From: Aneurinibacillus soli
GTDB taxonomy: Bacteria > Bacillota > Bacilli > Aneurinibacillales > Aneurinibacillaceae
Assembly (NCBI RefSeq): GCF_002355375.1
Contig: NZ_AP017312.1
Span: forward strand, 799,501 to 863,500
Direction of reading: 5' to 3'
Length of the DNA: 64,000 nt
Notes under the pieces: generated by a model
Database searches by the model: none
What the model was told of the DNA's origin: nothing
What the model saw: only the letters and a program-made list of their open reading frames with translations
Shown: piece after piece, positions 1 to 64,000 of the stretch
Position numbering within the stretch: the first letter of the stretch is position 1
Layout: each line of letters begins with the position of its first letter
Made by a program: the position numbers and the translations under genes

Positions 1-429
1 ACAGGGTCTATGCAGCAAGATCCGGAAAAGTTCAATCCAGATATGTTAAACCGCGTAAGCTGGTCTGAATTACCTAAGTACAGTGATGTATTTACGTATG
101 AGCCCCATGCGCATCACTTCCACCGTGTACTCGGTAAGGAAAGTTTTATGTTGGCACAGCCACGTGTAGCAGTTAAAAATGATATCCATACCGTTAGCGA
201 ATTATTACATGCTCATCACTTTGGTAACCGTTACTTTGCGTATCCATACGGTCAGTATAACCAAAACACGATTAAAATTTTAAAACAAGAAGGCATCCAT
301 ATGGCCTTTACAACTAGAAAAGGAAGGGTATATCCAGGCAGTCCAAAATTTGAATTGAATCGCATCGGTGTGTTTCCGTATACAAGTCTTAAAGAATTTA
401 AAAAGAGCATCGGTTTAAATGCTTTGTGA
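1..429 (+). CDS. Polysaccharide deacetylase family protein, C-terminal part
   Basis: The reading frame is open from the first base (T-G-S before the first Met at 10), so this is the 3' end of a gene that begins outside the window. The segment FAYPYGQYN followed by LKQEGIHMAFTTRKGRV is the characteristic end of the NodB-type deacetylase fold, in which a metal-dependent enzyme removes acetyl groups from cell-wall glycans or N-acetylglucosamine polymers. The catalytic Asp/His metal motifs would lie upstream and cannot be checked. Substrate is not determinable. A weak hairpin with a T run follows at 457-486, before the insertion element. Confidence 0.75.
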   Translation, partial: TGSMQQDPEKFNPDMLNRVSWSELPKYSDVFTYEPHAHHFHRVLGKESFMLAQPRVAVKNDIHTVSELLHAHHFGNRYFAYPYGQYNQNTIKILKQEGIHMAFTTRKGRVYPGSPKFELNRIGVFPYTSLKEFKKSIGLNAL

Positions 430-456
430 AATAGCTGCTCAAATAAAAAAGAAAAC

Positions 457-486
457 AAGTCATCTTAAGTTAGGTGGCTTTTTTCT
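457..486 (+). terminator. Probable terminator after the deacetylase
   Basis: An 8-bp stem (457-464 with 473-480, including two or three G-T pairs) is followed by a run of T. It lies 10 bp before the left end of the insertion element. Confidence 0.5.
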
Positions 487-495
487 GTTACCTGT

Positions 496-1641
496 TATAT
501 AAGTTGAATTAAATAATTTACATTTTTGTGCACAAGCGATTCACAATCCGACATAAATCTTGATTTATGTGCTGAATAAATGCCTGTACATTGGTACGAA
601 TCTCTTTTACAGATTCATAAAACACATTTTCGATGATTGATTTTTTCAGCCATTTCCACAAGCCTTCGATAAGGTTAAGGTTTGGACTATACGGAGGCAA
701 AAAGACAAGGGAGAGACGCTCCGCCTGTTCTTGTAAAAAGGGCTGAATCAATTTTGCATGATGAATACGTGCATTATCCAGAACCATGACAATTTTCCCT
801 GTGGGATACTGTTCAAGTACAAGTTCTAAAAAGGAAAGAAATGTTTGGGCGTCGTACTGTTCACGTTCGATACAGAATACGTTTCCTGTTTCATAGTTCA
901 AGGCTCCAATTAGCTTTACACCCTGATGCTTTCCATACGTTGGAATAAGGCGTTGCTTCCCCCGAAGAAACCAGGTAGAACTAACAGCCTGATAATCCCG
1001 GATCATCGCTTCATCTTGGAAAAGAACGTGGTCAATTTCTCCATTCAGAAGTTTTTTTTATCCCCGTAAAGGTTTCACGAAAAGCTTCCTGTTTTTCAGG
1101 ATCGGCTTTGGCAAGGGTATAAGAAGCTTTTGTATAGCTAAAACCGAGACGTTTCAAAAGTATGGTTACTCCTTTTAGTGTGTAAGAAACTCCATACTCT
1201 CGTTCGATCCATTTCCCAATTAGACCTGCGGTCCAGTTATACTCGACAGGGACATCAACATCAATCGGACGTTTCGTTGCGACTACCTCAGCCACCTGTT
1301 GTTCTTGTTCTTCCGTTAAACGTTTCGGTGCGCCAGGAGAATGTCTGAGTTCCAGACCAGCCAGCCCGTTTTTTCGATACAGTTTCAAATACGTGCAGAT
1401 GGTTTGGGGTGTACGCCCAAGAAGCTGTGCAATATCTTTATTTTTCTTTCCACAAAGATGAAGATACACGGTTTGATAGCGTTCGAACATCCGCTTATCC
1501 TTCGTGGTGTTCATCGCTTTCCTTGCTTCTTGTATGTCAATCTGCTTCTCATTCATCTTTTTGTCGCCTCTCCATCGTGAAAATCTTGATAGAGGTTTAT
1601 TTCCACACAAAACATAAAAAACCTTTAATTCAACTTATATA
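496..1641 (-). mobile_element. IS630-family insertion sequence
   Basis: Perfect 18-bp inverted repeats lie at 496-513 and 1624-1641, and their outermost bases are TA on both sides. This matches the known IS630/Tc1 habit of inserting at and duplicating a TA dinucleotide, so the true ends may be two or four bases further in. The enclosed 1.15 kb has the usual size for the family and encodes one transposase on the minus strand, split into two frames. The element sits directly downstream of the deacetylase and upstream of an unrelated TOPRIM gene. Confidence 0.85.
518..1610 (-). pseudogene. IS630-type DDE transposase, split in two frames
   Basis: The N-terminal frame (1032-1610) carries a helix-turn-helix region (KNKDIAQLLGRTPQTICTYL) and an RHSPGAPKRLTEEQ segment typical of IS630 transposases. 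The C-terminal frame (518-1006 from its first Met) carries the DDE core: VLFQDEA, where the first Asp lies upstream of that Met, then VLDNARIHHA and PNLNLIEGLWKWLK. The frames join at a run of eight T on the plus strand (1052-1059). Deleting one A of the mRNA run would give continuous G-I-K-K-L-L-N-G-E-I-D-H-V-L-F-Q-D-E-A. It is therefore inactivated by a one-base indel, or it relies on slippage at A8, or the base is a sequencing error. Confidence 0.8.
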
Positions 1642-1772
1642 GCTTGTTACACCGCAAACAATTTTCCAAAGGGTGTGAAGGGAGGAAGAAGGGTAACATA
1701 GAAGTAAACGGAAATACGGGGCAGAGGCATCAATGGTGGAGTGATTTGAGTTCATCCAGCGAAATCGTAGAA

Positions 1773-1801
1773 TTTACGGGCAGCGCAAATCGCCATATAA
1801 T
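1773..1801 (+). promoter_or_regulatory. Candidate sigma-A promoter before the TOPRIM gene
   Basis: TTTACG at 1773-1778 and TATAAT at 1796-1801 are separated by 17 bp and lie about 50 bp before the start codon. The rest of 1643-1840 shows no supported gene. A 64-codon open frame there lacks recognisable features. Confidence 0.5.
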
Positions 1802-1848
1802 AGAAGAGAGGACAAATATGTTGGTATATTCACTGTGAGGTGAGCGTC

Positions 1849-2190
1849 ATGATTGTGAACAAAGTCATTATCGTGGAAGGCAAGACCGACAAGAAACGTC
1901 TGGAAAAAATTATTGCAGAACCAGTCGAGATTATCTGCACCAACGGCACATTAAGTAGCTATAAGCTTGAGGAGCTATACAGTGAGGCAGGGGATGCAGA
2001 GGTATATATTTTTGTAGATGAGGATTCGTCCGGTCGCAAGCTGCGGGCCCAGCTTCGGCAGGAGTTTCCTTGCGCAAGGCATTTGTATACGCGCAAAAGC
2101 TATGCTGAAATTGCACGTACGCCGTACGACTACCTGGCCAAAATTTTACGCGACGCCTATATTGAGATAGATGAGGCGGTGATTCTGTAG
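1849..2190 (+). CDS. Small TOPRIM-domain protein
   Basis: A 113-residue protein consisting almost entirely of a TOPRIM fold. The conserved Glu is in IIVEGKTDKKRL near the N-terminus and the acidic DED motif is in IFVDEDSSGRKLR in the middle, with TNGTL between them, as in RNase M5 and DnaG-type TOPRIM proteins. It is much shorter than RNase M5 and lacks that enzyme's C-terminal rRNA-binding part, so it resembles the small Bacillus YusF-type proteins of unknown substrate. The ATG at 1849 is preferred because GAGGTG lies about 7 bp upstream; an in-frame GTG at 1840 is possible. Metal-dependent nucleic acid cleavage is inferred from the fold only. Confidence 0.8.
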   Translation: MIVNKVIIVEGKTDKKRLEKIIAEPVEIICTNGTLSSYKLEELYSEAGDAEVYIFVDEDSSGRKLRAQLRQEFPCARHLYTRKSYAEIARTPYDYLAKILRDAYIEIDEAVIL

Positions 2191-2223
2191 GCGCGTATAT
2201 GTAAAGGAGAAGATTATTAGTCG

Positions 2224-2835
2224 ATGTTAGAACAAATTCAACAGCGTATAAGTCAGCGTTCCGTTAACTTGTTTGGGTTCGCCCCGTTGATGCGGGCGGC
2301 TATTATGATACCTCTGATTGAAAAAGACGGCAAATGGCACGTTCTGTTTGAGGTGCGGGCCAGTACGCTTACGCGTCAGCCAGGAGAGATATGCTTCCCT
2401 GGGGGCAAGATTGATCCGTCTGATAAAAACGAGAAAGAGGCGGCTATCCGTGAGACATGTGAGGAGCTTGGCATTCAGTCTGACGATATTGAAGTGATCG
2501 CCGATCTCGGCGTGCTGATTCCGCCTTACTCTTCTTCCATCTACTCCTTTGTCGGGCGTATCCGGGATGAACGCCGCCTGTCACCTAACAAAGCGGAAGT
2601 CGGAGAAGTATTTTATGTGCCGCTTTCGTTTTTTCTGGAGAATGAGCCGCAGGTACACTACATTCAGCTGGCCGTGAAGCCGGATGAAGATTTCCCGTTC
2701 GACCTCATTCCGCTCGGCAAAGAGTACAAGTGGCGGACCACTCGCTTGCCTGAATTTTTCTATCAATACAATGGGAAAATTATCTGGGGATTAACGGCGC
2801 GGATTGTGCAAGAGTTCATCTCGGTCATCAAGTGA
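2224..2835 (+). CDS. Nudix hydrolase, probable coenzyme A pyrophosphatase
   Basis: 203 residues. The Nudix box runs from GGKIDPSD to AAIRETCEELGI, with the RE..EE metal-binding core. It is preceded by the LTRQPGEICFPGG segment typical of the NudL/YeaB subgroup that hydrolyses coenzyme A to 3',5'-ADP and phosphopantetheine. The upstream in-frame stop at 2218 fixes the start region. The ribosome binding site AAAGGAGA is unusually far (about 15 bp) from the ATG. It lies 33 bp after the TOPRIM gene and probably shares its transcript. Confidence 0.85.
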   Translation: MLEQIQQRISQRSVNLFGFAPLMRAAIMIPLIEKDGKWHVLFEVRASTLTRQPGEICFPGGKIDPSDKNEKEAAIRETCEELGIQSDDIEVIADLGVLIPPYSSSIYSFVGRIRDERRLSPNKAEVGEVFYVPLSFFLENEPQVHYIQLAVKPDEDFPFDLIPLGKEYKWRTTRLPEFFYQYNGKIIWGLTARIVQEFISVIK

Positions 2836-2886
2836 AATTGTGAAAGTACTGTGTCCGATGTGCTGAACTCCTTCTAGAAGTAAAGG

Positions 2887-2915
2887 CCAAAAAAGCCTTT
2901 GCTTTTTTGGTTTTA
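2887..2915 (+). terminator. Rho-independent terminator
   Basis: A perfect 10-bp stem (2887-2896 with 2901-2910) with loop CTTT, followed by TTTTAT, 51 bp after the Nudix gene. Confidence 0.85.
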
Positions 2916-2998
2916 TCGCTGTTTTCACAAGGGTCACAGGCATAGATAACGTGCTTCCTACATATAGCCAAAACACTATACAAAGCAAATGAAACTTG

Positions 2999-3034
2999 AT
3001 AACATCTATATGGTGTAAACTAGATAGATGTTAT
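2999..3034. promoter_or_regulatory. Perfect inverted repeat upstream of ctaA
   Basis: ATAACATCTAT at 2999-3009 is the exact reverse complement of ATAGATGTTAT at 3024-3034, with a 14-bp spacer. TTGATA at 2996-3001 could be a -35 element overlapping the left arm. It may be an operator or an RNA hairpin; there is no strong T run for termination. Confidence 0.4.
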
Positions 3035-3226
3035 TTTGCATCTACAGTTCTACTGTATTTGTCCCATGTCAGCCCTGAAGCATGATGTAAGGAAGAGGTG
3101 TTATTGGCACGAAATCGCCTTTCTTTCCGATGCATTATACTGGTATGATGGGAATGCCATGTCGTGTATGTGAATATGACGTGGAGGCATAGCTACTACT
3201 TTTTAAGTATAACGGGGGACTTTTGT

Positions 3227-4162
3227 ATGGGTTATCGTTTACCTTTTGTAACAAGTGTCGCGATCTTCCTGCTGCTTATTGCCGGAGCGCTCGTCGTCGG
3301 ACTTGATGCCGGATTGGCTTGTTCGGACTGGCCGCTCTGCAACGGGCATATCATTCCACCAATGGAAGGCAAGATTATTATTGAGTACACGCATCGGATG
3401 CTATCGACAACGATCGGATTTATAGTTTTGGCCAATGTGTACATGGCATGGCGCCATCGGAAAGAGAGCCCGAAGGCCGCTAAACTGACGTTTGTTTCGC
3501 TTATTCTGTTGGGCGTGGTCGCTGTACTGGGCGGTGTGAACGTGCTGCACAAACTTCCGCGGGGTTTTACAGCGATGGATACGAGTGCTGCGATGTTGTT
3601 GTTTGCCACGTACGTTACGATTACGGGTATTAACCTGGCACAGCATCGGAGAGAGAATGGACAATTTGAGGAGAATCGCAATGTGCTTGCCCTTCGCAAA
3701 CGTGCCATGTGGGCAACGGGCGCGATTTATTTGCAAATTGTGCTTGGAGCGTTCATCAAGCATAGTCATGCTGGGAAAGTATGGGTGCTTGGTGGCGATG
3801 AGTGGCTTAGTGAGCTTATCACCTCTCAAACGGTTGCTGAAGTTTTGATGTACCTACATTTTGTTATAAGTGTAGTGGTTGCCGGCGCGATTATTAGCCT
3901 ATTCTTCCATTCCATGCAGAAGAAAGTGTTGAAGTTCGAAGCGTCGATGGTGGCGGGCTTGCTTGTATTAGAGATCGTTGCTGGTTTTGCGGATATTAGC
4001 GCGAATCTGGCGCTTTGGGCTAGCATTATGCATACATCGTTGTCTTCTTTACTGTTTGCGTTTAGTGTGTTTATGACTGTAGAGACACGATTAGGCGGCG
4101 AACTGCTGCGTTCCGGGTCTCTCGTGTCGCAGCGTCACCATTCCACAGGCAATCTTGGCTAA
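3227..4162 (+). CDS. ctaA: Haem A synthase CtaA
   Basis: Integral membrane enzyme that oxidises the methyl group of haem O to the formyl group of haem A for aa3/caa3 oxidases. The 311-residue length is normal for the Bacillus type. The extracellular cysteine pair is visible in ACSDWPLCNGHI (C-x5-C) and haem-ligand histidine regions in EYTHRMLS, VNVLHKLP, YLHFVIS and IMHTSLSS. Eight hydrophobic segments are apparent. The ATG at 3227 has GGGGGA upstream; a longer frame from 3164 adds a non-conserved hydrophilic leader. ctaB follows after 27 bp, forming an oxidase-assembly operon. Confidence 0.93.
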   Translation: MGYRLPFVTSVAIFLLLIAGALVVGLDAGLACSDWPLCNGHIIPPMEGKIIIEYTHRMLSTTIGFIVLANVYMAWRHRKESPKAAKLTFVSLILLGVVAVLGGVNVLHKLPRGFTAMDTSAAMLLFATYVTITGINLAQHRRENGQFEENRNVLALRKRAMWATGAIYLQIVLGAFIKHSHAGKVWVLGGDEWLSELITSQTVAEVLMYLHFVISVVVAGAIISLFFHSMQKKVLKFEASMVAGLLVLEIVAGFADISANLALWASIMHTSLSSLLFAFSVFMTVETRLGGELLRSGSLVSQRHHSTGNLG

Positions 4163-4189
4163 CGAGTAATTTATTTAAGGAGGGATATT

Positions 4190-5125
4190 GTGGGAACTCC
4201 TATCTCAGAAATTAAATCAGCAGAATATGAAAATACGACGGGGGCTGTACAGGGAGAACCAATGACTTTAAAAGAAACAATACGTGAATATGTTGGGGTT
4301 ACAAAAGTTGGGATTACGATCTCGAACTTAATGACACTGTTTGCTGGCTTGTGGCTGGCAGCGGATGGACCGCTACCGCTCTCGATCACGCTTCTAACTG
4401 CGCTTGGCTCATCTTTCATTATTATGTCCGGGACGTCATTAAATAACTACCTTGACCGTGATCTGGATCGCCATATGGAGCGTACGAAAAGTCGTGCGCT
4501 AGTAGAAGGACGCTTGAAACCACAAAATGTTATGCGTCTGGGATTGATTCTTGGTGTGCTCGGTTCTTTGATGCTTCTCTCCGTTAATGCGCTTTGTGCA
4601 GTGCTTGGGCTTGTCGCATTGTTCTTCTATGTTGTTGTGTATACGATGTGGACGAAGCGTACGACAACATTGAACACGCTAGTAGGTGCAGTATCCGGGG
4701 CTATGCCACCAGTTATGGGCTATACGGCAATTAGTGGAACGCTTGATCTGACTGCGTGGATTTTGTTTTTCTTCATGTTTATCTGGCAGTGTCCGCACTT
4801 TCTGGCACTTGCTATGCGTCGGGCGAATGATTACCGCAGTGCTGGGTTCCAGATGATGCCAGCTGTATACGGATTCCGTGTTACCAAAAATCATATTCTT
4901 AGCTATACGATTGCCCTTGTCCCGATCTCTCTTATGCTGTATATGGTAGGAGAAGTCGGCAAAGTGTATCTTGTAGCAATGAGTATACTTGGCTTTGGCT
5001 ATCTCTTATTGAACTTCTCCGGACTGTTTGCGAAAGATGATATCAAATTTGGTCGTCGCTCGTTTACGTATTCCATTATTTATCTGACCTTGTTCTGTTT
5101 GTTTGTTATGATTGACCGGGTATAA
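4190..5125 (+). CDS. ctaB: Protohaem IX farnesyltransferase CtaB (haem O synthase)
   Basis: UbiA-family prenyltransferase that adds a farnesyl group to haem B to give haem O, the substrate of CtaA. The Asp-rich catalytic motif is NNYLDRDLDRHMERTKSRAL, with a second acidic region near RRANDYRSAGFQM. About nine membrane segments follow a roughly 30-residue hydrophilic N-terminus. Translation starts at GTG 4190, placed by AAGGAGGG four bases upstream; ATG 4262 is the next candidate. Length 311 is typical. The gene lies in order between ctaA and a Sco gene. Confidence 0.93.
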   Translation: MGTPISEIKSAEYENTTGAVQGEPMTLKETIREYVGVTKVGITISNLMTLFAGLWLAADGPLPLSITLLTALGSSFIIMSGTSLNNYLDRDLDRHMERTKSRALVEGRLKPQNVMRLGLILGVLGSLMLLSVNALCAVLGLVALFFYVVVYTMWTKRTTTLNTLVGAVSGAMPPVMGYTAISGTLDLTAWILFFFMFIWQCPHFLALAMRRANDYRSAGFQMMPAVYGFRVTKNHILSYTIALVPISLMLYMVGEVGKVYLVAMSILGFGYLLLNFSGLFAKDDIKFGRRSFTYSIIYLTLFCLFVMIDRV

Positions 5126-5126
5126 G

Positions 5127-5738
5127 ATGGTTTCGTCCGGGAAGCGGGAGTGGGTTACGTGGTTTGTTGCGGCGTTGTTGCTTGTCGTTTGTGGACTGAT
5201 CGGCTGGAAGTTGTGGTGGGGAAGCAGCACGTTACCTGTCGTGGACCGCGCCCCTAATTTTACGCTTACAGACATGTATGGCCGTACGGTGCCGCTTCGC
5301 GAATCGGATGGAAAAGTGCGAATCGTATCGTTTCACTACACGCGCTGCCCGGACATATGCCAGGCCACCAACTTTAAACTTTTACGTCTGGCAGAGCAGC
5401 TTCGTAAGGAGAAATTGCTCGCAGAGCGAGTACTGCTGATGACCATATCATTCGATTCAAAGTATGATACTGAAGCTGTGCTTAAGCAGTATACAGACCG
5501 AACCGGAATGAAGCAGGACGGCTGGCTGTTCCTGCGCGGGAGTCAGGAGCAAACAAAGCAGGTGCTCAAAGGGTTTAAGGTGTTGGCAGAGGAACAAGAT
5601 GGCGGACTGTTTATGCATTCGAATCAGTTGTTCCTGCTTGATGGTAGCCAGAATATTCGTGCGGTGTACCGCATGGGAAGCGAGTTGGATACCGATGCGA
5701 TGCTCGCTGATATTCATGCGCTGCTAGAGGATAAATAA
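5127..5738 (+). CDS. SCO1/SenC family copper chaperone for cytochrome c oxidase
   Basis: A membrane-anchored thioredoxin-fold protein that delivers copper to the CuA centre. A single N-terminal membrane anchor (about residues 11-30) is followed by the copper motif TRCPDIC (C-x3-C) and the distant conserved His in LFMHSNQLFLLD, completing the usual three-ligand set. It begins two bases after ctaB and completes a ctaA-ctaB-sco cassette. An in-frame TTG at 5112 would overlap ctaB by 14 bases; ATG 5127 is chosen as the more usual start. A terminator follows at 5744-5776. Confidence 0.9.
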   Translation: MVSSGKREWVTWFVAALLLVVCGLIGWKLWWGSSTLPVVDRAPNFTLTDMYGRTVPLRESDGKVRIVSFHYTRCPDICQATNFKLLRLAEQLRKEKLLAERVLLMTISFDSKYDTEAVLKQYTDRTGMKQDGWLFLRGSQEQTKQVLKGFKVLAEEQDGGLFMHSNQLFLLDGSQNIRAVYRMGSELDTDAMLADIHALLEDK

Positions 5739-5743
5739 GCAAC

Positions 5744-5776
5744 AGGCTGTCCGGAGGAACGGGCAGCCTTTTTTTC
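5744..5776 (+). terminator. Rho-independent terminator after the ctaA-ctaB-sco cassette
   Basis: A 9-bp stem with one G-T pair (5744-5752 with 5761-5769) is followed by seven T. Confidence 0.85.
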
Positions 5777-5856
5777 TGTCGGGGCTACCTCCTGCGGTTG
5801 CATCGCTCCTGCTAGGTTTGATAAAGTCAGAGATTAGAAAGTAAAGGAGGAAGACG

Positions 5857-6771
5857 ATGAACTGGATTGAATACCAGCTCCGGTTTCCGTTCCAGACGGA
5901 TGAGGAGTCAGTGATGTACATGCTTGGAGAAATGGGGTTTGAGAATAGCTGGATTGACAGCCCGGTTGACATTATTCAAATTCCAGATGGATATGATTAC
6001 GCGGTTAAAGAAGCGGATAGCACAATCATTACATATGAGTCGGTACAATGTTCGAAAGAAGAGCTGGCTGCTTATGCGGAAAAGTCATTGGCACGTATCC
6101 GTGAAGAGTTCATGCCAACCGGTCTGATCGAGGTAATATGGAAAGAGCCGGAATTGCAGCATGTGGATGATTGGAAAGAACATTTTACGGTTGAAGTGGT
6201 GTCAGATGAGCTTGTATTAGTCCCGCTCTGGCTACAGGAAGAGGCAGAGAAATATTCGCAACCGTATAAGCTGCTTATAGAGCCAGGTGGCGCATTCGGG
6301 ACTGGCAAGCATGGCACAACGAAAAGTTGCCTTCGTGTGATTGAAGAACTGGATACAGCAGGCAAAGCAGTGATCGATATTGGAGCTGGTTCTGGTATTC
6401 TCGGCGTATACTGCATCATGCGCGGAGCGGGGCATGTGCTAGCAATTGATATTAACCCGTCCTCACCATCAGAGATTGGATATCTTGCGGAGTTGAACAA
6501 CGTACCTTCTCCGGAGGTATTTGTCGGAGATGGGAACTGTCTGGAAGGAGAAAGCATGTATGATATTCTGCTTATTAACATTGGGGGGGAAGAGGCTATT
6601 CGGCAGGTTGCTACGTGTCGTCGCTTGCTGAAAGCAGGTGGAGTGGCCGTCGTCTCGGGTATTGTAGAATGGGCAGAAGCTGATGTGATACAGGAATATG
6701 AAGCACGCGGCTTTATCCTGTGTGAGCGCAGGGCAGATGAGGAATGGCTGACGCTTCGCTTTGATGCGTAA
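5857..6771 (+). CDS. PrmA-like class I methyltransferase (ribosomal protein L11 methyltransferase family)
   Basis: 304 residues. The SAM-binding part shows GGAFGTGKHGTTKS, the family signature, then motif I VIDIGAGSGILGVYC and the acidic LAIDINPSS. The N-terminal 130 residues match the substrate-recognition half of PrmA in layout. Two features differ from ordinary PrmA: the post-motif segment reads LLINIGGEEAI where PrmA usually has NILA followed by Pro, and the gene is not beside dnaJ or rsmE. It may be a second PrmA paralogue with another protein substrate. The ribosome binding site AAAGGAGGAAG precedes ATG 5857. Confidence 0.8.
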   Translation: MNWIEYQLRFPFQTDEESVMYMLGEMGFENSWIDSPVDIIQIPDGYDYAVKEADSTIITYESVQCSKEELAAYAEKSLARIREEFMPTGLIEVIWKEPELQHVDDWKEHFTVEVVSDELVLVPLWLQEEAEKYSQPYKLLIEPGGAFGTGKHGTTKSCLRVIEELDTAGKAVIDIGAGSGILGVYCIMRGAGHVLAIDINPSSPSEIGYLAELNNVPSPEVFVGDGNCLEGESMYDILLINIGGEEAIRQVATCRRLLKAGGVAVVSGIVEWAEADVIQEYEARGFILCERRADEEWLTLRFDA

Positions 6772-6792
6772 CAGCCAAAACATACAAACAAA

Positions 6793-6830
6793 ATAAAAAA
6801 GCAAGCTTGAGAATAAGCTCGCTTTTTTAT
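6793..6830. terminator. Bidirectional terminator between convergent genes
   Basis: AAAAAAGC pairs with GCTTTTTT, and after one mismatch AGCTT pairs with AAGCT. A-rich left and T-rich right flanks allow it to serve both the methyltransferase (+) and the PilZ gene (-). Confidence 0.85.
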
Positions 6831-6835
6831 TTTGT

Positions 6836-7279
6836 TCAAGAAGAAGGGGTGAATTTTTTTATAGAAGTAATTTCTTCCGTTGTTGCAAAGCGGCAGCTTG
6901 GACTAAGTGGGGAACGTCGTAGCCGAACTTCAAGCTGGTGAAGTATGCTGGTTATGTTGGGGAATTGTTCGTTATCGATCGTAAACTGGACTCCGTATTC
7001 TTGAAGTCCGGTTTCACTGCTTTTTTTCCAGACAATATAACCAGGAAACTTAACCATCTGATTCAGGATTGTTGTCTCGAATTCCAGAATAATTTGTGGT
7101 GTGACTGGAAGGAGAACATTGGAGGTGAAGCGAAGTCCGCCCGCACTAATGTCCTCGATCAACACATTTGCACTTCCTGTTTCAATTGCATTTTCTTTTA
7201 CACGGATAATTGTTACATCCGAGATAAGTGGATTTTTAAGTGTAAGACGGAAAAACTGTCGTTTTTCCTGGTCTTTCAT
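6836..7279 (-). CDS. PilZ-domain protein, probable c-di-GMP effector
   Basis: 147 residues. The two PilZ ligand motifs are both intact: RxxxR as RQFFR near the N-terminus and D-x-S-x-x-G as EDISAGGLRF about 30 residues later. These residues bind cyclic di-GMP in characterised PilZ proteins. No catalytic or membrane domain is attached, so it is a stand-alone adaptor. The ATG at 7279 has AGGAAGTGAGG upstream and is preferred to one 13 codons earlier. An HD-GYP protein at 12.7 kb suggests a c-di-GMP circuit in this organism; the target process is unknown. Confidence 0.85.
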   Translation of the reverse strand: MKDQEKRQFFRLTLKNPLISDVTIIRVKENAIETGSANVLIEDISAGGLRFTSNVLLPVTPQIILEFETTILNQMVKFPGYIVWKKSSETGLQEYGVQFTIDNEQFPNITSILHQLEVRLRRSPLSPSCRFATTEEITSIKKFTPSS

Positions 7280-7421
7280 AACCCTCACTTCCTTGTTGTC
7301 GATGTTCTGCTTGACCATTATTACAAAGTTATGCTATCATTTTTTTGCAGATGGTTACTATATCTTACGTAGTACATTACTATATTACCATCGTTTTTGA
7401 ATTTTTTGTGTATTTTTTTAT

Positions 7422-7508
7422 GCGAGTGTGGCGGAATTGGCAGACGCGCTAGATTCAGGTTCTAGTGGGGGCAACCCCGTGGAGGTTCAAGTCCTCTCAT
7501 TCGCACCA
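7422..7508 (+). tRNA. tRNA-Leu (anticodon CAG)
   Basis: A class II tRNA. The acceptor GCGAGTG pairs with CATTCGC (one G-T pair), the D-arm GCG/CGC closes GGAATTGGCAGA-type sequence, and the anticodon stem CTAGA/TCTAG encloses TTCAGGT with anticodon CAG at 7456-7458. A long variable arm (GGGG-GCAA-CCCC) is typical of leucine tRNAs. The T-arm contains TTCAAGT, and discriminator A plus encoded CCA end at 7508. Confidence 0.97.
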
Positions 7509-7527
7509 TATATACTACAGTCAAGTC

Positions 7528-7548
7528 GCCGCTGTGCGGCTTTTTTTC
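7528..7548 (+). terminator. Terminator after tRNA-Leu
   Basis: GCCGC-TGT-GCGGC followed by seven T, 19 bp after the tRNA. Confidence 0.85.
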
Positions 7549-7590
7549 GTATACAGGATTCAAGCGAAACTGGAAGAAAGAAGGGGTGCA

Positions 7591-8835
7591 ATGGACGTGT
7601 TCGGAGAGTTTGCGGATTTGATGGAGCTGGCAGATTTGATTGCAGAACGGCTGGAGAATCCGATTACGATTGAGGATATGAATCATCATGTAGTGGCGTA
7701 TAGTATGCATGATGATGCAACGGATCCAGTCCGCATTCAGACGATCATGAAGCGTAAAGTTCCAGAAAGTGTGCTTGTCCGCTTCTGGAAAGACGGGGTG
7801 ATTCAGGCGCTTATGCATAGTGATGACCCGGTGAGAATTCCGGCAGCTCGTGATGTAGGCCTCGATAGTCGCGTTGCGGTCTCCATCCGGCGTGGAACAG
7901 AGGTGTTCGGCTACATCTGGGTACAGGAAGCGAACCGCACACTGGAAGACGCGGATTTGATCGTATTAAAGCAGGCAGCTCGCCTGGCATTGCCGGGGCT
8001 TCTGCATCGGAAGAATCGGTATGAACAAAACGAAGGAAAGCGGAAGCAGCTACTCTGGCGTTTGCTGTCTCGCAGTAGGGAAACAGACAGTCGGGCAGTC
8101 GAGAAGGAGGCACACGAGCTGGGGGTGTCACTTTCGGGAGTGCTGGAGGTGCTTGTATTTGAAGCCAGCTGTTCGGAGGGTGTCTGGGAGCGGATGCAAA
8201 AGGAGTTAGCTTACTTGCTTGAGCATCTTGGAGATTTTTTTGTATTTCGTCAGCTTCTGCTCTGGACGTTTGACGGTAGACATCTTATTGTGCTTGCGGG
8301 TATGCATGCGGGGGAAGAAAAACAGATGCACGAAGCAAGCCGTGTGTTTGTGAATGAGCTGCAGACGCGACTGACTCGGAGATTCGGCCAGGAATACCTG
8401 GCAGCGGGACACGGGAATCCAGTCCTGCAGTTGGGCGATATATGGCGCAGCTACCAGCAGGCGCTGGAGGTGCTGCACCTTAAGAACTGCTTTCCGATCG
8501 AACTTGCCGGGGCAGTGGGCTACAGTGAATTGGGCATATATCGTTTGTTTCCGAAGATGAAGCAGTGGAATGAGGAGCAGGGCTACCAGAATGATAAATT
8601 GGTACGGCTTGTGACATACGATCAGCAGAATCAGAGCAACCTAGTGGAAACATTGGATGTATTCCTGCGTGTAGCAGGTAAGGTAAATACAGCTGCACAG
8701 CAACTTCATATCCATCCGAATACCCTTGCATACCGATTGAAGCGCATCAGTGAGGTCGGAGGCATTGACTTGCAGGATGCAAACGATAGGGTAACCCTGT
8801 TTCTTGATTTGCAGGTGCAGAGGTACCAACAGTAG
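7591..8835 (+). CDS. adeR: PucR/CdaR-family transcriptional regulator, probable AdeR activator of ald
   Basis: 414 residues. The C-terminal HTH of the PucR type is clear (TLDVFLRVAGKVNTAAQQLHI, then HPNTLAYRLKRISEVGG). The middle has a GGDEF-like nucleotide-cyclase-fold remnant (CdaR type) and the N-terminal part a sensor region. In Bacillus subtilis the PucR-type AdeR, encoded next to ald, activates alanine dehydrogenase expression; the same order is seen here. Start ATG 7591 follows GAAGAAAGAAGGGG. The frame is open back into the tRNA at 7465, but that extension is not credible. A terminator at 8841-8881 separates it from ald. Confidence 0.85.
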   Translation: MDVFGEFADLMELADLIAERLENPITIEDMNHHVVAYSMHDDATDPVRIQTIMKRKVPESVLVRFWKDGVIQALMHSDDPVRIPAARDVGLDSRVAVSIRRGTEVFGYIWVQEANRTLEDADLIVLKQAARLALPGLLHRKNRYEQNEGKRKQLLWRLLSRSRETDSRAVEKEAHELGVSLSGVLEVLVFEASCSEGVWERMQKELAYLLEHLGDFFVFRQLLLWTFDGRHLIVLAGMHAGEEKQMHEASRVFVNELQTRLTRRFGQEYLAAGHGNPVLQLGDIWRSYQQALEVLHLKNCFPIELAGAVGYSELGIYRLFPKMKQWNEEQGYQNDKLVRLVTYDQQNQSNLVETLDVFLRVAGKVNTAAQQLHIHPNTLAYRLKRISEVGGIDLQDANDRVTLFLDLQVQRYQQ

Positions 8836-8840
8836 GAATG

Positions 8841-8881
8841 AGCGATCCCCTTTGTTTATGACGAAGGAGATCGCTTTTTTT
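8841..8881 (+). terminator. Terminator after adeR
   Basis: AGCGATC pairs with GATCGCT, extended inward by CCTT/AAGG, and is followed by seven T. Confidence 0.85.
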
Positions 8882-8910
8882 ACATAAAGCAGGGCAGTTT
8901 GCATACTCTA

Positions 8911-8932
8911 TATTTGTGGAAATCTACAAATA
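8911..8932. promoter_or_regulatory. Inverted repeat upstream of ald, candidate AdeR site
   Basis: TATTTGT (8911-8917) and ACAAATA (8926-8932) form a perfect 7-bp inverted repeat with an 8-bp spacer, about 110 bp before the ald start. Position suits an activator site; the link to AdeR is inferred from gene order only. Confidence 0.4.
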
Positions 8933-9044
8933 AGATGAGATAATTTTTAGTTTTCCGACAAAGAAAAAAGATCAAAAAGTCAATACAATAAACATACAAA
9001 AGATATGCATTTGATTTGGTCAACAACAAAGGAGGTTCTAAGAG

Positions 9045-10175
9045 ATGATAATCGGAGTTCCAAAAGAAATTAAAAATAATGAAAATCGTGTAGCAATCAC
9101 ACCAGCAGGCGTAGCGGCATTTATTCACGCGGGACATCAAGTTGTAATCGAGACACAGGCAGGTATCGGAAGCGGGTTTACAGATGAGCAGTACGTACAA
9201 GAAGGTGCTACAATCGTGGCGGTGGCAAAAGAAGCGTGGGCTGCCGACATGGTGATGAAAGTAAAGGAGCCGATTACAGAAGAATATACCTATTTCCGTG
9301 AAGGATTGGTATTATTCACATACCTTCACCTGGCTCCTGAGCCAGAGTTGACCAAAGCGCTGGTGGAAAAGAAAGTAACAGCTATCGCATATGAAACAAT
9401 TCAACTCGATAATGGTGCGCTGCCGCTTCTGACACCAATGAGTGAAGTTGCGGGCCGCATGTCTGTACAGATTGGTGCACAGTTCCTGGAGAAATCCAAG
9501 GGTGGCAAAGGTGTTTTGCTGGCTGGTGTACCGGGCGTGGAAGCTGGACGTGTGACCGTTGTAGGTGGAGGGATTGTGGGAGCGAATGCGGCCAAAATTG
9601 CACTTGGCATGGGCGCGAAAGTAACTCTGCTTGACATCAACCCGGATCGACTGCGTGAACTGGACGATATTTTCCAGGGACGTATTCAGACATTGATGTC
9701 TAATCGTTACAATATCGCCAAGGCTGTGAAAGAAGCAGATCTTCTAATTGGTGCTGTTCTTGTGCCAGGGGCGCGCGCGCCGCGCCTTGTGAGCGAAGAG
9801 ATGGTGAAAGAGATGGAGCCAGGGTCTGTTATCGTCGATGTAGCTATTGATCAAGGTGGTTCCATCGAAACAATTGACCGTGTGACAACACACAGTGAAC
9901 CGACCTATGTAAAACATGGCGTTGTCCATTATGCAGTAGCTAACATGCCGGGTGCAGTAGCCCGTACATCTACACTGGCACTTACCAATGTTACAATCCC
10001 GTATGGTGTGCAGATCGCAACCCATGGCTACAAAAAAGCAGCACAGAATAATCGGGCACTTGCTCGCGGTATTAATGTAGTAGATGGTAAAGTGACATAT
10101 AAAGCAGTTGCGGATGCGCTCGGCTATCCACATGTAGGAGTGGATACTATTTTAGATGGAAAAGTAAACGTATAA
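9045..10175 (+). CDS. ald: Alanine dehydrogenase Ald
   Basis: 376 residues, the normal length. It catalyses reversible NAD-dependent deamination of L-alanine to pyruvate and ammonia, used for alanine catabolism and in sporulating bacilli. The N-terminus [20 protein letters not shown] and the substrate-binding regions are canonical. The NAD-binding Rossmann motif is [20 protein letters not shown] followed by DINPDRL, and catalytic His/Asp regions ([17 protein letters not shown]) are intact. AAAGGAGG precedes ATG 9045. It is monocistronic, with a terminator at 10205-10232. Confidence 0.97.
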
Positions 10176-10204
10176 TATCATACAGAAAAGCAGGTATATA
10201 GAGA

Positions 10205-10232
10205 AGCGCCAGGACAATCCGGCGCTTTTTTT
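10205..10232 (+). terminator. Terminator after ald
   Basis: AGCGCC (10205-10210) pairs with GGCGCT (10221-10226), followed by a run of T. The next 210 bp up to 10443 are AT-rich and contain no supported feature other than presumed promoter sequence for the next gene. Confidence 0.85.
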
Positions 10233-10443
10233 CTTTTTCTTAAAGTGTGGAAGGATATGTTATGTTTTTTTGTAATATGATAATGGTATTTATTAGTATT
10301 TAGATACAAAAGTCACTGGATATATGAGTTCAAAGTCCTTTGCTGATTATAAATAGTTAGTATAAAGTGTATGTAGTGGAATAAAATTTTCTAATACAAT
10401 TGGCTTGTAATTTGCTGAGTAAACACGAGGAGAATACAGACAT

Positions 10444-10761
10444 ATGATGTACTACATAGATGATGCAGCTGTGTTTTTATGTTCACTGCTGGTCCTAGGT
10501 GTTTTTTATAAAAATACAAAGCGTAATGAAGTTCTTTCTTTTTACTTTTGCTTTTTTGCATTCACGACATTTGTTGTGCTTTGTAATCTACGCTTTGACT
10601 TATCCATTCACGGATATTTCTGGTGTTTTTATGTTGCTCAGAGTCTATATGTTCTGCCGCTTCTCCTGAAAAGACAGCAACAGAAATATCGTGTAAAAAA
10701 GGTTCGTGTGCCGGCTCCCAAGCGTAAGGTAGAAATGGAACGGCAGTCCATTGCGCAATAA
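10444..10761 (+). CDS. Small membrane protein, unknown function
   Basis: 105 residues. Two or three hydrophobic segments (about residues 8-22, 31-46 and 56-74) are followed by a strongly basic tail (KRQQQKYRVKKVRVPAPKRK), which should lie in the cytoplasm. I do not recognise the family. The ribosome binding site ACGAGGAG and a dedicated terminator (10775-10805) support a real gene. Start is ATG 10444 or 10447. It faces another small membrane protein gene across the terminator. Confidence 0.6.
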   Translation: MMYYIDDAAVFLCSLLVLGVFYKNTKRNEVLSFYFCFFAFTTFVVLCNLRFDLSIHGYFWCFYVAQSLYVLPLLLKRQQQKYRVKKVRVPAPKRKVEMERQSIAQ

Positions 10762-10774
10762 TAGACAAGAAACA

Positions 10775-10805
10775 AGGCGTCCTGTTTGGGACGCTTTTTG
10801 TTTTA
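10775..10805. terminator. Terminator between convergent small membrane genes
   Basis: GCGTCC (10777-10782) pairs with GGACGC (10789-10794), followed by TTTTTGTTTT. The A-rich left side may serve the minus-strand gene too. Confidence 0.75.
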
Positions 10806-10814
10806 TATACAACG

Positions 10815-11132
10815 TTATAAAACAGCAAGTACGATGGACGTACCGAGAAGCCAGGAAAGGCACAGAACAGAAAGTGTGAGAGAAGCGTAGGCAGCCTGCG
10901 TCAAAGTAGAGGGTTCGAGATTTTTTTTTCTGAGGATGTTGACGGTGTGGAAGGCCAGTGCAAGTGCAGTAAGGCCAGCTCCCCACTTCAATATTACCGT
11001 TACATAATAAAATCCGGTGAACGTCAGGAGAAAAGATGCGACAGAGAAAATGAGTGCGCTAAACACAAGGCCGAGGCTGATAATGGTACGGTTGGATAGC
11101 ATTTTTTCCTGCTGATCAATGGTACTCATCAT
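10815..11132 (-). CDS. Small three-helix membrane protein, unknown function
   Basis: 105 residues with three evident membrane segments (about residues 16-38, 41-63 and 80-103) after a short polar N-terminus containing MSTIDQQEKMLSNRT. No catalytic motif is visible and the family is not recognised. The start at 11132 (or the adjacent ATG at 11129) is preceded by GGAGGG on the minus strand. Its convergent neighbour is another small membrane protein. Confidence 0.65.
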   Translation of the reverse strand: MMSTIDQQEKMLSNRTIISLGLVFSALIFSVASFLLTFTGFYYVTVILKWGAGLTALALAFHTVNILRKKNLEPSTLTQAAYASLTLSVLCLSWLLGTSIVLAVL

Positions 11133-11260
11133 AATAGACCCTCCTTTTTTCTTTATATATCAATTTTTACTCTGTGCCTAGAAAATGAATGTGCTATACA
11201 AACGCCGGGGAAACATGGGAGAATAAAACGATAGAACAGGAAGCGAGGAGGAATGTACAA

Positions 11261-11551
11261 GTGAGCGGGTTAGCTCGATTCGGACTCATAGCGCTACTCT
11301 GTACAGCGTTGCGATTCAGTCTGGGTGAACATACGATCAGTTTTTTATGGTTTTTCGTGTTGTACTTTCCGTTTATCAATTGGAGTGTGTACTGGATGAT
11401 GCTTGCGATCCGGACAGGAATCAATCGCCTAGCTCGTTGTGAGGAAGTTACCGTTCCCAAGCTACGGGCATTCTATACATGGTATTTGAACATTCCAGGG
11501 GCATGTGCACTTGCGGAAGTGATCTATCAAGGCTATTTGTACAATCGCTGA
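11261..11551 (+). CDS. Small membrane protein, unknown function
   Basis: 96 residues starting at GTG 11261, chosen because GAGGAGG lies about 10 bp upstream. The frame is open back to 11189, but that stretch lacks a ribosome binding site. Two hydrophobic segments (about residues 5-20 and 24-48) are followed by a short soluble part. The family is not recognised. The coding evidence is the ribosome binding site plus amphipathic, non-random composition. Confidence 0.5.
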   Translation: MSGLARFGLIALLCTALRFSLGEHTISFLWFFVLYFPFINWSVYWMMLAIRTGINRLARCEEVTVPKLRAFYTWYLNIPGACALAEVIYQGYLYNR

Positions 11552-11723
11552 TTCGTAGCATACAATACACTTTTTTTGGCTTACTTACATATACTGAGGC
11601 AAATGCGTGCATAGGTAAGACGATTCATTTTAACAAAACATTAACGCTGCTTTATTATATGTATTCACATTGGTTCGGTATGATGAAAAAATGTGGATTT
11701 GGTAAACAAAGGGAGTGTGCAGC

Positions 11724-11945
11724 ATGAAAAGAACATGTGAGAACTGCTGGTGGGTATGCCCGAATCGAAAAGCGTGCGTATTTCCGGTAGAGTTAAAGCG
11801 GCTGGGAACAGAAGCGAATGTTGGATCTGTCTGCTGGGGATGGAGACCTACAGAAAAAGAGGAAAAGCACGCTTATATGGAGAAGTATGGCAGAGAGATT
11901 GATCGGATCGGAATTCTCCCTGCCATAGGCCCGCTGTCATTGTAG
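11724..11945 (+). CDS. Cysteine-rich small protein, possible zinc-binding
   Basis: 73 residues from ATG 11724, with GGGAGTG about 10 bp upstream. The N-terminus has a dense cysteine cluster (C-E-N-C-W-W-V-C-P-N-R-K-A-C) and a fifth Cys in SVCWGW, spacing that suggests a metal site. No known family is recognised and no enzyme motif is seen. It lies between a small membrane gene and a convergent DUF502 gene. Confidence 0.55.
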   Translation: MKRTCENCWWVCPNRKACVFPVELKRLGTEANVGSVCWGWRPTEKEEKHAYMEKYGREIDRIGILPAIGPLSL

Positions 11946-11952
11946 AGGAAGA

Positions 11953-12534
11953 CTAGCGGGAAGGTTGCTCAGATTTAAGGGCTACACCGGCTGTTAGACA
12001 GAAGCGCATCGCTTCTTCTACTGGTATATCGATAAACGTAACAAGCTCGCGCGGATATAGACGGAGCTCTCCACTTACCTGAAGCGCGTGCGGAACGTAT
12101 ACGGCAACATGGGAAGAATCAAGTTCAAAGGCAGTTACATCCTCGGACGTAAGAAAGCCGATTCGCTTTCCGCCGTCTTCGTGTGTAAGAAGGACAACCT
12201 GGGAAAAGGAACGTTTGTCTCCAATTAGAGAGTGTACCGTATCCTTAATCATACTGTAGACGGTCTTGAGTCCGGGGAAACGAGCGATTATCCTCTCAGT
12301 CCATTCAAGCAGCTTGCGGCTGAGCCAGAGTTGGCTGGTGAATCCGGTTAGTGCAATCAGACTGAGTGTCAGAATGAGACCGAGTCCTGTGACATGCGGC
12401 AGATGTAAATAGACAAGAACTTTTTTCCCAAGGCTATCAACAAATGTAAATAATGAAAAGAAAATATAGGCGGTAGCTCCAATTGGAGTCAGAACAAGCA
12501 GGCCGTTTAGGAACCAGCGAATTAATCGTTTCAT
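11953..12534 (-). CDS. DUF502 family membrane protein
   Basis: 193 residues. Two N-terminal membrane segments (about residues 8-32 and 50-70) are followed by a soluble domain with the family's conserved features: IPGLKTVY-like text here as RFPGLKTVYSMIKDTV, then FSQVVLLTHEDGGKRIGFLTSE and VAVYVPHA. DUF502 proteins are widespread in bacteria and plants (COV1-like), and their molecular role is unknown. Start ATG 12534 follows GAGGGTTAG on the minus strand. Confidence 0.85.
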   Translation of the reverse strand: MKRLIRWFLNGLLVLTPIGATAYIFFSLFTFVDSLGKKVLVYLHLPHVTGLGLILTLSLIALTGFTSQLWLSRKLLEWTERIIARFPGLKTVYSMIKDTVHSLIGDKRSFSQVVLLTHEDGGKRIGFLTSEDVTAFELDSSHVAVYVPHALQVSGELRLYPRELVTFIDIPVEEAMRFCLTAGVALKSEQPSR

Positions 12535-12685
12535 ATCGTACTAACCCTCCATTATGTAGTCCATCTTCTAGCATACCATGATGTGTCTGTCTCAGATAGC
12601 CAGATAAAATAGGGCATCACGAAGGATTTTGTTGCGATATAATAGCAATAATGGATAACCTAGTAAGGCAAAGGGGAGAAAAAGG

Positions 12686-13741
12686 ATGCGCCAGGTCAGT
12701 CTGGAAAGTGTAGAGGCAGGACAGGTGCTTGCAAAAAGCATCTATACTAGTGATGGACGAACATTGTTAAATCAAGGTGTGCTGCTAACGCCTGGAATGA
12801 TTAACAAGTTATATCGAATTGGTGTTACGATGATATATATTAAAGACGAGCGATTTGATGATATCAAAATGGAGGATGTCGTATCGGAAGAAACACGCCG
12901 CGAAGCCATCTCCAATGTTGCAAACGTGCTCCAATGTGTTCAGACCGGCAAGGATTTTGACACGCGTACGGTTTCAAAAACGATGGGGACGATTGTAGAT
13001 GAGATCTTCCAACAAAAAAATGTGCTGTTGAATCTAAATGACATTCGCACACAGGACAATCATCTATTTATTCATTCTATGAATGTATGCATTATGTCTT
13101 GTGTGATTGGGATGCAGCTCGGCTACAATACAACAAAGCTTAAAGAACTTGCTCTTGGTGCTTTGCTTCATGATGTAGGCAAAGTCGTGATGCCGGATGA
13201 TCCGCTTCGTAAGACAAAAGAAGGGGACCATCACGCGTGGATCGGATTTAATGTGCTCCGCAAAAAACATGAAGTGAGTCTGGCGACGGCGCATATCGCG
13301 CTGCAACACCATGAGCATGTAGATGGGCAAGGCGAGCCGCGTGCGATTGCAGGCGTAGATATTCATGAATATGCCAAAATCGTAGCGATAACGAATTTCT
13401 ATGATAATCTACTCTCTGAATTTTCAACAGATCAGCCGACGATGACGCCGTATGAAGCGGCAGAATTTATTATGGGACTGGCAGGCAAACGCTTTGACCA
13501 TGAGATGGTGATTCAGTTTTTACGATCGATTGCCTTGTATCCGACAGGAGCATCTGTGCTTCTGAGCACGGAAGAGGTTGGGGTTGTAGTTGGACAACAC
13601 AAAGGCTTGCCATCCCGTCCAATCGTGCGTGTTTTTAAAGAAAGCAGAGGCCAAGGCAAATATGATTATGATGATACAGAAGTAAGAGAAGTGGACCTGG
13701 GGCGGGAGACAACGGTTTTTATCGAGTCTATCTTAAAATAG
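12686..13741 (+). CDS. HD-GYP domain protein, candidate c-di-GMP phosphodiesterase
   Basis: 351 residues. An N-terminal roughly 100-residue region (VEAGQVLAKSIYTSDGRTLLNQG) is the DUF3391-like part often fused to HD-GYP domains. The HD core includes HSMNVC, LLHDVGKVVMPDD, GDHHAWIGF and LQHHEHVDGQGEP. Metal-binding HD and HH residues are present, but the signature GYP reads GEP here, so activity or specificity may differ. C-di-GMP hydrolysis is the family role. Start ATG 12686 follows AAGGGGAGAAAAAGG. A large hairpin (13745-13787) follows the stop. Confidence 0.85.
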   Translation: MRQVSLESVEAGQVLAKSIYTSDGRTLLNQGVLLTPGMINKLYRIGVTMIYIKDERFDDIKMEDVVSEETRREAISNVANVLQCVQTGKDFDTRTVSKTMGTIVDEIFQQKNVLLNLNDIRTQDNHLFIHSMNVCIMSCVIGMQLGYNTTKLKELALGALLHDVGKVVMPDDPLRKTKEGDHHAWIGFNVLRKKHEVSLATAHIALQHHEHVDGQGEPRAIAGVDIHEYAKIVAITNFYDNLLSEFSTDQPTMTPYEAAEFIMGLAGKRFDHEMVIQFLRSIALYPTGASVLLSTEEVGVVVGQHKGLPSRPIVRVFKESRGQGKYDYDDTEVREVDLGRETTVFIESILK

Positions 13742-13744
13742 TAG

Positions 13745-13787
13745 GTATGCCAAATAGCCACCTCTTAAAGGTGGCTATTTGGCATAC
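13745..13787. repeat. 43-bp perfect hairpin, possible terminator without T run
   Basis: Arms of 19 bp (13745-13763 and 13769-13787) are exact reverse complements around a 5-bp loop, starting four bases after the HD-GYP stop. Neither side has the T run of a standard intrinsic terminator. It ends 27 bases before the next start codon. Confidence 0.7.
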
Positions 13788-13814
13788 AAAACTACAATGA
13801 AGAAGGAGAGCGAC

Positions 13815-14615
13815 ATGATTATTGATCTTCAGGGCGTAATATGGAAGCGGGAGCAAAAATGTATTCTGAATAATGTGACATGGCGGGTGAAGCCAGGCGA
13901 GCACTGGGCCGTCATGGGGCTCAATGGCTCCGGGAAAACATCGTTGCTCAATATTATTAACGGGTATATGTGGCCCTCTAAAGGAAGCGTCAGTGTACTG
14001 GGGAAAAAATTCGGAACGTATGATTTGCGCAAGCTGCGCCATTCCATCGGCTGGGTCAGCACATCCATGCAGGAGAAGCTGTATAAGACGGAAACAGTCG
14101 AACATATCGTACTGAGTGGACTCGATGCCTCGATGGGACTTCTATATGAGAAACCAGGGGCAGAAGCGTATGAAAGAGCGCATGTATTGCTTGAAGAGCT
14201 TGGATGTGACGCGATGGCACAGCGGCTGTACGAAACACTTTCGCAAGGAGAGAAGCAGCGTGTGCTCATTGCACGAGCACTGATGGCACAACCGAAGCTG
14301 CTCATTCTTGATGAACCGGCTACTGGACTTGATGTATTCGCCAGAGAACAGTTACTACAAACAGTGGAGCACATGGGCAAGCGCCCGGATGGTCCGACTT
14401 TGATTTATGTGACGCATCATCCAGAAGAGATTATGCCCATATTCAGTCACGTATTGTTGCTGAAACAGGGAGAGGTATTCCGGGCTGGGCAGACAGCTGA
14501 TATTTTGACGTCTGAGACGATGTCGGCATTTTTTGATACAGCAGTTGAAATCGCGTGGCGCGGCGATCGGCCGTGGCTTACGCTTTGCCAGGAGGAGAGA
14601 GAGAGTAATGAATGA
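13815..14615 (+). CDS. ABC transporter ATP-binding protein (YlmA-like)
   Basis: 266 residues with all ABC motifs: Walker A GLNGSGKTS, signature LSQGEKQR, Walker B LLILDEPATGLD, and switch His in VTHHPEE. The overall sequence resembles the Bacillus YlmA/ModF-like group of ABC ATPases that are usually encoded without a permease. Indeed no permease lies beside it; the next gene, overlapping by 8 bases, encodes a FAD-linked oxidase. Start ATG 13815 follows GAAGGAG. A start at 13779 would lie inside the preceding hairpin. Substrate or role is unknown. Confidence 0.85.
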   Translation: MIIDLQGVIWKREQKCILNNVTWRVKPGEHWAVMGLNGSGKTSLLNIINGYMWPSKGSVSVLGKKFGTYDLRKLRHSIGWVSTSMQEKLYKTETVEHIVLSGLDASMGLLYEKPGAEAYERAHVLLEELGCDAMAQRLYETLSQGEKQRVLIARALMAQPKLLILDEPATGLDVFAREQLLQTVEHMGKRPDGPTLIYVTHHPEEIMPIFSHVLLLKQGEVFRAGQTADILTSETMSAFFDTAVEIAWRGDRPWLTLCQEERESNE

Positions 14616-15978
14616 GAGAATGATAAAAGAGTTGCAGGAGTTGCTGTCACCCGAACAAGTAAGTGTAAACTCGACTGTGCTTGAGCAGCATGCCAAGGAC
14701 GAATCCCATCATCCCTCCCATTTGCCGGATGTAGTGGTGTTTCCGACTTGCACAGAAGACGTGAGTCGGGTGCTGACATGGGCGAATGAGAATCGTGTGC
14801 CGGTTGTGCCGTTTGGAGTAGGGTCCGGGCTGGAAGGACAGGCGATTCCGTACCAGGGTGGCATCTCGCTTGATTTTCAACAGATGAATCACATTCTTGA
14901 GATTCGTGCCGAAGATATGCTGGTGCGGGTACAGCCGGGCGTAACCCGGATGCAGTTGAATCGAGAATTGAAGAAACACGGCTTGTTCTTCTCAGTTGAT
15001 CCAGGAGCAGATGCGACACTTGGCGGAATGGCAGCTACGAATGCGAGTGGAACGACATCGGTGCGTTACGGTATTATGCGTGATCAAGTGCGGGACCTGG
15101 AAGTTGTGTTAGTAGATGGCCGCGTAATCCGCACAGGCGGTAAGTCGGCCAAGTCCTCATCAGGGTATCATCTGACGGGTCTGTTTGTCGGCTCGGAAGG
15201 AACATTGGGTGTGTTTACAGAGCTAACCTTGCGTTTGTATGGCATTCCGGAAGCCACGATGTCTGCGCGTGCAAGCTTTCCTGCGATCAGTGATGCGGTC
15301 AATACGGCGTATGCGATTATGGCGGCTGGTATTCCGGTAGCCCGCCTGGAGCTTGTCGATGCACGTTCCATCCGACAGGTCAACACATATAAAGGCACGA
15401 CGTATCCTGAATCGGCCACGCTGTTCCTCGAATTCCATGGCAATGAGGCCGGCCTGAAACAGGATATAGCATTTGCCCGTGAACTGGCAGATGAGCAACA
15501 GTGCACTGCTTTCGTATTCGAGTCAGAATCACTCGGACAGGCAGCGCTGTGGGAGGCGCGTCATCATATGGCTTACGCGTTCATGCATGGCTATCCAGGA
15601 CGGGGCATGCTAACGACAGATGTATGTGTTCCTTTGTCTGAATTGACAGGTGCCATTGCCTTTGCGGAAGAGCAGCTTGCTTCCACGGGTATGATTGGTG
15701 CGATTGTCGGACATGTCGGAGACGGAAATTTTCATACATTATTGATGATAGATAAAACAAATCCACAGGAAGTCGAACAGGCAGAGAAAGTGAATGATTA
15801 TATTGTAAACTATGCGCTTGAACGGGGTGGTACATGTACAGGCGAGCATGGAGTCGGTATCGGAAAAATAAAGTATCAAGAAAAAGAGCATGGTACCGCG
15901 CTGGATGTTATGCGAAGTATGAAAGAGATGTTTGATCCGCAAAACATCCTGAATCCGGGAAAAATTTTGCCCCTTTAA
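14608..15978 (+). CDS. FAD-linked oxidase, probable D-lactate dehydrogenase/GlcD-type
   Basis: 456 residues. The VAO-type FAD-binding domain is at the N-terminus (PFGVGSGLEGQAIPYQGGIS, GGMAATNASGTTSVRYG, FVGSEGTLGVFTE). The C-terminal catalytic part has GHVGDGNFHTLL and GGTCTGEHGVGIGK, which read more like D-lactate dehydrogenases than like glycolate oxidase GlcD. It would oxidise a 2-hydroxy acid with FAD. No GlcE/GlcF partners are adjacent. ATG 14608 overlaps the ABC gene by 8 bases, with GGAGGAG 10 bp upstream. Confidence 0.85.
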   Translation: MNERMIKELQELLSPEQVSVNSTVLEQHAKDESHHPSHLPDVVVFPTCTEDVSRVLTWANENRVPVVPFGVGSGLEGQAIPYQGGISLDFQQMNHILEIRAEDMLVRVQPGVTRMQLNRELKKHGLFFSVDPGADATLGGMAATNASGTTSVRYGIMRDQVRDLEVVLVDGRVIRTGGKSAKSSSGYHLTGLFVGSEGTLGVFTELTLRLYGIPEATMSARASFPAISDAVNTAYAIMAAGIPVARLELVDARSIRQVNTYKGTTYPESATLFLEFHGNEAGLKQDIAFARELADEQQCTAFVFESESLGQAALWEARHHMAYAFMHGYPGRGMLTTDVCVPLSELTGAIAFAEEQLASTGMIGAIVGHVGDGNFHTLLMIDKTNPQEVEQAEKVNDYIVNYALERGGTCTGEHGVGIGKIKYQEKEHGTALDVMRSMKEMFDPQNILNPGKILPL

Positions 15979-16049
15979 ATCATAAAAGAGTGTGCGTATA
16001 ATTACTTATCAGAAAAATAAAATAATACACACAAAGGGGAAGTTCTACT

Positions 16050-17093
16050 ATGATGAGAGCAAAAAAATCACTTGTCAGTATGCTACTGATGCTCATGCTC
16101 GTGTTTCTTGCTGCCTGTGGCGGCGGGGACAAGCCAGCATCGGGAGAGAAGAAGACAGATGCGAACAAAAAGCCTGTTAACATCGGGATTACCCAAATTA
16201 TTGAACATCCGGCTCTCGATGCCACACGCGAAGGGTTCATTCAGGCATTAAAAGAAAATGGATATGCAGATGCTAACATTGATTTTCAATCTGCACAGGG
16301 GGATCAAAGTACAGTAGCATCGATTGCCCAAAAGTTTACAGCGGATAAGAAGGATGCGATCCTGGCAATTTCTACACCGAGTGCACAATCTTTGGTAAAA
16401 GCGACAAAAGGAACGGATATCCCGGTATTCTTCGGGGCAATTACCGATCCGATCTCAGCGAAGTTGGTAGATAACAAAGATAAGCCGGGACACAATGTCA
16501 CAGGTGCTTCTGACACACATCCAGAAGCAATCAGTAAGATGTTTGAATTAATTAAGGGATTATATCCGAATACGAAAACTGTAGGCGTGATCTACAACTC
16601 AGGGGAAGCAAACTCCGTCGTGAATGTTAAGAAAGCCAAAGAGTCTATGAATGGAATGGGCATGAAGGCAATAGAAGCAAATGCTAGCAACACATCTGAA
16701 GTGAAGCAGGCAGTAGAGTCTCTTGTTGGCAAGGTTGATGTGATTTATGTACCGAAAGATAACACAGCAGTATCCGCGATTAAAACAATTGTACAAGTAA
16801 GTGAGAAAAATAAAATCCCGTTGTTCGTTGGTGAAACAGATTCTGTTCGTGCGGGTGGATTTGCTGGCTTCGGTATCGACTATAAAGACCATGGCTACCA
16901 GTTAGGCTTAATGGCAATTAAAGTTCTGAAAGGCGAAACAAAACCAGGCGATATGCCGGTTGAGTACCCGAAAGAGCTGAAATTTGTTGTTAATAAAGAA
17001 GCGGCTGCGAACGAAGGAATTGATCTGGCGAAATTCAAGCCGATTCTTGATAAATACAAAGCAACCTATGTAGAAAAAACAGAAAAGAAATAA
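16050..17093 (+). CDS. ABC transporter substrate-binding lipoprotein (TrpX-like, ABC_sub_bind family)
   Basis: 347 residues with a signal peptide ending in a lipobox LAAC, then a Gly/Ser linker. The mature part (NIGITQIIEHPALDATREGF, DKKDAILAISTPSAQSL, PVFFGAITDP, VGVIYNSGEANS) is characteristic of the family containing streptococcal TrpX, which binds aromatic amino acids. The permease and ATPase that normally follow are absent, so it is an orphan here. ATG 16050 or 16053, with AAAGGGGAAG upstream. A terminator follows at 17101-17136. Confidence 0.88.
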   Translation: MMRAKKSLVSMLLMLMLVFLAACGGGDKPASGEKKTDANKKPVNIGITQIIEHPALDATREGFIQALKENGYADANIDFQSAQGDQSTVASIAQKFTADKKDAILAISTPSAQSLVKATKGTDIPVFFGAITDPISAKLVDNKDKPGHNVTGASDTHPEAISKMFELIKGLYPNTKTVGVIYNSGEANSVVNVKKAKESMNGMGMKAIEANASNTSEVKQAVESLVGKVDVIYVPKDNTAVSAIKTIVQVSEKNKIPLFVGETDSVRAGGFAGFGIDYKDHGYQLGLMAIKVLKGETKPGDMPVEYPKELKFVVNKEAAANEGIDLAKFKPILDKYKATYVEKTEKK

Positions 17094-17100
17094 GTATGCA

Positions 17101-17136
17101 AAAAGAGGACAGGCGATGGTGCCAGTCTTCTTTTTT
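17101..17136 (+). terminator. Terminator after the lipoprotein gene
   Basis: GGC/GCC and GAC/GTC stems, separated by an A-A mismatch, extend into A-rich/T-rich pairing around 17101-17107 and 17128-17134, with a T run. Confidence 0.75.
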
Positions 17137-17216
17137 CTTGGATAAAAGTTAAAATTTTGAAACAAAAAGACGATGTAGAACGTAAAAGAAATAACGAGGA
17201 AGAGAGGAGGAGTCTC

Positions 17217-17720
17217 ATGATCACGCTGTACATGGGATGTCTGGTAGCAGGGGTTCTATTTGCGGTTGTCATGCTTTTGTTTGGGGACTGGCTAGATGGA
17301 ATCGTGGACAGTCTTCATGTTATACAGCCAACTTCGTTGATAGTCGGACTGACTGTATTTGGTGGGGCCGGTGTGATGCTACTTCGCTACACGGAAATGG
17401 GGAGCGAGGCCGTATGTATGGCTTCCATCCTGCTTGCTATTTTTTCAGCTTTTTTCATGTACTTTCTTTATGTACGACCGATGCAGAACGCGGAGAATTC
17501 AACCGGATTCTCGATCCAGGACCTGGCGGGACGGGTGGGAGATGTCCTCACGCCGATTCCGGCTGGTGGGTATGGTGAAGTTCTGGTGCGGTTCGGCGCG
17601 GGAAATGTTGCACATACGGCAGCTGGATTGAATGGGGAAGCCATTGAGGAAGGCGCACGTGTGTTAGTAATCGAAGCAAGAGACGGTACGTTGTATGTAA
17701 TCCACTATGATGAGATATGA
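17217..17720 (+). CDS. NfeD-family membrane protein (YuaF-like), flotillin partner
   Basis: 167 residues. Three membrane segments (about residues 2-22, 37-56 and 65-84) are followed by a C-terminal OB-fold domain (DLAGRVGDVLTPIPAGGYGEVLVRFG, EEGARVLVIEARDGTLYVI) as in short NfeD proteins. In Bacillus subtilis the equivalent YuaF is co-transcribed with flotillin YuaG/FloT. Start ATG 17217 has AGAGGAGG 6 bp upstream. The flotillin gene begins 12 bp after its stop. Confidence 0.88.
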   Translation: MITLYMGCLVAGVLFAVVMLLFGDWLDGIVDSLHVIQPTSLIVGLTVFGGAGVMLLRYTEMGSEAVCMASILLAIFSAFFMYFLYVRPMQNAENSTGFSIQDLAGRVGDVLTPIPAGGYGEVLVRFGAGNVAHTAAGLNGEAIEEGARVLVIEARDGTLYVIHYDEI

Positions 17721-17732
17721 GGGGACGAAAAT

Positions 17733-19238
17733 ATGTCAGAGTTTTTAGTAATACCAGCAATTATCGTAGTCGTGATTCTTATGGTTGGTGTTGCATTTTG
17801 GGCGCGCTACAAGACGGTAAGCCCGGATGAAGGAATGATTGTTACAGGCTCGTTTCTCGGAAGCAAAAATGTCATGACCGATGAATCCGGGCGTAGCATT
17901 AAGATTGTGCGGGGTGGAGGGGCGTTTATTTTGCCGGTTTTTCAGCAGGCGGAGTTTATTTCGCTTCTGTCGCATAAGCTTGATATCTCAACGCCAGAAG
18001 TGTATACGGAGCAGGGGGTTCCGGTTATGGCCGATGGGGTAGCCATTATCAAAATTGGCGGTTCGATTGAAGATATCTCTACCGCAGCAGAGCAGTTCCT
18101 TGGCAAACCAATTGAGGCGTTAAAAGGCGAAGCACAGGAGGTTCTCGAAGGGCATCTGCGCTCGATTCTTGGCTCTATGACGGTAGAAGAAGTATACCGC
18201 AATCGTGACCGTTTCGCACAGGAAGTACAGGGAGTGGCGGCCAAAGATTTGCGCAAGATGGGCCTGCAAATTGTTTCCTTCACGATTAAAGATGTACGGG
18301 ATAAACATGGCTATCTCGATGCACTTGGTAAACCTCGAATTGCAGCAGTCAAGCGGGATGCGGATATTGCGGAAGCGGAAGCCGTGCGGGATTCGCGTAT
18401 CAAAAAAGCATTAGCCGAAGAAGAAGGGCAAAAGGCAGAGCTGTTGCGTGATACGAATATTGCGGAAGCCGAGAAGTCAAAAGAGTTAAAAGTAGCCGCA
18501 TTCAAGCGCGAACAGGATACGGCACGTGCTGAAGCAGATCAGGCATATTCCATTCAGGAAGCACGTGCGAAGCAGCAGGTTGTAGAAGAGCAGATGCAGG
18601 TGGAGATTGTGCGCAAAGAGCGGGAGATTGATCTCGAAGAAAAAGAGATTATCCGCCGGGAAAAGCAGTACGATTCAGAAGTAAAGAAGAAAGCGGATGC
18701 AGACCGGTATGCGGTCGAACAAGCGGCAGAAGCGGAAAAAGCCAAACAGATGCGGGAAGCCGATGCGCGTAAATATCGGATTGAAGCAGAAGCAACGGCG
18801 CTTGCCGAGCAGAAGAGGTTGGAAGGACAGGCGTTAGCCGATGCGGAACGAGCGCGTGGGACAGCGGAAGCCGAGGTCATCCGGCTGCGCGGTCTGGCGG
18901 AAGCGGAAGCGAAGGAAAAGCTTGCCGAAGCGTTCCAGAAGTTCGGCGAAGCGGCCGTGCTTGATATTATCGTGAAGATGTTGCCTGAATTAGCCGGTAA
19001 AGTAGCAGAGCCAATGAAAGGCATCGACAAGCTGACGGTAGTCGATACCGGGAACGGAGCCGGGGCGACACGGGTGAGCAATTATGTAACGTCTCTCATG
19101 GCGACAGCGCCGCAGATGGTCAAAGACGTATCGGGACTGGATCTGGGCGAGTTGATTCAGAATTTAACACGCAAAGCCCCTGTTCAGAGTGAATCAAGAG
19201 AGCTTCCAAAACCATCTGATTCATTGAATGAAGGGTAA
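17733..19238 (+). CDS. floT: Flotillin FloT (YuaG)
   Basis: 501 residues. One N-terminal membrane segment precedes an SPFH/band-7 domain (about residues 30-200: EGMIVTGSFLG, GGGAFILPVFQQAEFISL, LEGHLRSILGSMTVEEVYRNRD). A long Ala/Glu-rich coiled-coil region (about 210-400, with AEAEAVRDSR, ADAERARGTAEAEVIRLRG) and a C-terminal oligomerisation tail follow. Bacterial flotillins organise membrane microdomains and affect fluidity, sporulation and signalling. It sits in the standard nfeD-floT pair. Its Ala/Glu-rich coding produces long meaningless antisense frames. Confidence 0.95.
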   Translation: MSEFLVIPAIIVVVILMVGVAFWARYKTVSPDEGMIVTGSFLGSKNVMTDESGRSIKIVRGGGAFILPVFQQAEFISLLSHKLDISTPEVYTEQGVPVMADGVAIIKIGGSIEDISTAAEQFLGKPIEALKGEAQEVLEGHLRSILGSMTVEEVYRNRDRFAQEVQGVAAKDLRKMGLQIVSFTIKDVRDKHGYLDALGKPRIAAVKRDADIAEAEAVRDSRIKKALAEEEGQKAELLRDTNIAEAEKSKELKVAAFKREQDTARAEADQAYSIQEARAKQQVVEEQMQVEIVRKEREIDLEEKEIIRREKQYDSEVKKKADADRYAVEQAAEAEKAKQMREADARKYRIEAEATALAEQKRLEGQALADAERARGTAEAEVIRLRGLAEAEAKEKLAEAFQKFGEAAVLDIIVKMLPELAGKVAEPMKGIDKLTVVDTGNGAGATRVSNYVTSLMATAPQMVKDVSGLDLGELIQNLTRKAPVQSESRELPKPSDSLNEG

Positions 19239-19244
19239 AAATAT

Positions 19245-19285
19245 AAAAGCGATGCACACTATCAGCGTGTACATCGCTTTTTTTG
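19245..19285 (+). terminator. Terminator after floT
   Basis: AAAAGCGATG pairs with CATCGCTTTT; inner ACAC/GTGT pairing follows one mismatch, then T residues. Confidence 0.85.
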
Positions 19286-19362
19286 CATAGAAAAGGGTAT
19301 TTTACTGATATAATGAAAGACACGGGATATATGACTGGATAGAGAGACGAAGGAGCAAACTG

Positions 19363-20424
19363 ATGAAACAAAAATCAACAACGAGCATGCAGGATTTTCT
19401 GGCGAAGGCACAGAGTAGAGGGATTAAAGTGCAGATTAGTTCGGATGCTGCGGATGAGCTATTTACAGCGGCGCAGACAGCGAAGCGCCCTCTTCGCCGC
19501 GATAAGCCGCGTGCTGTGAAGTTGTTTACCCACAATGATACGGATGGAGTAAGCTGTGGTATTCTGGCCCGGATGGCGTTTGGCGATACGGCGCATATCG
19601 ATTATTCAAATTACGATGATATTAATAACAAAGTCGCTCGTTTTTTGGACTTTCATCTGAGTAAGTATGATCTGGTTTTCATTACAGATATCTCGGTGAA
19701 TGAAGAGGTGGCCGATATTATTGAGAAAATGAGCCCGTATGCGCGGGAGAAAGTTATGCTTTTGGACCACCATCAGACGGCAGAAGGACTAAATCAATAC
19801 GACTGGGCTCAGGTTACAGTAGAGCAGAACGGGGTGCGGGAAAGTGGCACAACGCTTTTTTATCAGCATCTGATTACAGAGGGCTGGCTTGCGGATAGCC
19901 CGGAACTTGCCCGCTATGTTGAGATGGTGCGTCAGTATGATACGTGGGACTGGAAAGAAAATAACAATTTGCATGCCAAGCAGTTGAATGATCTGTTTTA
20001 TATTCTGGGGCGGGATCGTTTTGTCAGCCGATTCACAGCGGACTGCTCACCAGATTTTACGGATTCTGAAAAAATGTTATTAGAGATTGAGCAGGAAAAA
20101 ATCGAGAAGTATATCAAAGGAAAATCAAAAGACGTACAGATCCGGGATGTGAACGGCTATACAGCAGGTGTCGTATTTGCGGAGCAGTACATTTCTGAAC
20201 TGGGGAATGCGCTGGCAGAAGCGAACCCGGACGTTGATTTTGTGGCGATCATTAATATGTCGCGCGTAATTAGCTATCGAACCGTTAAAGACGAGATCAA
20301 CGTCGGCGACATCGCAGCCTTTTTCGGTGGTGGTGGTCATGCAAAAGCAGCGGGCAGCCCGGTGTCGAAAGAAATGAAGCAGGCTGCTGCCAGCCTGCTG
20401 TTTGAACAGATACAAGCCAAATAA
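19363..20424 (+). CDS. DHH-family phosphoesterase (NrnB-like)
   Basis: 353 residues. The DHH domain shows THNDTDGVSCGIL, FITDISVNEE and LLDHHQTAEGL, which supply the metal-binding Asp/His set; the DHHA1 domain ends with AAFFGGGGHAKAAG. This arrangement matches short-oligoribonucleotide and pAp phosphatases such as Bacillus NrnB/YngD rather than RecJ, which is longer. Cleavage of nanoRNA is inferred. Start ATG 19363 follows CGAAGGAG. It stands alone, with a strong terminator shared with the convergent yuiC-like gene. Confidence 0.82.
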   Translation: MKQKSTTSMQDFLAKAQSRGIKVQISSDAADELFTAAQTAKRPLRRDKPRAVKLFTHNDTDGVSCGILARMAFGDTAHIDYSNYDDINNKVARFLDFHLSKYDLVFITDISVNEEVADIIEKMSPYAREKVMLLDHHQTAEGLNQYDWAQVTVEQNGVRESGTTLFYQHLITEGWLADSPELARYVEMVRQYDTWDWKENNNLHAKQLNDLFYILGRDRFVSRFTADCSPDFTDSEKMLLEIEQEKIEKYIKGKSKDVQIRDVNGYTAGVVFAEQYISELGNALAEANPDVDFVAIINMSRVISYRTVKDEINVGDIAAFFGGGGHAKAAGSPVSKEMKQAAASLLFEQIQAK

Positions 20425-20427
20425 AAT

Positions 20428-20468
20428 AAAGAAAAATCCCGGCTATTGCAAAACCGGGATTTTTCTTT
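20428..20468. terminator. Bidirectional terminator
   Basis: A 15-bp perfect stem (20428-20442 with 20454-20468) flanked by A-rich and T-rich ends lies between the convergent DHH and YuiC-like genes. Confidence 0.92.
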
Positions 20469-20477
20469 ATACATAAC

Positions 20478-21131
20478 TTATTCCGGGAGCTTCATCACGC
20501 GCACCTGTACATCTTTGCGTCCCCAGGCATTCGCGTCTTCTGTCGTAGCAAAGACGAGATCAATCGCGTTGCCTTTAATCGCACCACCTGTATCTTCGGC
20601 ACGGCATGTACCGTAGCCTTCTACCCACAGAACAGTGCCGAGTGGGATGTAATCCGGATCAACAGCTACGATACCGGGACGCACTTTTGTTCCGAGCTTT
20701 GTTTTACCTGGCCCGGTGTAGCCGGATGCGTTAGCTGTGAATACCATGCCTTCACGAGCCTGGCGCATTTCACTGCGGGATGTTTTCTTTTTCCTCTGAG
20801 AGAGCGCTCGTTCTTTTGCTTTGCTGGATCGGGATGCGATGGTGACAATGTCAGATGGTGTGCCATAAGCTAGGCCGAGTGAAACTAATTCTTTTGCTGA
20901 GGCTTCTCCGTTTTGCAGCGGTGTCAGAAGAAATGATGTTTCGCTCTGGTGCTGCAGTTCAGTAGAAATATGTTCTCCGGTGGATTGAGGAGCTTCAGCA
21001 AGAGAATTAACCGTGTGGATAAGTAAAAACAATGCAATGACAGGGATTCCTATAAGTAAGGGCCACCTGTTTCCCTTATGACTGTGTGGCTTTCTGAATA
21101 CGGACAACGACATGTTTTTTATCTTTTGCAT
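20478..21131 (-). CDS. 3D-domain secreted protein (YuiC-like, muralytic)
   Basis: 217 residues, like Bacillus YuiC. An N-terminal membrane anchor (about residues 24-42) is followed by a polar, basic linker and the 3D domain: ANASGYTGPGKTKLGTKVRPGIVAVDPDYIPLGTVLWVEGYGTCRAEDTGGAIKGNAIDLVF-type text with the three Asp residues in VDPDY, EDTGG and IDLVF. 3D domains are lytic transglycosylase-like and YuiC belongs to the stationary-phase survival family that cuts peptidoglycan. ATG 21131 is preceded by AGAGGAGG; the frame open to 21203 is not used. Confidence 0.88.
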   Translation of the reverse strand: MQKIKNMSLSVFRKPHSHKGNRWPLLIGIPVIALFLLIHTVNSLAEAPQSTGEHISTELQHQSETSFLLTPLQNGEASAKELVSLGLAYGTPSDIVTIASRSSKAKERALSQRKKKTSRSEMRQAREGMVFTANASGYTGPGKTKLGTKVRPGIVAVDPDYIPLGTVLWVEGYGTCRAEDTGGAIKGNAIDLVFATTEDANAWGRKDVQVRVMKLPE

Positions 21132-21368
21132 GAAAACCTCCTCTTGTAAATAGTAGTGTTTTCTTATTTGGTTGATTATAACATAGATCGTGAAACTTGT
21201 CACATTTTTTCAGAAAATTTAAAAATATAATAAGGAATGATAGAAAAAACTACAGATGCATATGGATGCCCCGAATAAATAAATTTGGTTGTAAAGAAGC
21301 GGATTTGCTATAATGAGTGAACGAAGCAGGCTGGCTTCTGAATTATGCAAATAAGGAAGTTGATATAG

Positions 21369-22475
<1,107 letters not shown>

Positions 22476-22488
22476 TATCAATTTTATG

Positions 22489-22535
22489 AAAAAAGCTGTA
22501 CGTCTGCCGTCTGGCAGATGTACAGCTTTTTTTTT
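22489..22535. terminator. Bidirectional terminator between mnmA and acnA
   Basis: AAAAAAGCTGTAC pairs with GTACAGCTTTTTT-type sequence, continuing through one G-T pair into TCTGCC/GGCAGA with a 4-base loop, and T-rich on both strands' 3' sides. Confidence 0.92.
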
Positions 22536-22542
22536 GTGGGGA

Positions 22543-25281
22543 TTAGGAAGGTGAAGGGATCGATTCATGCGGTTCCTGGACAAGGTTGCGGAGTACCATC
22601 TGGAGAATTCCGCCGTTCCGGTAGTAATCAATCTCGACATCCGTATCGAGTCGAACCGTGCAGACAAAAGAGAACGTTGAGCCATCTGGTCGTGTTGCTT
22701 GAACTGTAATGTCCTGGCGTGGCTGTACATTATCTCCAAAATCTAAAATGGAGAATGTTTCATTGCCTTGAATGCCGACAGTCTCTGCGCTCATGTTCTC
22801 CTGGAATTGGAGTGGAAGTACACCCATGCCGACAAGATTGCTGCGGTGAATTCGTTCGTAGCTTTCTGCGATCACGGCCTTAACACCGAGCAGCAGCGTT
22901 CCCTTGGCCGCCCAGTCACGAGAACTTCCGGTTCCGTATTCTTTGCCTGCGATAATCATGAGCGGCGTGTCGGACTCCTGATACTTCATCGCAGCATCAT
23001 AAATAGACATGACTTCGCCAGTTGGCAAGTATGTCGTAACACCGCCTTCTGTTCCGGGAGCCAATAGGTTACGGATACGGATGTTGGCGAATGTACCGCG
23101 CATCATGACTTCGTGATTCCCACGACGTGAGCCGAAGGAGTTGAAGTCACGTATCTCCACGTTCTTGGATTGCAAATACAGACCCGCCGGACCGTCTGGC
23201 TTAATCGCACCCGCTGGAGAGATGTGATCGGTTGTGACGGAATTGCCGAGCAAAGCGAGTAATTTAGTATTCTGAATCGGTTTGATAGAATGAACATCAA
23301 GCGAGAAGTCTGTAAAGAAAGGCGGTGATTGAATATACGTCGATTGATCGTTCCATGTATAAATCTGCTCTTTCGGAATATCGATTTCATTCCAGCGTTT
23401 GTTAAAGGCATGGACATTATCATATTTTTCGCGATACATTTCCGGTGTAATAACGGAATCAATCACGGCCTGAACTTCAGCAGGCGACGGCCAAATATCT
23501 TTCAGATAAACCGGATTATTGCTGTCATCATGTCCGATAGGATCATTGAACAGGTCGATATCCATCGTTCCAGCAAGCGCATAAGCAACTACAAGCAGAG
23601 GGGAAGCCAGATAGTTAGCCTTGATCAGTGGATGAATACGGCCTTCAAAGTTACGGTTTCCACTTAAAACGGCCGCTACAGTCAGATCATTTTCTTGAAT
23701 GGCGCGTGACACTTCCGGGATGAGTGGACCGCTGTTGCCGATGCACGTTGTACAGCCGTAGCCAACGGTTTGGAATCCGAGCTGGTCCAAATATTGTGTC
23801 AGCTTGGCATCATCAAGATACTGGGTAACGACACGGGAGCCGGGGGCGAGGCTGGATTTCACATTCGGATTGCGGTGGAGACCTTTCTCGACAGCTTTTT
23901 TGGCCAAGAGTCCCGCGCCGAGCATAACGGACGGATTGGATGTGTTCGTACAGCTGGTGATCGCTGCGATGACAACGGAGCCGTTATGCAGTGGGGCTGC
24001 ACTACCATCCGAATACGTAACAGATACTTCCTGCTTGATTTGTTCATCAGATAGGCCGAAGCCGCCTTCTTTGATCGACTTGCGAATGGTCTTCTCAAAG
24101 TCTTCCTTCATGTTTGTCAGTTCAATACGATCCTGCGGGCGCTTCGGTCCGGCAAGCGATGGCACGACGGAGGATAGGTCAAGTGTGAGCACTTCTGAGT
24201 ACGTAAGTGAGGCGCTATCATCGCGGAACATGCCTTGTGTTTTGGCATACTCTTCTACAAGCTTGATGTGCTCTTCCGTGCGCCCTGTTGTGTGCAAGTA
24301 GCGAATGGTCTGCTCGTCAATCGGGAAAAAGCCGACTGTTGCCCCATATTCCGGCGCCATATTGGCAACAGTTGCACGGTCTTCAAGCGGCATGGTAGAC
24401 AGACCGGAACCGAAGAATTCCACGAATTTGCCGACTACGCCTTTTTTACGCAAAATGTTCGTGACAGTGAGTGCGAGATCTGTAGCGGTTGACCCTTCTG
24501 GAAGTTCGCCTGTCAGTTCGAAGCCAACGACGCGCGGGAGCAGGAAATACATAGGCTGACCGAGCATCGCCGCCTCTGCCTCGATGCCCCCAACTCCCCA
24601 GCCAAGTACGCCAAGCCCATTCGCCATTGTTGTATGAGAATCGGTACCAACAAGTGAATCAGGAAATACAGCTATGCCTTCTTCTGTCTTACGTTCGGTC
24701 ACAACGGATGCTAGATATTCGATGTTAACCTGATGCACGATGCCGACAGCTGGCGGGACTGCACGGAAGTTCGAGAAGGCCTGGGTTGCCCAGCGCAAGA
24801 ATTCATAGCGTTCCAGATTGCGTTCAAACTCGCGCTCCATGTTGTAGCCCAGTGCTGTTTCTGAACCGGCCTGATCGACCTGTACGGAATGGTCGATCAC
24901 AAGATCAACGGGAATAAGCGGATTGATTTTTTCGGCGGGCATGCCGATTTTTGCTACGGCTTGACGCATCGCAGCAAGGTCTACTACGGCAGGAACACCT
25001 GTAAAATCTTGCAGGATCACTCGGGCAGGCAGGAACGGAATCTCATGCATGTCCTCCGGTGCGGGATTCGGATTCCAGGACGCAATCCGTTTTACATGTT
25101 CATCTGTAATAGCCCTTCCATCCATATTACGCAGGACGGCTTCAAGCAAAATTTTGATCGAAACAGGCAGGTGCGAAATTGGGCCAAGACCATTTTCTTC
25201 AAGTGCTTGTAGACGGTAATATGTCTGACCGCTCGAAAGCTGTGCGCGGCACATATCACGCAAAGATTGTTTGTTCGTCAT
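22543..25281 (-). CDS. acnA: Aconitate hydratase AcnA (CitB)
   Basis: 912 residues, typical of the AcnA/IRP1 type. It interconverts citrate and isocitrate in the TCA cycle and can act as an RNA-binding regulator in bacilli. The [4Fe-4S] cysteines are in [10 protein letters not shown] and [13 protein letters not shown]. Other signatures include [22 protein letters not shown] and [14 protein letters not shown] near the C-terminal swivel domain. Start ATG 25281 has GGAGGT on the minus strand. It is monocistronic; the 159-bp upstream gap to the divergent small gene carries its promoter. Confidence 0.97.
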
Positions 25282-25440
25282 GCAATTACCTCCGTGTATC
25301 CAATTTTGTGCTGTTTTAGTATGTACGATTTCGTGTGAACTATAAGTGTGGAAAAGGAAGGGATGTATGAAATGCTTTTGCTTACTTCATCCTAAGCAAT
25401 GTACTTCTTAACTTCACGATCTCAAAGGAGGACATGTTTC

Positions 25441-25629
25441 ATGACGTATGCCCAGTATGATCCAAATGAGCAGAAACATATGGCGTTTGTTGAAGATGTG
25501 TCAGAAGGAATGGACCGTATGATGGATGAAGGGGGCGGTGTGGTAGATGAAGTAATCGCGTACCGCACACCAACTATGCGTAATGATTTGGTCGAGAAGA
25601 ATGCGGTTGATTATCAGCAAACAGAGTAG
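25441..25629 (+). CDS. Small acidic protein, unknown function
   Basis: 62 residues from ATG 25441, with a near-perfect ribosome binding site AAAGGAGG 9 bp upstream. The protein is hydrophilic and acidic (YDPNEQKHMAFVEDVSEGMDRMMDEGGGVVDEVIAYRTP), without cysteine or membrane segments. I do not recognise it. It lies divergently from acnA and about 110 bp before ccdC. A frame open to 25399 lacks a ribosome binding site. Confidence 0.65.
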   Translation: MTYAQYDPNEQKHMAFVEDVSEGMDRMMDEGGGVVDEVIAYRTPTMRNDLVEKNAVDYQQTE

Positions 25630-25739
25630 CATACGTAGAAGAGAAGAAGTGCCATTCCGATCCATATGCGGATGGCACTTCTTTTTGACGAATAAAAAAG
25701 CTGATGTATAATAAAATTGTATAGAAAGGAGAATGTCTC

Positions 25740-26240
25740 ATGAGTGTAGCTGTACTGAGTACGATTGTAGTACTTTTCATGGCTGTAATGGCGTTTTTTA
25801 TACGAATGCGAGCGGCCAAAAAGCCGGTTTCGGCGAAAAAGATTATACTACCACCGTTCTTTATGAGTACGGGATTTATGATGTTTCTTTATCCACCTAC
25901 GCATGTACCGGTCACCTATGCGGTTGCTGCGTTTGTCTGTGGAATGATACTGTCGTATCCGTTGATCGCAACATCACGTTTTGAAGTAGTTGGCGATCAT
26001 ATATACATGAAACGGTCGAAAGCCTTTTTAGTTATTTTGCTTGGGCTGATTGCAATTCGGACGACTTTGAAATCGTACATTGGAATGTATATCAACCCAA
26101 TGGAAACAGCCGGGATCTTCTTTATCCTTGCATTCGGGATGATTGTGACATGGCGAATTGCGATGTATTTTACGTATATTCGTTTTCAACGTGACCTAAA
26201 AAATGACTATGATCTTACTATGAATCCAAGCCGCCAATGA
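25740..26240 (+). CDS. ccdC: CcdC-family membrane protein
   Basis: 166 residues with about five membrane segments and the family signatures RMRAAKKPVSAKKIILPPFFMSTGFMMFLYP-type text near residues 21-52 and YPLIATSRFEVVGDHIYMKRSKAF in the middle. Bacillus CcdC (YneJ, DUF1453) has this size and is encoded with CcdA in the cytochrome c biogenesis region, although its own role is not required there. Here ccdA is absent. Start ATG 25740 has AGAAAGGAGAATG upstream. A terminator follows at 26228-26255. Confidence 0.83.
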   Translation: MSVAVLSTIVVLFMAVMAFFIRMRAAKKPVSAKKIILPPFFMSTGFMMFLYPPTHVPVTYAVAAFVCGMILSYPLIATSRFEVVGDHIYMKRSKAFLVILLGLIAIRTTLKSYIGMYINPMETAGIFFILAFGMIVTWRIAMYFTYIRFQRDLKNDYDLTMNPSRQ

Positions 26241-26255
26241 GCGGCTTTTTTTATT
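26228..26255 (+). terminator. Terminator after ccdC
   Basis: AAGCCGC pairs with GCGGCTT around CAATGA, followed by seven T. It overlaps the last codons of ccdC. Confidence 0.88.
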
Positions 26256-26279
26256 TTTGAAATATATCTTCTATGAATA

Positions 26280-26308
26280 TTGACAAAAGACTGAAAAGTT
26301 ATTACTAT
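26280..26308 (+). promoter_or_regulatory. Promoter of lutR
   Basis: TTGACA (26280-26285) is 17 bp from TACTAT (26303-26308). TATAAT at 26306-26311 overlaps but at 20-bp spacing. The operator palindrome lies about 16 bp downstream, where a bound repressor would block the polymerase. Confidence 0.6.
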
Positions 26309-26324
26309 AATTTCATCCGATAAC

Positions 26325-26339
26325 ATCAGATGATCTGAT
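26325..26339. promoter_or_regulatory. LutR operator, copy 1
   Basis: ATCAGATGATCTGAT is a perfect 7-1-7 palindrome between the lutR promoter and its start codon. Two variants of the same 15-mer precede lutP (27083-27112). The GntR/FadR-type regulator encoded between them is the obvious ligand, implying autoregulation. Confidence 0.75.
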
Positions 26340-26361
26340 CATGTGTAGAGGAGGCGTCTGT

Positions 26362-27063
26362 GTGAAAGCGATACCAATGATACGAGCGCGCAAAACATAT
26401 GAAGAGGTAGCGGATTATTTACGTGAGCTCATTATGTCTGGTGCATATATGCCTGGGGAGCAGTTACCTTCATTACGCGAACTGAGGGACATGCTTGGTG
26501 TGAGCCAATCGACCATTCGAGAAGCGTTGAGTTCGCTCAAAACAATGGGTCTCATCATAATCAAGCAGGGAGAAGGCACATTTGTAACACGACATAAACC
26601 GGAAGAGCTGCTGTCGGCGTTTGAAGCGATTCGTCCGGTTACTCGGCAGGATATTATTTCTATTCTTGAAGTTCGCAAAATCATTGAAAGCGGAAATGCC
26701 AAACTGGCTGCTGAACGTAGAACGGACAGCGAACTGCTGGAGATTGAGAAAGCGCTTTCGGAAATGAAGCAGGCGCTTGAGAATGGCGAACTGGGCCATG
26801 AGGCTGACTGGAAGTTTCATTACGCAGTGGCCCGTGCTTCTCATAATCATGTGCTGGAATCTGTCATGCTGTCTATTTCGGAAACGATGGAAACATCTTT
26901 GCGTACAAGCCGCATGAAGCTGTATACGCGTCGGGGAAATCCGGAGGTACTGTACCAGGAGCATGTGAGTATTTATGAGGCGATCCGTGCACAAAATGTA
27001 AACAAGGCGGAAGAAGCCATGCTGTATCATTTAGTAGGGGTGGAGAAAAAGATGCTGTCCTAG
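26362..27063 (+). CDS. lutR: FadR/GntR-family regulator of L-lactate use, LutR-like
   Basis: 233 residues. An N-terminal winged HTH (YEEVADYLRELIMSGAYMPG, LPSLRELRDMLGVSQSTIREALSSLKTMGLI) is followed by an all-helical FCD effector domain with the metal-site residues in EVRKIIESGNAKLAAER, DWKFHYAVARASHNHVLE and EHVSIYEAI. In Bacillus, LutR represses lutABC and lutP. Start GTG 26362 is chosen because GAGGAGG lies 9 bp upstream; the frame from ATG 26341 would begin before that site. Operators flank the gene on both sides. Confidence 0.88.
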   Translation: MKAIPMIRARKTYEEVADYLRELIMSGAYMPGEQLPSLRELRDMLGVSQSTIREALSSLKTMGLIIIKQGEGTFVTRHKPEELLSAFEAIRPVTRQDIISILEVRKIIESGNAKLAAERRTDSELLEIEKALSEMKQALENGELGHEADWKFHYAVARASHNHVLESVMLSISETMETSLRTSRMKLYTRRGNPEVLYQEHVSIYEAIRAQNVNKAEEAMLYHLVGVEKKMLS

Positions 27064-27082
27064 CATTTTTTCACCCTATAAC

Positions 27083-27112
27083 ATCGGATGATCTGACTTC
27101 AGATGACCTGAA
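27083..27112. promoter_or_regulatory. Tandem LutR operators upstream of lutP
   Basis: ATCGGATGATCTGAC (27083-27097) and TTCAGATGACCTGAA (27098-27112) abut exactly, giving 15-bp centre spacing. Both match the consensus WTCRGATGAYCTGAM of the lutR operator at 26325-26339. A TATAAC hexamer at 27077-27082 immediately before them could be the -10 of the lutP promoter; no good -35 is seen. Confidence 0.75.
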
Positions 27113-27185
27113 AACATAAAAGAGGGTGTACGCCGCAAGGCTTGCCATATAAAAAATAATTACAGAGAAAAAAGAGGTGTATATC

Positions 27186-28841
27186 ATGCAAACGTGGACA
27201 CAAGTATATAGTCCGCTAGGAAGTCTAGGGTTGTCAGCTGTTGTTGCACTTATTCCAATTGTTTTCTTCTTTCTGGCACTCGCCGTGTTTCGGATGAAGG
27301 GACATACAGCAGGCTTGATTACGGTTCTGCTGTCGCTTGCGATTGCCATACTTGTATACAAAATGCCAGTCTCGATGGCGCTTGCAGCTACAGGGTATGG
27401 ATTTATGTATGGGTTATGGCCGATTGCCTGGATCATTGTAACCGCTGTCTTCTTGTATAAAATTACAGTGAAAACCGGACAATTCGAAATTATTCGTTCG
27501 TCTGTTGTGTCGATTACGGAAGATCAGCGTCTGCAAATGTTGCTTGTCGGTTTTGCATTTGGCGCATTTCTGGAAGGTGCAGCTGGCTTTGGTGCCCCGG
27601 TAGCGATTACAGCAGCTCTGCTTGTTGGACTTGGTTTTAATCCGCTGTATGCGGCAGGTCTGTGCTTGATTGCCAATACAGCGCCGGTAGCATTTGGTGC
27701 GATGGGTGTTCCGATTATAACAGCCGGTCAGGTGACCGGACTTGACGCGCTCCATATTGGACAGATGGCAGGTCGCCAGTTGCCAATACTTTCTTTATTC
27801 GTACCGTTCTGGATTATTATCATTATGGATGGCATCCGTGGGGTGCGTGAGACATGGCCGGCTATTTTAGTGGCGGGTGGATCGTTTGCGATTACACAGT
27901 ATTTCACAGCTAACTTCATTGGACCGGAGCTGCCGGATATTACGTCTGCTCTTGTCAGCCTGATTGCGCTGGCTGGATTCCTCAAAGTATGGAAGCCAAA
28001 GCGAATCTTTCGTTTTGAAGATGGTGGCTCTGCAAGCGTAGAGAAAGTAAACACCGAAGTGAAATATACAGGCGGACAGATTTTTAAAGCGTGGTCTCCA
28101 TTTATTATTCTGACCATAATGGTAACGATTTGGAGTTTGCAGCCGTTCAAAGACTTATTTGGGAAGACAGGCGCATTAAAAGCGCTCGTGTTTAAAATCC
28201 CGGTGCCGTATCTTGATAAGCTTGTTATTAAGACGCAGCCAATTGTAACGAAGCCAACGCCGTATGATGCGGTGTTTAAATTCGATATTTTATCCGCAAC
28301 CGGAACGGCAATCTTGCTGGCGGCGATTATTACGATGATTGTGTTGAAGTTTAAACTGAGTGATGGGGTCAAATTGTTTGGAGAGACGCTATCGGAACTG
28401 AAAAAGCCAATTCTCTCTATCGGTCTAGTGCTTGCGTTTGCGATGGTGGCCAACTATTCGGGTCTGTCTTCTACACTGGCGCTCGTGCTGGCCGGAGCAG
28501 GTGGATTGTTCCCATTCTTCTCACCGTTCCTTGGCTGGCTCGGGGTATTCCTCACCGGTTCCGATACGTCAAGCAATGCGCTGTTCTGTAACTTGCAGAG
28601 TGTAACAGCTCAGCAGATTGGTGTAAAAGAGACGCTGCTTGTGGCGGCAAATACAAGTGGCGGGGTTACCGGTAAGATGATTTCACCACAGTCGATTGCG
28701 GTGGCCTGTGCAGCGGTAGGGCTGGTCGGCAAAGAGTCTGATCTGTTCCGCTTCACGCTAAAGCACAGTCTGTTTTTTGCGACGATTGTTGGGGTTATCA
28801 CATACATTCAGGCGTATATGCTGCCATGGATGATTCCATAA
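27186..28841 (+). CDS. lutP: L-lactate permease LutP
   Basis: 551 residues with 12-14 membrane segments, of the LctP/LldP family. Characteristic text includes [62 protein letters not shown] and [15 protein letters not shown] in part. It imports L-lactate (and possibly glycolate) by proton symport. ATG 27186 follows AGAGGTG; a GTG at 27177 is less likely. It sits between lutR and lutABC, so uptake, oxidation and control are linked; the operators at 27083-27112 lie in its leader. Confidence 0.94.
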
Positions 28842-28959
28842 AATAGAAACAGAATAGTACAGGGAAGAGATAAGGGAATAAAAAGCAGGTGGGAGAGGTC
28901 GCTGTGAAGTCTGACAGTGGTTCTCCCTCTTGGTGTTTTAATGAACGGAGGGACTATTG

Positions 28960-29694
28960 ATGAAAGTTTCTATTTTTATTACGTGCCTATCAGATGCGAT
29001 TTATCCGCGTGTGGGCGAAGCGATGTCACGTCTGTTGGCGAGACAGGGTGTCAAGTTGCATTTTCCAGAAACACAGACGTGCTGTGGTCAGCCAGCGTTT
29101 AACAGCGGCTACTGGGACGAGGCGCGAGCGAGTGCGAAAACATTGTTGGATGCATTTGAAGACAGTGATTTTGTTGTTTCGCCATCCGGGTCTTGTACGG
29201 GGATGATTCATCATTATTACCCGCAGTTGTTTAAGGATGATCCAGCTATGCTGAAGCGTGCTGAAGCGTTTATTGAAAAAACGTATGAATTTTCCCAGTT
29301 TCTCGTCGGCGTGCTTGGCGTGACCGATGTGGGAGCGTACTTCCCACATAAAGTGACGTACCATCCATCCTGCCACGGAAGTCGTTTGCTTGGCATTAAG
29401 GACGAACCACGCACGCTGCTCGAAAACGTCAAAGGAATGGAGTTCGTTCCACTGCCATTTGCCGAAGATTGCTGTGGCTTTGGAGGGACATTCGCAATCA
29501 AAATGTCGGAGATTTCCGGTGCGATGGTCGAAGAAAAAGCCAATCATGTACTGGAAACAGATGCTGAAGTGTTGGTTGGTATGGATATGGGCTGTCTGAT
29601 GAATATTTCAGGTCGTCTAAGCCGGGAAGGGAAGCCAGTACGAGTGATGCATATCGCAGAATTGCTGTATGAAGGGGTGAAACGGCAGTCATGA
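28960..29694 (+). CDS. lutA: Lactate utilisation protein LutA
   Basis: 244 residues with two CCG (cysteine-rich) domains: QTCCGQPAFNSGYW early and AEDCCGFGGTFAIK late, with CHGSRLLG between. It resembles GlpC/GlcF iron-sulfur subunits. LutABC together oxidise L-lactate to pyruvate through Fe-S centres, supporting growth on lactate and biofilm formation in Bacillus. ATG 28960 follows GGAGGGAC. The stop overlaps the lutB start by four bases (ATGA), so translation is coupled. Confidence 0.95.
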   Translation: MKVSIFITCLSDAIYPRVGEAMSRLLARQGVKLHFPETQTCCGQPAFNSGYWDEARASAKTLLDAFEDSDFVVSPSGSCTGMIHHYYPQLFKDDPAMLKRAEAFIEKTYEFSQFLVGVLGVTDVGAYFPHKVTYHPSCHGSRLLGIKDEPRTLLENVKGMEFVPLPFAEDCCGFGGTFAIKMSEISGAMVEEKANHVLETDAEVLVGMDMGCLMNISGRLSREGKPVRVMHIAELLYEGVKRQS

Positions 29695-31190
29695 GTTCAT
29701 TAGATCCAAAGTTAAAACTAAAAGAACGTGCTCACGTATCCTTAAATGACGAGTTCCTTCGCAATGCTGTTAAGTATACAACGGAAAAACTGCGTTCTGG
29801 CAAGAAGCTTGCATCAGAGGAGCTGGGCAATTGGGAAGATTGGCGGGAACGAGCCCGACAGATTCGCCTGCATACGATTGCAAATCTGGATTATTATTTG
29901 GGTCAGTTCGTGCAAAATGCGCGTGAGGCAGGTGTACACGTTCACTTCGCCCGTACGGCCCAGGATGCAGTAGACATCACGATGCAGATTGCCAAGGAGA
30001 AGCAGGCGCGTTCGGTCGTGAAATCCAAGTCGATGGTATCTGAAGAGCTTCATATTAACCATCGTCTTGAAGAGATCGGTGTAGACGCGATTGAGACGGA
30101 TCTTGGAGAATACATCATCCAACTCGCCGGAGAGACCCCATCTCATATCATCATTCCGGCGATTCATAAAAACAAGCAGCAAGTAGCCGATTTGTTTTCG
30201 GAGGAAGCGGGAGAAACGCTTCCGGCTGATACGCCAGTATTGGCTGGCTTCGCTCGTGCGAAGCTGCGTGAGAAATTCTTAGAAGCCGATATCGGCATGA
30301 CTGGTTGCAACTTCGCGATTGCCGAAACGGGCTCGATCACACTGTTTTCAAATGAAGGAAACGCCCGTATGGTGAGTACGGTGCCGAAGACGCAGATTAC
30401 GTATATGGGAATGGAGCGCATCATTCCATCGCTTGACGATCTGGAAGTGATGGCGACGATGCTTCCGCGTTCGGCGACGGGTCAGAAGCTGACTGTCTAT
30501 ATGTCCGTCATTACAGGGCCGCGTCGCCGCGAGGATTCGGATGGACCGGAAGATATGCATGTGATTATTCTCGATAATGGCCGTTCCCAGCAGCTCGGTG
30601 ATCCTGAGTTTCAGGAAGTGCTCAATTGCATTCGCTGCGGAGCTTGCCTGAATGCGTGCCCGGTATATCGCCATGTTGGTGGTCATACGTATGGTTGGGT
30701 ATACAGTGGTCCGATTGGGGCTGTGCTGACGCCGCGCCTGAATGAGGACAAACAGAAGTGGGGCGAAGTTGCGTATGCGTCGAGCTTATGCGGAGCGTGC
30801 TATGAAGCATGCCCGGTCAAAATTCCGCTGCATGATATGCTGGTCTATATTCGTCGGCAAAATGTAGAAGGTGGGCTGACTCCGGGTGCGGAGCAAACCG
30901 CATTTAAGGGATTTAAGTATGTTATGTCTGACTATAAAAACTTCCGCCGCGTGCTGAAACTTGGCAGGTTGGGCCAGAAGTTCGTTGCCCAGGATGGGGT
31001 TATCAAATCAAAGCTTGGTCCATTGAAAGGTTGGAATGAATATCGGCATGCGCCAACACTGGCGAATGAATCATTCCGCGATTCGTGGAAAGCGCTCGAC
31101 CATGATTTGCAGCGCGAAGTGTCGGAGATGGACCCGGCTGTGCTGAAGCGCCTGAAAGAAGCAAAGCAGAAGCGGGAGGGGAGAGAATAA
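29691..31190 (+). CDS. lutB: Lactate utilisation iron-sulfur protein LutB
   Basis: 499 residues. An N-terminal LUD domain (about residues 70-300: KSMVSEELHINHRLEEIGVDAIETDLGEYI and GCNFAIAETGSITLFSNEGNARM in part) is followed by two [4Fe-4S] ferredoxin motifs, CIRCGACLNACPVYRHVGGH and CGACYEACPVKIPLHD, and a C-terminal DUF3390-type segment. It transfers electrons in the LutABC lactate oxidase. It overlaps lutA by four bases and lutC by one, so all three are translated from one message. Confidence 0.96.
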   Translation: MSSLDPKLKLKERAHVSLNDEFLRNAVKYTTEKLRSGKKLASEELGNWEDWRERARQIRLHTIANLDYYLGQFVQNAREAGVHVHFARTAQDAVDITMQIAKEKQARSVVKSKSMVSEELHINHRLEEIGVDAIETDLGEYIIQLAGETPSHIIIPAIHKNKQQVADLFSEEAGETLPADTPVLAGFARAKLREKFLEADIGMTGCNFAIAETGSITLFSNEGNARMVSTVPKTQITYMGMERIIPSLDDLEVMATMLPRSATGQKLTVYMSVITGPRRREDSDGPEDMHVIILDNGRSQQLGDPEFQEVLNCIRCGACLNACPVYRHVGGHTYGWVYSGPIGAVLTPRLNEDKQKWGEVAYASSLCGACYEACPVKIPLHDMLVYIRRQNVEGGLTPGAEQTAFKGFKYVMSDYKNFRRVLKLGRLGQKFVAQDGVIKSKLGPLKGWNEYRHAPTLANESFRDSWKALDHDLQREVSEMDPAVLKRLKEAKQKREGRE

Positions 31191-31864
31191 TGGCAGTAAG
31201 CGAACAGGAGTTTTTGAATCATATCGCACAGCGTCTGAATCGTCCACGTGTAACGGAAAAGCCGCAGCATCCGTTTCGCGGAGCACCAGACTTCTGGCTG
31301 CAGTATGAGCTAGCATCAGATGAACGAATTGAACTGTTCATGGCGAACTGGCGTGCGAATGGCGGCACAGCAGAACGTGTGGGGAGCATGGAAGAAGTGC
31401 GGAGCTATATTGTAAGCATGGCGCAGACGATGAAGGCGAAATACATGATTCGTTTTGATCATCCAGCTTTGAACGAGATGAAGATAGAATCGGATCTGCC
31501 GGGTGTTGAGATGGCTGTCTGGAATGAAAACGGGGATGATTTGCTCGCGAAAGCTGCCGGGGCTGATATCGGCATTGCCGTAATGGATTATGCGATTGGG
31601 CATACAGGAACGGCAGTATCAGTATCAGCTTCGACTCAAGGACGTTCCGTAAGCCTTTTGCCGACGGTTTTTGTGGCGATTATCCGGGCGGAAGATGTGA
31701 AGACGCGAATGGGCGAAGTGATGAAAGACTTAACTCGTCGTTTTGGTACGAAAATGCCGGCAGGAATTCACTTTATTAGTGGTCCGAGCCGGTCAGCGGA
31801 TATTGAGAATGATTTGACAATCGGTGTGCATGGACCAGGAATTGTGCATGCGCTTATTGTTTAG
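31190..31864 (+). CDS. lutC: Lactate utilisation protein LutC
   Basis: 224 residues, a LUD-domain protein (ADIGIAVMDYAIGHTGTAVSV, SLLPTVFVAIIRAEDV, FISGPSRSADIENDLTIGVHGPG in parts). It is the third subunit of the L-lactate oxidation complex. Its ATG overlaps the final base of the lutB stop codon (TAATG). A strong terminator at 31870-31910 closes the operon. Confidence 0.95.
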   Translation: MAVSEQEFLNHIAQRLNRPRVTEKPQHPFRGAPDFWLQYELASDERIELFMANWRANGGTAERVGSMEEVRSYIVSMAQTMKAKYMIRFDHPALNEMKIESDLPGVEMAVWNENGDDLLAKAAGADIGIAVMDYAIGHTGTAVSVSASTQGRSVSLLPTVFVAIIRAEDVKTRMGEVMKDLTRRFGTKMPAGIHFISGPSRSADIENDLTIGVHGPGIVHALIV

Positions 31865-31869
31865 GAAGC

Positions 31870-31910
31870 AAAACGACCATACGTGCTGCGGCGCGTATGG
31901 TCGTTTTATA
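31870..31910 (+). terminator. Terminator after lutABC
   Basis: A perfect 14-bp stem (31870-31883 with 31894-31907) with a 10-base loop ends in TTTTAT. Confidence 0.88.
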
Positions 31911-31999
31911 TTGGTGCATCCTTGCAGTGATGTGATGGGTAAATGTTCATATATTCTTATAAAATTCCTTTCTTGTGCACATCATAGGGTAAGACAACG

Positions 32000-33592
32000 A
32001 TGATGAGAGTGGGAGTGAATAAGAACTTGATAAAAAAAATACGAAAAAGCATAACAAAGCACTCCCAATCTCCACAAAAAACGCAGCATGAAGAACCGGA
32101 GCAAACAAGCTTGCTGAGCACTAGCCTTGAAAAAAATATTCAGCAGGTAAAGCAGCAAACCGGAAATAGTACAGATTTGATCAGTAGAGAATTTTGTTTT
32201 GGCAAAGAAGAGATCAAGGTTGGATTCATTTATATAGATGGTATTGCTGATAAAGATGTGGTCTCTCGTCTTATTGAGTCTGTTATGCTGCATATCGAAG
32301 AGGTAGATCTTACGTCAGAACAGTTCCTGCAGCAAGATTTACTGACCGTATTTAAGCAACATGCTATTACAGTAGGGGATATTCAATCCATTCCTGATCT
32401 TCAAGCTTTATATACAGCTATTTTATCTGGTGACACGGTTATTCTTATCGATGGATGTGTACAGGGGATAGCCGTCAGTACAAGAGGATGGGAAGCACGG
32501 GGGATTGGAGAACCGACAGCGCAAACGGTTGTTCGAGGACCACAGGAAGGTTTTACGGAGACATTGCGCACGAACACGGCTATGGTAAGACGAAAAATTA
32601 AAAATCCGAATCTCTGGTTGGAAACAAAGCAGATTGGACGGATTACCCAAACAGATGTGGCTATTATGTATATCAAGGAGATTGTTACGGATGAAGTGGT
32701 GGATGAGGTACGCCGTCGGCTTGATCAAATTGATATCGATGGCATTCTTGAAAGTGCTTACATTGAAGAATTAATTCAGGATGAGACATACACGCCTTTT
32801 CCAACTGTACTCAATACAGAACGACCCGATATTGTCGCTGCTGCGCTTCTAGAAGGCCGCGTGGCGATTTTTGTTGATGGAACACCGTTCGTTTTATTAG
32901 TACCGGCGTTGTTTACGCAGTTTCTTCAGTCGGCTGAAGATTATTATCATCGTTCTGATTTTGGCCTGATTCGTTTTTTGCGCTATCTATCATTATTTAT
33001 TTCCATGATGGCCCCATCACTCTATATTGCGATTACAACGTTTCACCAGGAAATGCTGCCGACCACGCTGTTGATTAGTCTAGCGTCTCAGCGGGAAGGG
33101 ATTCCGTTTCCGGCTTTTGTGGAGGCTCTGATGATGGAAATTACGTTTGAGCTTTTGCGTGAGGCAGGGATTCGAATGCCAAGAGCTGTCGGCACATCGA
33201 TCTCGATTGTAGGAGCCCTGGTACTTGGACAAGCAGCCGTACAGGCAGGGCTGGTATCACCGGCTATGGTCATTGTTGTGTCGATCACAGCGATTTCTAG
33301 CTTCATATTCCCAAGTTTCGATATAGGGATTTCTGTAAGGATGCTGCGTTTTGTTTTGATGGGGCTTGCTGCATCGTTTGGTTTATATGGGATGATTGTC
33401 GGGATCATTGCGATCGTTCTTCATCTATGCAGTCTACGTTCTTTTGGGGTTCCGTATATGAAGCCATTTTCGCCACTTGTTTTGTCTGATCAGAAGGACA
33501 ATCTGCTTCGGGTACCCTGGTGGCAGATGCGTACTCGCCCGCACTTATTGAATCAGAAAAACGTTGTTCGCCAGCAAAAGAGAAATAAATAA
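32000..33592 (+). CDS. Spore germination protein, GerA family A subunit
   Basis: 530 residues. The N-terminal soluble half (GFIYIDGIADKDVVSRLIESVM, GDTVILIDGCVQGIAVSTRGWEARGI, EPTAQTVVRGPQEGFTETLRTN in parts) and a C-terminal half with about five membrane segments are the standard GerAA layout. It forms the ion-channel-like A subunit of a germinant receptor in the spore inner membrane. The start is uncertain: ATG 32000/32003 has a poor ribosome binding site, and GTG 32015 or TTG 32027 are alternatives. The germinant recognised is not predictable. Confidence 0.93.
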   Translation: MMRVGVNKNLIKKIRKSITKHSQSPQKTQHEEPEQTSLLSTSLEKNIQQVKQQTGNSTDLISREFCFGKEEIKVGFIYIDGIADKDVVSRLIESVMLHIEEVDLTSEQFLQQDLLTVFKQHAITVGDIQSIPDLQALYTAILSGDTVILIDGCVQGIAVSTRGWEARGIGEPTAQTVVRGPQEGFTETLRTNTAMVRRKIKNPNLWLETKQIGRITQTDVAIMYIKEIVTDEVVDEVRRRLDQIDIDGILESAYIEELIQDETYTPFPTVLNTERPDIVAAALLEGRVAIFVDGTPFVLLVPALFTQFLQSAEDYYHRSDFGLIRFLRYLSLFISMMAPSLYIAITTFHQEMLPTTLLISLASQREGIPFPAFVEALMMEITFELLREAGIRMPRAVGTSISIVGALVLGQAAVQAGLVSPAMVIVVSITAISSFIFPSFDIGISVRMLRFVLMGLAASFGLYGMIVGIIAIVLHLCSLRSFGVPYMKPFSPLVLSDQKDNLLRVPWWQMRTRPHLLNQKNVVRQQKRNK

Positions 33593-33615
33593 CGGAAATT
33601 AAAGGGGCGTACAGT

Positions 33616-34827
33616 ATGAAGCGAACGATTATCGTTTTATCAAGCCTCCTCATCATTGTGATGGTAATAACGGGATGCTGGAATCGAAGGGAATTGAATG
33701 AGCTTGCTATTGGTGTGGCAATCGGAGTGGATAAACGAAAAGATAGCTATGTTTTGTATGTTCAAGTTGTGAATCCAGGGGTCATTGCTCAGAAAGGAGG
33801 GGGAGGAGGGCCCATGTATACTCCGGTCACAACGTATGAGATGACAGGGAAGAGCATATTTGAGGCGTTTCGTCGGATGACAACAATAGTTCCGCGCAAG
33901 ATTTACTTTTCTCATCTGCGGATCGTAGTGATCAGTGAGCAGGTAGCCCGTGAAGGAATACGAAACACATTGGACTTTTTTTCCAGGGATCATGAAATGC
34001 GCAGCGACTTTTACATCGCTGTGGCAAAAAATACGAAAGTGCAGCAAATACTTACTTCCTTTACAGCGATTGAAAAGCTTCCGGCGGCTAAATTGTTTAG
34101 TTCTCTTCAGGTATCAGAAAAGGCATGGGCACCCACGGTTGGTGTGCATTTGGATGATTTGTTGTCTAGTTTAGTAAGCTCGGGCAAAGCTGCCGTGTTA
34201 CAAGCGGTTGAGCTGAAAGGGGAAAAGCCAGTGGCAAAAACCATGGAGAATATAGGACGAATTTATACACCCGCCTATTTACGATACACATCCATTGGCG
34301 TGTTTAAAAAAGATAAGCTGGTTGGCTGGTTAAATGGGAATGAAAGTAAAGGCTATAATTATATTATGGGAAAAGTAAAAAGTACGGTTGGGTATGTACC
34401 ATGTGCAAAAGGGGGAAGAGTGACGAATGAGGTGATTCGTACAAAAACAGATATGAAAGGGAAGGTGGAAAACGGAAAGCCTGAGATTGAGATTGTCGTT
34501 TTCATAGAAGAAAATATAGGAGAAGTACAGTGTAACATTGATTTATCAAAGCCAAAGACGATTCGTGAAATCGAGAAAAAAGGTGAGAAAAAGACGAAAG
34601 AACTCATTGAGTCAGCGATAAAGGCTGCACAAAAAAAATATAAATCAGATATTTTTGGATTCGGAGAGGCGATTCACCGGGCTGATCCGAAGTTGTGGAA
34701 ACAACTGGAGAAAAATTGGGATGAGGAATTTTCTAATCTTGCGGTGCATGTGAAGGCAGATGTAAAAGTTCGACGTACAGGTACTACAGGGAATTCCTTT
34801 ATCAATCAATTAGAAAAAAATGAATAA
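33616..34827 (+). CDS. Ger(x)C family germination lipoprotein, C subunit
   Basis: 403 residues. The signal peptide ends in a lipobox VITGC followed by WNRRELNELAIGVAIGVD, the family signature. The mature protein has the three-domain GerC layout, ending with RADPKLWKQLEKNWDEEF. A Gly-rich stretch KGGGGGPMY lies in domain I. It is anchored to the outer face of the inner spore membrane by diacylglycerol. ATG 33616 follows AAAGGGGCG, 23 bp after the A subunit gene. Confidence 0.93.
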   Translation: MKRTIIVLSSLLIIVMVITGCWNRRELNELAIGVAIGVDKRKDSYVLYVQVVNPGVIAQKGGGGGPMYTPVTTYEMTGKSIFEAFRRMTTIVPRKIYFSHLRIVVISEQVAREGIRNTLDFFSRDHEMRSDFYIAVAKNTKVQQILTSFTAIEKLPAAKLFSSLQVSEKAWAPTVGVHLDDLLSSLVSSGKAAVLQAVELKGEKPVAKTMENIGRIYTPAYLRYTSIGVFKKDKLVGWLNGNESKGYNYIMGKVKSTVGYVPCAKGGRVTNEVIRTKTDMKGKVENGKPEIEIVVFIEENIGEVQCNIDLSKPKTIREIEKKGEKKTKELIESAIKAAQKKYKSDIFGFGEAIHRADPKLWKQLEKNWDEEFSNLAVHVKADVKVRRTGTTGNSFINQLEKNE

Positions 34828-34845
34828 TGAAAGGGGCATAGGAGT

Positions 34846-35082
34846 ATGTTGGGTAGTATTTTTGGAATAGTGCTTGTAGCGGGTACAATGGTGTTCATTG
34901 AGGTCCCTGCTCTTGTGAGGAAGAAACAGAAAAAGGAATTGTGGGTATTTTTTCTGTTTTTGATCCTGGGAACAGGACTCAGCATCGCACAGCTCTTACG
35001 TATGCGGATTCCGAATCCGTTAGACTGGCTTACAAGTATATATAAGCCGCTTAGTGACGTTATTGATAATGTCTTAAAGTAA
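34846..35082 (+). CDS. Small two-helix germinant receptor D-type subunit
   Basis: 78 residues with two membrane segments (about residues 3-24 and 34-54) and a short soluble tail ending YKPLSDVIDNVLK. Genes of this size and topology occur in many ger operons in Bacillales and have been described as D subunits that modulate receptor function. It lies 18 bp after the C subunit and 13 bp before the B subunit. AAAGGGGCATAGG precedes ATG 34846. Assignment rests on size, topology and position. Confidence 0.75.
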   Translation: MLGSIFGIVLVAGTMVFIEVPALVRKKQKKELWVFFLFLILGTGLSIAQLLRMRIPNPLDWLTSIYKPLSDVIDNVLK

Positions 35083-35095
35083 AAGGGCCGGTGAG

Positions 35096-36187
35096 ATGAT
35101 GCGTGAAGAAAGGAAAATTAGAGCGAGTTCATTTGCTTTGCTGGTGATGTTATACACAATTGGCAGTTCGATTTTACTTTCGCCTTCTAGTCTTACCTTT
35201 GAAGCAAAGCAAGATGCCTGGATAGGTGCGATTTTGGGCATAGGAGTGGGAATTGCGGCCGCCATTTTGTACAGTCGGTTAGGAAGATATTTCCCGAATA
35301 TGACGTTAGTGGAATATAGTGAAACGATTCTTGGGAAGTGGGTGGGAAAAGGGGTTTCTGTTTTGTTTATTTGCTTCTTCTTTACTATTGCCTCTCTTAT
35401 TTTGCGAAACCTTGGAGATTTTTTGACAACGCAAATTATGCCAGAAACCCCGATTCAATTCATCGAGATTATTTTTGTCATCATTGTGATCATGGGTGTC
35501 CGTCTCGGACTGGAAACGTTAGCGGGAGCGGCGGGGATTTTTTTGCCATGGTTCATTTTACTTTTAGTTATCCTTACTTTGTTTCTTATTCCTGAGATAG
35601 ATATAAAAAAAATACAGCCAGTGTTCGAAGAAGGGATAAAACCCATTATACATTCCGCACTGCTATTTATGGGGTTCCCATTTTTTGAGATTGTGGCTTT
35701 TTTAATGTTTATTCCGTATGTTGATAAGCAAGAGAAGGTCGGGAAAGCATTGATTGTGGGGACAGGGGCAGGGGGACTTGTGTTATTCACCCTTACATTA
35801 TTATCGGTGCTCGTACTTGGCCCTACTGCTACCGCAGGCAATGCGTATCCCAGCTATCTTCTGGCGAAAAAAATCAATATCGGGAATTTTATCACGCGTA
35901 TCGAAGCGATTATGGCGATTATGTGGTTTGTTACCATTTTCTTTAAACTGGCCCTTAGCTTTTATGCATCCATCTTAGGACTTGCTCAACTGTTAAAACT
36001 AAAAGAGTACCGCATCCTAACGCTGCCTTTAAGTATGATTTTGATCGTTGCTTCTCTCGTGCTTGAGCCGAATACGCCATACCTTATAAAATTTAATGAA
36101 TCCAGTTGGTGGCTATATTCTTCTACATATGGACTGATTTTTCCAGCTTTATTATTGGTGGTAGCTATGTTGCGAAAAAAAGTGTAA
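35096..36187 (+). CDS. GerB-family spore germination permease-like protein, B subunit
   Basis: 363 residues with ten membrane segments, of the endospore germination family within the amino acid-polyamine transporter superfamily (ASSFALLVMLYTIGSSILLSPSSL and FPFFEIVAFLMFIPYVDK). This subunit binds the nutrient germinant in characterised receptors. ATG 35096 or 35099 with GGTGAG upstream. The gene order A-C-D-B differs from the classical A-B-C order, as in some other Bacillales ger operons. Confidence 0.93.
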   Translation: MMREERKIRASSFALLVMLYTIGSSILLSPSSLTFEAKQDAWIGAILGIGVGIAAAILYSRLGRYFPNMTLVEYSETILGKWVGKGVSVLFICFFFTIASLILRNLGDFLTTQIMPETPIQFIEIIFVIIVIMGVRLGLETLAGAAGIFLPWFILLLVILTLFLIPEIDIKKIQPVFEEGIKPIIHSALLFMGFPFFEIVAFLMFIPYVDKQEKVGKALIVGTGAGGLVLFTLTLLSVLVLGPTATAGNAYPSYLLAKKINIGNFITRIEAIMAIMWFVTIFFKLALSFYASILGLAQLLKLKEYRILTLPLSMILIVASLVLEPNTPYLIKFNESSWWLYSSTYGLIFPALLLVVAMLRKKV

Positions 36188-36260
36188 AGCTCTATCTCCA
36201 TATTCTTCGCGATATTCAGCCATACTACGAGTGAAATCGTATCACGAAGGAGGGTAATAA

Positions 36261-36425
36261 GTGGAAGATAAAAAACTGAATTCAAAAGAAATCAAGGAAT
36301 GGGATTCACTCGATACACCGCAGATTGCTAACTCGGAAGAAGAGAAAACAATTGACGAGCGGCTTGCTGCTGTTAATGAGAGCATTGACAGGATCAGGCA
36401 TGATGTAAGGTTGGGATCAGAATAA
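36261..36425 (+). CDS. 54-residue acidic helical protein at the end of the ger operon
   Basis: GTG 36261 is preceded by an excellent ribosome binding site, AAGGAGGG, 6 bp upstream, and the frame runs 54 codons to TAA 36423-36425. The product is hydrophilic and helical in character (SKEIKEWDSLDTPQ, then DERLAAVNESIDRIRHDV, with heptad-like hydrophobic spacing). I do not recognise a family. It starts 73 bp after the B subunit gene, and the only terminator (36437-36482) lies after it, so it is probably part of the germinant receptor transcript. Confidence 0.65.
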   Translation: MEDKKLNSKEIKEWDSLDTPQIANSEEEKTIDERLAAVNESIDRIRHDVRLGSE

Positions 36426-36436
36426 ATCAGTAAGAG

Positions 36437-36482
36437 ATTGTCTCACTAGCTATTTTGGAGCTTTTGAGACAATTTTTTTTTG
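36437..36482 (+). terminator. Terminator after the ger operon
   Basis: ATTGTCTCA pairs with TGAGACAAT, with an inner AGCT/AGCT pairing, followed by eight T. Confidence 0.85.
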
Positions 36483-36496
36483 CGTTAAAACATCTT

Positions 36497-36508
36497 TCCG
36501 TATACGGA
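36497..36508. promoter_or_regulatory. 12-bp palindrome upstream of rocA
   Basis: TCCGTATACGGA is a perfect palindrome 71 bp before the rocA start, with imperfect extension on both sides (CTT ... AAG). It could bind a dimeric regulator; nothing links it to a named protein. Confidence 0.35.
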
Positions 36509-36578
36509 CAAGGAAAGTTGGCGCATTCCATACATACGCTTAAAAGTATAGGCAAATGAAATCTTAGGAGGGAATCCG

Positions 36579-38129
36579 ATGATTCCATACCGTCCAGAAC
36601 CATTCACCAACTTCCTTGAAGGGCAAAATATGAGACTAATAAATGAAGCGCTCGAAAAAGTACAGATAGAGCTTGATCGCGATTATCCGCTAGTTATTGG
36701 TGGCGAAAAAATCATGACCGAGAAGAAGATTATCTCGATCAATCCATCCGCAAAAAACGAAGTGATTGGACGTACAGCGAGTGCCAGTCAGGAGTTGGCA
36801 GAAAAAGCGATGCAAAATGCGGCGGAAACGTTTAAAACATGGTCCCGTGTCCCTGCCCAACACCGTTCCCGCTACCTGTTCAAAGCGGCTGCCATCATGC
36901 GCCGTCGCAAGCATGAGTTTTCCGCCTGGCTGATGCTTGAAGCGGGCAAGAGCCGTGTGGAAGCGGATGCGGACACAGCGGAAGCAATTGACTTCATGGA
37001 GTATTATGCACGCCAGATGATCGAGCTGACTAATCGCGGAAGAAAGACTCTCGTGCCGATGACGGGCGAAGATAATGATCTGGAATATGTGCCGCTTGGC
37101 GTCGGCATTATCATCCCACCGTGGAATTTCGCTCTGGCGATTGTAGTGGGGATGACAACAGCAGCCATTGTATCTGGGAATACGGTAGTTTTGAAACCGG
37201 CAAGTCATACGCCAGTGATCGCCTACAAGTTTTATGAATTGCTTGTAGAAGCAGGTATTCCGGCTGGCGTTGTGAATTACTTGCCAGGCAATGCGTCAGA
37301 CATTGGAGATTTTCTGGTGGACCATTACCTGACACGATTCATTAGTTTTACCGGCTCTCGTGCAGTCGGACTGCGCATTCATGAGCGGGCATCCAAGATC
37401 ACGCCGGGTCAGATCTGGATGAAGCGTCTTGTTGCGGAGATGGGTGGTAAAGATGCGATCGTCGTTCATAAAGACGCTGACCTTGAACTTGCGGCGCAAG
37501 GAATCGTTGCATCCGCGTTCAGCTTCTCCGGTCAGAAATGTTCCGCATGCTCTCGTGTCATTGTGCATGAAGACGTATATGAAAATGTGTTGAACCGCTG
37601 CGTAGAAATGACGAAACAGCTGAAGGTCGGGGATGTGCGTGATGCTGAGATGTACACCGGGCCCGTTATTGATGAGGCCTCATTCAATAACGTGATGGCA
37701 TACATCGCGATTGGTCATACGGAGGGGCGTCTCGTCATCGGCGGCAAGCCGGCAGGGGACTCTGGTTTTTTTATTGAGCCAACGATTTTTGCAGATGTAG
37801 AGCCAGATGCCCACATTATGCAGGAAGAAATATTCGGCCCGTTCGTGGCGTTTACAAAAGCACGTGATTTTGACCATGCGATGGAAGTAGCCAACAATAC
37901 AGACTACGGTTTGACAGGTTCCTTTTATTCACGCAATCGTGGGCTGATTGAGCGAGCGCGTACGGAGTTTCATGTTGGAAATCTATACATCAACCGCAAA
38001 TGCACCGGGGCAATCGTCGGGGTTCATCCGTTTGGTGGCTTTAATATGTCCGGTACGGACTCAAAAGCGGGAGGTCCAGATTACTTGCTGCAGTTCACGC
38101 AGCCAAAGCTAACATCGGAAGCGCTGTAA
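36579..38129 (+). CDS. rocA: L-glutamate gamma-semialdehyde (1-pyrroline-5-carboxylate) dehydrogenase RocA
   Basis: 516 residues, the normal size for the Bacillus RocA/PutC type. It oxidises glutamate semialdehyde, formed from ornithine or proline, to glutamate with NAD. The catalytic Cys is in [11 protein letters not shown] and the general-base Glu in [16 protein letters not shown]. The cofactor region includes [11 protein letters not shown] and [14 protein letters not shown] 36579 has GGAGGG upstream. It is followed 22 bp later by rocD, so the two steps from ornithine to glutamate are co-expressed. Confidence 0.95.
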
Positions 38130-38151
38130 GGGATGGGAGGAGAAGTACACC

Positions 38152-39354
38152 ATGCCAGCAGAACACAGAACTGATCGGATTATCAAGCAGACAGAAAAAT
38201 ACGGAGCTCATAATTACCATCCGTTGCCGATTGTCATTGCCCGAGCAGAAGGTGTCTGGGTGGAAGACCCGGAAGGTACAACATATATGGATATGTTGAG
38301 CGCTTATTCCGCGCTTAACCACGGTCACTGCCATCCGAAAATCATTCAGGCGCTGAAAGACCAGGCTGATAAAGTTACGCTTACATCACGGGCGTTCTAC
38401 AATGATCGGTTGGGCGAGTTTTATGAAAAAGTAGCAAAGCTAACCGGAAAAAACATGGTGCTTCCGATGAACACGGGTGCCGAAGCGGTTGAAACGGCGA
38501 TCAAAGCGGTACGTCGCTGGGCGTATGATGTGAAAGGGGTGGAAGCGAACCAAGCGAATATTATCGTGTGTGAAGGAAATTTTCACGGGCGCACGACAAC
38601 GCTCACCTCGTTCTCATCTGAGGAAAGCTACCGCCGTGGTTTCGGGCCGTTTACACCGGGCTTTACGATGATTCCGTATGGGGACATTCAGGCATTACAG
38701 GATGCGATCACACCGTATACGGCTGCTTTTATGGTGGAGCCCATTCAAGGCGAAGCAGGCATTGTTATTCCGCCAGACGGATTTCTAAAGCAGGCAAGTG
38801 AGATTTGTAAGAAGAATAAGGTTTTGCTTGTGGTTGATGAGATTCAGACTGGATTGGGTCGCACTGGGAAATTGTTTGCGATGGATTGGGATGGCATTCA
38901 ACCAGACCTATACATCATAGGGAAGGCGCTTGGTGGAGGAGTGTATCCGATCTCTGCGGTGGTGGCAGATGCGGATATTCTTGGTGTATTCGAGCCGGGT
39001 TCACATGGCTCGACATTCGGGGGCAATCCGCTTGGCTGTGCGGTGGCGATTGCTGCGCTTGATGTACTAGAAGAGGAGCAGCTCGTACAGCGTTCACGTA
39101 CGCTTGGCGAATATTTTAAGCAGGAACTGCTTACCATTAATAGCCCGATCATTAAGGAAGTGCGTGGCCGGGGTCTGTTCATCGGTGTGGAGCTGATCGA
39201 AAAAGCACGCCCGTACTGTGAACGGCTTAAAGATAATGGACTTTTGTGCAAAGAAACGCATGACACAACCATTCGTTTTGCGCCACCGCTTATTATTTCT
39301 CAACAGGAACTTGACTGGGCGATTATGCGCATTCGCCAGGTCTTGCAAAAATAA
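38152..39354 (+). CDS. rocD: Ornithine aminotransferase RocD
   Basis: 400 residues, a class III PLP aminotransferase. It converts ornithine and 2-oxoglutarate into glutamate semialdehyde and glutamate, feeding RocA. The PLP lysine is in [16 protein letters not shown], and the substrate regions [32 protein letters not shown] and [15 protein letters not shown] are intact. GGGAGGAG precedes the ATG. The cobalamin riboswitch begins only about 25 bp after its stop, with no separate terminator recognised before it. Confidence 0.95.
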
Positions 39355-39364
39355 TCCTGACACG

Positions 39365-39545
39365 GTATGCTTACTGTAACATGACGCATACAACGCGATA
39401 GGTGCCCCGATCCGGGGAGAATAGGGAAGAAAACACGCGGGCCCGCCACTGTAACCGGGGAGCCGTCCACAGTCACTGGAATAATTCCGGGAAGGCGGTG
39501 GACAGATGGCTATGATCCGGCAGCCAGGAGACCTGCCTATTGCAA
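39365..39545 (+). ncRNA. Cobalamin (B12) riboswitch
   Basis: Canonical consensus elements occur in order: GATAGGTGCCCC (39396 on), GAATAGGGAA, CCCGCCACTGTAA, GGGGAGCC, CACTGG, GGGAAGGCGG, GATGGCTATGATCCG and the B12-box GCCAGGAGACCTGCC. A leading hairpin GTATGC/GCATAC (39366-39388) precedes the core. It senses adenosylcobalamin or a related corrinoid and sits in the leader of cobT and the downstream cluster. Confidence 0.97.
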
Positions 39546-39590
39546 GCATTGCCGTTCACGTGGAACGAACGGATACGAACCGGATATGGC

Positions 39591-39624
39591 ACGTCCAGGT
39601 CTTCTTTGACCTGGGCGTTTTTTG
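39591..39624 (+). terminator. Riboswitch expression-platform terminator
   Basis: ACGTCCAGGTC pairs with GACCTGGGCGT around TTCTTT and is followed by a T run, 43 bp before cobT. Its position after the aptamer and before the first gene indicates transcription attenuation when cobalamin is bound. Confidence 0.9.
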
Positions 39625-39666
39625 CGTTGTCGCGCATGAGCATACACAAATGGAGGAAAGCAAACG

Positions 39667-40734
39667 ATGAATACAGCGACTACAACCAAAATTGCGAACA
39701 CACTACATGAGATTCAAATGCTTGATCAGAATGCGATGACTGCAGCACGGGCACGTGTCGATTTCTTAACGAAGCCACCAGGAAGCCTGGGTGAGTTGGA
39801 AGAAATGGCAATTCGTTTAGCAGGCATTCAGCGCACGGCACAGCCGACATTGGTTAAGAAAGCAGTCACCGTGATGTGTGGCGACCATGGCGTAACGGAA
39901 GAAGGAGTCAGTGCGTTTGCGTCGGAATTGACCGGCATGATGATGGGGAATTTTACACGTGAGGGAGCCGCGATTAATGTTTTTTCCCGCCAGATGGGTG
40001 CTGACGTTATTGTAGTGGATGTCGGAAGTGCGTGCGAGACGCCAGCAGGTGTACGGAATGAGAAAGTGAAGAACGGTACGGATAATATGGCCAAAGGCTC
40101 GGCAATGAGTCGGGAAGAAGCAATGGCCGCCATCGAAGTCGGCATTCGTCTAGCGGAGGAGTTAGCATCACAGGGCTATCAAGCAGTGGCACTGGGCGAC
40201 ATGGGAATTGGTAATACAACGCCAAGTGCGGCACTTGTAGCTGCTGTGGCAGGCAAAGCGGTTGCGGAGATTACAGGGTGCGGCACGGGCCTTGATGAAG
40301 AGAAGCGTCAGGCCAAAGCCGTGGTGATTGAACGCTCTCTTCGGATCAATGATATTGATAGCAGCTGGCGTGACCGGATGGATGCGATTGAAGTGCTGGC
40401 TCGTGTCGGTGGACTGGAAATCGCAGGGCTTGCGGGTGTGACACTTGGGGCCGCAGCATGTGGGATGGCAGTGATTGTTGATGGTGTTATTGCGGGCGCG
40501 GCTGCGATGATGGCATTTGAGATATGTGAGAACGTGCAGGGCTATTTGTTTGCGTCTCACCTTTCTCAGGAACCGGCACATGGAGCAGCTCTGGCGCATA
40601 TGTCGCTTACGCCTGTACTTCATTTGCAGATGCGTCTTGGTGAAGGATCAGGCGCGGTGCTCTTGTATCCGCTGCTTGAGGCATCTTTACGCATGATGTA
40701 TGAGATGGCGACATTCTCGGATATTGGACTGTAG
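39667..40734 (+). CDS. cobT: Nicotinate-nucleotide:dimethylbenzimidazole phosphoribosyltransferase CobT
   Basis: 355 residues. It makes alpha-ribazole phosphate from nicotinate mononucleotide and 5,6-dimethylbenzimidazole, the lower ligand of cobalamin. Signatures: LTKPPGSLGELEEMA, MCGDHGVTEEGVSAF, GDMGIGNTTPSAAL and HLQMRLGEGSGAVLLYPLL. AGGAAAGCAAACG precedes ATG 39667. It is the first gene after the riboswitch and works with BluB, CobU, CobS and CobC encoded downstream. A terminator follows at 40746-40790. Confidence 0.96.
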   Translation: MNTATTTKIANTLHEIQMLDQNAMTAARARVDFLTKPPGSLGELEEMAIRLAGIQRTAQPTLVKKAVTVMCGDHGVTEEGVSAFASELTGMMMGNFTREGAAINVFSRQMGADVIVVDVGSACETPAGVRNEKVKNGTDNMAKGSAMSREEAMAAIEVGIRLAEELASQGYQAVALGDMGIGNTTPSAALVAAVAGKAVAEITGCGTGLDEEKRQAKAVVIERSLRINDIDSSWRDRMDAIEVLARVGGLEIAGLAGVTLGAAACGMAVIVDGVIAGAAAMMAFEICENVQGYLFASHLSQEPAHGAALAHMSLTPVLHLQMRLGEGSGAVLLYPLLEASLRMMYEMATFSDIGL

Positions 40735-40745
40735 TAGAAAGAAAT

Positions 40746-40790
40746 AAAAACCTGTTTGTCCTATATTGTGGGGCAGACAGGTTTTTTGTA
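40746..40790 (+). terminator. Terminator after cobT
   Basis: A roughly 16-bp stem with G-T pairs (AAAAACCTGT with ACAGGTTTTT as its base) ends in a T run. It separates the riboswitch-controlled cobT from the genes beyond. Confidence 0.85.
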
Positions 40791-40873
40791 TCATGATATA
40801 CTGCGAAAATGATTCAAAGCGGCATGATAAGGGATACATACGGATAGCGTAGTAGAGAAGGGGGTGTGGAAAG

Positions 40874-42373
40874 ATGGCAGGAAAGCAAATGAATCGCCGG
40901 AACGTCACGATCGCCATGATGGTCGCTACGTTTCTAGCGGCGATCGAAGTGACGATTGTGAGCACCGCGATGCCGCGCATTGCGAGTGATCTTGGCGGAC
41001 TTGAGCTGATCAGCTGGGTGTATGCGGTGTACCTGCTTACGACAGCGGTTACAACACCGATCTATGGCAAGCTGGCCGATTTATTCGGTCGTAAAATTAT
41101 TTTTACGATTGGAGCGATAGTGTTCCTGATCGGGTCGATGCTGTGCGGGTTATCTGACTCGATGGAGCAATTGATCTGGTTCCGTGCGTTGCAGGGCATC
41201 GGAGCAGGTGCGGTGCTTCCGGTAACGTTTACGATTATTGGCGATATTTATACATTTGAGGAGCGGGCCAAAATCCAGGGCTGGTTTAGTTCGATCTGGG
41301 GCATATCCGGCATTGTGGGTCCGCTTGTCGGTGGATTTTTTGTCGATCAATTGTCCTGGCACTGGATTTTTTTCATTAATGTACCGTTTGGCATCATTTC
41401 GATTATTATGCTGTGGATGTATCTTGAGGAATCATTCGAGAAGAAGAAAAAGCATATTGATTATGCGGGAGTTGTCACATTTACGATTGGAATGACGGCG
41501 CTTCTGTATGCGTTTCTAACCGGAGGCCAGCAGTACGCCTGGAATTCATCGTCTATTATTGGATTGTTTGTTGTAGCAGTCGTATTTCTAGCAGTCTTCA
41601 TTCGGGTGGAGTTGAAATCACCGGAGCCGATGCTGCCGCTTAGTCTGTTTAAAATTCGGACCATTTCCGTATCGAATACGGCGTCATTGCTCCTGAGTGC
41701 GCTATTGATTGCGATGAATGCGTATTTGCCGATGTGGGTTCAGGGGGTGTACGGCAAGGGGGCGACGAGCGCCGGATTAATTCTGACGCCAATGTCGATT
41801 GGATGGCCACTTGGCGCGATATTGTGTGGGCGACTCATTTTAAGCATTGGGGCGCGCAGGACGTCGTTGATCGGGATTACGATTTTACTTGCGGCATCTC
41901 TTTGGCTTGCTACGGTATCGATTGCAACACCGCAGCTTGTACTGACGCTCATTATGTTTGTGGCCGGACTTGGTTTTGGTCTGTCGATTACGGTGTTTAC
42001 CGTTGTCGTGCAGTCGTCTGTCGATTGGAGTCTGCGCGGGGCGGCCACGGCGTCGAACTCTTTCCTGCGTACGCTGGGACAGGCTTGTGGGATTGCGGTA
42101 TTTGGGACGTTGTTCAATTCTGCTCTTTCAGGTTATATGAGCGGGAATCGTGTTCCGGCGGGTGACATGAATCAATTGCTGAACCCGGAGACGGCAAGAC
42201 TGCTTCCACCGGGGATTGTCGCGGTCATGCGAGAGGGACTGGCGAGCAGTTTGCATCAAGTGTTTCTGACCTTGTTCTTCCTTGCGGGTGCAGCGCTTCT
42301 GATTACGCTTTTCCTGCCTCGGAAAAATCCGGGGGTAGCAGGAGCCGGGAAACCTGCTGCTGAGCAGAAATAA
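40874..42373 (+). CDS. MFS transporter, DHA2 (EmrB/QacA) family
   Basis: 499 residues with 14 membrane segments, typical of drug/proton antiporters of the DHA2 group. Motif A is GKLADLFGRKIIF, and antiporter-type sequence is RALQGIGAGAVLPVTFTIIGD. ATG 40874 follows GGGGGTG. It lies between cobT and cobQ but is bounded by terminators on both sides (40746-40790 and 42381-42418), so it is a separate unit. A role in corrinoid or benzimidazole transport is possible from location alone; multidrug export is the default family prediction. Confidence 0.88.
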   Translation: MAGKQMNRRNVTIAMMVATFLAAIEVTIVSTAMPRIASDLGGLELISWVYAVYLLTTAVTTPIYGKLADLFGRKIIFTIGAIVFLIGSMLCGLSDSMEQLIWFRALQGIGAGAVLPVTFTIIGDIYTFEERAKIQGWFSSIWGISGIVGPLVGGFFVDQLSWHWIFFINVPFGIISIIMLWMYLEESFEKKKKHIDYAGVVTFTIGMTALLYAFLTGGQQYAWNSSSIIGLFVVAVVFLAVFIRVELKSPEPMLPLSLFKIRTISVSNTASLLLSALLIAMNAYLPMWVQGVYGKGATSAGLILTPMSIGWPLGAILCGRLILSIGARRTSLIGITILLAASLWLATVSIATPQLVLTLIMFVAGLGFGLSITVFTVVVQSSVDWSLRGAATASNSFLRTLGQACGIAVFGTLFNSALSGYMSGNRVPAGDMNQLLNPETARLLPPGIVAVMREGLASSLHQVFLTLFFLAGAALLITLFLPRKNPGVAGAGKPAAEQK

Positions 42374-42380
42374 AAATAGA

Positions 42381-42418
42381 GACGAAGGCGGAGCCATGTG
42401 TGGCCTCCGTCTTTTTTC
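42381..42418 (+). terminator. Terminator after the MFS gene
   Basis: GACG/CGTC and AGGC/GCCT pairings separated by one mismatch, followed by a run of T. Confidence 0.78.
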
Positions 42419-42486
42419 TGTTTCGGATAGGCGGCTTTCTATTGTATGCTAGATAAAGAAAATAGAGAGAGAAGGGCGGTTGGAGA

Positions 42487-44001
42487 ATGAGAGCGATTAT
42501 GCTACAGGGAACATCGTCAGACGTGGGCAAAAGCGTGCTTTGTACGGCGTTGTGCCGCATTTTTTATGAAGATGGCTGGAAGGTAGCGCCGTTCAAGTCG
42601 CAAAATATGGCGCTGAATTCATACATAACACGTGATGGCAAGGAAATTGGGCGAGCGCAGGGAGTACAGGCAGAAGCGTGTCGTATTGATGCGACAGCGG
42701 ATATGAACCCGATCCTGTTGAAGCCGAAAAAAGATATGATCGCGGAAGTCATTGTACGGGGTGAGCATTATGCGGATATGGGAGCGGGTGCTTATCGGGA
42801 AGATTATGTGCCGAAAGCATTGCCCGTGCTGCAAGAGTCGCTTGACCGGCTGGCAGAAGAATATGAAGTGCTTGTGATGGAAGGGGCGGGAAGTCCGGCA
42901 GAGATTAATCTGAAAGACCGGGACATCGCCAACATGAAGGCGGCAGAGCTTGCGGATGCCCCTGTTATTCTCGTAGCGGATATTGACCGAGGGGGTGTGT
43001 TCGCCTCGCTTGTCGGAACACTGACACTGCTCGATGAGTCAGAGCGGGCTCGTGTGAAAGGATTTATCATTAATAAATTTCGCGGAAAATTCTCGCTTCT
43101 TAAATCCGGGCTTGACTGGCTGGAAGAACACACAGGTCTTCCGGTACTGGGAGTTATTCCGTATGCAGATACAGGCATTGAAGCGGAAGACTCGCTTGCG
43201 TTATCGAAGCTGCGGCTCAAAAAACAAGATGAAACCGGAGACGCACTTAAAGTAGCGGTCATTCGTCTGCCGCGTATTTCGAATTTTACGGACATTGATC
43301 CGCTGTATGATGAGCCAGGTGTAACGGTGCGCTTACTTGCGTCTGTGGCCGAATGGAACAATCCAGATATCATCATTATTCCAGGGACGAAAAACACGAC
43401 GGATGATTTTTTGTGGCTTACGGAAACCGGGCTGGCTGCCAAAATTCAGGAAGCGGCACAGGCTGGTGCGCACGTTGTCGGGATATGCGGCGGTTATCAA
43501 ATGCTTGGGACTACGCTTCTGGACCCGGACGGTGTGGAGTCGGTACATGCAGAAATAGAAGGTCTCAGCTTGCTTCCGCTCGTGACAACCTTTCAGGCGG
43601 GGAAGCGCACGGTGCGCACGATGGGGCATGTAAGCGGAGCTACCTTCGCAGCTGGACAGGAAGTACAAGGATATGAGATTCATCTTGGACGTACAGATCG
43701 GGGAGAGGGTGGCATTCCGTTGTTTACGCTTGAGGATGGCCACATGGACGGTACGCTGAATGAAGCAGGAACGGTATGGGGGACGTATCTGCATGGTGTA
43801 TTTCATAACCGTTCCTTCACCCGTGTCTGGTTGAATGACATTCGGTATAAGCGAGGATTGGAGCTGGTAGAGGCGGACGTGAAGACAGAGGCGGAGATGC
43901 GAGAAGCAAGCTACACCGAGCTGGCATCACTTGTTCGGCACTATCTTGACATGGAAAAAGTATACGAGATTGTCGGTCTCACGCAGCCGACGCGTACTTG
44001 A
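42487..44001 (+). CDS. cobQ: Cobyric acid synthase CobQ
   Basis: 504 residues. It amidates four side chains of adenosylcobyrinic acid a,c-diamide with glutamine and ATP. The N-terminal P-loop domain reads MLQGTSSDVGKSVLCTALCRIF. The C-terminal class I glutamine amidotransferase domain has the nucleophile Cys in VVGICGGYQMLG and the catalytic His in YLHGVFHNR. It heads the longest co-directional run of the cluster, ending at cbiB with gaps or overlaps mostly under 60 bp. No riboswitch lies directly upstream. Confidence 0.96.
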   Translation: MRAIMLQGTSSDVGKSVLCTALCRIFYEDGWKVAPFKSQNMALNSYITRDGKEIGRAQGVQAEACRIDATADMNPILLKPKKDMIAEVIVRGEHYADMGAGAYREDYVPKALPVLQESLDRLAEEYEVLVMEGAGSPAEINLKDRDIANMKAAELADAPVILVADIDRGGVFASLVGTLTLLDESERARVKGFIINKFRGKFSLLKSGLDWLEEHTGLPVLGVIPYADTGIEAEDSLALSKLRLKKQDETGDALKVAVIRLPRISNFTDIDPLYDEPGVTVRLLASVAEWNNPDIIIIPGTKNTTDDFLWLTETGLAAKIQEAAQAGAHVVGICGGYQMLGTTLLDPDGVESVHAEIEGLSLLPLVTTFQAGKRTVRTMGHVSGATFAAGQEVQGYEIHLGRTDRGEGGIPLFTLEDGHMDGTLNEAGTVWGTYLHGVFHNRSFTRVWLNDIRYKRGLELVEADVKTEAEMREASYTELASLVRHYLDMEKVYEIVGLTQPTRT

Positions 44002-44014
44002 TAGAGGAGGCCGT

Positions 44015-44662
44015 ATGACAGAGCGATCTTATCCGGCACTGCTTCGTATTGAAGGAACGAACTGCACTGTTGTTGGTGGTGGACATGTAGCTTTTCGCAA
44101 AGTAAATAGCTTACTTGACGCCGGGGCGCGTGTGACAGTGATTAGCCCGGTGCTTGCAAACGGGCTGGCTGAGTATGCATCGAACAATATAATTATATGG
44201 AAAGAAAAACGATTTGAGGCTGATGATCTGGCAGGTGCTGTACTTGTCATTGCGGCAACCGATCAGCCGGATGTAAATGTGGCTGTGTGGGAAGCCGTTC
44301 GACCCGGGCAGTGGATTACGGTGGCAGATCGCCCGGATTTGAGTACATTTATTGTACCAGCACAAGTGCGGCGAGGTCGCCTTCTGCTTACGATTTCAAC
44401 AGAAGGAGCAAGCCCTGGGCTTTCCCGGCGCATCGCTCGTGAATTGGCTGTACAGTACGATGACACGTATGACATATACACGGAGTGGCTGGCAGATAGT
44501 CGGAAGATTGTGCTGAAACAGATTGATAATCCTGTAGCGCGGCGGATCATATTCGCTGGACTTTTGACGGATGAATTCTGGTTGATTGCTTGTAACAATG
44601 ATCGTTCGGCATGGGATGCAGAACTGACAAAGCTTATGTGTAAGGCAGAGCGTATCGAGTAG
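44015..44662 (+). CDS. Precorrin-2 dehydrogenase / sirohydrochlorin ferrochelatase family
   Basis: 215 residues of the Met8/SirC/CysG-N type. The NAD-binding motif is TVVGGGHVAFRKVNSLLDAGARVTVISP and the conserved catalytic region ISTEGASPGLSRRIAREL. It oxidises precorrin-2 to sirohydrochlorin, the branch point to sirohaem and anaerobic cobalamin. ATG 44015 has AGAGGAGG 7 bp upstream. Its presence inside a late-step cluster without other ring-synthesis genes is unusual; it may serve sirohaem or a corrin pathway encoded elsewhere. Confidence 0.88.
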   Translation: MTERSYPALLRIEGTNCTVVGGGHVAFRKVNSLLDAGARVTVISPVLANGLAEYASNNIIIWKEKRFEADDLAGAVLVIAATDQPDVNVAVWEAVRPGQWITVADRPDLSTFIVPAQVRRGRLLLTISTEGASPGLSRRIARELAVQYDDTYDIYTEWLADSRKIVLKQIDNPVARRIIFAGLLTDEFWLIACNNDRSAWDAELTKLMCKAERIE

Positions 44663-44691
44663 GTGTACTAAGAAATGAGGAGGGTGTGCAG

Positions 44692-45333
44692 ATGTTTACA
44701 GAGAAAGAGAGAGACGCGATTTATAAGGTGATTGAGACACGCAGGGATGTACGGACATTCCGTTCGGACCCGCTGCCAGCCGATGCAGTGGAGCGCATTC
44801 TAGAAGCGGCGCATCACGGCCCGTCTGTTGGATTTATGCAACCATGGAGTTTTATTCTTATTACAGCGGATGAAATTAAGGCAAAACTTGCCTGGGCAGC
44901 AGATAAAGAACGGCGCGCGCTTGCGATTCATTACGAAGGAGAGCGGTCGGAAAAATTCATGAGTTTAAAAATTGAAGGCTTAAAAGAAGCACCGCTTACG
45001 ATTTGTGTGACATGTGACCCGACAAGGGGTGGCTCGCATGTACTGGGCCGTAATTCTATTCCAGAAACAGATATCATGTCTGCATCATGTGCCATTCAAA
45101 ACATGTGGCTTGCTTCTTGTGCAGAAGGCATCGCACTTGGCTGGGTCAGCTTCTACAAGAAAAATGATGTGCGAGATATTCTCAGCATCCCACCGCATGT
45201 CGAGCCGATCGCACTATTGTCGCTCGGGTACACCGATCATTATCCAACTGCTCCGATTTTGGAGACAGAGAAGTGGGGGAAACGCCGGGCGCTAGATGAC
45301 TTGATTTATCGTGAGAAATGGGGCGAGAAATAA
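44692..45333 (+). CDS. bluB: 5,6-dimethylbenzimidazole synthase BluB
   Basis: 213 residues, a nitroreductase-fold flavoenzyme that uses oxygen to break down FMNH2 into dimethylbenzimidazole. Signatures: VIETRRDVRTFRSDPLP, AAHHGPSVGFMQPWSF, CAIQNMWLASCAEGIALGWVS and SLGYTDHYPTAPILE. ATG 44692 is placed by GAGGAGGG 7 bp upstream; an in-frame GTG at 44686 is too close. Oxygen dependence fits an aerobic host. Its product feeds CobT. Confidence 0.94.
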   Translation: MFTEKERDAIYKVIETRRDVRTFRSDPLPADAVERILEAAHHGPSVGFMQPWSFILITADEIKAKLAWAADKERRALAIHYEGERSEKFMSLKIEGLKEAPLTICVTCDPTRGGSHVLGRNSIPETDIMSASCAIQNMWLASCAEGIALGWVSFYKKNDVRDILSIPPHVEPIALLSLGYTDHYPTAPILETEKWGKRRALDDLIYREKWGEK

Positions 45334-45881
45334 TGGAGAAGCCGGATCAAAAACGTGGACTGACACTTGTATATACGGGTGATGGAAAAGGGAAAACAAC
45401 CGCGGCGTTAGGACTTGCCGTCCGAGCTGCTGGACGTGGGAAGCGTGTGCTGGTCATTCAGTTTATTAAGTCTCCTGAACGGACATACGGAGAGAAAATC
45501 ATGTTCGATAAAATCGGAATTGAGATTCATCAGAAAGGCAGCGGGTTCACCTGGTTGAAAACGCCGGAGGAACATCGGAGTGCGTTGACAGAAGCCTGGG
45601 TGTTTACAAAAGAGAAAGTGATGAGCGGCGAGTACGACGTTGTGATTCTCGATGAGTTAAATAATGCGCTGGCAATCCAGACGTTTCCGATTGATGATGT
45701 GCTGCCACTTGGTGAAGTGCTGGAGCTGATTGCAAATCGTCCGTATGGCATGCATCTTATTATTACTGGCAGAAGTGCACAGCCAGAGGTGGTGGAAGCA
45801 GCGGATCTTGTCACAGAGATGAAACCGGTGAAGCATTATTATGAGGAAGGCATTCCGGCTGTGCTGGGGATTGAGTTTTAA
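45333..45881 (+). CDS. cobO: Cob(I)alamin adenosyltransferase CobO (BtuR/CobA type)
   Basis: 182 residues. P-loop at the N-terminus, VYTGDGKGKTTAALGLAVRAAGRGKRV, followed by VVILDELNNAL and LIITGRSAQPEVVEAADLVTEMK, all diagnostic of the CobA/BtuR family. It transfers the adenosyl group of ATP to corrinoids, which is needed both for synthesis and for cobinamide salvage. It overlaps the last base of bluB (TAATG) and itself ends at the first base of the next start codon. Confidence 0.95.
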   Translation: MEKPDQKRGLTLVYTGDGKGKTTAALGLAVRAAGRGKRVLVIQFIKSPERTYGEKIMFDKIGIEIHQKGSGFTWLKTPEEHRSALTEAWVFTKEKVMSGEYDVVILDELNNALAIQTFPIDDVLPLGEVLELIANRPYGMHLIITGRSAQPEVVEAADLVTEMKPVKHYYEEGIPAVLGIEF

Positions 45882-46984
45882 TGGCGCATATTGAAACATT
45901 CGGGCATGGCGGCGATCTGCGAACCGCATCGGCTGCTTTTGGCGTGCCGGAGGATCAGTTGCTTGATTTTAGCGCGAATATTAATCCGTTGGGACCACCC
46001 CCTGATTTAATGAAAAGGCTTGTCCAGGATATGGGGCGTCTCGTGCATTACCCAGACCCGGCCCACCGAGGGCTGATCAAGGGGCTGGCGAAAAAGTACG
46101 GGGTGAGTGAGCGCATGCTGGCGGTGGGGAATGGTGCGGCGGAGTGCATGGCGCTTGTCCTGCTGGCGCTTGCGCCGCGAACTGTTGGGGTGATTTATCC
46201 GTCATTTGTCGAATATACCCAGCTTGCCCGCCAGTTCGGTGCGCGTGTCGTCAGTTGTACGGGAAGGGCGGAAGATGGATTCTTGCCGACTCTTCCTGAG
46301 CTGCACATGCTGATTAAGCAGGTGGACCTTGTCTTTATCGGACATCCGAACAATCCAACTGGCTTGATGTATGATGTTCAAATTTTGCGCAAGTTGGCTG
46401 CCTGGGCCGATGAATTCGGGACATATGTGGTCATTGATGAAGCATTTCTCGACTTTTTGCCGGAGAGTCAGCAGCCGACTCTTATCGGGGAGCTTGGGCG
46501 ATATCCGCGCGTCATTCTTATTCGATCCATGACCAAGTTTTATGCGATTCCAGGGCTGCGGCTCGGATTTGCGGTGGCTGCCCCGGCGCTGATTCGCAAG
46601 CTGAAAGGAAAGCAGGTGCCATGGAGTGTGAATGCGCTTGCGCTTGCAGCGGGTGAGGTGTGCTGTGAGCAGAATGAATACGAGACGGCGACGCGTTTGC
46701 TGGTGGATACGGAGCGTGCATACTTGATTGGGCGCATTCGAGAATGGTTCGGCTGGCGTGTTTGGCCGGGCAAAGCGAATTTTCTGTTGATTCGTCTGCA
46801 TAAAGAAATGACGGCAGATACGATGCAGCTTGCACTTGGCAAGCGGGGTATTATGATTCGCAGCTGTGCGATGTATCCGGGGCTGACACCGCATGATATT
46901 CGGATTGCGGTGCGCCTGCGAGAAGAAAATGATCGACTGCTAGAAGCATTCGGTGCGGTATTGGTTGAGGGAGGACAACTATGA
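45881..46984 (+). CDS. cobD: L-threonine-O-3-phosphate decarboxylase CobD (aminotransferase fold)
   Basis: 367 residues, a PLP enzyme of the HisC-like subgroup. It decarboxylates L-threonine phosphate to (R)-1-amino-2-propanol phosphate, the linker joined to cobyric acid by CbiB. Signatures: HGGDLRTASAAFGVPEDQLLDFSANINPLG at the N-terminus in part, FIGHPNNPTG, VVIDEAFLDF, and the PLP Lys in RSMTKFYAIPGLRLGF. It is translationally coupled to cobO and to cobU (4-base overlap). The substrate is likely made by the PduX-like kinase encoded at 48.9 kb. Confidence 0.94.
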   Translation: MAHIETFGHGGDLRTASAAFGVPEDQLLDFSANINPLGPPPDLMKRLVQDMGRLVHYPDPAHRGLIKGLAKKYGVSERMLAVGNGAAECMALVLLALAPRTVGVIYPSFVEYTQLARQFGARVVSCTGRAEDGFLPTLPELHMLIKQVDLVFIGHPNNPTGLMYDVQILRKLAAWADEFGTYVVIDEAFLDFLPESQQPTLIGELGRYPRVILIRSMTKFYAIPGLRLGFAVAAPALIRKLKGKQVPWSVNALALAAGEVCCEQNEYETATRLLVDTERAYLIGRIREWFGWRVWPGKANFLLIRLHKEMTADTMQLALGKRGIMIRSCAMYPGLTPHDIRIAVRLREENDRLLEAFGAVLVEGGQL

Positions 46985-47529
46985 GCATCATCATGGTAAC
47001 CGGCGGAGTACGCTCTGGCAAGAGTGCGTTCGCGGAACAACTGGCAAGTGAGAATGGGACGTCCGTCCTCTATATTGCCACTGGAGTAAATACCGATATA
47101 GAAATGGAAGAACGGATTGCCCTGCACCGCGCACGTCGCCCAGAAGCATGGGGACTGCTGGAAACACCGCTGGACATTGTTAGTTCGGCAGGGGAGTATG
47201 AGAACTATGAGGCGGTTTTATTTGATTGCGTATCGACGTGGATAACCAATCAATTGCTTGCTGTTCCAGAAGAAGAATGGCGGGCCGAAGTGCATACGAA
47301 TGATATTATCGCACAGGCGGACGCATGGCTTGAGAGGCTGCATGCTTACAAGGGATGCGCGATCCTTGTATCGAGTGAAACCGGACTTGGCGGGGTGGCG
47401 ATGTCACGACTTGGACGGTGGTTTCAAGATGTACTTGGCACAGTGAATCAGCGGATTGCGATGCAAGCGGACGAGGTGTATGCCGTGCTTTCTGGCATTC
47501 CGCTTTGTCTTAAGGGGGAGCGGAGATGA
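46981..47529 (+). CDS. cobU: Adenosylcobinamide kinase / guanylyltransferase CobU
   Basis: 182 residues. The P-loop GGVRSGKSAFAEQLA is at the N-terminus, and the His that receives GMP is in ERIALHRARRPEAW. FDCVSTWITNQL and SSETGLGGVAMSRLGRWFQDVLG complete the signature. It phosphorylates adenosylcobinamide and adds GMP to give adenosylcobinamide-GDP. It overlaps cobD and cobS by four bases each. Confidence 0.95.
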   Translation: MSIIMVTGGVRSGKSAFAEQLASENGTSVLYIATGVNTDIEMEERIALHRARRPEAWGLLETPLDIVSSAGEYENYEAVLFDCVSTWITNQLLAVPEEEWRAEVHTNDIIAQADAWLERLHAYKGCAILVSSETGLGGVAMSRLGRWFQDVLGTVNQRIAMQADEVYAVLSGIPLCLKGERR

Positions 47530-48266
47530 ATGCGCTGTTTCATGCGATCGCATTTTTGACCCGGCTTCCGGTTCCGCGCTTGAGTACAGAGACGAAGGAC
47601 TGGGAGCGAAGCCCGGCCTTTTATCCGGTGGTTGGCTTGCTGCTCGGTCTCCTACTGGCTGCCTGGGGCTGGCTTATGCAGCAGATTTTCCCCGCGTCTC
47701 TTGCGGCTGTGTTGACCCTTATATTCTGGGTTTTTATCACAGGGGGTCTGCATCTGGACGGTTGGATGGACCTTGCGGATGGGCTTGGCAGCTGGCGTGA
47801 TCGGGAAAAAATATTCGCGATTATGAAAGATAGCCGAGTTGGCGCGATGGGTGTGATTGCCGCGATTTTGCTGTTTATGGTGAAGGGTGTGGCATTGTAT
47901 GAGATTGTGGCATCTGGCTGGATCACGATGCTGGTGCTGCCGCCGCTTCTTGCCCGGACGATGCTTGTCGCAGCGATCTGGTTCTGGCCCTATATAACCG
48001 AGAAAGGGCTTGGGAGCGGACTGCGTAGTGGGCTTACCCGGACCATTGTGGCAGCGGGACTGTGTGGAACGGCAGCGGTTGTCATCGGCGTATACCACTT
48101 GCCAGGTCTGCTCGTTGTAGGGATATCTATTATACTAGCGGTACTATTCACACAGCGCATTCATCGCAGGCTAGGTGGACTAACGGGAGATTGCTATGGC
48201 GCACTCGTGGAGTGGACAGAGGCGTGCGCCCTTGTCGCAGTAGTTGCCGCAGGGAGGTTGCTATGA
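47526..48266 (+). CDS. cobS: Adenosylcobinamide-GDP ribazoletransferase CobS
   Basis: 246 residues, integral membrane with about six segments. It joins adenosylcobinamide-GDP to alpha-ribazole (or its phosphate) to form adenosylcobalamin. Diagnostic sequence: FLTRLPVP at the N-terminus, then GGLHLDGWMDLADGLGSW and MKDSRVGAMGVIAAI with the acidic metal-binding residues, and GDCYGA near the C-terminus. Four-base overlaps with cobU and cobC indicate coupled translation. Confidence 0.95.
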   Translation: MNALFHAIAFLTRLPVPRLSTETKDWERSPAFYPVVGLLLGLLLAAWGWLMQQIFPASLAAVLTLIFWVFITGGLHLDGWMDLADGLGSWRDREKIFAIMKDSRVGAMGVIAAILLFMVKGVALYEIVASGWITMLVLPPLLARTMLVAAIWFWPYITEKGLGSGLRSGLTRTIVAAGLCGTAAVVIGVYHLPGLLVVGISIILAVLFTQRIHRRLGGLTGDCYGALVEWTEACALVAVVAAGRLL

Positions 48267-48841
48267 AATGGATCTGGATGCGGCATGGCGAGACGAAAGA
48301 AAACCGGGAGCGCCGCTATCTCGGACATTATGACGCACCGCTTTCTGCATCTGGCAGACAGCAGGTGGAGGAAGCGGCAGCTCTTCTTGGTAGTGAGCAG
48401 ATCACTCGTGTATACACAAGCGATCTGCTGCGCTGTGTAGAGACGGCAGCGATTATGACTGCTGCTAGACAAGTTGTCCCTGTGAAGATAAGAGAGCTGC
48501 GAGAACTGGACTTTGGACATTGGGATTGTAACACATACGAAGAAATTATGAACGATGACCCGGAACGAGCGAAAAGCTGGTATAATAACCCGTACACAAC
48601 GGCCCCTCCTGGCGGTGAGACGCTCTCGATGCTCGGTGACCGTGTAGATCGCTTTCTACGTACGTTGTCTCTGGATATGCAAACGGATGAGACTGCTTTA
48701 CTTGTTAGTCATGGCGGCCCCATTCGCTGGTTTCAGGCGGCCTGGATGACGGATAAGATAGAACCATTCTGGCAGATGCTCGGTGTTGCGCCTGCTGGTT
48801 TTTTCGCTGTGCGTTATAACGGAGATCGCTGGAGTAGATAA
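48263..48841 (+). CDS. cobC: Alpha-ribazole phosphatase CobC (histidine phosphatase family)
   Basis: 192 residues. The catalytic histidine is in WMRHGETKENRERRYLGH, with a second His in LLVSHGGPIRWFQ and the conserved ELDFGHWD. It removes phosphate from alpha-ribazole phosphate or cobalamin phosphate. The function is assigned by family resemblance and cluster position. ATG 48263 overlaps the cobS stop (ATGA) and has GGGAGG upstream; the open extension to 48062 is within cobS and rejected. Confidence 0.92.
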   Translation: MKWIWMRHGETKENRERRYLGHYDAPLSASGRQQVEEAAALLGSEQITRVYTSDLLRCVETAAIMTAARQVVPVKIRELRELDFGHWDCNTYEEIMNDDPERAKSWYNNPYTTAPPGGETLSMLGDRVDRFLRTLSLDMQTDETALLVSHGGPIRWFQAAWMTDKIEPFWQMLGVAPAGFFAVRYNGDRWSR

Positions 48842-48900
48842 ATCATAGACAAAGATAAAAAATAGAGAAGCCCGTATGAGGATAGGAAAAGGAGACAATC

Positions 48901-49770
48901 ATGAAAGCTGCAACAGGGACTGCTTGCCATACATTTGGCGAATTATTGCAGGGACAGTATGATGGCGCGCCGTTCCTCGTTTCTCTGCCGATTCAAAGTT
49001 ATGTCAGGGCGACATTTTATCCCGGGGGAGCGGGGGAACTCATCACATCGCCTCGCAAAATCAAAGTGCGCCGCATTTTGCGGCGGCTAATGAATGAATA
49101 CGAGATTCCGTTCGAAGGGACACTGCTGCTTGAACAGTCTCTTCCTGAAGGAAAAGGATTTGCCACCAGCACAGCGGATATGGTTGCGGCTTGCCGCGCT
49201 GTATCGAAAGCGTATCGGCTTCATCTGTTGCCGCATCATATTTCATCGCTTCTTGTGCAGGTAGAGCCGACAGATGGCATCATGTACGACGAGGTTGTGG
49301 CGTACCGCCATCATCATGGAGAAGTGATGGCGTCGCTCGGTCAATTGCCGCCGCTTCGAATCATCGGTGTGGATCGGGGAGGCCGGATCGATACCGTATC
49401 ATTCAATCGGCAGGCGCAGCCTTATACGGTACAAGAAGAAAAGGAGTATGAAGGACTGCTTTTGATGCTTCAGGAAGCGTTTCGTTCTGGAGACAGTGAG
49501 ATGATTGGCTATGTGGCAACCAAAAGTGCGGATATGCATCAAAAACGATTGTTGCACCCTGATCTTGAGCGGATGAAAGAGCTATGCCGTGAAGTGGATG
49601 GGCTTGGTGTAACGATTGCCCACAGTGGAACATTGGCCGGAATCCTGCTTGATGCGTCTTCGACTGATTATATCAAGCAGGAGGAAAAGCTGTGCGAGCG
49701 AATGAAAGGATGGCACCGATCGCTGCATAAGTTTTCCGTTGCAAGAAGTCAGAAAGGGATACACGTATGA
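48901..49770 (+). CDS. GHMP-family kinase, probable L-threonine kinase (PduX-like)
   Basis: 289 residues. The GHMP ATP-binding motif is LPEGKGFATSTADMVAAC (residues about 79-96) and a C-terminal motif ITIAHSG-type text appears as GVTIAHSGTLAGILLD. PduX phosphorylates L-threonine to the substrate of CobD, and the location here between cobC and cbiZ supports that job. ATG 48901 has AAAAGGAG 7 bp upstream, and a 59-bp gap separates it from cobC. It overlaps cbiZ by four bases. Confidence 0.85.
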   Translation: MKAATGTACHTFGELLQGQYDGAPFLVSLPIQSYVRATFYPGGAGELITSPRKIKVRRILRRLMNEYEIPFEGTLLLEQSLPEGKGFATSTADMVAACRAVSKAYRLHLLPHHISSLLVQVEPTDGIMYDEVVAYRHHHGEVMASLGQLPPLRIIGVDRGGRIDTVSFNRQAQPYTVQEEKEYEGLLLMLQEAFRSGDSEMIGYVATKSADMHQKRLLHPDLERMKELCREVDGLGVTIAHSGTLAGILLDASSTDYIKQEEKLCERMKGWHRSLHKFSVARSQKGIHV

Positions 49771-50474
49771 GTCAACCGTTTCGGAATAACACCTTTTACC
49801 GGTCTTCCATCTGGCCGGATCTTACTATTACGAATACAGATGAACATGTATTGGTACGCACAGTAGATCCGATGACTGTATTTAGCAACGCGCTCTGGCA
49901 GGGAGGGCTTACGCATGCGTCCCATTTTGTAAATTGGAAAGTGCCGCTTGATTACCGCTGTGCGGACCCGGTGGAGCTCATGCGCACCCAGATTAGTGCC
50001 TGGGGATATCCCGTAGGCCGCACGGTTGGGCTACAGACAGCGGCAAAACTAACCCATACGTCCATTCAGGAAGAAGCGGGGGATAAATACCGCCTCATTT
50101 GCTGTGTGACAGCAGGAACAGGCAATGCGTCTCGGTCTGGTAAAGCGCGTACTACCTTTCCGGCGTATGCCTGCGGAACGATTAACACGTTTGTACTCAT
50201 TGACGCCAGCATGACTACGTCTGCCATGATTAATGCCATTATAACGGCGACAGAGGCCAAAGCAGCAGCTCTTCAGGATCTTGGGGTTACGGATGAAGAT
50301 GGGGAGATTGCGACTGGTACCACAACGGATGCAGTCGTGCTTGCGTCAAGTCAGAATAAACGGTACGGTGATCCGCATCAGTTCGCCGGAGCAGCGACGA
50401 CGATTGGCAATGCGATTGGTCGACTTGTGTATCAAGCTGTGCATGAAGCGGTTGCGACACAGGAGGAGGGCTAG
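49767..50474 (+). CDS. cbiZ: Adenosylcobinamide amidohydrolase CbiZ
   Basis: 235 residues. Family signatures CCVTAGTGNASRSGKA, GTINTFVLIDASMTTSAMINAI and ATGTTTDAVVLASS are clear. CbiZ hydrolyses the aminopropanol side chain of cobinamides to give adenosylcobyric acid, allowing pseudo-cobalamins or cobinamide precursors to be rebuilt with the preferred lower ligand. Found in archaea and scattered bacteria, it is a mark of corrinoid salvage. It is directly followed by cbiB, which re-attaches aminopropanol phosphate. Confidence 0.92.
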   Translation: MSQPFRNNTFYRSSIWPDLTITNTDEHVLVRTVDPMTVFSNALWQGGLTHASHFVNWKVPLDYRCADPVELMRTQISAWGYPVGRTVGLQTAAKLTHTSIQEEAGDKYRLICCVTAGTGNASRSGKARTTFPAYACGTINTFVLIDASMTTSAMINAIITATEAKAAALQDLGVTDEDGEIATGTTTDAVVLASSQNKRYGDPHQFAGAATTIGNAIGRLVYQAVHEAVATQEEG

Positions 50475-50475
50475 C

Positions 50476-51438
50476 ATGGAGCGGGCTTTTGTATTACTAG
50501 CCGCTTATATCATCGACCTTGTAGTGGGTGATCCGCGCTGGCTTACTCATCCGGTTGTCTATATGGGACGGGTGATCAAATGGTTAGAGGGCAACATCCG
50601 GCATGCTTTTCCCAGGGAGGAACAGTTGAAACGGGCCGGAATCTTTTTGCCGGTGCTGCTGGTCGGAGGAAGCTATTTATTCGTGTGGCTGTTGCTGAAA
50701 GCGCTGGCGTTCATTCATCCATGGCTAGCACTTGCAGTAGAAGCCTGGTTAATCTCTACGACTATTGCGACAAAAGGACTGGCACAGGCGGGCAGGGAGA
50801 TTTACCAGCTATTGAAGCAGGGGGATCTGGAAGGAGCACGTCAGGCACTCTCGATGGTTGTCGGGCGGGACACGCAGTTTTTGAATGAGCGGGAAGTGTC
50901 GCGCGGTGCGGTAGAGACGGTAGCAGAGAATATCGTCGATGCGATTTTGTCCCCATTGTTTTATGCTGCGATTGGGGGGGCGCCACTGGCTATGGCGTAT
51001 CGTGCAGCCAATACGCTTGATTCGATGGTCGGCTACAAAAATGATAAATATCGCAATCTTGGCTTTGCATCGGCCCGGTTCGATGACCTGGCCAACTACA
51101 TCCCAGCCCGGCTTGCGGCGGTTGTGCTGACCGGAGTTAGCTGGATTATGCGTTACAACTCGCGCGGCTGTCGGGATATGATTCGGCGTGATGCGCGCCT
51201 GCACCCGAGCCCGAACAGTGGATTTACGGAAGCGGGTGTAGCCGGGGCGCTGGAGATTCAGCTTGGTGGCCTGAATTATTATCAGGGTGTTCCATCCGAA
51301 CGGGCGAAGCTTGGTGATCCGGTGCGACCGATCGAGCCGGAGGATATTCGGCGTACGGTTAGTCTGATGCATGGCACCGCGTTTTTCTTTCTTATTTTTA
51401 GCTTGCTGATTGTACTGTTTGTCTCGCTTCTCGAATAA
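50476..51438 (+). CDS. cbiB: Adenosylcobinamide-phosphate synthase CbiB
   Basis: 320 residues, integral membrane. It couples adenosylcobyric acid with (R)-1-amino-2-propanol phosphate. Signatures: LVVGDPRWLTHPVVYMGRVI at the N-terminus, GAVETVAENIVDAILSPLFY, ANTLDSMVGYKNDKY and RDARLHPSPNSGFTEA. ATG 50476 follows GGAGGAGGG, one base after the cbiZ stop. The open frame back to 50281 lies in cbiZ and is not used. The terminator at 51464-51496 ends the cobalamin cluster. Confidence 0.95.
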   Translation: MERAFVLLAAYIIDLVVGDPRWLTHPVVYMGRVIKWLEGNIRHAFPREEQLKRAGIFLPVLLVGGSYLFVWLLLKALAFIHPWLALAVEAWLISTTIATKGLAQAGREIYQLLKQGDLEGARQALSMVVGRDTQFLNEREVSRGAVETVAENIVDAILSPLFYAAIGGAPLAMAYRAANTLDSMVGYKNDKYRNLGFASARFDDLANYIPARLAAVVLTGVSWIMRYNSRGCRDMIRRDARLHPSPNSGFTEAGVAGALEIQLGGLNYYQGVPSERAKLGDPVRPIEPEDIRRTVSLMHGTAFFFLIFSLLIVLFVSLLE

Positions 51439-51463
51439 GTAGTATAATCCGGAAATTATGTCC

Positions 51464-51496
51464 AAAAAGTCGCTTCGCGGAAGCGACTTTTTTTTA
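51464..51496 (+). terminator. Terminator at the end of the cobalamin cluster
   Basis: A perfect 12-bp stem (51464-51475 with 51481-51492), 5-base loop, T run. Confidence 0.93.
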
Positions 51497-51546
51497 TGGG
51501 CAGCGTCCAATAGGGTAGGGAGTACAAGAGCGAGGGGGAGACAAAT

Positions 51547-52314
51547 GTGAACAACAAAGAAGAGATCATTCGCCAGGTGAGAGAAACGGGAAGTGAGAAT
51601 GGGAAGGCGACGGTATATCATTTGCCATACGGAGAGATCGAGCCGCAATCTGTCTCGAAGTCCGTGAGTACAAAACCGAAAAAGAAAATGTGGCTATTCC
51701 GTGTTCCGGGAGCACGCATGTGGAAAAACATGCGTCGCTTTCTAGTAGTAGCAGTAGCCGGGGTACTGCTTGTGGCAGGTGGTATAGTAGTTGGAAACAA
51801 ATGGATCAGTACGCCGGATATGAACAGGCAAACGGTGATTGAAGAGGTGCGAGAACTTTCGTATCTGACGACCGCAGAAGCAGTGGTCACCACTACCCTT
51901 ACAGGCGAAGATGCCTACAAGTTTTATGACATGGAGCTTCCAGGAACGAAACGAGTGGTACATATGGATGTTCCGGCCAAATTGCTTGTTGGTATTAACT
52001 TGAAGCAATTAACCGCAAATGATATATCCATCGATCAGATAAATAAGCAGATTACGATTATTCTGCCGCACGCCGGGTTTTTGCAGGAGCCAAACATTGA
52101 CATGGATAAGGTGAAGCTGTTCTCTGAATCCGGTATGTTCCGTCGGGATTTATCGCCTTCGGAGCAGCAGGAGTTGCTTGTGCAAGCACGCGGCAAGTTG
52201 GAGCAGGAAGCAGCCGAGAGTGGCGTGATTCAGACGGCGGAAGATCGAGCGGTACGGGTATTGCAGCAGATCTATAAGCCGGTCGGCTATCACGTGAACG
52301 TGGCCTTTCAATAA
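51547..52314 (+). CDS. DUF4230 membrane-anchored protein
   Basis: 255 residues. A basic cytoplasmic N-terminus of about 60 residues precedes one membrane segment (about 63-85), and the extracellular part carries the DUF4230 domain (VIEEVRELSYLTTAEAVVTT, VVHMDVPAKLLVGINLKQL, ITIILPHAGFLQEPNID). Function of this domain is unknown. The GTG at 51547 is used, with GAGGGGGAG upstream; the adjacent ATG is out of frame. It is not connected to the cobalamin cluster, being behind its terminator. Confidence 0.82.
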   Translation: MNNKEEIIRQVRETGSENGKATVYHLPYGEIEPQSVSKSVSTKPKKKMWLFRVPGARMWKNMRRFLVVAVAGVLLVAGGIVVGNKWISTPDMNRQTVIEEVRELSYLTTAEAVVTTTLTGEDAYKFYDMELPGTKRVVHMDVPAKLLVGINLKQLTANDISIDQINKQITIILPHAGFLQEPNIDMDKVKLFSESGMFRRDLSPSEQQELLVQARGKLEQEAAESGVIQTAEDRAVRVLQQIYKPVGYHVNVAFQ

Positions 52315-52404
52315 TAAACTCTTGAAATTCAGCCATCACATACGAAATAATAGAAGAAGAGAGAAACCGGGATTTTGCAAGTGAAGTGAAGTGAGGTGAA
52401 ATGT

Positions 52405-52674
52405 ATGGAGATGAACGATCTGTTTACGCTGGGACTTGATCCGTTTGAGTTTATGATTTATATGTTCCTCATTCAATTCGGTCCGCAGTGGGATTGTGGA
52501 ATCTTTCCGTCAATCCGACAAATTGCAGCTGTATGCAACATGAATAAGAATACAGTCGAGCGAAAGATAAAAAGCCTCGAAGAAAAGCAGCTCATTAAAA
52601 TACACAAATACCAGAATAAAAACTGTTATGAGTTTTTAACTGTGGCGCAGCCGATGGTGTTGCAGAAAAGCTAA
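52405..52674 (+). CDS. Small helix-turn-helix protein
   Basis: 89 residues. A winged HTH of the HTH_36/DnaD-N type is apparent: LDPFEFMIYMFLIQFG, then CGIFPSIRQIAAVCNMNKNTVERKIKSLEEKQLIKIHK. Such domains occur in plasmid and phage replication proteins and in regulators. ATG 52405 follows GAGGTG by 7 bp. The leader contains a short GTGAA tandem run (52381-52400). No partner gene is obvious and the target DNA is unknown. Confidence 0.72.
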   Translation: MEMNDLFTLGLDPFEFMIYMFLIQFGPQWDCGIFPSIRQIAAVCNMNKNTVERKIKSLEEKQLIKIHKYQNKNCYEFLTVAQPMVLQKS

Positions 52675-52680
52675 GAAACA

Positions 52681-52746
52681 AAGAAAAACAAGGCTAGGGA
52701 AAATACCGGCGGCCAGCCGAAATCTTCCCGGGCCTTGTTTTCTTTT
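52681..52746. terminator. Bidirectional terminator between the HTH gene and cls
   Basis: A CAAGGC/GCCTTG stem is extended by A-rich and T-rich flanks. The 37-base interior contains GC-rich partial pairings. Confidence 0.75.
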
Positions 52747-54260
52747 CATAGAAGAGGAGACAGCAGACGGGCGACCGACTCAAGTACTCGATGATGCCAC
52801 GGTCGCCTCTGATAGTCATCTAAGGTCAATTCTTTGCTGTCTTCGAGATCGTCGAAGAAATCGGCCTCTAGCTTGGCGACGGAACTGCTGTTATACAAAA
52901 TGGCATTCACTTCAAAATTATGCTGGAAGCTGCGAATGTCCATATTAGCCGTGCCAATCGATGCAACCAGCCCGTCAACAAGTAAAATCTTGGCGTGAAC
53001 AAATCCGGGCTGATACAGATAGAATCGTACTCCCGCTTCAAGAAGCTCCTGGAAATACGAGCGGGACGCCCAGAAAACGGTTTGATGGTCGGGTCGGCTC
53101 GGGAGCAAAATTCGTACATCCAGACCGCTTAACGCAGCCGTTTTGAGCGCCATTGTAATCGAGTCATCCGGCACAAAGTACGGGGAGGTGATGTAGATTT
53201 TCTCCTGGGCGGTAGCGATAATCGAAAAATACATCTGCCAGATCAGCTCCCAGTCCGAATCCGGCCCGCTTGCAGCAATCTGGATAATCTCTTCTCCCTC
53301 GATCTCCCCGAGCGGTGGGAAGTAGCGATCGCTGTTCACACTTTTGTCGGTTATGAAAAACCAGTCCTTCAAAAAGATGTTCTGAAGCAGATATACAGCT
53401 TCTCCTTCGAGCTGGACATGAGAGTCTCGCCAGAAGCCAAAACGTGTGTCTTTGCCTAAGTATTCGTCTCCGATGTTCAGTCCGCCGACAAAGCCAATTT
53501 TACCGTCTACGATTACAATTTTGCGGTGGTTACGGTAGTTAAGCTTATTGTTTAAGAACGGAAGAATTACCGGGAAGAAGGCCGCAACCTCTACCCCTGC
53601 TTCCCGCAGTTCAGCAATATAGGCTCGATCAAGCCGCACACTTCCGACACCATCATAAATCACGCGCACCTTTACACCTTGTCGTGCTTTGTCCATCAAC
53701 ACTTGCTTGAATTGTTGGCCGGTAGCATCATGACGGATGATGTAGAATTGGAAGTGAATGTGATCCTTCGCCTTTGACATGTCAGTAAGGATCTGCCGGA
53801 ATGTCTCATCCCCGTTCGTCAGAATGCGGGAGACATTGTGAACGGTAAAAGGCGATTGGGATACATTCGTCATCAAATTCAGCAAACGACGCTTGGAGGC
53901 GAGATGCGGATACATCCAGAAATCGCTTTCTTTAAGCAGGGGGCGTGGACGAGTCTCAAGCTTCTTTAAGACGTCCGCGTTGCTGATAAATTTATGACGA
54001 AATAGCTTCCGTTTGCGTACATTGCGCCCGATCAAGACATACAAAATAAAGCCAACAATCGGTAGGAAGTTCAGGATAATGAGCCAGGCGACTGTGCGTG
54101 ATGGATTGCGGTTCTCCAGCACAATGAGAAAAGCAATCAAAAACACAGACAGGGAAAAAAGAAAGGTAAGATACGGCTCGATGATTCCCCAGAAAGAAGC
54201 AGCCGGATGGACGGATGTGGCTGCTAGTTCAAGAGCCGGGCTAGAAAAGTTCCATGTCAT
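52746..54260 (-). CDS. cls: Cardiolipin synthase (phospholipase D family)
   Basis: 504 residues. Two N-terminal membrane segments (about residues 24-47 and 55-76) precede two PLD domains. The first HKD motif is HRKIVIVDGKIGFVGG (with His-Lys in NYRNHRKI), the second HAKILLVDGLVASIGTANMD. It condenses two phosphatidylglycerol molecules to cardiolipin and glycerol at the membrane. Length and order match Bacillus ClsA. It is divergent from the YigZ gene, and the two promoters share the 71-bp gap. Confidence 0.95.
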   Translation of the reverse strand: MTWNFSSPALELAATSVHPAASFWGIIEPYLTFLFSLSVFLIAFLIVLENRNPSRTVAWLIILNFLPIVGFILYVLIGRNVRKRKLFRHKFISNADVLKKLETRPRPLLKESDFWMYPHLASKRRLLNLMTNVSQSPFTVHNVSRILTNGDETFRQILTDMSKAKDHIHFQFYIIRHDATGQQFKQVLMDKARQGVKVRVIYDGVGSVRLDRAYIAELREAGVEVAAFFPVILPFLNNKLNYRNHRKIVIVDGKIGFVGGLNIGDEYLGKDTRFGFWRDSHVQLEGEAVYLLQNIFLKDWFFITDKSVNSDRYFPPLGEIEGEEIIQIAASGPDSDWELIWQMYFSIIATAQEKIYITSPYFVPDDSITMALKTAALSGLDVRILLPSRPDHQTVFWASRSYFQELLEAGVRFYLYQPGFVHAKILLVDGLVASIGTANMDIRSFQHNFEVNAILYNSSSVAKLEADFFDDLEDSKELTLDDYQRRPWHHRVLESVARLLSPLL

Positions 54261-54331
54261 CGTACACCAACCTTGTATGTTATTATGGTTTATTATATAG
54301 AGAAAGTCATCGGGAAGAAAGGAAGTTAACG

Positions 54332-55000
54332 ATGCTCAAACGTTATTTGACGGTTCGGCCTGAAGGAGAGACAGAAATTGAGATCAAGCGTTCACGGTTT
54401 ATTAGCTATGTGAAGCGGGTGGAGACACCGGAAGAAGCTGTGACATTCATTCAGGGAATTAAGAAAAAGCACTGGGATGCGACGCATAACTGCTCGGCAT
54501 ATATCGTAGGCGAGCACGATCAGCATCAGAAAATGGATGATGACGGTGAGCCGAGCGGTACGGCAGGCAAGCCGATTCTGGAAGTGATTAAGAAAAAAGG
54601 ACTAAAGGATACAGCCATTGTCGTGACCCGTTATTTTGGTGGCGTCAAGCTTGGGGCAGGCGGTTTAATCCGCGCTTACGGCAAATCGGCCAGCGCAGGA
54701 GTTCGAGCAACCGGCGTAGTGGAGCGAGTTCTTACACGCGGCCATCATTTTGCCTTTGATTATACACATTGGGGTAAGGTGGAGAATGAGTTAAATGCGC
54801 ATGGCTATCAGATTTTGAATGTTGAATACCTGGATCGGGTGACCGTGACAGTAGGAGAAGAAGAAGGAAAGGAAGAGCCGCTTACGAACTTGATGATCAA
54901 TCTGACAAGCGGGCAGGTCGAGTGGACACCGGGAGACCTGGCATATATCGAGCGTTTGCAGGAAGCAGAAGATGATATTGATTTGGAAGAAGATGAATAA
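54332..55000 (+). CDS. YigZ/IMPACT family protein
   Basis: 222 residues. The N-terminal Impact domain includes EIEIKRSRFISYVKRVET, HNCSAYIVG, DDDGEPSGTAGKPIL and VVTRYFGGVKLGAGGLIRAYG; a C-terminal DUF1949 ferredoxin-like domain follows and the tail is very acidic (EAEDDIDLEEDE). Members bind translation-related partners or nucleic acids, and some are associated with ribosome and stress regulation, but the bacterial function is not settled. ATG 54332 has GAAAGGAAG upstream. Confidence 0.9.
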   Translation: MLKRYLTVRPEGETEIEIKRSRFISYVKRVETPEEAVTFIQGIKKKHWDATHNCSAYIVGEHDQHQKMDDDGEPSGTAGKPILEVIKKKGLKDTAIVVTRYFGGVKLGAGGLIRAYGKSASAGVRATGVVERVLTRGHHFAFDYTHWGKVENELNAHGYQILNVEYLDRVTVTVGEEEGKEEPLTNLMINLTSGQVEWTPGDLAYIERLQEAEDDIDLEEDE

Positions 55001-55100
55001 CAGCAGGACAAACTAGCTAATGGAACAATACTCGCATTCGTTATGGCGGTTGGTATAATAGACGAGGATATATACTTTAATAGCGAAAGGACGAAGCCAT

Positions 55101-55373
55101 ATGCATTATGTAGCATTTTTACCGATTATCGACCAGGAGAAAAATAAGGAGCATCGCCCGGCTCATCTTGCACATATTAATGATCTGTTCAAGCAAGGGA
55201 AAGTAATGGCAGCAGGCCCGTTCACAGATGGAAAAGGCGGTCTTGTGATCTATATTGCAGATACGTACGAAGAAGCATTGGAGCTGGCTGAGAAAGATCC
55301 AGCTGTAACATCAGGCGCACGCACACTTGAGTTGCGAGAATGGGGCGCACTGAATTTGCCGCTTGAAGGATAA
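55101..55373 (+). CDS. YciI-like domain protein
   Basis: 90 residues of the YciI/YCII dimeric alpha-beta barrel family: HIAFL-type start here as HYVAFLPI, then RPAHLAHINDLFKQGKVMAAGPFTDGKGGLVIY and a C-terminal Glu/Leu-rich helix. The conserved His-Asp-type pair (HLAHI, PFTD) is the putative active site; the substrate is unknown. The ribosome binding site is weak (GAAAGGACG). TATAAT at 55054-55059 may be its -10. The ispH gene follows after 37 bp. Confidence 0.85.
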   Translation: MHYVAFLPIIDQEKNKEHRPAHLAHINDLFKQGKVMAAGPFTDGKGGLVIYIADTYEEALELAEKDPAVTSGARTLELREWGALNLPLEG

Positions 55374-55410
55374 GGAGCGGTGCACTGCTTTGGTGTGAGG
55401 AGGGATACAA

Positions 55411-56349
55411 ATGGAAGTAATCAAAATTTCACCGCGCGGCTATTGTTATGGTGTTGTCGATGCGATGGTGCTTGCGCAGCAGACAGCCAAAAACTTTGAT
55501 CTGCCGCGCCCGATTTACATTCTTGGCATGATCGTACACAATCGCCACGTTGTACACGCGTTTGATGATATGGAAATTATTACACTAGATGGACCGGATC
55601 GCATGGAGATGCTGGAACAGGTTGAGAAGGGAACCGTCATTTTTACTGCGCACGGCGTTTCCCCGCAGGTGAAGGAGCGGGCACGAGCGAAGGGGCTGAC
55701 GGTAGTGGATGCGACCTGTCCGGATGTTACTAAAACGCACGACTTGATCCGTGAGAAAACGGCAGAGGGTTATCATGTGATCTACATCGGTAAGAAAGGG
55801 CACCCGGAGCCAGAGGGAGCGCTCGGTGTAGCGCCTGGATTGGTGCATCTTATTGAGAAAGAAGAAGATGTGGACAGGCTGGAGCTTGATGATGAGAAGC
55901 TGATTGTGACGAATCAGACGACGATGAGTCAGTGGGATATTCGCCATGTTATGAATAAGGTGATTGCCCGTTATCCAGCGTGTGAAGTGCATAACGAAAT
56001 CTGCCTGGCGACGCAGGTACGCCAGGAAGCGGTTGCTGAGCAGGCAGGGGAAGCAGATTTACTTATCGTAGTCGGTGATCCACGCAGTAATAATTCCAAC
56101 CGCCTGGCACAGGTGTCAATGGATATCGCGGGCACACAGGCGTATCGCATTGGTGACATAAGCGAACTCGATATTGAATGGCTGAAGGGTAAGCAAAAAG
56201 TCGCGGTGACGGCAGGAGCTTCTACGCCAACACCATTGACGAAAGAAGTGATTCGATTTCTGGAGCAGTTCGATGAAACGAAACCAGAGACATGGGAGAA
56301 GAAGCGGACCGTGAATCCACAAAAAATGCTTCCGACTTATAAGGGATAG
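55411..56349 (+). CDS. ispH: 4-hydroxy-3-methylbut-2-enyl diphosphate reductase IspH
   Basis: 312 residues. Last enzyme of the MEP isoprenoid pathway, giving isopentenyl and dimethylallyl diphosphate using a [4Fe-4S] cluster. The three cluster cysteines are in [24 protein letters not shown] and [28 protein letters not shown] and [10 protein letters not shown] with the substrate-binding residues are intact. GAGGAGGG precedes ATG 55411. A terminator lies at 56361-56392. Confidence 0.96.
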
Positions 56350-56360
56350 CATGAATAAGG

Positions 56361-56392
56361 CAGGCAGACCATAAAGGTCTGTCTGTTTTTTT
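56361..56392 (+). terminator. Terminator after ispH
   Basis: CAGGCAGACC pairs with GGTCTGTCTG (one G-T) around ATAAA, followed by seven T. Confidence 0.9.
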
Positions 56393-56482
56393 GTGGTAGA
56401 TACATAAAAGAACATCCTGTTCAACACAAAAAAAATTTGAAAATACAATAGACAAACAATGTTTGCATTACATTTAATAGGG

Positions 56483-56502
56483 TTTGTTCAGAATTTGTTC
56501 AG
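56483..56502. promoter_or_regulatory. Tandem 9-bp direct repeats before the SLH gene
   Basis: TTTGTTCAG occurs at 56483-56491 and again at 56494-56502, an 11-bp spacing that places both on one face of the helix, as for OmpR/PhoP-type response regulators. The second copy overlaps the proposed -35 element. Confidence 0.4.
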
Positions 56503-56523
56503 TGGCTTTTGATATTATATAGA
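56495..56523 (+). promoter_or_regulatory. Candidate promoter of the SLH gene
   Basis: TTGTTC (56495-56500) and TATAGA (56518-56523) are 17 bp apart, 35 bp before the start codon. Confidence 0.45.
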
Positions 56524-56558
56524 ATTGTACATTAGTTCTTACAAAAGGGGATTATTTA

Positions 56559-59500
56559 ATGGCAAAAATCAAATCCATTTATGCAGTGTTTCTTTCGTTT
56601 CTTTTCGTCTTTTCAACGTGTATAGGGGGTTTACCTACGAATCTTGTGTATGCAAGTTCGTCTTGGGATTCAGTAGGCACTGCGGGTTTCTCAGCTGGTG
56701 GTATTTCCGACACTTCGCTTGCGATTGCCCCGGATGGAACGCCATACGTAGCGTATGTGGATGAGAAGAACAGTAAGAAACCCACGGTCATGAAGTTGAA
56801 CGGATCAAGTTGGGAGGCAGTAGGCACTGCGGCTGTCTCAGATGTTGTAGCTATGAAAACTTCGCTTGCGATTGCTCCGGATGGAACGCCATACGTAGCG
56901 TATGTGGATGAGTTTAACAGTTATAAAGCCACGGTCATGAAGTTTAACAAATCAAGTTGGGAGAAAGTAGGCGATGCGGGTTTCTCAGCCGGTTTTGCTG
57001 ACTACACTTCGCTTGCGATTGATAAGAAAGGAACGCCATACGTAGCGTATCAGGATATTGTGAACGGTTCTAAAGCCACGGTCATGAAGTTTAATGGATT
57101 AAGTTGGGAGAAAGTAGGCGATGTGGGTTTCTCAGCCGCTGTAGCTCACTATACTTCGCTTGCGATTGCTCCGGATGGAACGCCATACGTAGCGTATCAG
57201 GATAATGGGAACAGTGCTAAAGCCACGGTCATGAAGTTTAACGGGTCAAGTTGGGTGCCAGTAGACTCTGCGGGTTTCTCAGCCGGTGAAGCTAAGTACA
57301 CTTCGCTTGCGATTGATAAGTATGGAATGCCATACGTAGCGTATCAGGATGGTGGGAACCGTTCTAAAGCCACGGTCATGAAGTTTAACGGATTAAGTTG
57401 GGTGCCAGTAGGCGATGTGGGTTTCTCAGCCGGTCAAGTTTTCGAAACTTCGCTTGCGATTGATAAGGAAGGAACGCCATACGTAGCATATAGGGATGTT
57501 GGGAACCGTTCTAAAGCCACGGTCATGAAGTTTAACGGATCAAGTTGGGTGCCAGTAGGCGATGTGGGTTTCTCAGCCGATGTAGCTGTGTACCCTTCGC
57601 TTGCGATTGATAAGGAAGGAACGTCATACGTAGCGTATATGGATGTTGGGAACAGTGCTAAAGCCACGGTTATGAAGTTTGTTCCTCCTGTAGCGGTTAC
57701 AAGCGTGGCGTTGAATAAAAATACATTGACACTGACAGCGGGAGGAGCAACGGGAAGTCTAACAGCTACGGTAAGTCCAGATAATGCGACAAATAAGAAG
57801 GTAACCTGGAGCAGCAGTAACTCAACTGTAGCAACCGTAGATGCAAATGGAGTCGTGACGCCAAAAGCAGCGGGAACATCCACGATTACGGTTACGACAG
57901 AAGATGGCAACCAAATCGCAACATGTGTGGTTACGGTACAAGCAGCTCTTAGCGATCTTACGGTAAGTGAAGGAGCGTTACAGCCTGCTTTCTCGACGAC
58001 ACAGGATACGTATTCCGTTGATGTAACAAATGATGTGACATCGATTACCGTAGCTGCTACGGCAGCGGACCCGCAGTACAAAGTTTTCATCAAGGGAAAT
58101 GAGACTACATCGGATACAATTACTCTTGATGTAGGAGCGAATACGATTCCAGTAAAAGTGGTAGCGCCAAATGATGCCGAAGAGAAGACAGCAAAGACGT
58201 ATACGATTACGGCCAATCGAGGAAGTGTACCGGTATCGGGTGTCGCATTGGATTCATCAACATTGAGTCTAACAGCAGGAGGCAATACGGCAACGCTGAC
58301 GGCGACGGTGAATCCAGACAATGCGACAAACAAAAAGGTAACCTGGAGCAGCAGTAACTCAACGGTAGCAACCGTAGATGCGAATGGAGTCGTGACGCCA
58401 AAAGCAGCGGGAACATCCACGATTACGGTTACGACAGAAGACGGAAACAAAACCGCAACATGTGCGGTTACGGTACAGGATGAGATAGGGGTAACGAGTG
58501 TCACGCTAGATAAGACGACAGTGAGCCTGACAGCAGGAGGAAGCCCAGCTACACTGAAGGCTACGGTAAATCCAGACAATGCGACAAACAAAAAGATAAC
58601 CTGGAGCAGCAGTAACCCAACGGTAGCAACCGTAGATGCGAATGGAGTCGTGACGCCAAAAGCAGCGGGAACATCTACAATTACGGTTACGACAGAAGAT
58701 GGCAACAAAACAGCAATATGTGCGGTTACGGTACAGGCAGCATCTTCCGGTGGCAGTAGCGGAGGAGGCGGTGGTGGAAGTCGAGACACGTCTTCTTCTA
58801 CTAATACGCGGACCTCTTCCGTTCTAGTTGGTGAGAATGAAAAAGGAAAACAGGCAGCGAGTGTAGAGATCATCCGAACCGTTACAGCCGACGGGAAAAA
58901 GAGTGATACCGTTACTCTGGATGCCAAAAAAGCAGCCGAAGCGATTGCCAAAGCGACAGGCACCATGAATATGGTAACGCTCCCGATCCCTGACCTGAAG
59001 GGAAATGAAGCGCAGGAAATCGTAGCGAATGTACAGAAAGAGGCATTGGCTACCATGGCAGACAAAGGATTCTCTGCCCAGGTTGTGACAGATAAAGCGA
59101 CGATTGAGCTTCCGAAAGAAACGGTGTCGTCTCTCAGTAAAAAAGACGTATATATGAAAATCGAGCCGGTAACGAAAGAAAACGAGATTCAACAAACCAA
59201 AACATTGCTGAGTGTACAGGCGAAGGATGGTAGTGTAATCGGAACTTCGTTACACATCGAGACAAACTTCTTGGGTCGTACGAAAATCACACTCCCATTA
59301 ACGGGAATGAACATTCCGACAGATGCGAAGAAACAGGAAGATTTCCTCCAATCACTTGGCGTCTTTATTGAGCATAGTGATGGGGAGAAAAAAGTCGACA
59401 AAGGCGAAATTCAATATGACGAGAAGCACAATCCGATCGGTCTCTCTATTTGGGTAGATAAATTCAGTACGTTCACACTTGTCAATCTGCCGAAAACAAA

Positions 59501-60032
59501 AGTTCCGGTATTCACCGACATTCAAGGTCATTGGGCCCAATCACATATTCAGCAGCTTGTACAAAGCGGAGCGGTTAGCGGCTATCCAGATGGAACGTTT
59601 AAACCAAACAAGACGATTACGCGCGCTGAGTTTGTAGCGATGGTTGTCAAAGCATTTGGCTTACAGCCGAAAGAGAATATGGATATTGCTTTTACCGATA
59701 CGAAAAACCACTGGGCAAAAGCTGCGATCGAAACAGCGTATGCGAATGGCATCATCAATGGCTACAACGCGACCACGTTTGGAGCAGATGACACGATTAC
59801 GCGTGAACAAATGGCAGTTATCCTGACGAACATCAAGAAGAACGGTACAGAAGGAAAACAGCTGTCATTTAAAGATGCAACGTCGATCTCTGCATGGGCA
59901 CAGAAAGCGGTGAGCCGAGCTGTGGAAGAAGGAATCATTATGGGTTATCCCGATCAAACGTTCAAGCCGAATAAAACGGCGACAAGAGCGGAAGCCGTAA
60001 CGATGATTCACAACGCTTTAACTATGAAATAA
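56559..60032 (+). CDS. Large S-layer-homology surface protein with seven 49-residue repeats and Big2 domains
   Basis: 1157 residues. A signal peptide (cleavage likely after VYA, residue 32) is followed by seven tandem 49-residue repeats (about 50-375), each containing LAI.P/KxGTPYVAY and ATVMKFNGSSW. Next come a Big2 domain (about 380-465), a cadherin-like beta-sandwich (about 470-550), and two further Big2 domains (about 555-730). A Gly/Ser linker, a roughly 230-residue domain without a name I can give, and three C-terminal SLH domains (FTDIQGHWAQ, FTDTKNHWAK, FKDATSISAWAQK, each with YPDGTFKPN- or TRAE-type text) complete it. SLH domains bind pyruvylated secondary cell-wall polymer, so the protein is cell-surface displayed. 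Start ATG 56559 follows AAAGGGG. Confidence 0.93.
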   Translation: MAKIKSIYAVFLSFLFVFSTCIGGLPTNLVYASSSWDSVGTAGFSAGGISDTSLAIAPDGTPYVAYVDEKNSKKPTVMKLNGSSWEAVGTAAVSDVVAMKTSLAIAPDGTPYVAYVDEFNSYKATVMKFNKSSWEKVGDAGFSAGFADYTSLAIDKKGTPYVAYQDIVNGSKATVMKFNGLSWEKVGDVGFSAAVAHYTSLAIAPDGTPYVAYQDNGNSAKATVMKFNGSSWVPVDSAGFSAGEAKYTSLAIDKYGMPYVAYQDGGNRSKATVMKFNGLSWVPVGDVGFSAGQVFETSLAIDKEGTPYVAYRDVGNRSKATVMKFNGSSWVPVGDVGFSADVAVYPSLAIDKEGTSYVAYMDVGNSAKATVMKFVPPVAVTSVALNKNTLTLTAGGATGSLTATVSPDNATNKKVTWSSSNSTVATVDANGVVTPKAAGTSTITVTTEDGNQIATCVVTVQAALSDLTVSEGALQPAFSTTQDTYSVDVTNDVTSITVAATAADPQYKVFIKGNETTSDTITLDVGANTIPVKVVAPNDAEEKTAKTYTITANRGSVPVSGVALDSSTLSLTAGGNTATLTATVNPDNATNKKVTWSSSNSTVATVDANGVVTPKAAGTSTITVTTEDGNKTATCAVTVQDEIGVTSVTLDKTTVSLTAGGSPATLKATVNPDNATNKKITWSSSNPTVATVDANGVVTPKAAGTSTITVTTEDGNKTAICAVTVQAASSGGSSGGGGGGSRDTSSSTNTRTSSVLVGENEKGKQAASVEIIRTVTADGKKSDTVTLDAKKAAEAIAKATGTMNMVTLPIPDLKGNEAQEIVANVQKEALATMADKGFSAQVVTDKATIELPKETVSSLSKKDVYMKIEPVTKENEIQQTKTLLSVQAKDGSVIGTSLHIETNFLGRTKITLPLTGMNIPTDAKKQEDFLQSLGVFIEHSDGEKKVDKGEIQYDEKHNPIGLSIWVDKFSTFTLVNLPKTKVPVFTDIQGHWAQSHIQQLVQSGAVSGYPDGTFKPNKTITRAEFVAMVVKAFGLQPKENMDIAFTDTKNHWAKAAIETAYANGIINGYNATTFGADDTITREQMAVILTNIKKNGTEGKQLSFKDATSISAWAQKAVSRAVEEGIIMGYPDQTFKPNKTATRAEAVTMIHNALTMK
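56660..57680 (+). repeat. Seven 147-bp tandem coding repeats
   Basis: The marker CTTCGCTTGCGATT (CCTTCGC in the last) begins at 56713, 56860, 57007, 57154, 57301, 57448 and 57595: exactly 147 bp apart each time, with no length variation. Copies are near-identical in their GGAACGCCATACGTAGCGTAT and AAAGCCACGGTCATGAAGTT segments and variable in between. Confidence 0.95.
57710..58735 (+). repeat. Three near-identical Big2-domain DNA repeats
   Basis: Segments containing GATGCAAATGGAGTCGTGACG or its single-base variants recur at about 57839, 58376 and 58634, within roughly 250-bp units. Stretches such as GCAGCGGGAACATCCACGAT are shared base for base, which suggests recent duplication or gene conversion. 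The first unit is separated from the others by the cadherin-like domain. Confidence 0.85.
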
Positions 60033-60048
60033 GAAAGTAACAGGAAGC

Positions 60049-60088
60049 CAGACATATTCCCTTAAAGGGTAGTATGTCTGTTTTTTTT
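60049..60088 (+). terminator. Terminator after the SLH gene
   Basis: CAGACATA pairs with TATGTCTG, with inner CCCTT/AAGGG pairing, followed by eight T. Confidence 0.9.
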
Positions 60089-60112
60089 GTTTTAATAATT
60101 TTCAAAAAATAC

Positions 60113-60141
60113 TTGCTGTACTATGACAGAAGTGTTATGAT
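60113..60141 (+). promoter_or_regulatory. Promoter of the 60.2-kb gene
   Basis: TTGCTG (60113-60118), 17-bp spacer, TATGAT (60136-60141), 37 bp before ATG 60179. Confidence 0.6.
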
Positions 60142-60178
60142 ACAGATAATAAGAAAACGGATATGGAGGGATTTTGTT

Positions 60179-60382
60179 ATGATACAGAACCATGTAGGTC
60201 GCCAATATTGCCTGTCGCGTGAAATGAAATCGTTTGTCGTAGAGGAAATGGACCGTCTGTTCTTCGCCTGTCGTTATGAAGGTTCGAATGAAGGCTTTGT
60301 GATTGAGAAAGATGCATTCCACCGTCAGGTACAGCGTGGTCGTATTGTAGCAGGTCCAGTTGACACGGCACTCGCGATTTAA
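60179..60382 (+). CDS. Small hypothetical protein (67 residues)
   Basis: Starts at ATG 60179, with TGGAGGG 8 bp upstream and a good promoter before it. The product is soluble and contains RQYCLSREMKSFVVEEMDRLFFACRYEG, then a hydrophilic tail. No family is recognised. The frame open to 60074 reads through the promoter and is rejected. The next gene follows after about 55 bp in the same direction, so they may be co-transcribed. Confidence 0.65.
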   Translation: MIQNHVGRQYCLSREMKSFVVEEMDRLFFACRYEGSNEGFVIEKDAFHRQVQRGRIVAGPVDTALAI

Positions 60383-60436
60383 GTAGGAACACGGCGTCAG
60401 TCTACCGCATAGGATACAGAGAAAAAGGTGATGCGG

Positions 60437-60793
60437 ATGAGACGACGAGCATATAGGAGACAACAGAGCTCCTGTAATGAAGTGAAACAGGGGCACGTAG
60501 CGGTTCCAGAAAACTTTCTGATGATTCAGCAGTTTGTGGATAAAGGGGGAAATCCATGGCGGCTGAATCCGGTGGAGACAGCGGAACGAGTCGGGATTGC
60601 CAATTTAGGCTTTAGCCCGGGGGACAAATTTGTCTTCCGTAGCTACTATGTAGATTACGGTTCCGGTTTGAACCATGCGCTGGTGGATGCACAGCATGGA
60701 ATTTGTAAGTTCCTTGTTGAACTGTATCAGCCGGTACGGCAGGGAGGCTCAGGTATCTGGGCAGTAGAGAGAGTTACATTGTTAGGTGTATAG
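60437..60793 (+). CDS. Hypothetical protein (118 residues)
   Basis: ATG 60437 is preceded by AAAGGTGATG; ATG 60431 and GTG 60428 are in frame alternatives. After a very basic N-terminus (RRRAYRRQQ), the protein contains PENFLMIQQFVDKGGNPWRLNPVETAERVG and FSPGDKFVFRSYYVDYGSGLNHALVDAQHG, suggesting a compact beta-rich soluble fold. The family is not recognised. It ends 12 bp before a strong bidirectional terminator shared with the convergent cupredoxin-like gene. Confidence 0.65.
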   Translation: MRRRAYRRQQSSCNEVKQGHVAVPENFLMIQQFVDKGGNPWRLNPVETAERVGIANLGFSPGDKFVFRSYYVDYGSGLNHALVDAQHGICKFLVELYQPVRQGGSGIWAVERVTLLGV

Positions 60794-60804
60794 CTGTTCG
60801 ATAT

Positions 60805-60842
60805 GAAAAGAGCAGGCTGCTTGTTATGGCAGCCTGCTCTTT
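60805..60842. terminator. Bidirectional terminator
   Basis: A 15-bp perfect stem (60805-60819 with 60828-60842) lies between convergent genes, with A-rich and T-rich outer ends. Confidence 0.9.
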
Positions 60843-61220
60843 TCATTTTACTTCAAGTGTCCCACTGAATCCGGTTTCAGGATGTCCCGGTGTATCAGAG
60901 ACAAAAGGGAACGTTCCTTTTTTGATCGCCTGGAATTCAATGGTACTTAGCTCATCTTTTTTTAGGTCCGGTGAGAAAATGTGATAATCAGTTAGCGTAA
61001 AATTGTGGGTCTGACTGTCTGTGTTACGAATCACAAGCGAAACCGTATCTCCCTGCTTACATGTCAGATGATTAGGGGAAAATCCGGTTTTTGTAATCAT
61101 AATCGTTTGTGACATTCGGGTCGTAAGGGTAAAGACACGACCATGCTGCTGATTCCAGGTAAATACGGCTACATTGATCGCAAGCAGTATCAGGACCCAT
61201 AAAATACGAGTGCGACGCAT
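60843..61220 (-). CDS. Cupredoxin-like secreted protein lacking type-1 copper ligands
   Basis: 125 residues. One N-terminal membrane segment (about residues 5-22) is followed by a cupredoxin fold: MITKTGFSPNHLTCKQGDTVSLVIRNTDSQTHNFTL, then the loop FVSDTPGHPETGFSGTLEVK. The upstream His (THNF) and the loop His (PGHPE) are present, but the ligand Cys is Ser (FVSDTPGH) and the axial Met is Phe (ETGFSG). It may bind copper differently or be structural. Its start overlaps the stop of the preceding gene by one base. Confidence 0.8.
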   Translation of the reverse strand: MRRTRILWVLILLAINVAVFTWNQQHGRVFTLTTRMSQTIMITKTGFSPNHLTCKQGDTVSLVIRNTDSQTHNFTLTDYHIFSPDLKKDELSTIEFQAIKKGTFPFVSDTPGHPETGFSGTLEVK

Positions 61221-61849
61221 TAGCGCTCAGGACTCTCGGGACCGGCACCCGGTTGTGTTTTGCTGCGGAATTGCTCCGCTAGATTGACAGTGAACAGATG
61301 GTGTGTCGGATAGAAATATACATACGGCTCGATGCGGCGATTTTCCGGTGTAATCTGGAACATCCACATCTCAGGTGTCGTTGTCATGCCTTCGTTCATT
61401 CGGACGTTATAATAGACCGTATCCCAGTATCCGTTTTTATAAGCGAGCAGCGTTAACTGACCATGCAGACGAGCAAGTGCATCACTTGCAAAGCGCGGAT
61501 CACGAATGACGGGAGCTGGAAAGGCAGGTGTAAGCCCGTTTTTGTCTGTTTTAGTTCGGTATCCATTCTCGGCTACGACAACTTCTGCATCTGCGAGTGG
61601 TTTTTGAGTGGTCGAATCAATGACTTTAACTTGAAGCATGGCCCACTTGTCCCATTTGTTTGCACCCGGGATATCAGGTCCTGGCTTGACGGCTGGTTGT
61701 AAGGTCAGTGGATCACTGCTTTGACGATGAACGGTCTCATATTTGAACTCGGGAAGAGGTTTGTGTTCGGGCTGTGGCGCCGCCTTAGTCTGGAAGGGCA
61801 AAGCGCTGAGCAGTGCAGACAACAGAAGAGGGGGCCACCACTTTTTCAT
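61220..61849 (-). CDS. Secreted carboxypeptidase-regulatory-like (Ig-fold) protein
   Basis: 209 residues with a signal peptide (LLLSALLSALPFQTKAAP, cleavage after the Ala pair). The mature part contains AMLQVKVIDSTTQKPLADAEVVVAENGYRTKTDKNGLT, the pattern of a carboxypeptidase regulatory-like beta-sandwich, then YWDTVYYNVRMNEGMTTTPEMWMFQI. Ligand and role are unknown. ATG 61849 follows CGGAGG on the minus strand. It is the middle gene of a three-gene operon of secreted proteins. Confidence 0.75.
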   Translation of the reverse strand: MKKWWPPLLLSALLSALPFQTKAAPQPEHKPLPEFKYETVHRQSSDPLTLQPAVKPGPDIPGANKWDKWAMLQVKVIDSTTQKPLADAEVVVAENGYRTKTDKNGLTPAFPAPVIRDPRFASDALARLHGQLTLLAYKNGYWDTVYYNVRMNEGMTTTPEMWMFQITPENRRIEPYVYFYPTHHLFTVNLAEQFRSKTQPGAGPESPER

Positions 61850-61863
61850 GTGTTTTCCTCCGA

Positions 61864-62508
61864 TCATGGGATTTTCACCAGCTTTTTGCCTTCATAATAG
61901 AACTGCAGAATTTGGAGCATATTTTTATTTTGCTTTTCTGCTAAATACTGGCTTCCATTTTGAGACATTTTTTGGGCGTTACGGTACTGAAAGTTCGGGT
62001 CATTTGGATAGCCTGCACGATAGTTCAGTTCAAAAATCGTATCATCGCTTTTGACATAAGCGAGGTTCATGACTTCATCGAATGCGGCATTCGTGCGTGG
62101 CATGCTGGTACCTTCCCGATACACCTGGAAGTTGGTCGTGTTATCAACGGAGAACTTCTGATTATCAATCGTTACTGGATTGAGCGCGTGATACCAGGCG
62201 AACATTTTAATGGCCATCGCGCCAGCTTTCAGAGATTCGGGCTCCCAGGTTGGCAGCCATTCGTTCGGCAGTACATTACGGATGTACGTTTCAAATGGCA
62301 GGGACATCACATACAAAATACGACCTCGTGGATTCGGTTCGCCACCCGGCTTGCTCTCACGTACGGCCACAAGCAGATTGCCCGGAACGGGAGTTTGTCC
62401 AATTTTTGGTTCGTTTTGCGCGTTTGCCGCTGGTACGGTCCAGAATAGTTGGACCGCTAGACATACGAGTAGAGCCGCACACAGCGTGAAAAAAGAATAA
62501 CGGCGCAT
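61864..62508 (-). CDS. SpoIID-domain secreted protein, putative peptidoglycan-active
   Basis: 214 residues. A signal peptide (cleavage after ANA) precedes a SpoIID/LytB domain: LPFETYIRNVLPNEWLPTWEPESLKAGAMAIKMFAWYH in part, where the Glu of PNEW corresponds to the catalytic Glu of lytic transglycosylase SpoIID. The rest (NQKFSVDNTTNFQVYREG, VMNLAYVKSDDTIFELNYRAGYPNDPNF) is shortened compared with full SpoIID. ATG 62508 has AAAGGAGG; the frame to 62535 is not used. It heads the operon with the two genes that follow on the minus strand. Confidence 0.82.
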   Translation of the reverse strand: MRRYSFFTLCAALLVCLAVQLFWTVPAANAQNEPKIGQTPVPGNLLVAVRESKPGGEPNPRGRILYVMSLPFETYIRNVLPNEWLPTWEPESLKAGAMAIKMFAWYHALNPVTIDNQKFSVDNTTNFQVYREGTSMPRTNAAFDEVMNLAYVKSDDTIFELNYRAGYPNDPNFQYRNAQKMSQNGSQYLAEKQNKNMLQILQFYYEGKKLVKIP

Positions 62509-62622
62509 GCATATTCCTCCTTTATATGTAAGCATCTTTCTTGCTATGGATTAGTATGGGAAGAAACGGCTGTTTTGATCGCTGAAATAATTGGAAATTA
62601 TGTTTTGGGGTAGGGGAAGTCC

Positions 62623-62837
62623 AAAGTTTGGTGGTGGGTAAGAGAAGGGATGAGCCCGTCACTTTGTTACGCTTAGCGGAGAAGAAGGGGCTGGCCGCTC
62701 CAGGAGCCAGGTGAACTCGCCCACAAAAAGAGGCCGGGGGAGTTTCTCATAGAAGTGTTGTGGGCAAAAGCCCGTTCACCAGTCTCCTTCCGCTGGGGAG
62801 TCGCGTAAAGGCGTTCCTTGGCTCATCCCTTCTCTTA
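62623..62837 (-). ncRNA. Candidate structured RNA/repeat element, copy A
   Basis: Read on the minus strand it matches copy B in order and sequence blocks (GGAACGCCTTTACGCG, AGCGGAAGGAG, CTCGCCC on the appropriate strand). Stems: closing 62639-62656 with 62820-62837 (18 bp, perfect); TTACGC/GCGTAA at 62667-62672 and 62803-62808; GGTGAAC/GTTCACC at 62710-62716 and 62774-62780; GCCCACAA/TTGTGGGC at 62719-62726 and 62758-62765; AGCGG/CCGCT at 62675-62679 and 62695-62699. The transcribed strand is not certain. Confidence 0.5.
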
Positions 62838-62899
62838 TCCAAGCAAGTTTTTGTGCTCTACGCTCAAACACAAATTTTCATGTTGGGCATATATAATGA

Positions 62900-62946
62900 A
62901 ATAGGGTGTCTTTGACGTCATTTAATGACGTCAAAGACACCCTATT
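62900..62946. repeat. 47-bp perfect palindrome
   Basis: Arms 62900-62922 and 62924-62946 (23 bp each) are exact reverse complements around one base. Each arm contains TTTGACGTCATT, so the 8-bp palindrome TGACGTCA appears twice. No T run follows on either strand. Confidence 0.9.
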
Positions 62947-63022
62947 CTTACAAAAAATAGCTGTTATATAGCAATGTTTTGTATCAAACGATTTGTTTGT
63001 TGTTTGAATGAAAAAGTAGGTT

Positions 63023-63241
63023 GGGAGCAGAGAAGAGAGAAGCAGGGAACGCCTTTACGCGCCCGCCTAGCGGAAGGAGGGAGGCAAACGGGCCTTTGCC
63101 CGCGACCATTCAGCGAAAAGGCTTCATTGTCTCCTTTTCGCGGGCGAGTTTGCCGGACTTCTGGAGCGGACAGCTTCCGCATCATTGGAAGCGTAATAAA
63201 GTGACAGGCTTCTCTCTTCTCTGCTCCCCCGCCCAAACTTT
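63023..63241 (+). ncRNA. Candidate structured RNA/repeat element, copy B
   Basis: Closing stem 63023-63043 with 63208-63228 is perfect over 21 bp. Inner stems: TTACGC/GCGTAA at 63055-63060 and 63191-63196; GGCAAAC/GTTTGCC at 63083-63089 and 63148-63154; GCCCGCGA/TCGCGGGC at 63098-63105 and 63138-63145; GCGGA/TCCGC at 63166-63170 and 63176-63180. Stem sequences differ from copy A but both copies pair. Orientation shown is the one giving TTACGC first and is opposite to copy A. Confidence 0.5.
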
Positions 63242-63273
63242 CTCGATTCCACTAACCGCAAACAAACGTATTT

Positions 63274-63627
63274 TTATATGCCGCAGCTACCCGTGCTGCA
63301 TCCACCGCTGCCACAAGACGATGCAATCTCTTCTAAGCGCCCAATCGGAAACGCTTTTTCTTCGTCCGAAGAGCGGAAGTGGCCCCATGCCATAACGCCG
63401 TTCAGATAGCGGACAAAAAACGGTTCCTCATAGCCGATAACGGTATATTCTTGACCGGACATATAATCATCGGGATCAAGCAGATAAGAGCGGGCCATAA
63501 AAAATTTCGATTCGAGAATCGATGCTTCCGAGATATATCCAGCCTGGTATTTACGCATGCTTTCCTGCCGAAGCTTCTGCATCTCGGCTTGTAGCTGTTG
63601 TTGGGTCATTTCGCTGTAGCGAATCAT
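63274..63627 (-). CDS. YfhH-like (DUF1811) protein with cysteine-rich tail
   Basis: 117 residues. The DUF1811 core is recognisable: RYSEMTQQQLQAEMQKLRQE, ILESKFFMARSYLLDPDDY, and FFVRYLNGVMAWGHFRSS. Bacillus YfhH proteins are slightly shorter and end near the ALPIGxLxE segment (here AFPIGRLEE). This one adds a tail SSCGSGGCSTGSCGI with three Cys in Gly/Ser context. Function is unknown. AAGGAGG lies 8 bp before ATG 63627 on the minus strand. Confidence 0.82.
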   Translation of the reverse strand: MIRYSEMTQQQLQAEMQKLRQESMRKYQAGYISEASILESKFFMARSYLLDPDDYMSGQEYTVIGYEEPFFVRYLNGVMAWGHFRSSDEEKAFPIGRLEEIASSCGSGGCSTGSCGI

Positions 63628-63665
63628 AGGTGAACCTCCTTATCAGGTATCTAGTATCGTTAGTA

Positions 63666-63723
63666 TAACACAATGCAAAAGCCCGGAGCATATGCGTATG
63701 CTCCGGGCTTTTGCATTGTGTTA
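63666..63723. repeat. 58-bp perfect hairpin abutting the coat-protein gene stop
   Basis: Arms of 27 bp (63666-63692 and 63697-63723) flank TGCG. The outer three bases of the right arm are the TAA stop codon of the minus-strand CotF-like gene. It probably terminates or protects that transcript, although no T run follows. Confidence 0.85.
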
Positions 63724-63999
63724 TTGCACGCGTCCACTGTACGGAATTTGAGAGAGGTAGCCGTTAAATTGCTGGTAGGTTTGATCGAGCTTCGGCTGTT
63801 GGGCGACTTCAAGGGTATACATCCCTTGCTGGAACATGACATTATAAATGTCGCGTGCGCATTGGTGCGTTTCTGTCAGGCAAGTCATGATTGCTTGATG
63901 CAGGGAATCGTGGCTTGCTTCACGTACTGCAATATTAAAGCCATCTGTCAAATACTTCTCGGTGGACAGAATGTCTGTGATGCGGTCCATATCAGACAT
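63721..63999 (-). CDS. CotF-like spore coat protein
   Basis: 92 residues from the Met at 63999, one base inside the window edge, so the true N-terminus may lie outside. The sequence (DRITDILSTEKYLTDGFNIAVREASHD, HQAIMTCLTETHQCARDIYNVMFQQGMY) matches the helical ferritin-like CotF family of spore coat or forespore proteins. The stop codon lies within a long hairpin. Location near a YfhH-like gene gives no further clue to its coat layer. Confidence 0.85.
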   Translation of the reverse strand: MSDMDRITDILSTEKYLTDGFNIAVREASHDSLHQAIMTCLTETHQCARDIYNVMFQQGMYTLEVAQQPKLDQTYQQFNGYLSQIPYSGRVQ

Positions 64000-64000
64000 G

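Follow-up and report, generated by a model that had tools for sequence, protein, structure and literature searches.

Comparative analysis of a 64,000-nucleotide stretch of the Aneurinibacillus soli genome (the window) has identified two copies of a large, dispersed family of structured-RNA mobile elements of Bacilli. Comparison shows that the family is real, abundant and apparently uncatalogued; its transcription is inferred. The element body is roughly 200-245 nt long, and its sequence varies freely with the RNA fold kept. The two copies in the window, A on the minus strand and B on the plus strand, are best explained as partner copies of a non-autonomous mobile repeat with a conserved structured-RNA body, a reading held with moderate confidence and for which there are no expression data.

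A first-pass annotation, made from the letters of the window alone, had described two inverted and diverged copies with covarying stems. This description has held, A and B having been found where it had placed them, and the family is far larger than that annotation could show. The two copies are 71.6% alike over about 213 nt. The fold energy was -114.9 kcal/mol for B (z -6.5) and -93.1 kcal/mol for A (z -4.8), and 0 of 200 dinucleotide shuffles reached the value of either copy. Covariance model R1 scored A at 207 bits (E 5e-57 in the genome, at G000:C1:862135-862335) and B at 197.5 bits (G000:C1:862529-862728), G000 being the window's own genome. The useful extent of the pair exceeds the arms, at about 62620-62852 and 63012-63247 plus the 159-nt spacer (Table 1). 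The surroundings of the pair showed no sigma-70 promoter-like site, and neither clear terminal repeats nor a target duplication was seen at the window copies. Protein-coding arms were considered and rejected; the window copies have no long or evidently common reading frame.

Table 1. Features of the A/B pair, in window positions.
Feature	Position	Strand	Remarks
Copy A, full arm	62620..62852	-	CM core 62635-62835; nhmmer 211.9 bits
Copy B, full arm	63012..63247	+	CM core 63029-63229; nhmmer 194.8 bits
A closing stem P1, 5' strand	62822..62833	-	partner 62643-62654
A closing stem P1, 3' strand	62643..62654	-	pairs with 62822-62833
A kink-turn-like GA + AC	62813..62816	-	partner GT + GA at 62659-62662
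A P2 TTACGC	62803..62808	-	partner GCGTAA 62667-62672; covariation alignment
A P4 GTGAAC	62774..62779	-	partner GTTCAC 62711-62716; covariation alignment
A P5 TGCCCACAA	62758..62766	-	partner TTGTGGGCG 62718-62726; covariation alignment
A conserved GAGCGG(A/C)CAG motif	62691..62700	-	near-invariant class-wide
B closing stem P1, 5' strand	63031..63042	+	partner 63209-63220
B closing stem P1, 3' strand	63209..63220	+	pairs with 63031-63042
B kink-turn-like GA + AC	63047..63050	+	partner GT + GA at 63201-63204
B P2 TTACGC	63055..63060	+	partner GCGTAA 63191-63196; covariation alignment
B P4 GCAAAC	63084..63089	+	partner GTTTGC 63148-63153; covariation alignment
B P5 TGCCCGCGA	63097..63105	+	partner TCGCGGGCG 63138-63146; covariation alignment
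B conserved GAGCGGACAG motif	63164..63173	+	near-invariant class-wide
Spacer between divergent arms	62853..63011	.	159 nt
Spacer palindrome, perfect 23-bp	62900..62946	.	terminator-like on minus strand

The fold consists of the closing stem P1, a kink-turn-like tandem-GA step, P2 and a long P3-P4-P5 hairpin. Four helices that the first-pass annotation had proposed have been upheld as real family-wide, namely the closing stem with differing sequences in A and B, TTACGC/GCGTAA kept in both copies, GGTGAAC/GTTCACC in A with GGCAAAC/GTTTGCC in B, and GCCCACAA/TTGTGGGC in A with GCCCGCGA/TCGCGGGC in B. The 'AGCGG-type hairpin' that it had reported in both copies was not upheld as a family helix. 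AGCGG is a conserved motif that occurs twice; the first occurrence is part of a helix that includes CTTCCCTG, and most of the second (GAGCGGACAG) forms a loop. The core AGCGG...GAGCGGACAG...CTTCCCTG is near-invariant. Class-wide, 26 of 53 sequences have a tandem GA/GA that follows a short bulge and adjoins a covarying pair, an arrangement that we take to be the layout of a kink-turn.

Comparison has shown that the fold is kept by compensatory change both within the genus and across Bacilli, with compensatory changes exceeding the controls in several helices. Alignment A2 was made by sequence only from 38 diverse copies, almost all of them members of the genus; 33 of its 43 predicted pairs had changes on both sides. 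Paired cells amounted to 94.8%, versus 83% in shuffled alignments and 37-54% with the partners slid, and there were 216 double-changed cells against a shuffled mean of 63. The structure was derived from the same alignment, so the slid control favours it. In the class-wide set (A4), changes on both sides were found in 40 of 43 pairs, 94.0% of cells were paired (41-51% slid), and 822 cells were double-changed, versus 236 when shuffled. This set is the stronger test by its divergence, but its alignment was fitted to the model. The closing stem P1 had changes on both sides in 11 of 11 pairs, and all four Watson-Crick pair types occur at many of its positions.

The strand on which selection acts was also determined. 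A decaying DNA pair is expected to give G-T on one strand and A-C on the other at equal rates. Read in the sense A-minus/B-plus, the alignment contained 69 G-U and 22 A-C cells, corresponding to 20 and 4 pair positions, respectively (p 0.0015). Rows added outside the core set gave 78 G-U versus 28 A-C cells and 19 versus 9 positions. Such cells are not independent, and it is the pair-level count that carries the support. The excess of G-U over A-C on one strand therefore indicates that the fold has been selected as RNA on the A-minus/B-plus strand, without expression data as yet. The first-pass claim of a conserved RNA structure with compensatory change is thus strongly upheld, by the structure-free alignment, then class-wide, and by the strand-specific G-U excess. 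Its opposition of RNA structure to a simple transposon repeat needs to be changed, because the family has hundreds of dispersed copies, multiplies as an A+B composite and carries IS-like terminal repeats on some copies; the element is a structured RNA and a mobile repeat.

Dozens of dispersed matches were found in G000 with A as the query, and likewise with B. Model R1 detected at least 150 full-length copies in this genome. The count is a lower bound imposed by the limit of scored candidates, and the true number is probably higher because the weakest of these still scored 148 bits. An order-level search with R1 gave 101 matches in a sister species of the same genus (G006), and 48 and 22 matches in G008 and G007, which represent two other genera of the family. 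G003 had 13 matches and G005 had 6, and several genomes of the order had none. At the level of the class, 37 of 300 sampled genomes matched, over 17 genera, mostly at full length and with several copies each. A covariance-model search of relatives had been proposed in the first-pass annotation; the homologues that it recovered across Bacilli preserve the pairing. A phylum scan of 398 genomes, mostly of other classes, with a second model that scored only 6 candidates per genome found none beyond the window's own genome, and no family member was found in the phages, plasmids and viral contigs searched. An exact DNA pattern run against the genome collection gave nine scattered single matches in unrelated phyla, which were taken as chance. 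The element had not been recognised as a named RNA class, and this also held, as the Rfam 15 covariance models gave no plausible match to the genus and class-wide copies at E up to 1-5. No description of the family was found in the open-access literature searched, which does not disprove its existence elsewhere. A structured RNA family that can reach hundreds of copies in a genome, spans many Bacilli genera and has no entry in Rfam would rank with the most abundant bacterial RNAs still uncatalogued, and the strong covariation provides a ready covariance model for annotation. Near-identical copies have recently expanded in G008. Unannotated copies also hamper assembly, since several G008 contigs terminate within the element.

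The arrangement of the window pair recurs. Close neighbours amounted to 52 distinct cases, almost all from the genus, and 46 of them were (-,+), that is, divergent with their 5' ends facing. Divergent arrangements were also found in other families (L203, L205, L206, L216/L225, L218, L219, L243, and L285); L232, a tandem arrangement, was the one exception. Of the 38 full pairs in G000, 33 consisted of one A-clade and one B-clade arm, which are about 30-40% different, and the between-locus distances agreed for both arms (Mantel r 0.73, p 0.001). The A+B composition and the concordant distances therefore show that, in the genus, one A-type and one B-type arm in outward orientation multiply as a single unit. 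The idea that all head-to-head pairs are two independent insertions flanking a bidirectional terminator was also considered. It fits the window palindrome and a few others only, and is contradicted by the class-wide copies, in which upstream terminators are not enriched (see below), and by the A+B co-phylogeny.

Resident copies are constrained and keep their pairing after insertion, as shown in a small sample. In seven orthologous arms of G000 and G006, paired positions differed by 3.5-8% and unpaired positions by 9-20%. Of 32 changed pairs, 24 stayed paired, one of them by a double change, and 8 were broken; as a baseline, transitions alone keep about half of single changes. An eighth pair (L077/L020) was excluded as non-orthologous, the arms being different copies. 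Pairing kept at orthologous sites indicates that the structure is maintained in resident copies, within the limits of this modest sample. In another family, at one locus compared between two species, identity was 93-94% for the arms, 70% for the spacer, and about 92% for the aligned stretch as a whole. At two loci compared between G000 and G006, the arms and the flanks were alike. These data bear on a rival explanation, in which the copies are dispersed regulatory or structural RNAs of the host, acting on a neighbour or in trans and maintained by the host. Such a role is supported by the pairing kept in vertically inherited copies, the higher identity of arms than spacer at that one orthologous pair of loci, and the strong conservation of fold and core motif across families. 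It is nevertheless unlikely, as copy number ranges from at least 150 to none within one genus, neighbouring genes appear unrelated (for example, a folate operon at L246), and near-identical copies have spread recently in G008.

Evidence for mobility, which the preferred reading of a mobile repeat includes, comes from comparison of 160 kb of G000 with G006, where sites occupied by a pair or a solo arm in one of the two species have little or nothing in the other. At one of these sites, 749 bp are absent, including both flanking hairpins. A clean target duplication was not seen at the G000/G006 sites compared. The ends of G005 copies are sharply defined and carry imperfect terminal repeats of about 29 bp. 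The ends of these copies and of L165 in G008 (GGGTCTACATCAAACTCTGTGCTTGAC / GGCTCAATATCAAAG...) are close to GGCTCTACACCAAAGTCTGTTCTTGACA, the terminal repeats of an ISL3-family element in G006. Possible 8-bp target duplications match at 7 of 8 bases in L080 and L072, and there is none in L068. Most copies, including the window pair, have no clear terminal repeats. As for the alternative of a MITE or IS end, which the first-pass annotation had named, ISL3-like ends occur on some single copies and none are clear at the window pair. A plain ISL3-family MITE, with the fold a DNA palindrome and the covariation a product of hairpin-templated DNA repair or shared ancestry, would account for these ends and for the possible target duplications. 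This explanation is very unlikely. The roughly threefold excess of G-U over A-C on one strand is not given by DNA repair; unpaired motifs, asymmetric bulges and tandem GA/GA are all conserved; distant genera hold the family without ISL3-like ends; and pairing is far above the shuffled and slid controls. Compensatory change that preserves an internal RNA fold is, in addition, not expected of ISL3-family MITEs. As for an enzyme, an ISL3 transposase was found in 4 of 7 genus members and not in G000, and no autonomous partner element was identified. An ISL3-type transposase is a possible engine for the genus copies, and only a lead. The ISL3-family element of G006 (L120/L122) has 28-bp terminal repeats 93% identical and an interrupted transposase frame. 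An ISL3 element adjoining a G003 copy was rejected as a parent, as its own terminal repeats differ.

In the host genus and two related genera, copies adjoin intrinsic terminators. The G008/G007 form has exact ends and a leader, GTTAAAGAAAGTATATG..., which is a perfect hairpin in G008 (83 leader matches, both strands counted), and no target duplication was seen. All 42 distinct junctions inspected in G007 and G008 were T-rich, and a hairpin with a T-run lay directly before the element at 37 of them, compared with 71 of 1498 (4.7%) random places. Terminator-like T-runs were also found in these genomes right after the long closing stem. In G000, 57 of 105 arms were followed on their outer, downstream side by an antisense terminator, mostly 9-40 nt from the 3' end of the arm, versus 88 of 800 (11%) random places. 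In the more distant families of the class-wide set, upstream terminators were found at 13 of 67 copies against 14% of random places, with no clear enrichment, and the association is therefore lineage-dependent. Several further observations were made. In L300, L303, and L316 of G007/G008, the two ends of the element remain and the core is largely or wholly deleted; the core is perhaps dispensable for some forms, since L303 has the leader and 3' end without it. The leader of L292 (G010) is interrupted by an apparent IS110-type transposase gene. In flanks of G000 (for example, L012, L016, and L017), a hairpin whose loop is conserved as GTTCGCCATGTTCTGGC or GTCGCTGTGTTACAGC is repeatedly found beside the 3' ends of arms, and 5 of its 5 occurrences in 160 kb are within 100 bp of an arm.

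Insertion beside terminators raises a second rival, a retroelement comparable to a bacterial SINE, whose RNA is reverse-transcribed in trans and lands after terminators like group IIC introns. Group IIC introns insert after intrinsic terminators (PMC4424553), and the group II introns of G240 sit at such sites. The exact 5' end of G007/G008 copies directly after a host terminator, without target duplication, resembles this behaviour, and RNA-strand-specific selection is compatible with an RNA intermediate. Reverse transcriptases of PF00078 (RVT_1) are present in G008, G007, G240, G050, G185, and G258; the last, from another family, has 29 matches, many near-identical, and is a genome rich in group II introns. 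However, no RVT_1 was found in G000 or G006, the genomes richest in copies, and a reverse transcriptase as universal engine was rejected on this ground. Unlike group IIC introns, the element has no internal reverse transcriptase, and no ribozyme domains were found in it; Rfam group II models, domain V included, match the introns but not the element. Some genus copies also have terminal repeats like those of DNA transposons. Overall, the retroelement is doubtful.

A guide or scaffold RNA of an RNA-guided nuclease or recombinase, similar to omega-RNA or bridge-RNA and left as solo copies, has also been considered. In favour of it are multi-copy, highly structured and outward-facing RNAs at the ends of a composite. 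Against it, neither HEARO nor any other Rfam family matches, the long closing stem followed by T-runs in G007/G008 leaves no obvious guide segment, and inspection of short neighbourhoods, which fell short of a systematic search, revealed no nuclease gene. It is considered highly improbable.

Among described repeats, bcr1 and the other bcr repeats are the nearest kind, although the bcr1 sequence was not compared and homology is untested. The bcr repeats of the B. cereus group are chromosomal and intergenic, occur in tens to more than 100 copies, have stable predicted structure and mobile-element features, and are partly transcribed (PMC3446304, PMC6542083). The element resembles them in being chromosomal, intergenic and high in copy number, with predicted structure and mobile features. 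In contrast, bcr1 is about 147-167 bp long (PMC2267715), carries the motif TTTAT and is regarded as confined to the B. cereus group, whereas the element occurs in 17 genera, is 200-245 nt or more, and has divergent A+B pairs and a specific multi-helix fold. REPIN and BOX-type composites are similar in that inverted pairs or modules of hairpin-forming repeats move as composites. REPs are 20-40 bp (PMC3733652), whereas an arm of the element is a multi-helix domain several times that size.

For the mobile repeat favoured here, a mechanism can only be inferred. RNA would be transcribed from the element in the sense A-minus/B-plus, for which there are no expression data, and the element may depend on the fold for its own spread or persistence, with the fold serving, for instance, as a handle for a trans-acting enzyme. 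Sites beside terminators would be safe landing places outside coding sequence. A bolder reading, which can be held only as a possibility, is an undescribed class of gene-less mobile RNA in Bacilli, a bacterial counterpart of SINEs that would spread to hundreds of copies via an RNA step, target the 3' side of terminators and, in some lineages, form an obligate divergent pair of two RNAs. With this family it can be cleanly tested whether a mobile element without genes can come under selection as RNA, and also how elements find terminators as safe sites.

Other features were observed in the window. A cobalamin riboswitch (88.5 bits) was found at 39383-39554. A 1157-aa protein is encoded at 56559-60032 (+), with a signal-like start, repeated segments, and Ig-like and C-terminal S-layer-type repeats recognised by eye. 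A perfect palindrome of at least 20 bp at 63671-63718, between two minus-strand genes, resembles a very strong terminator.
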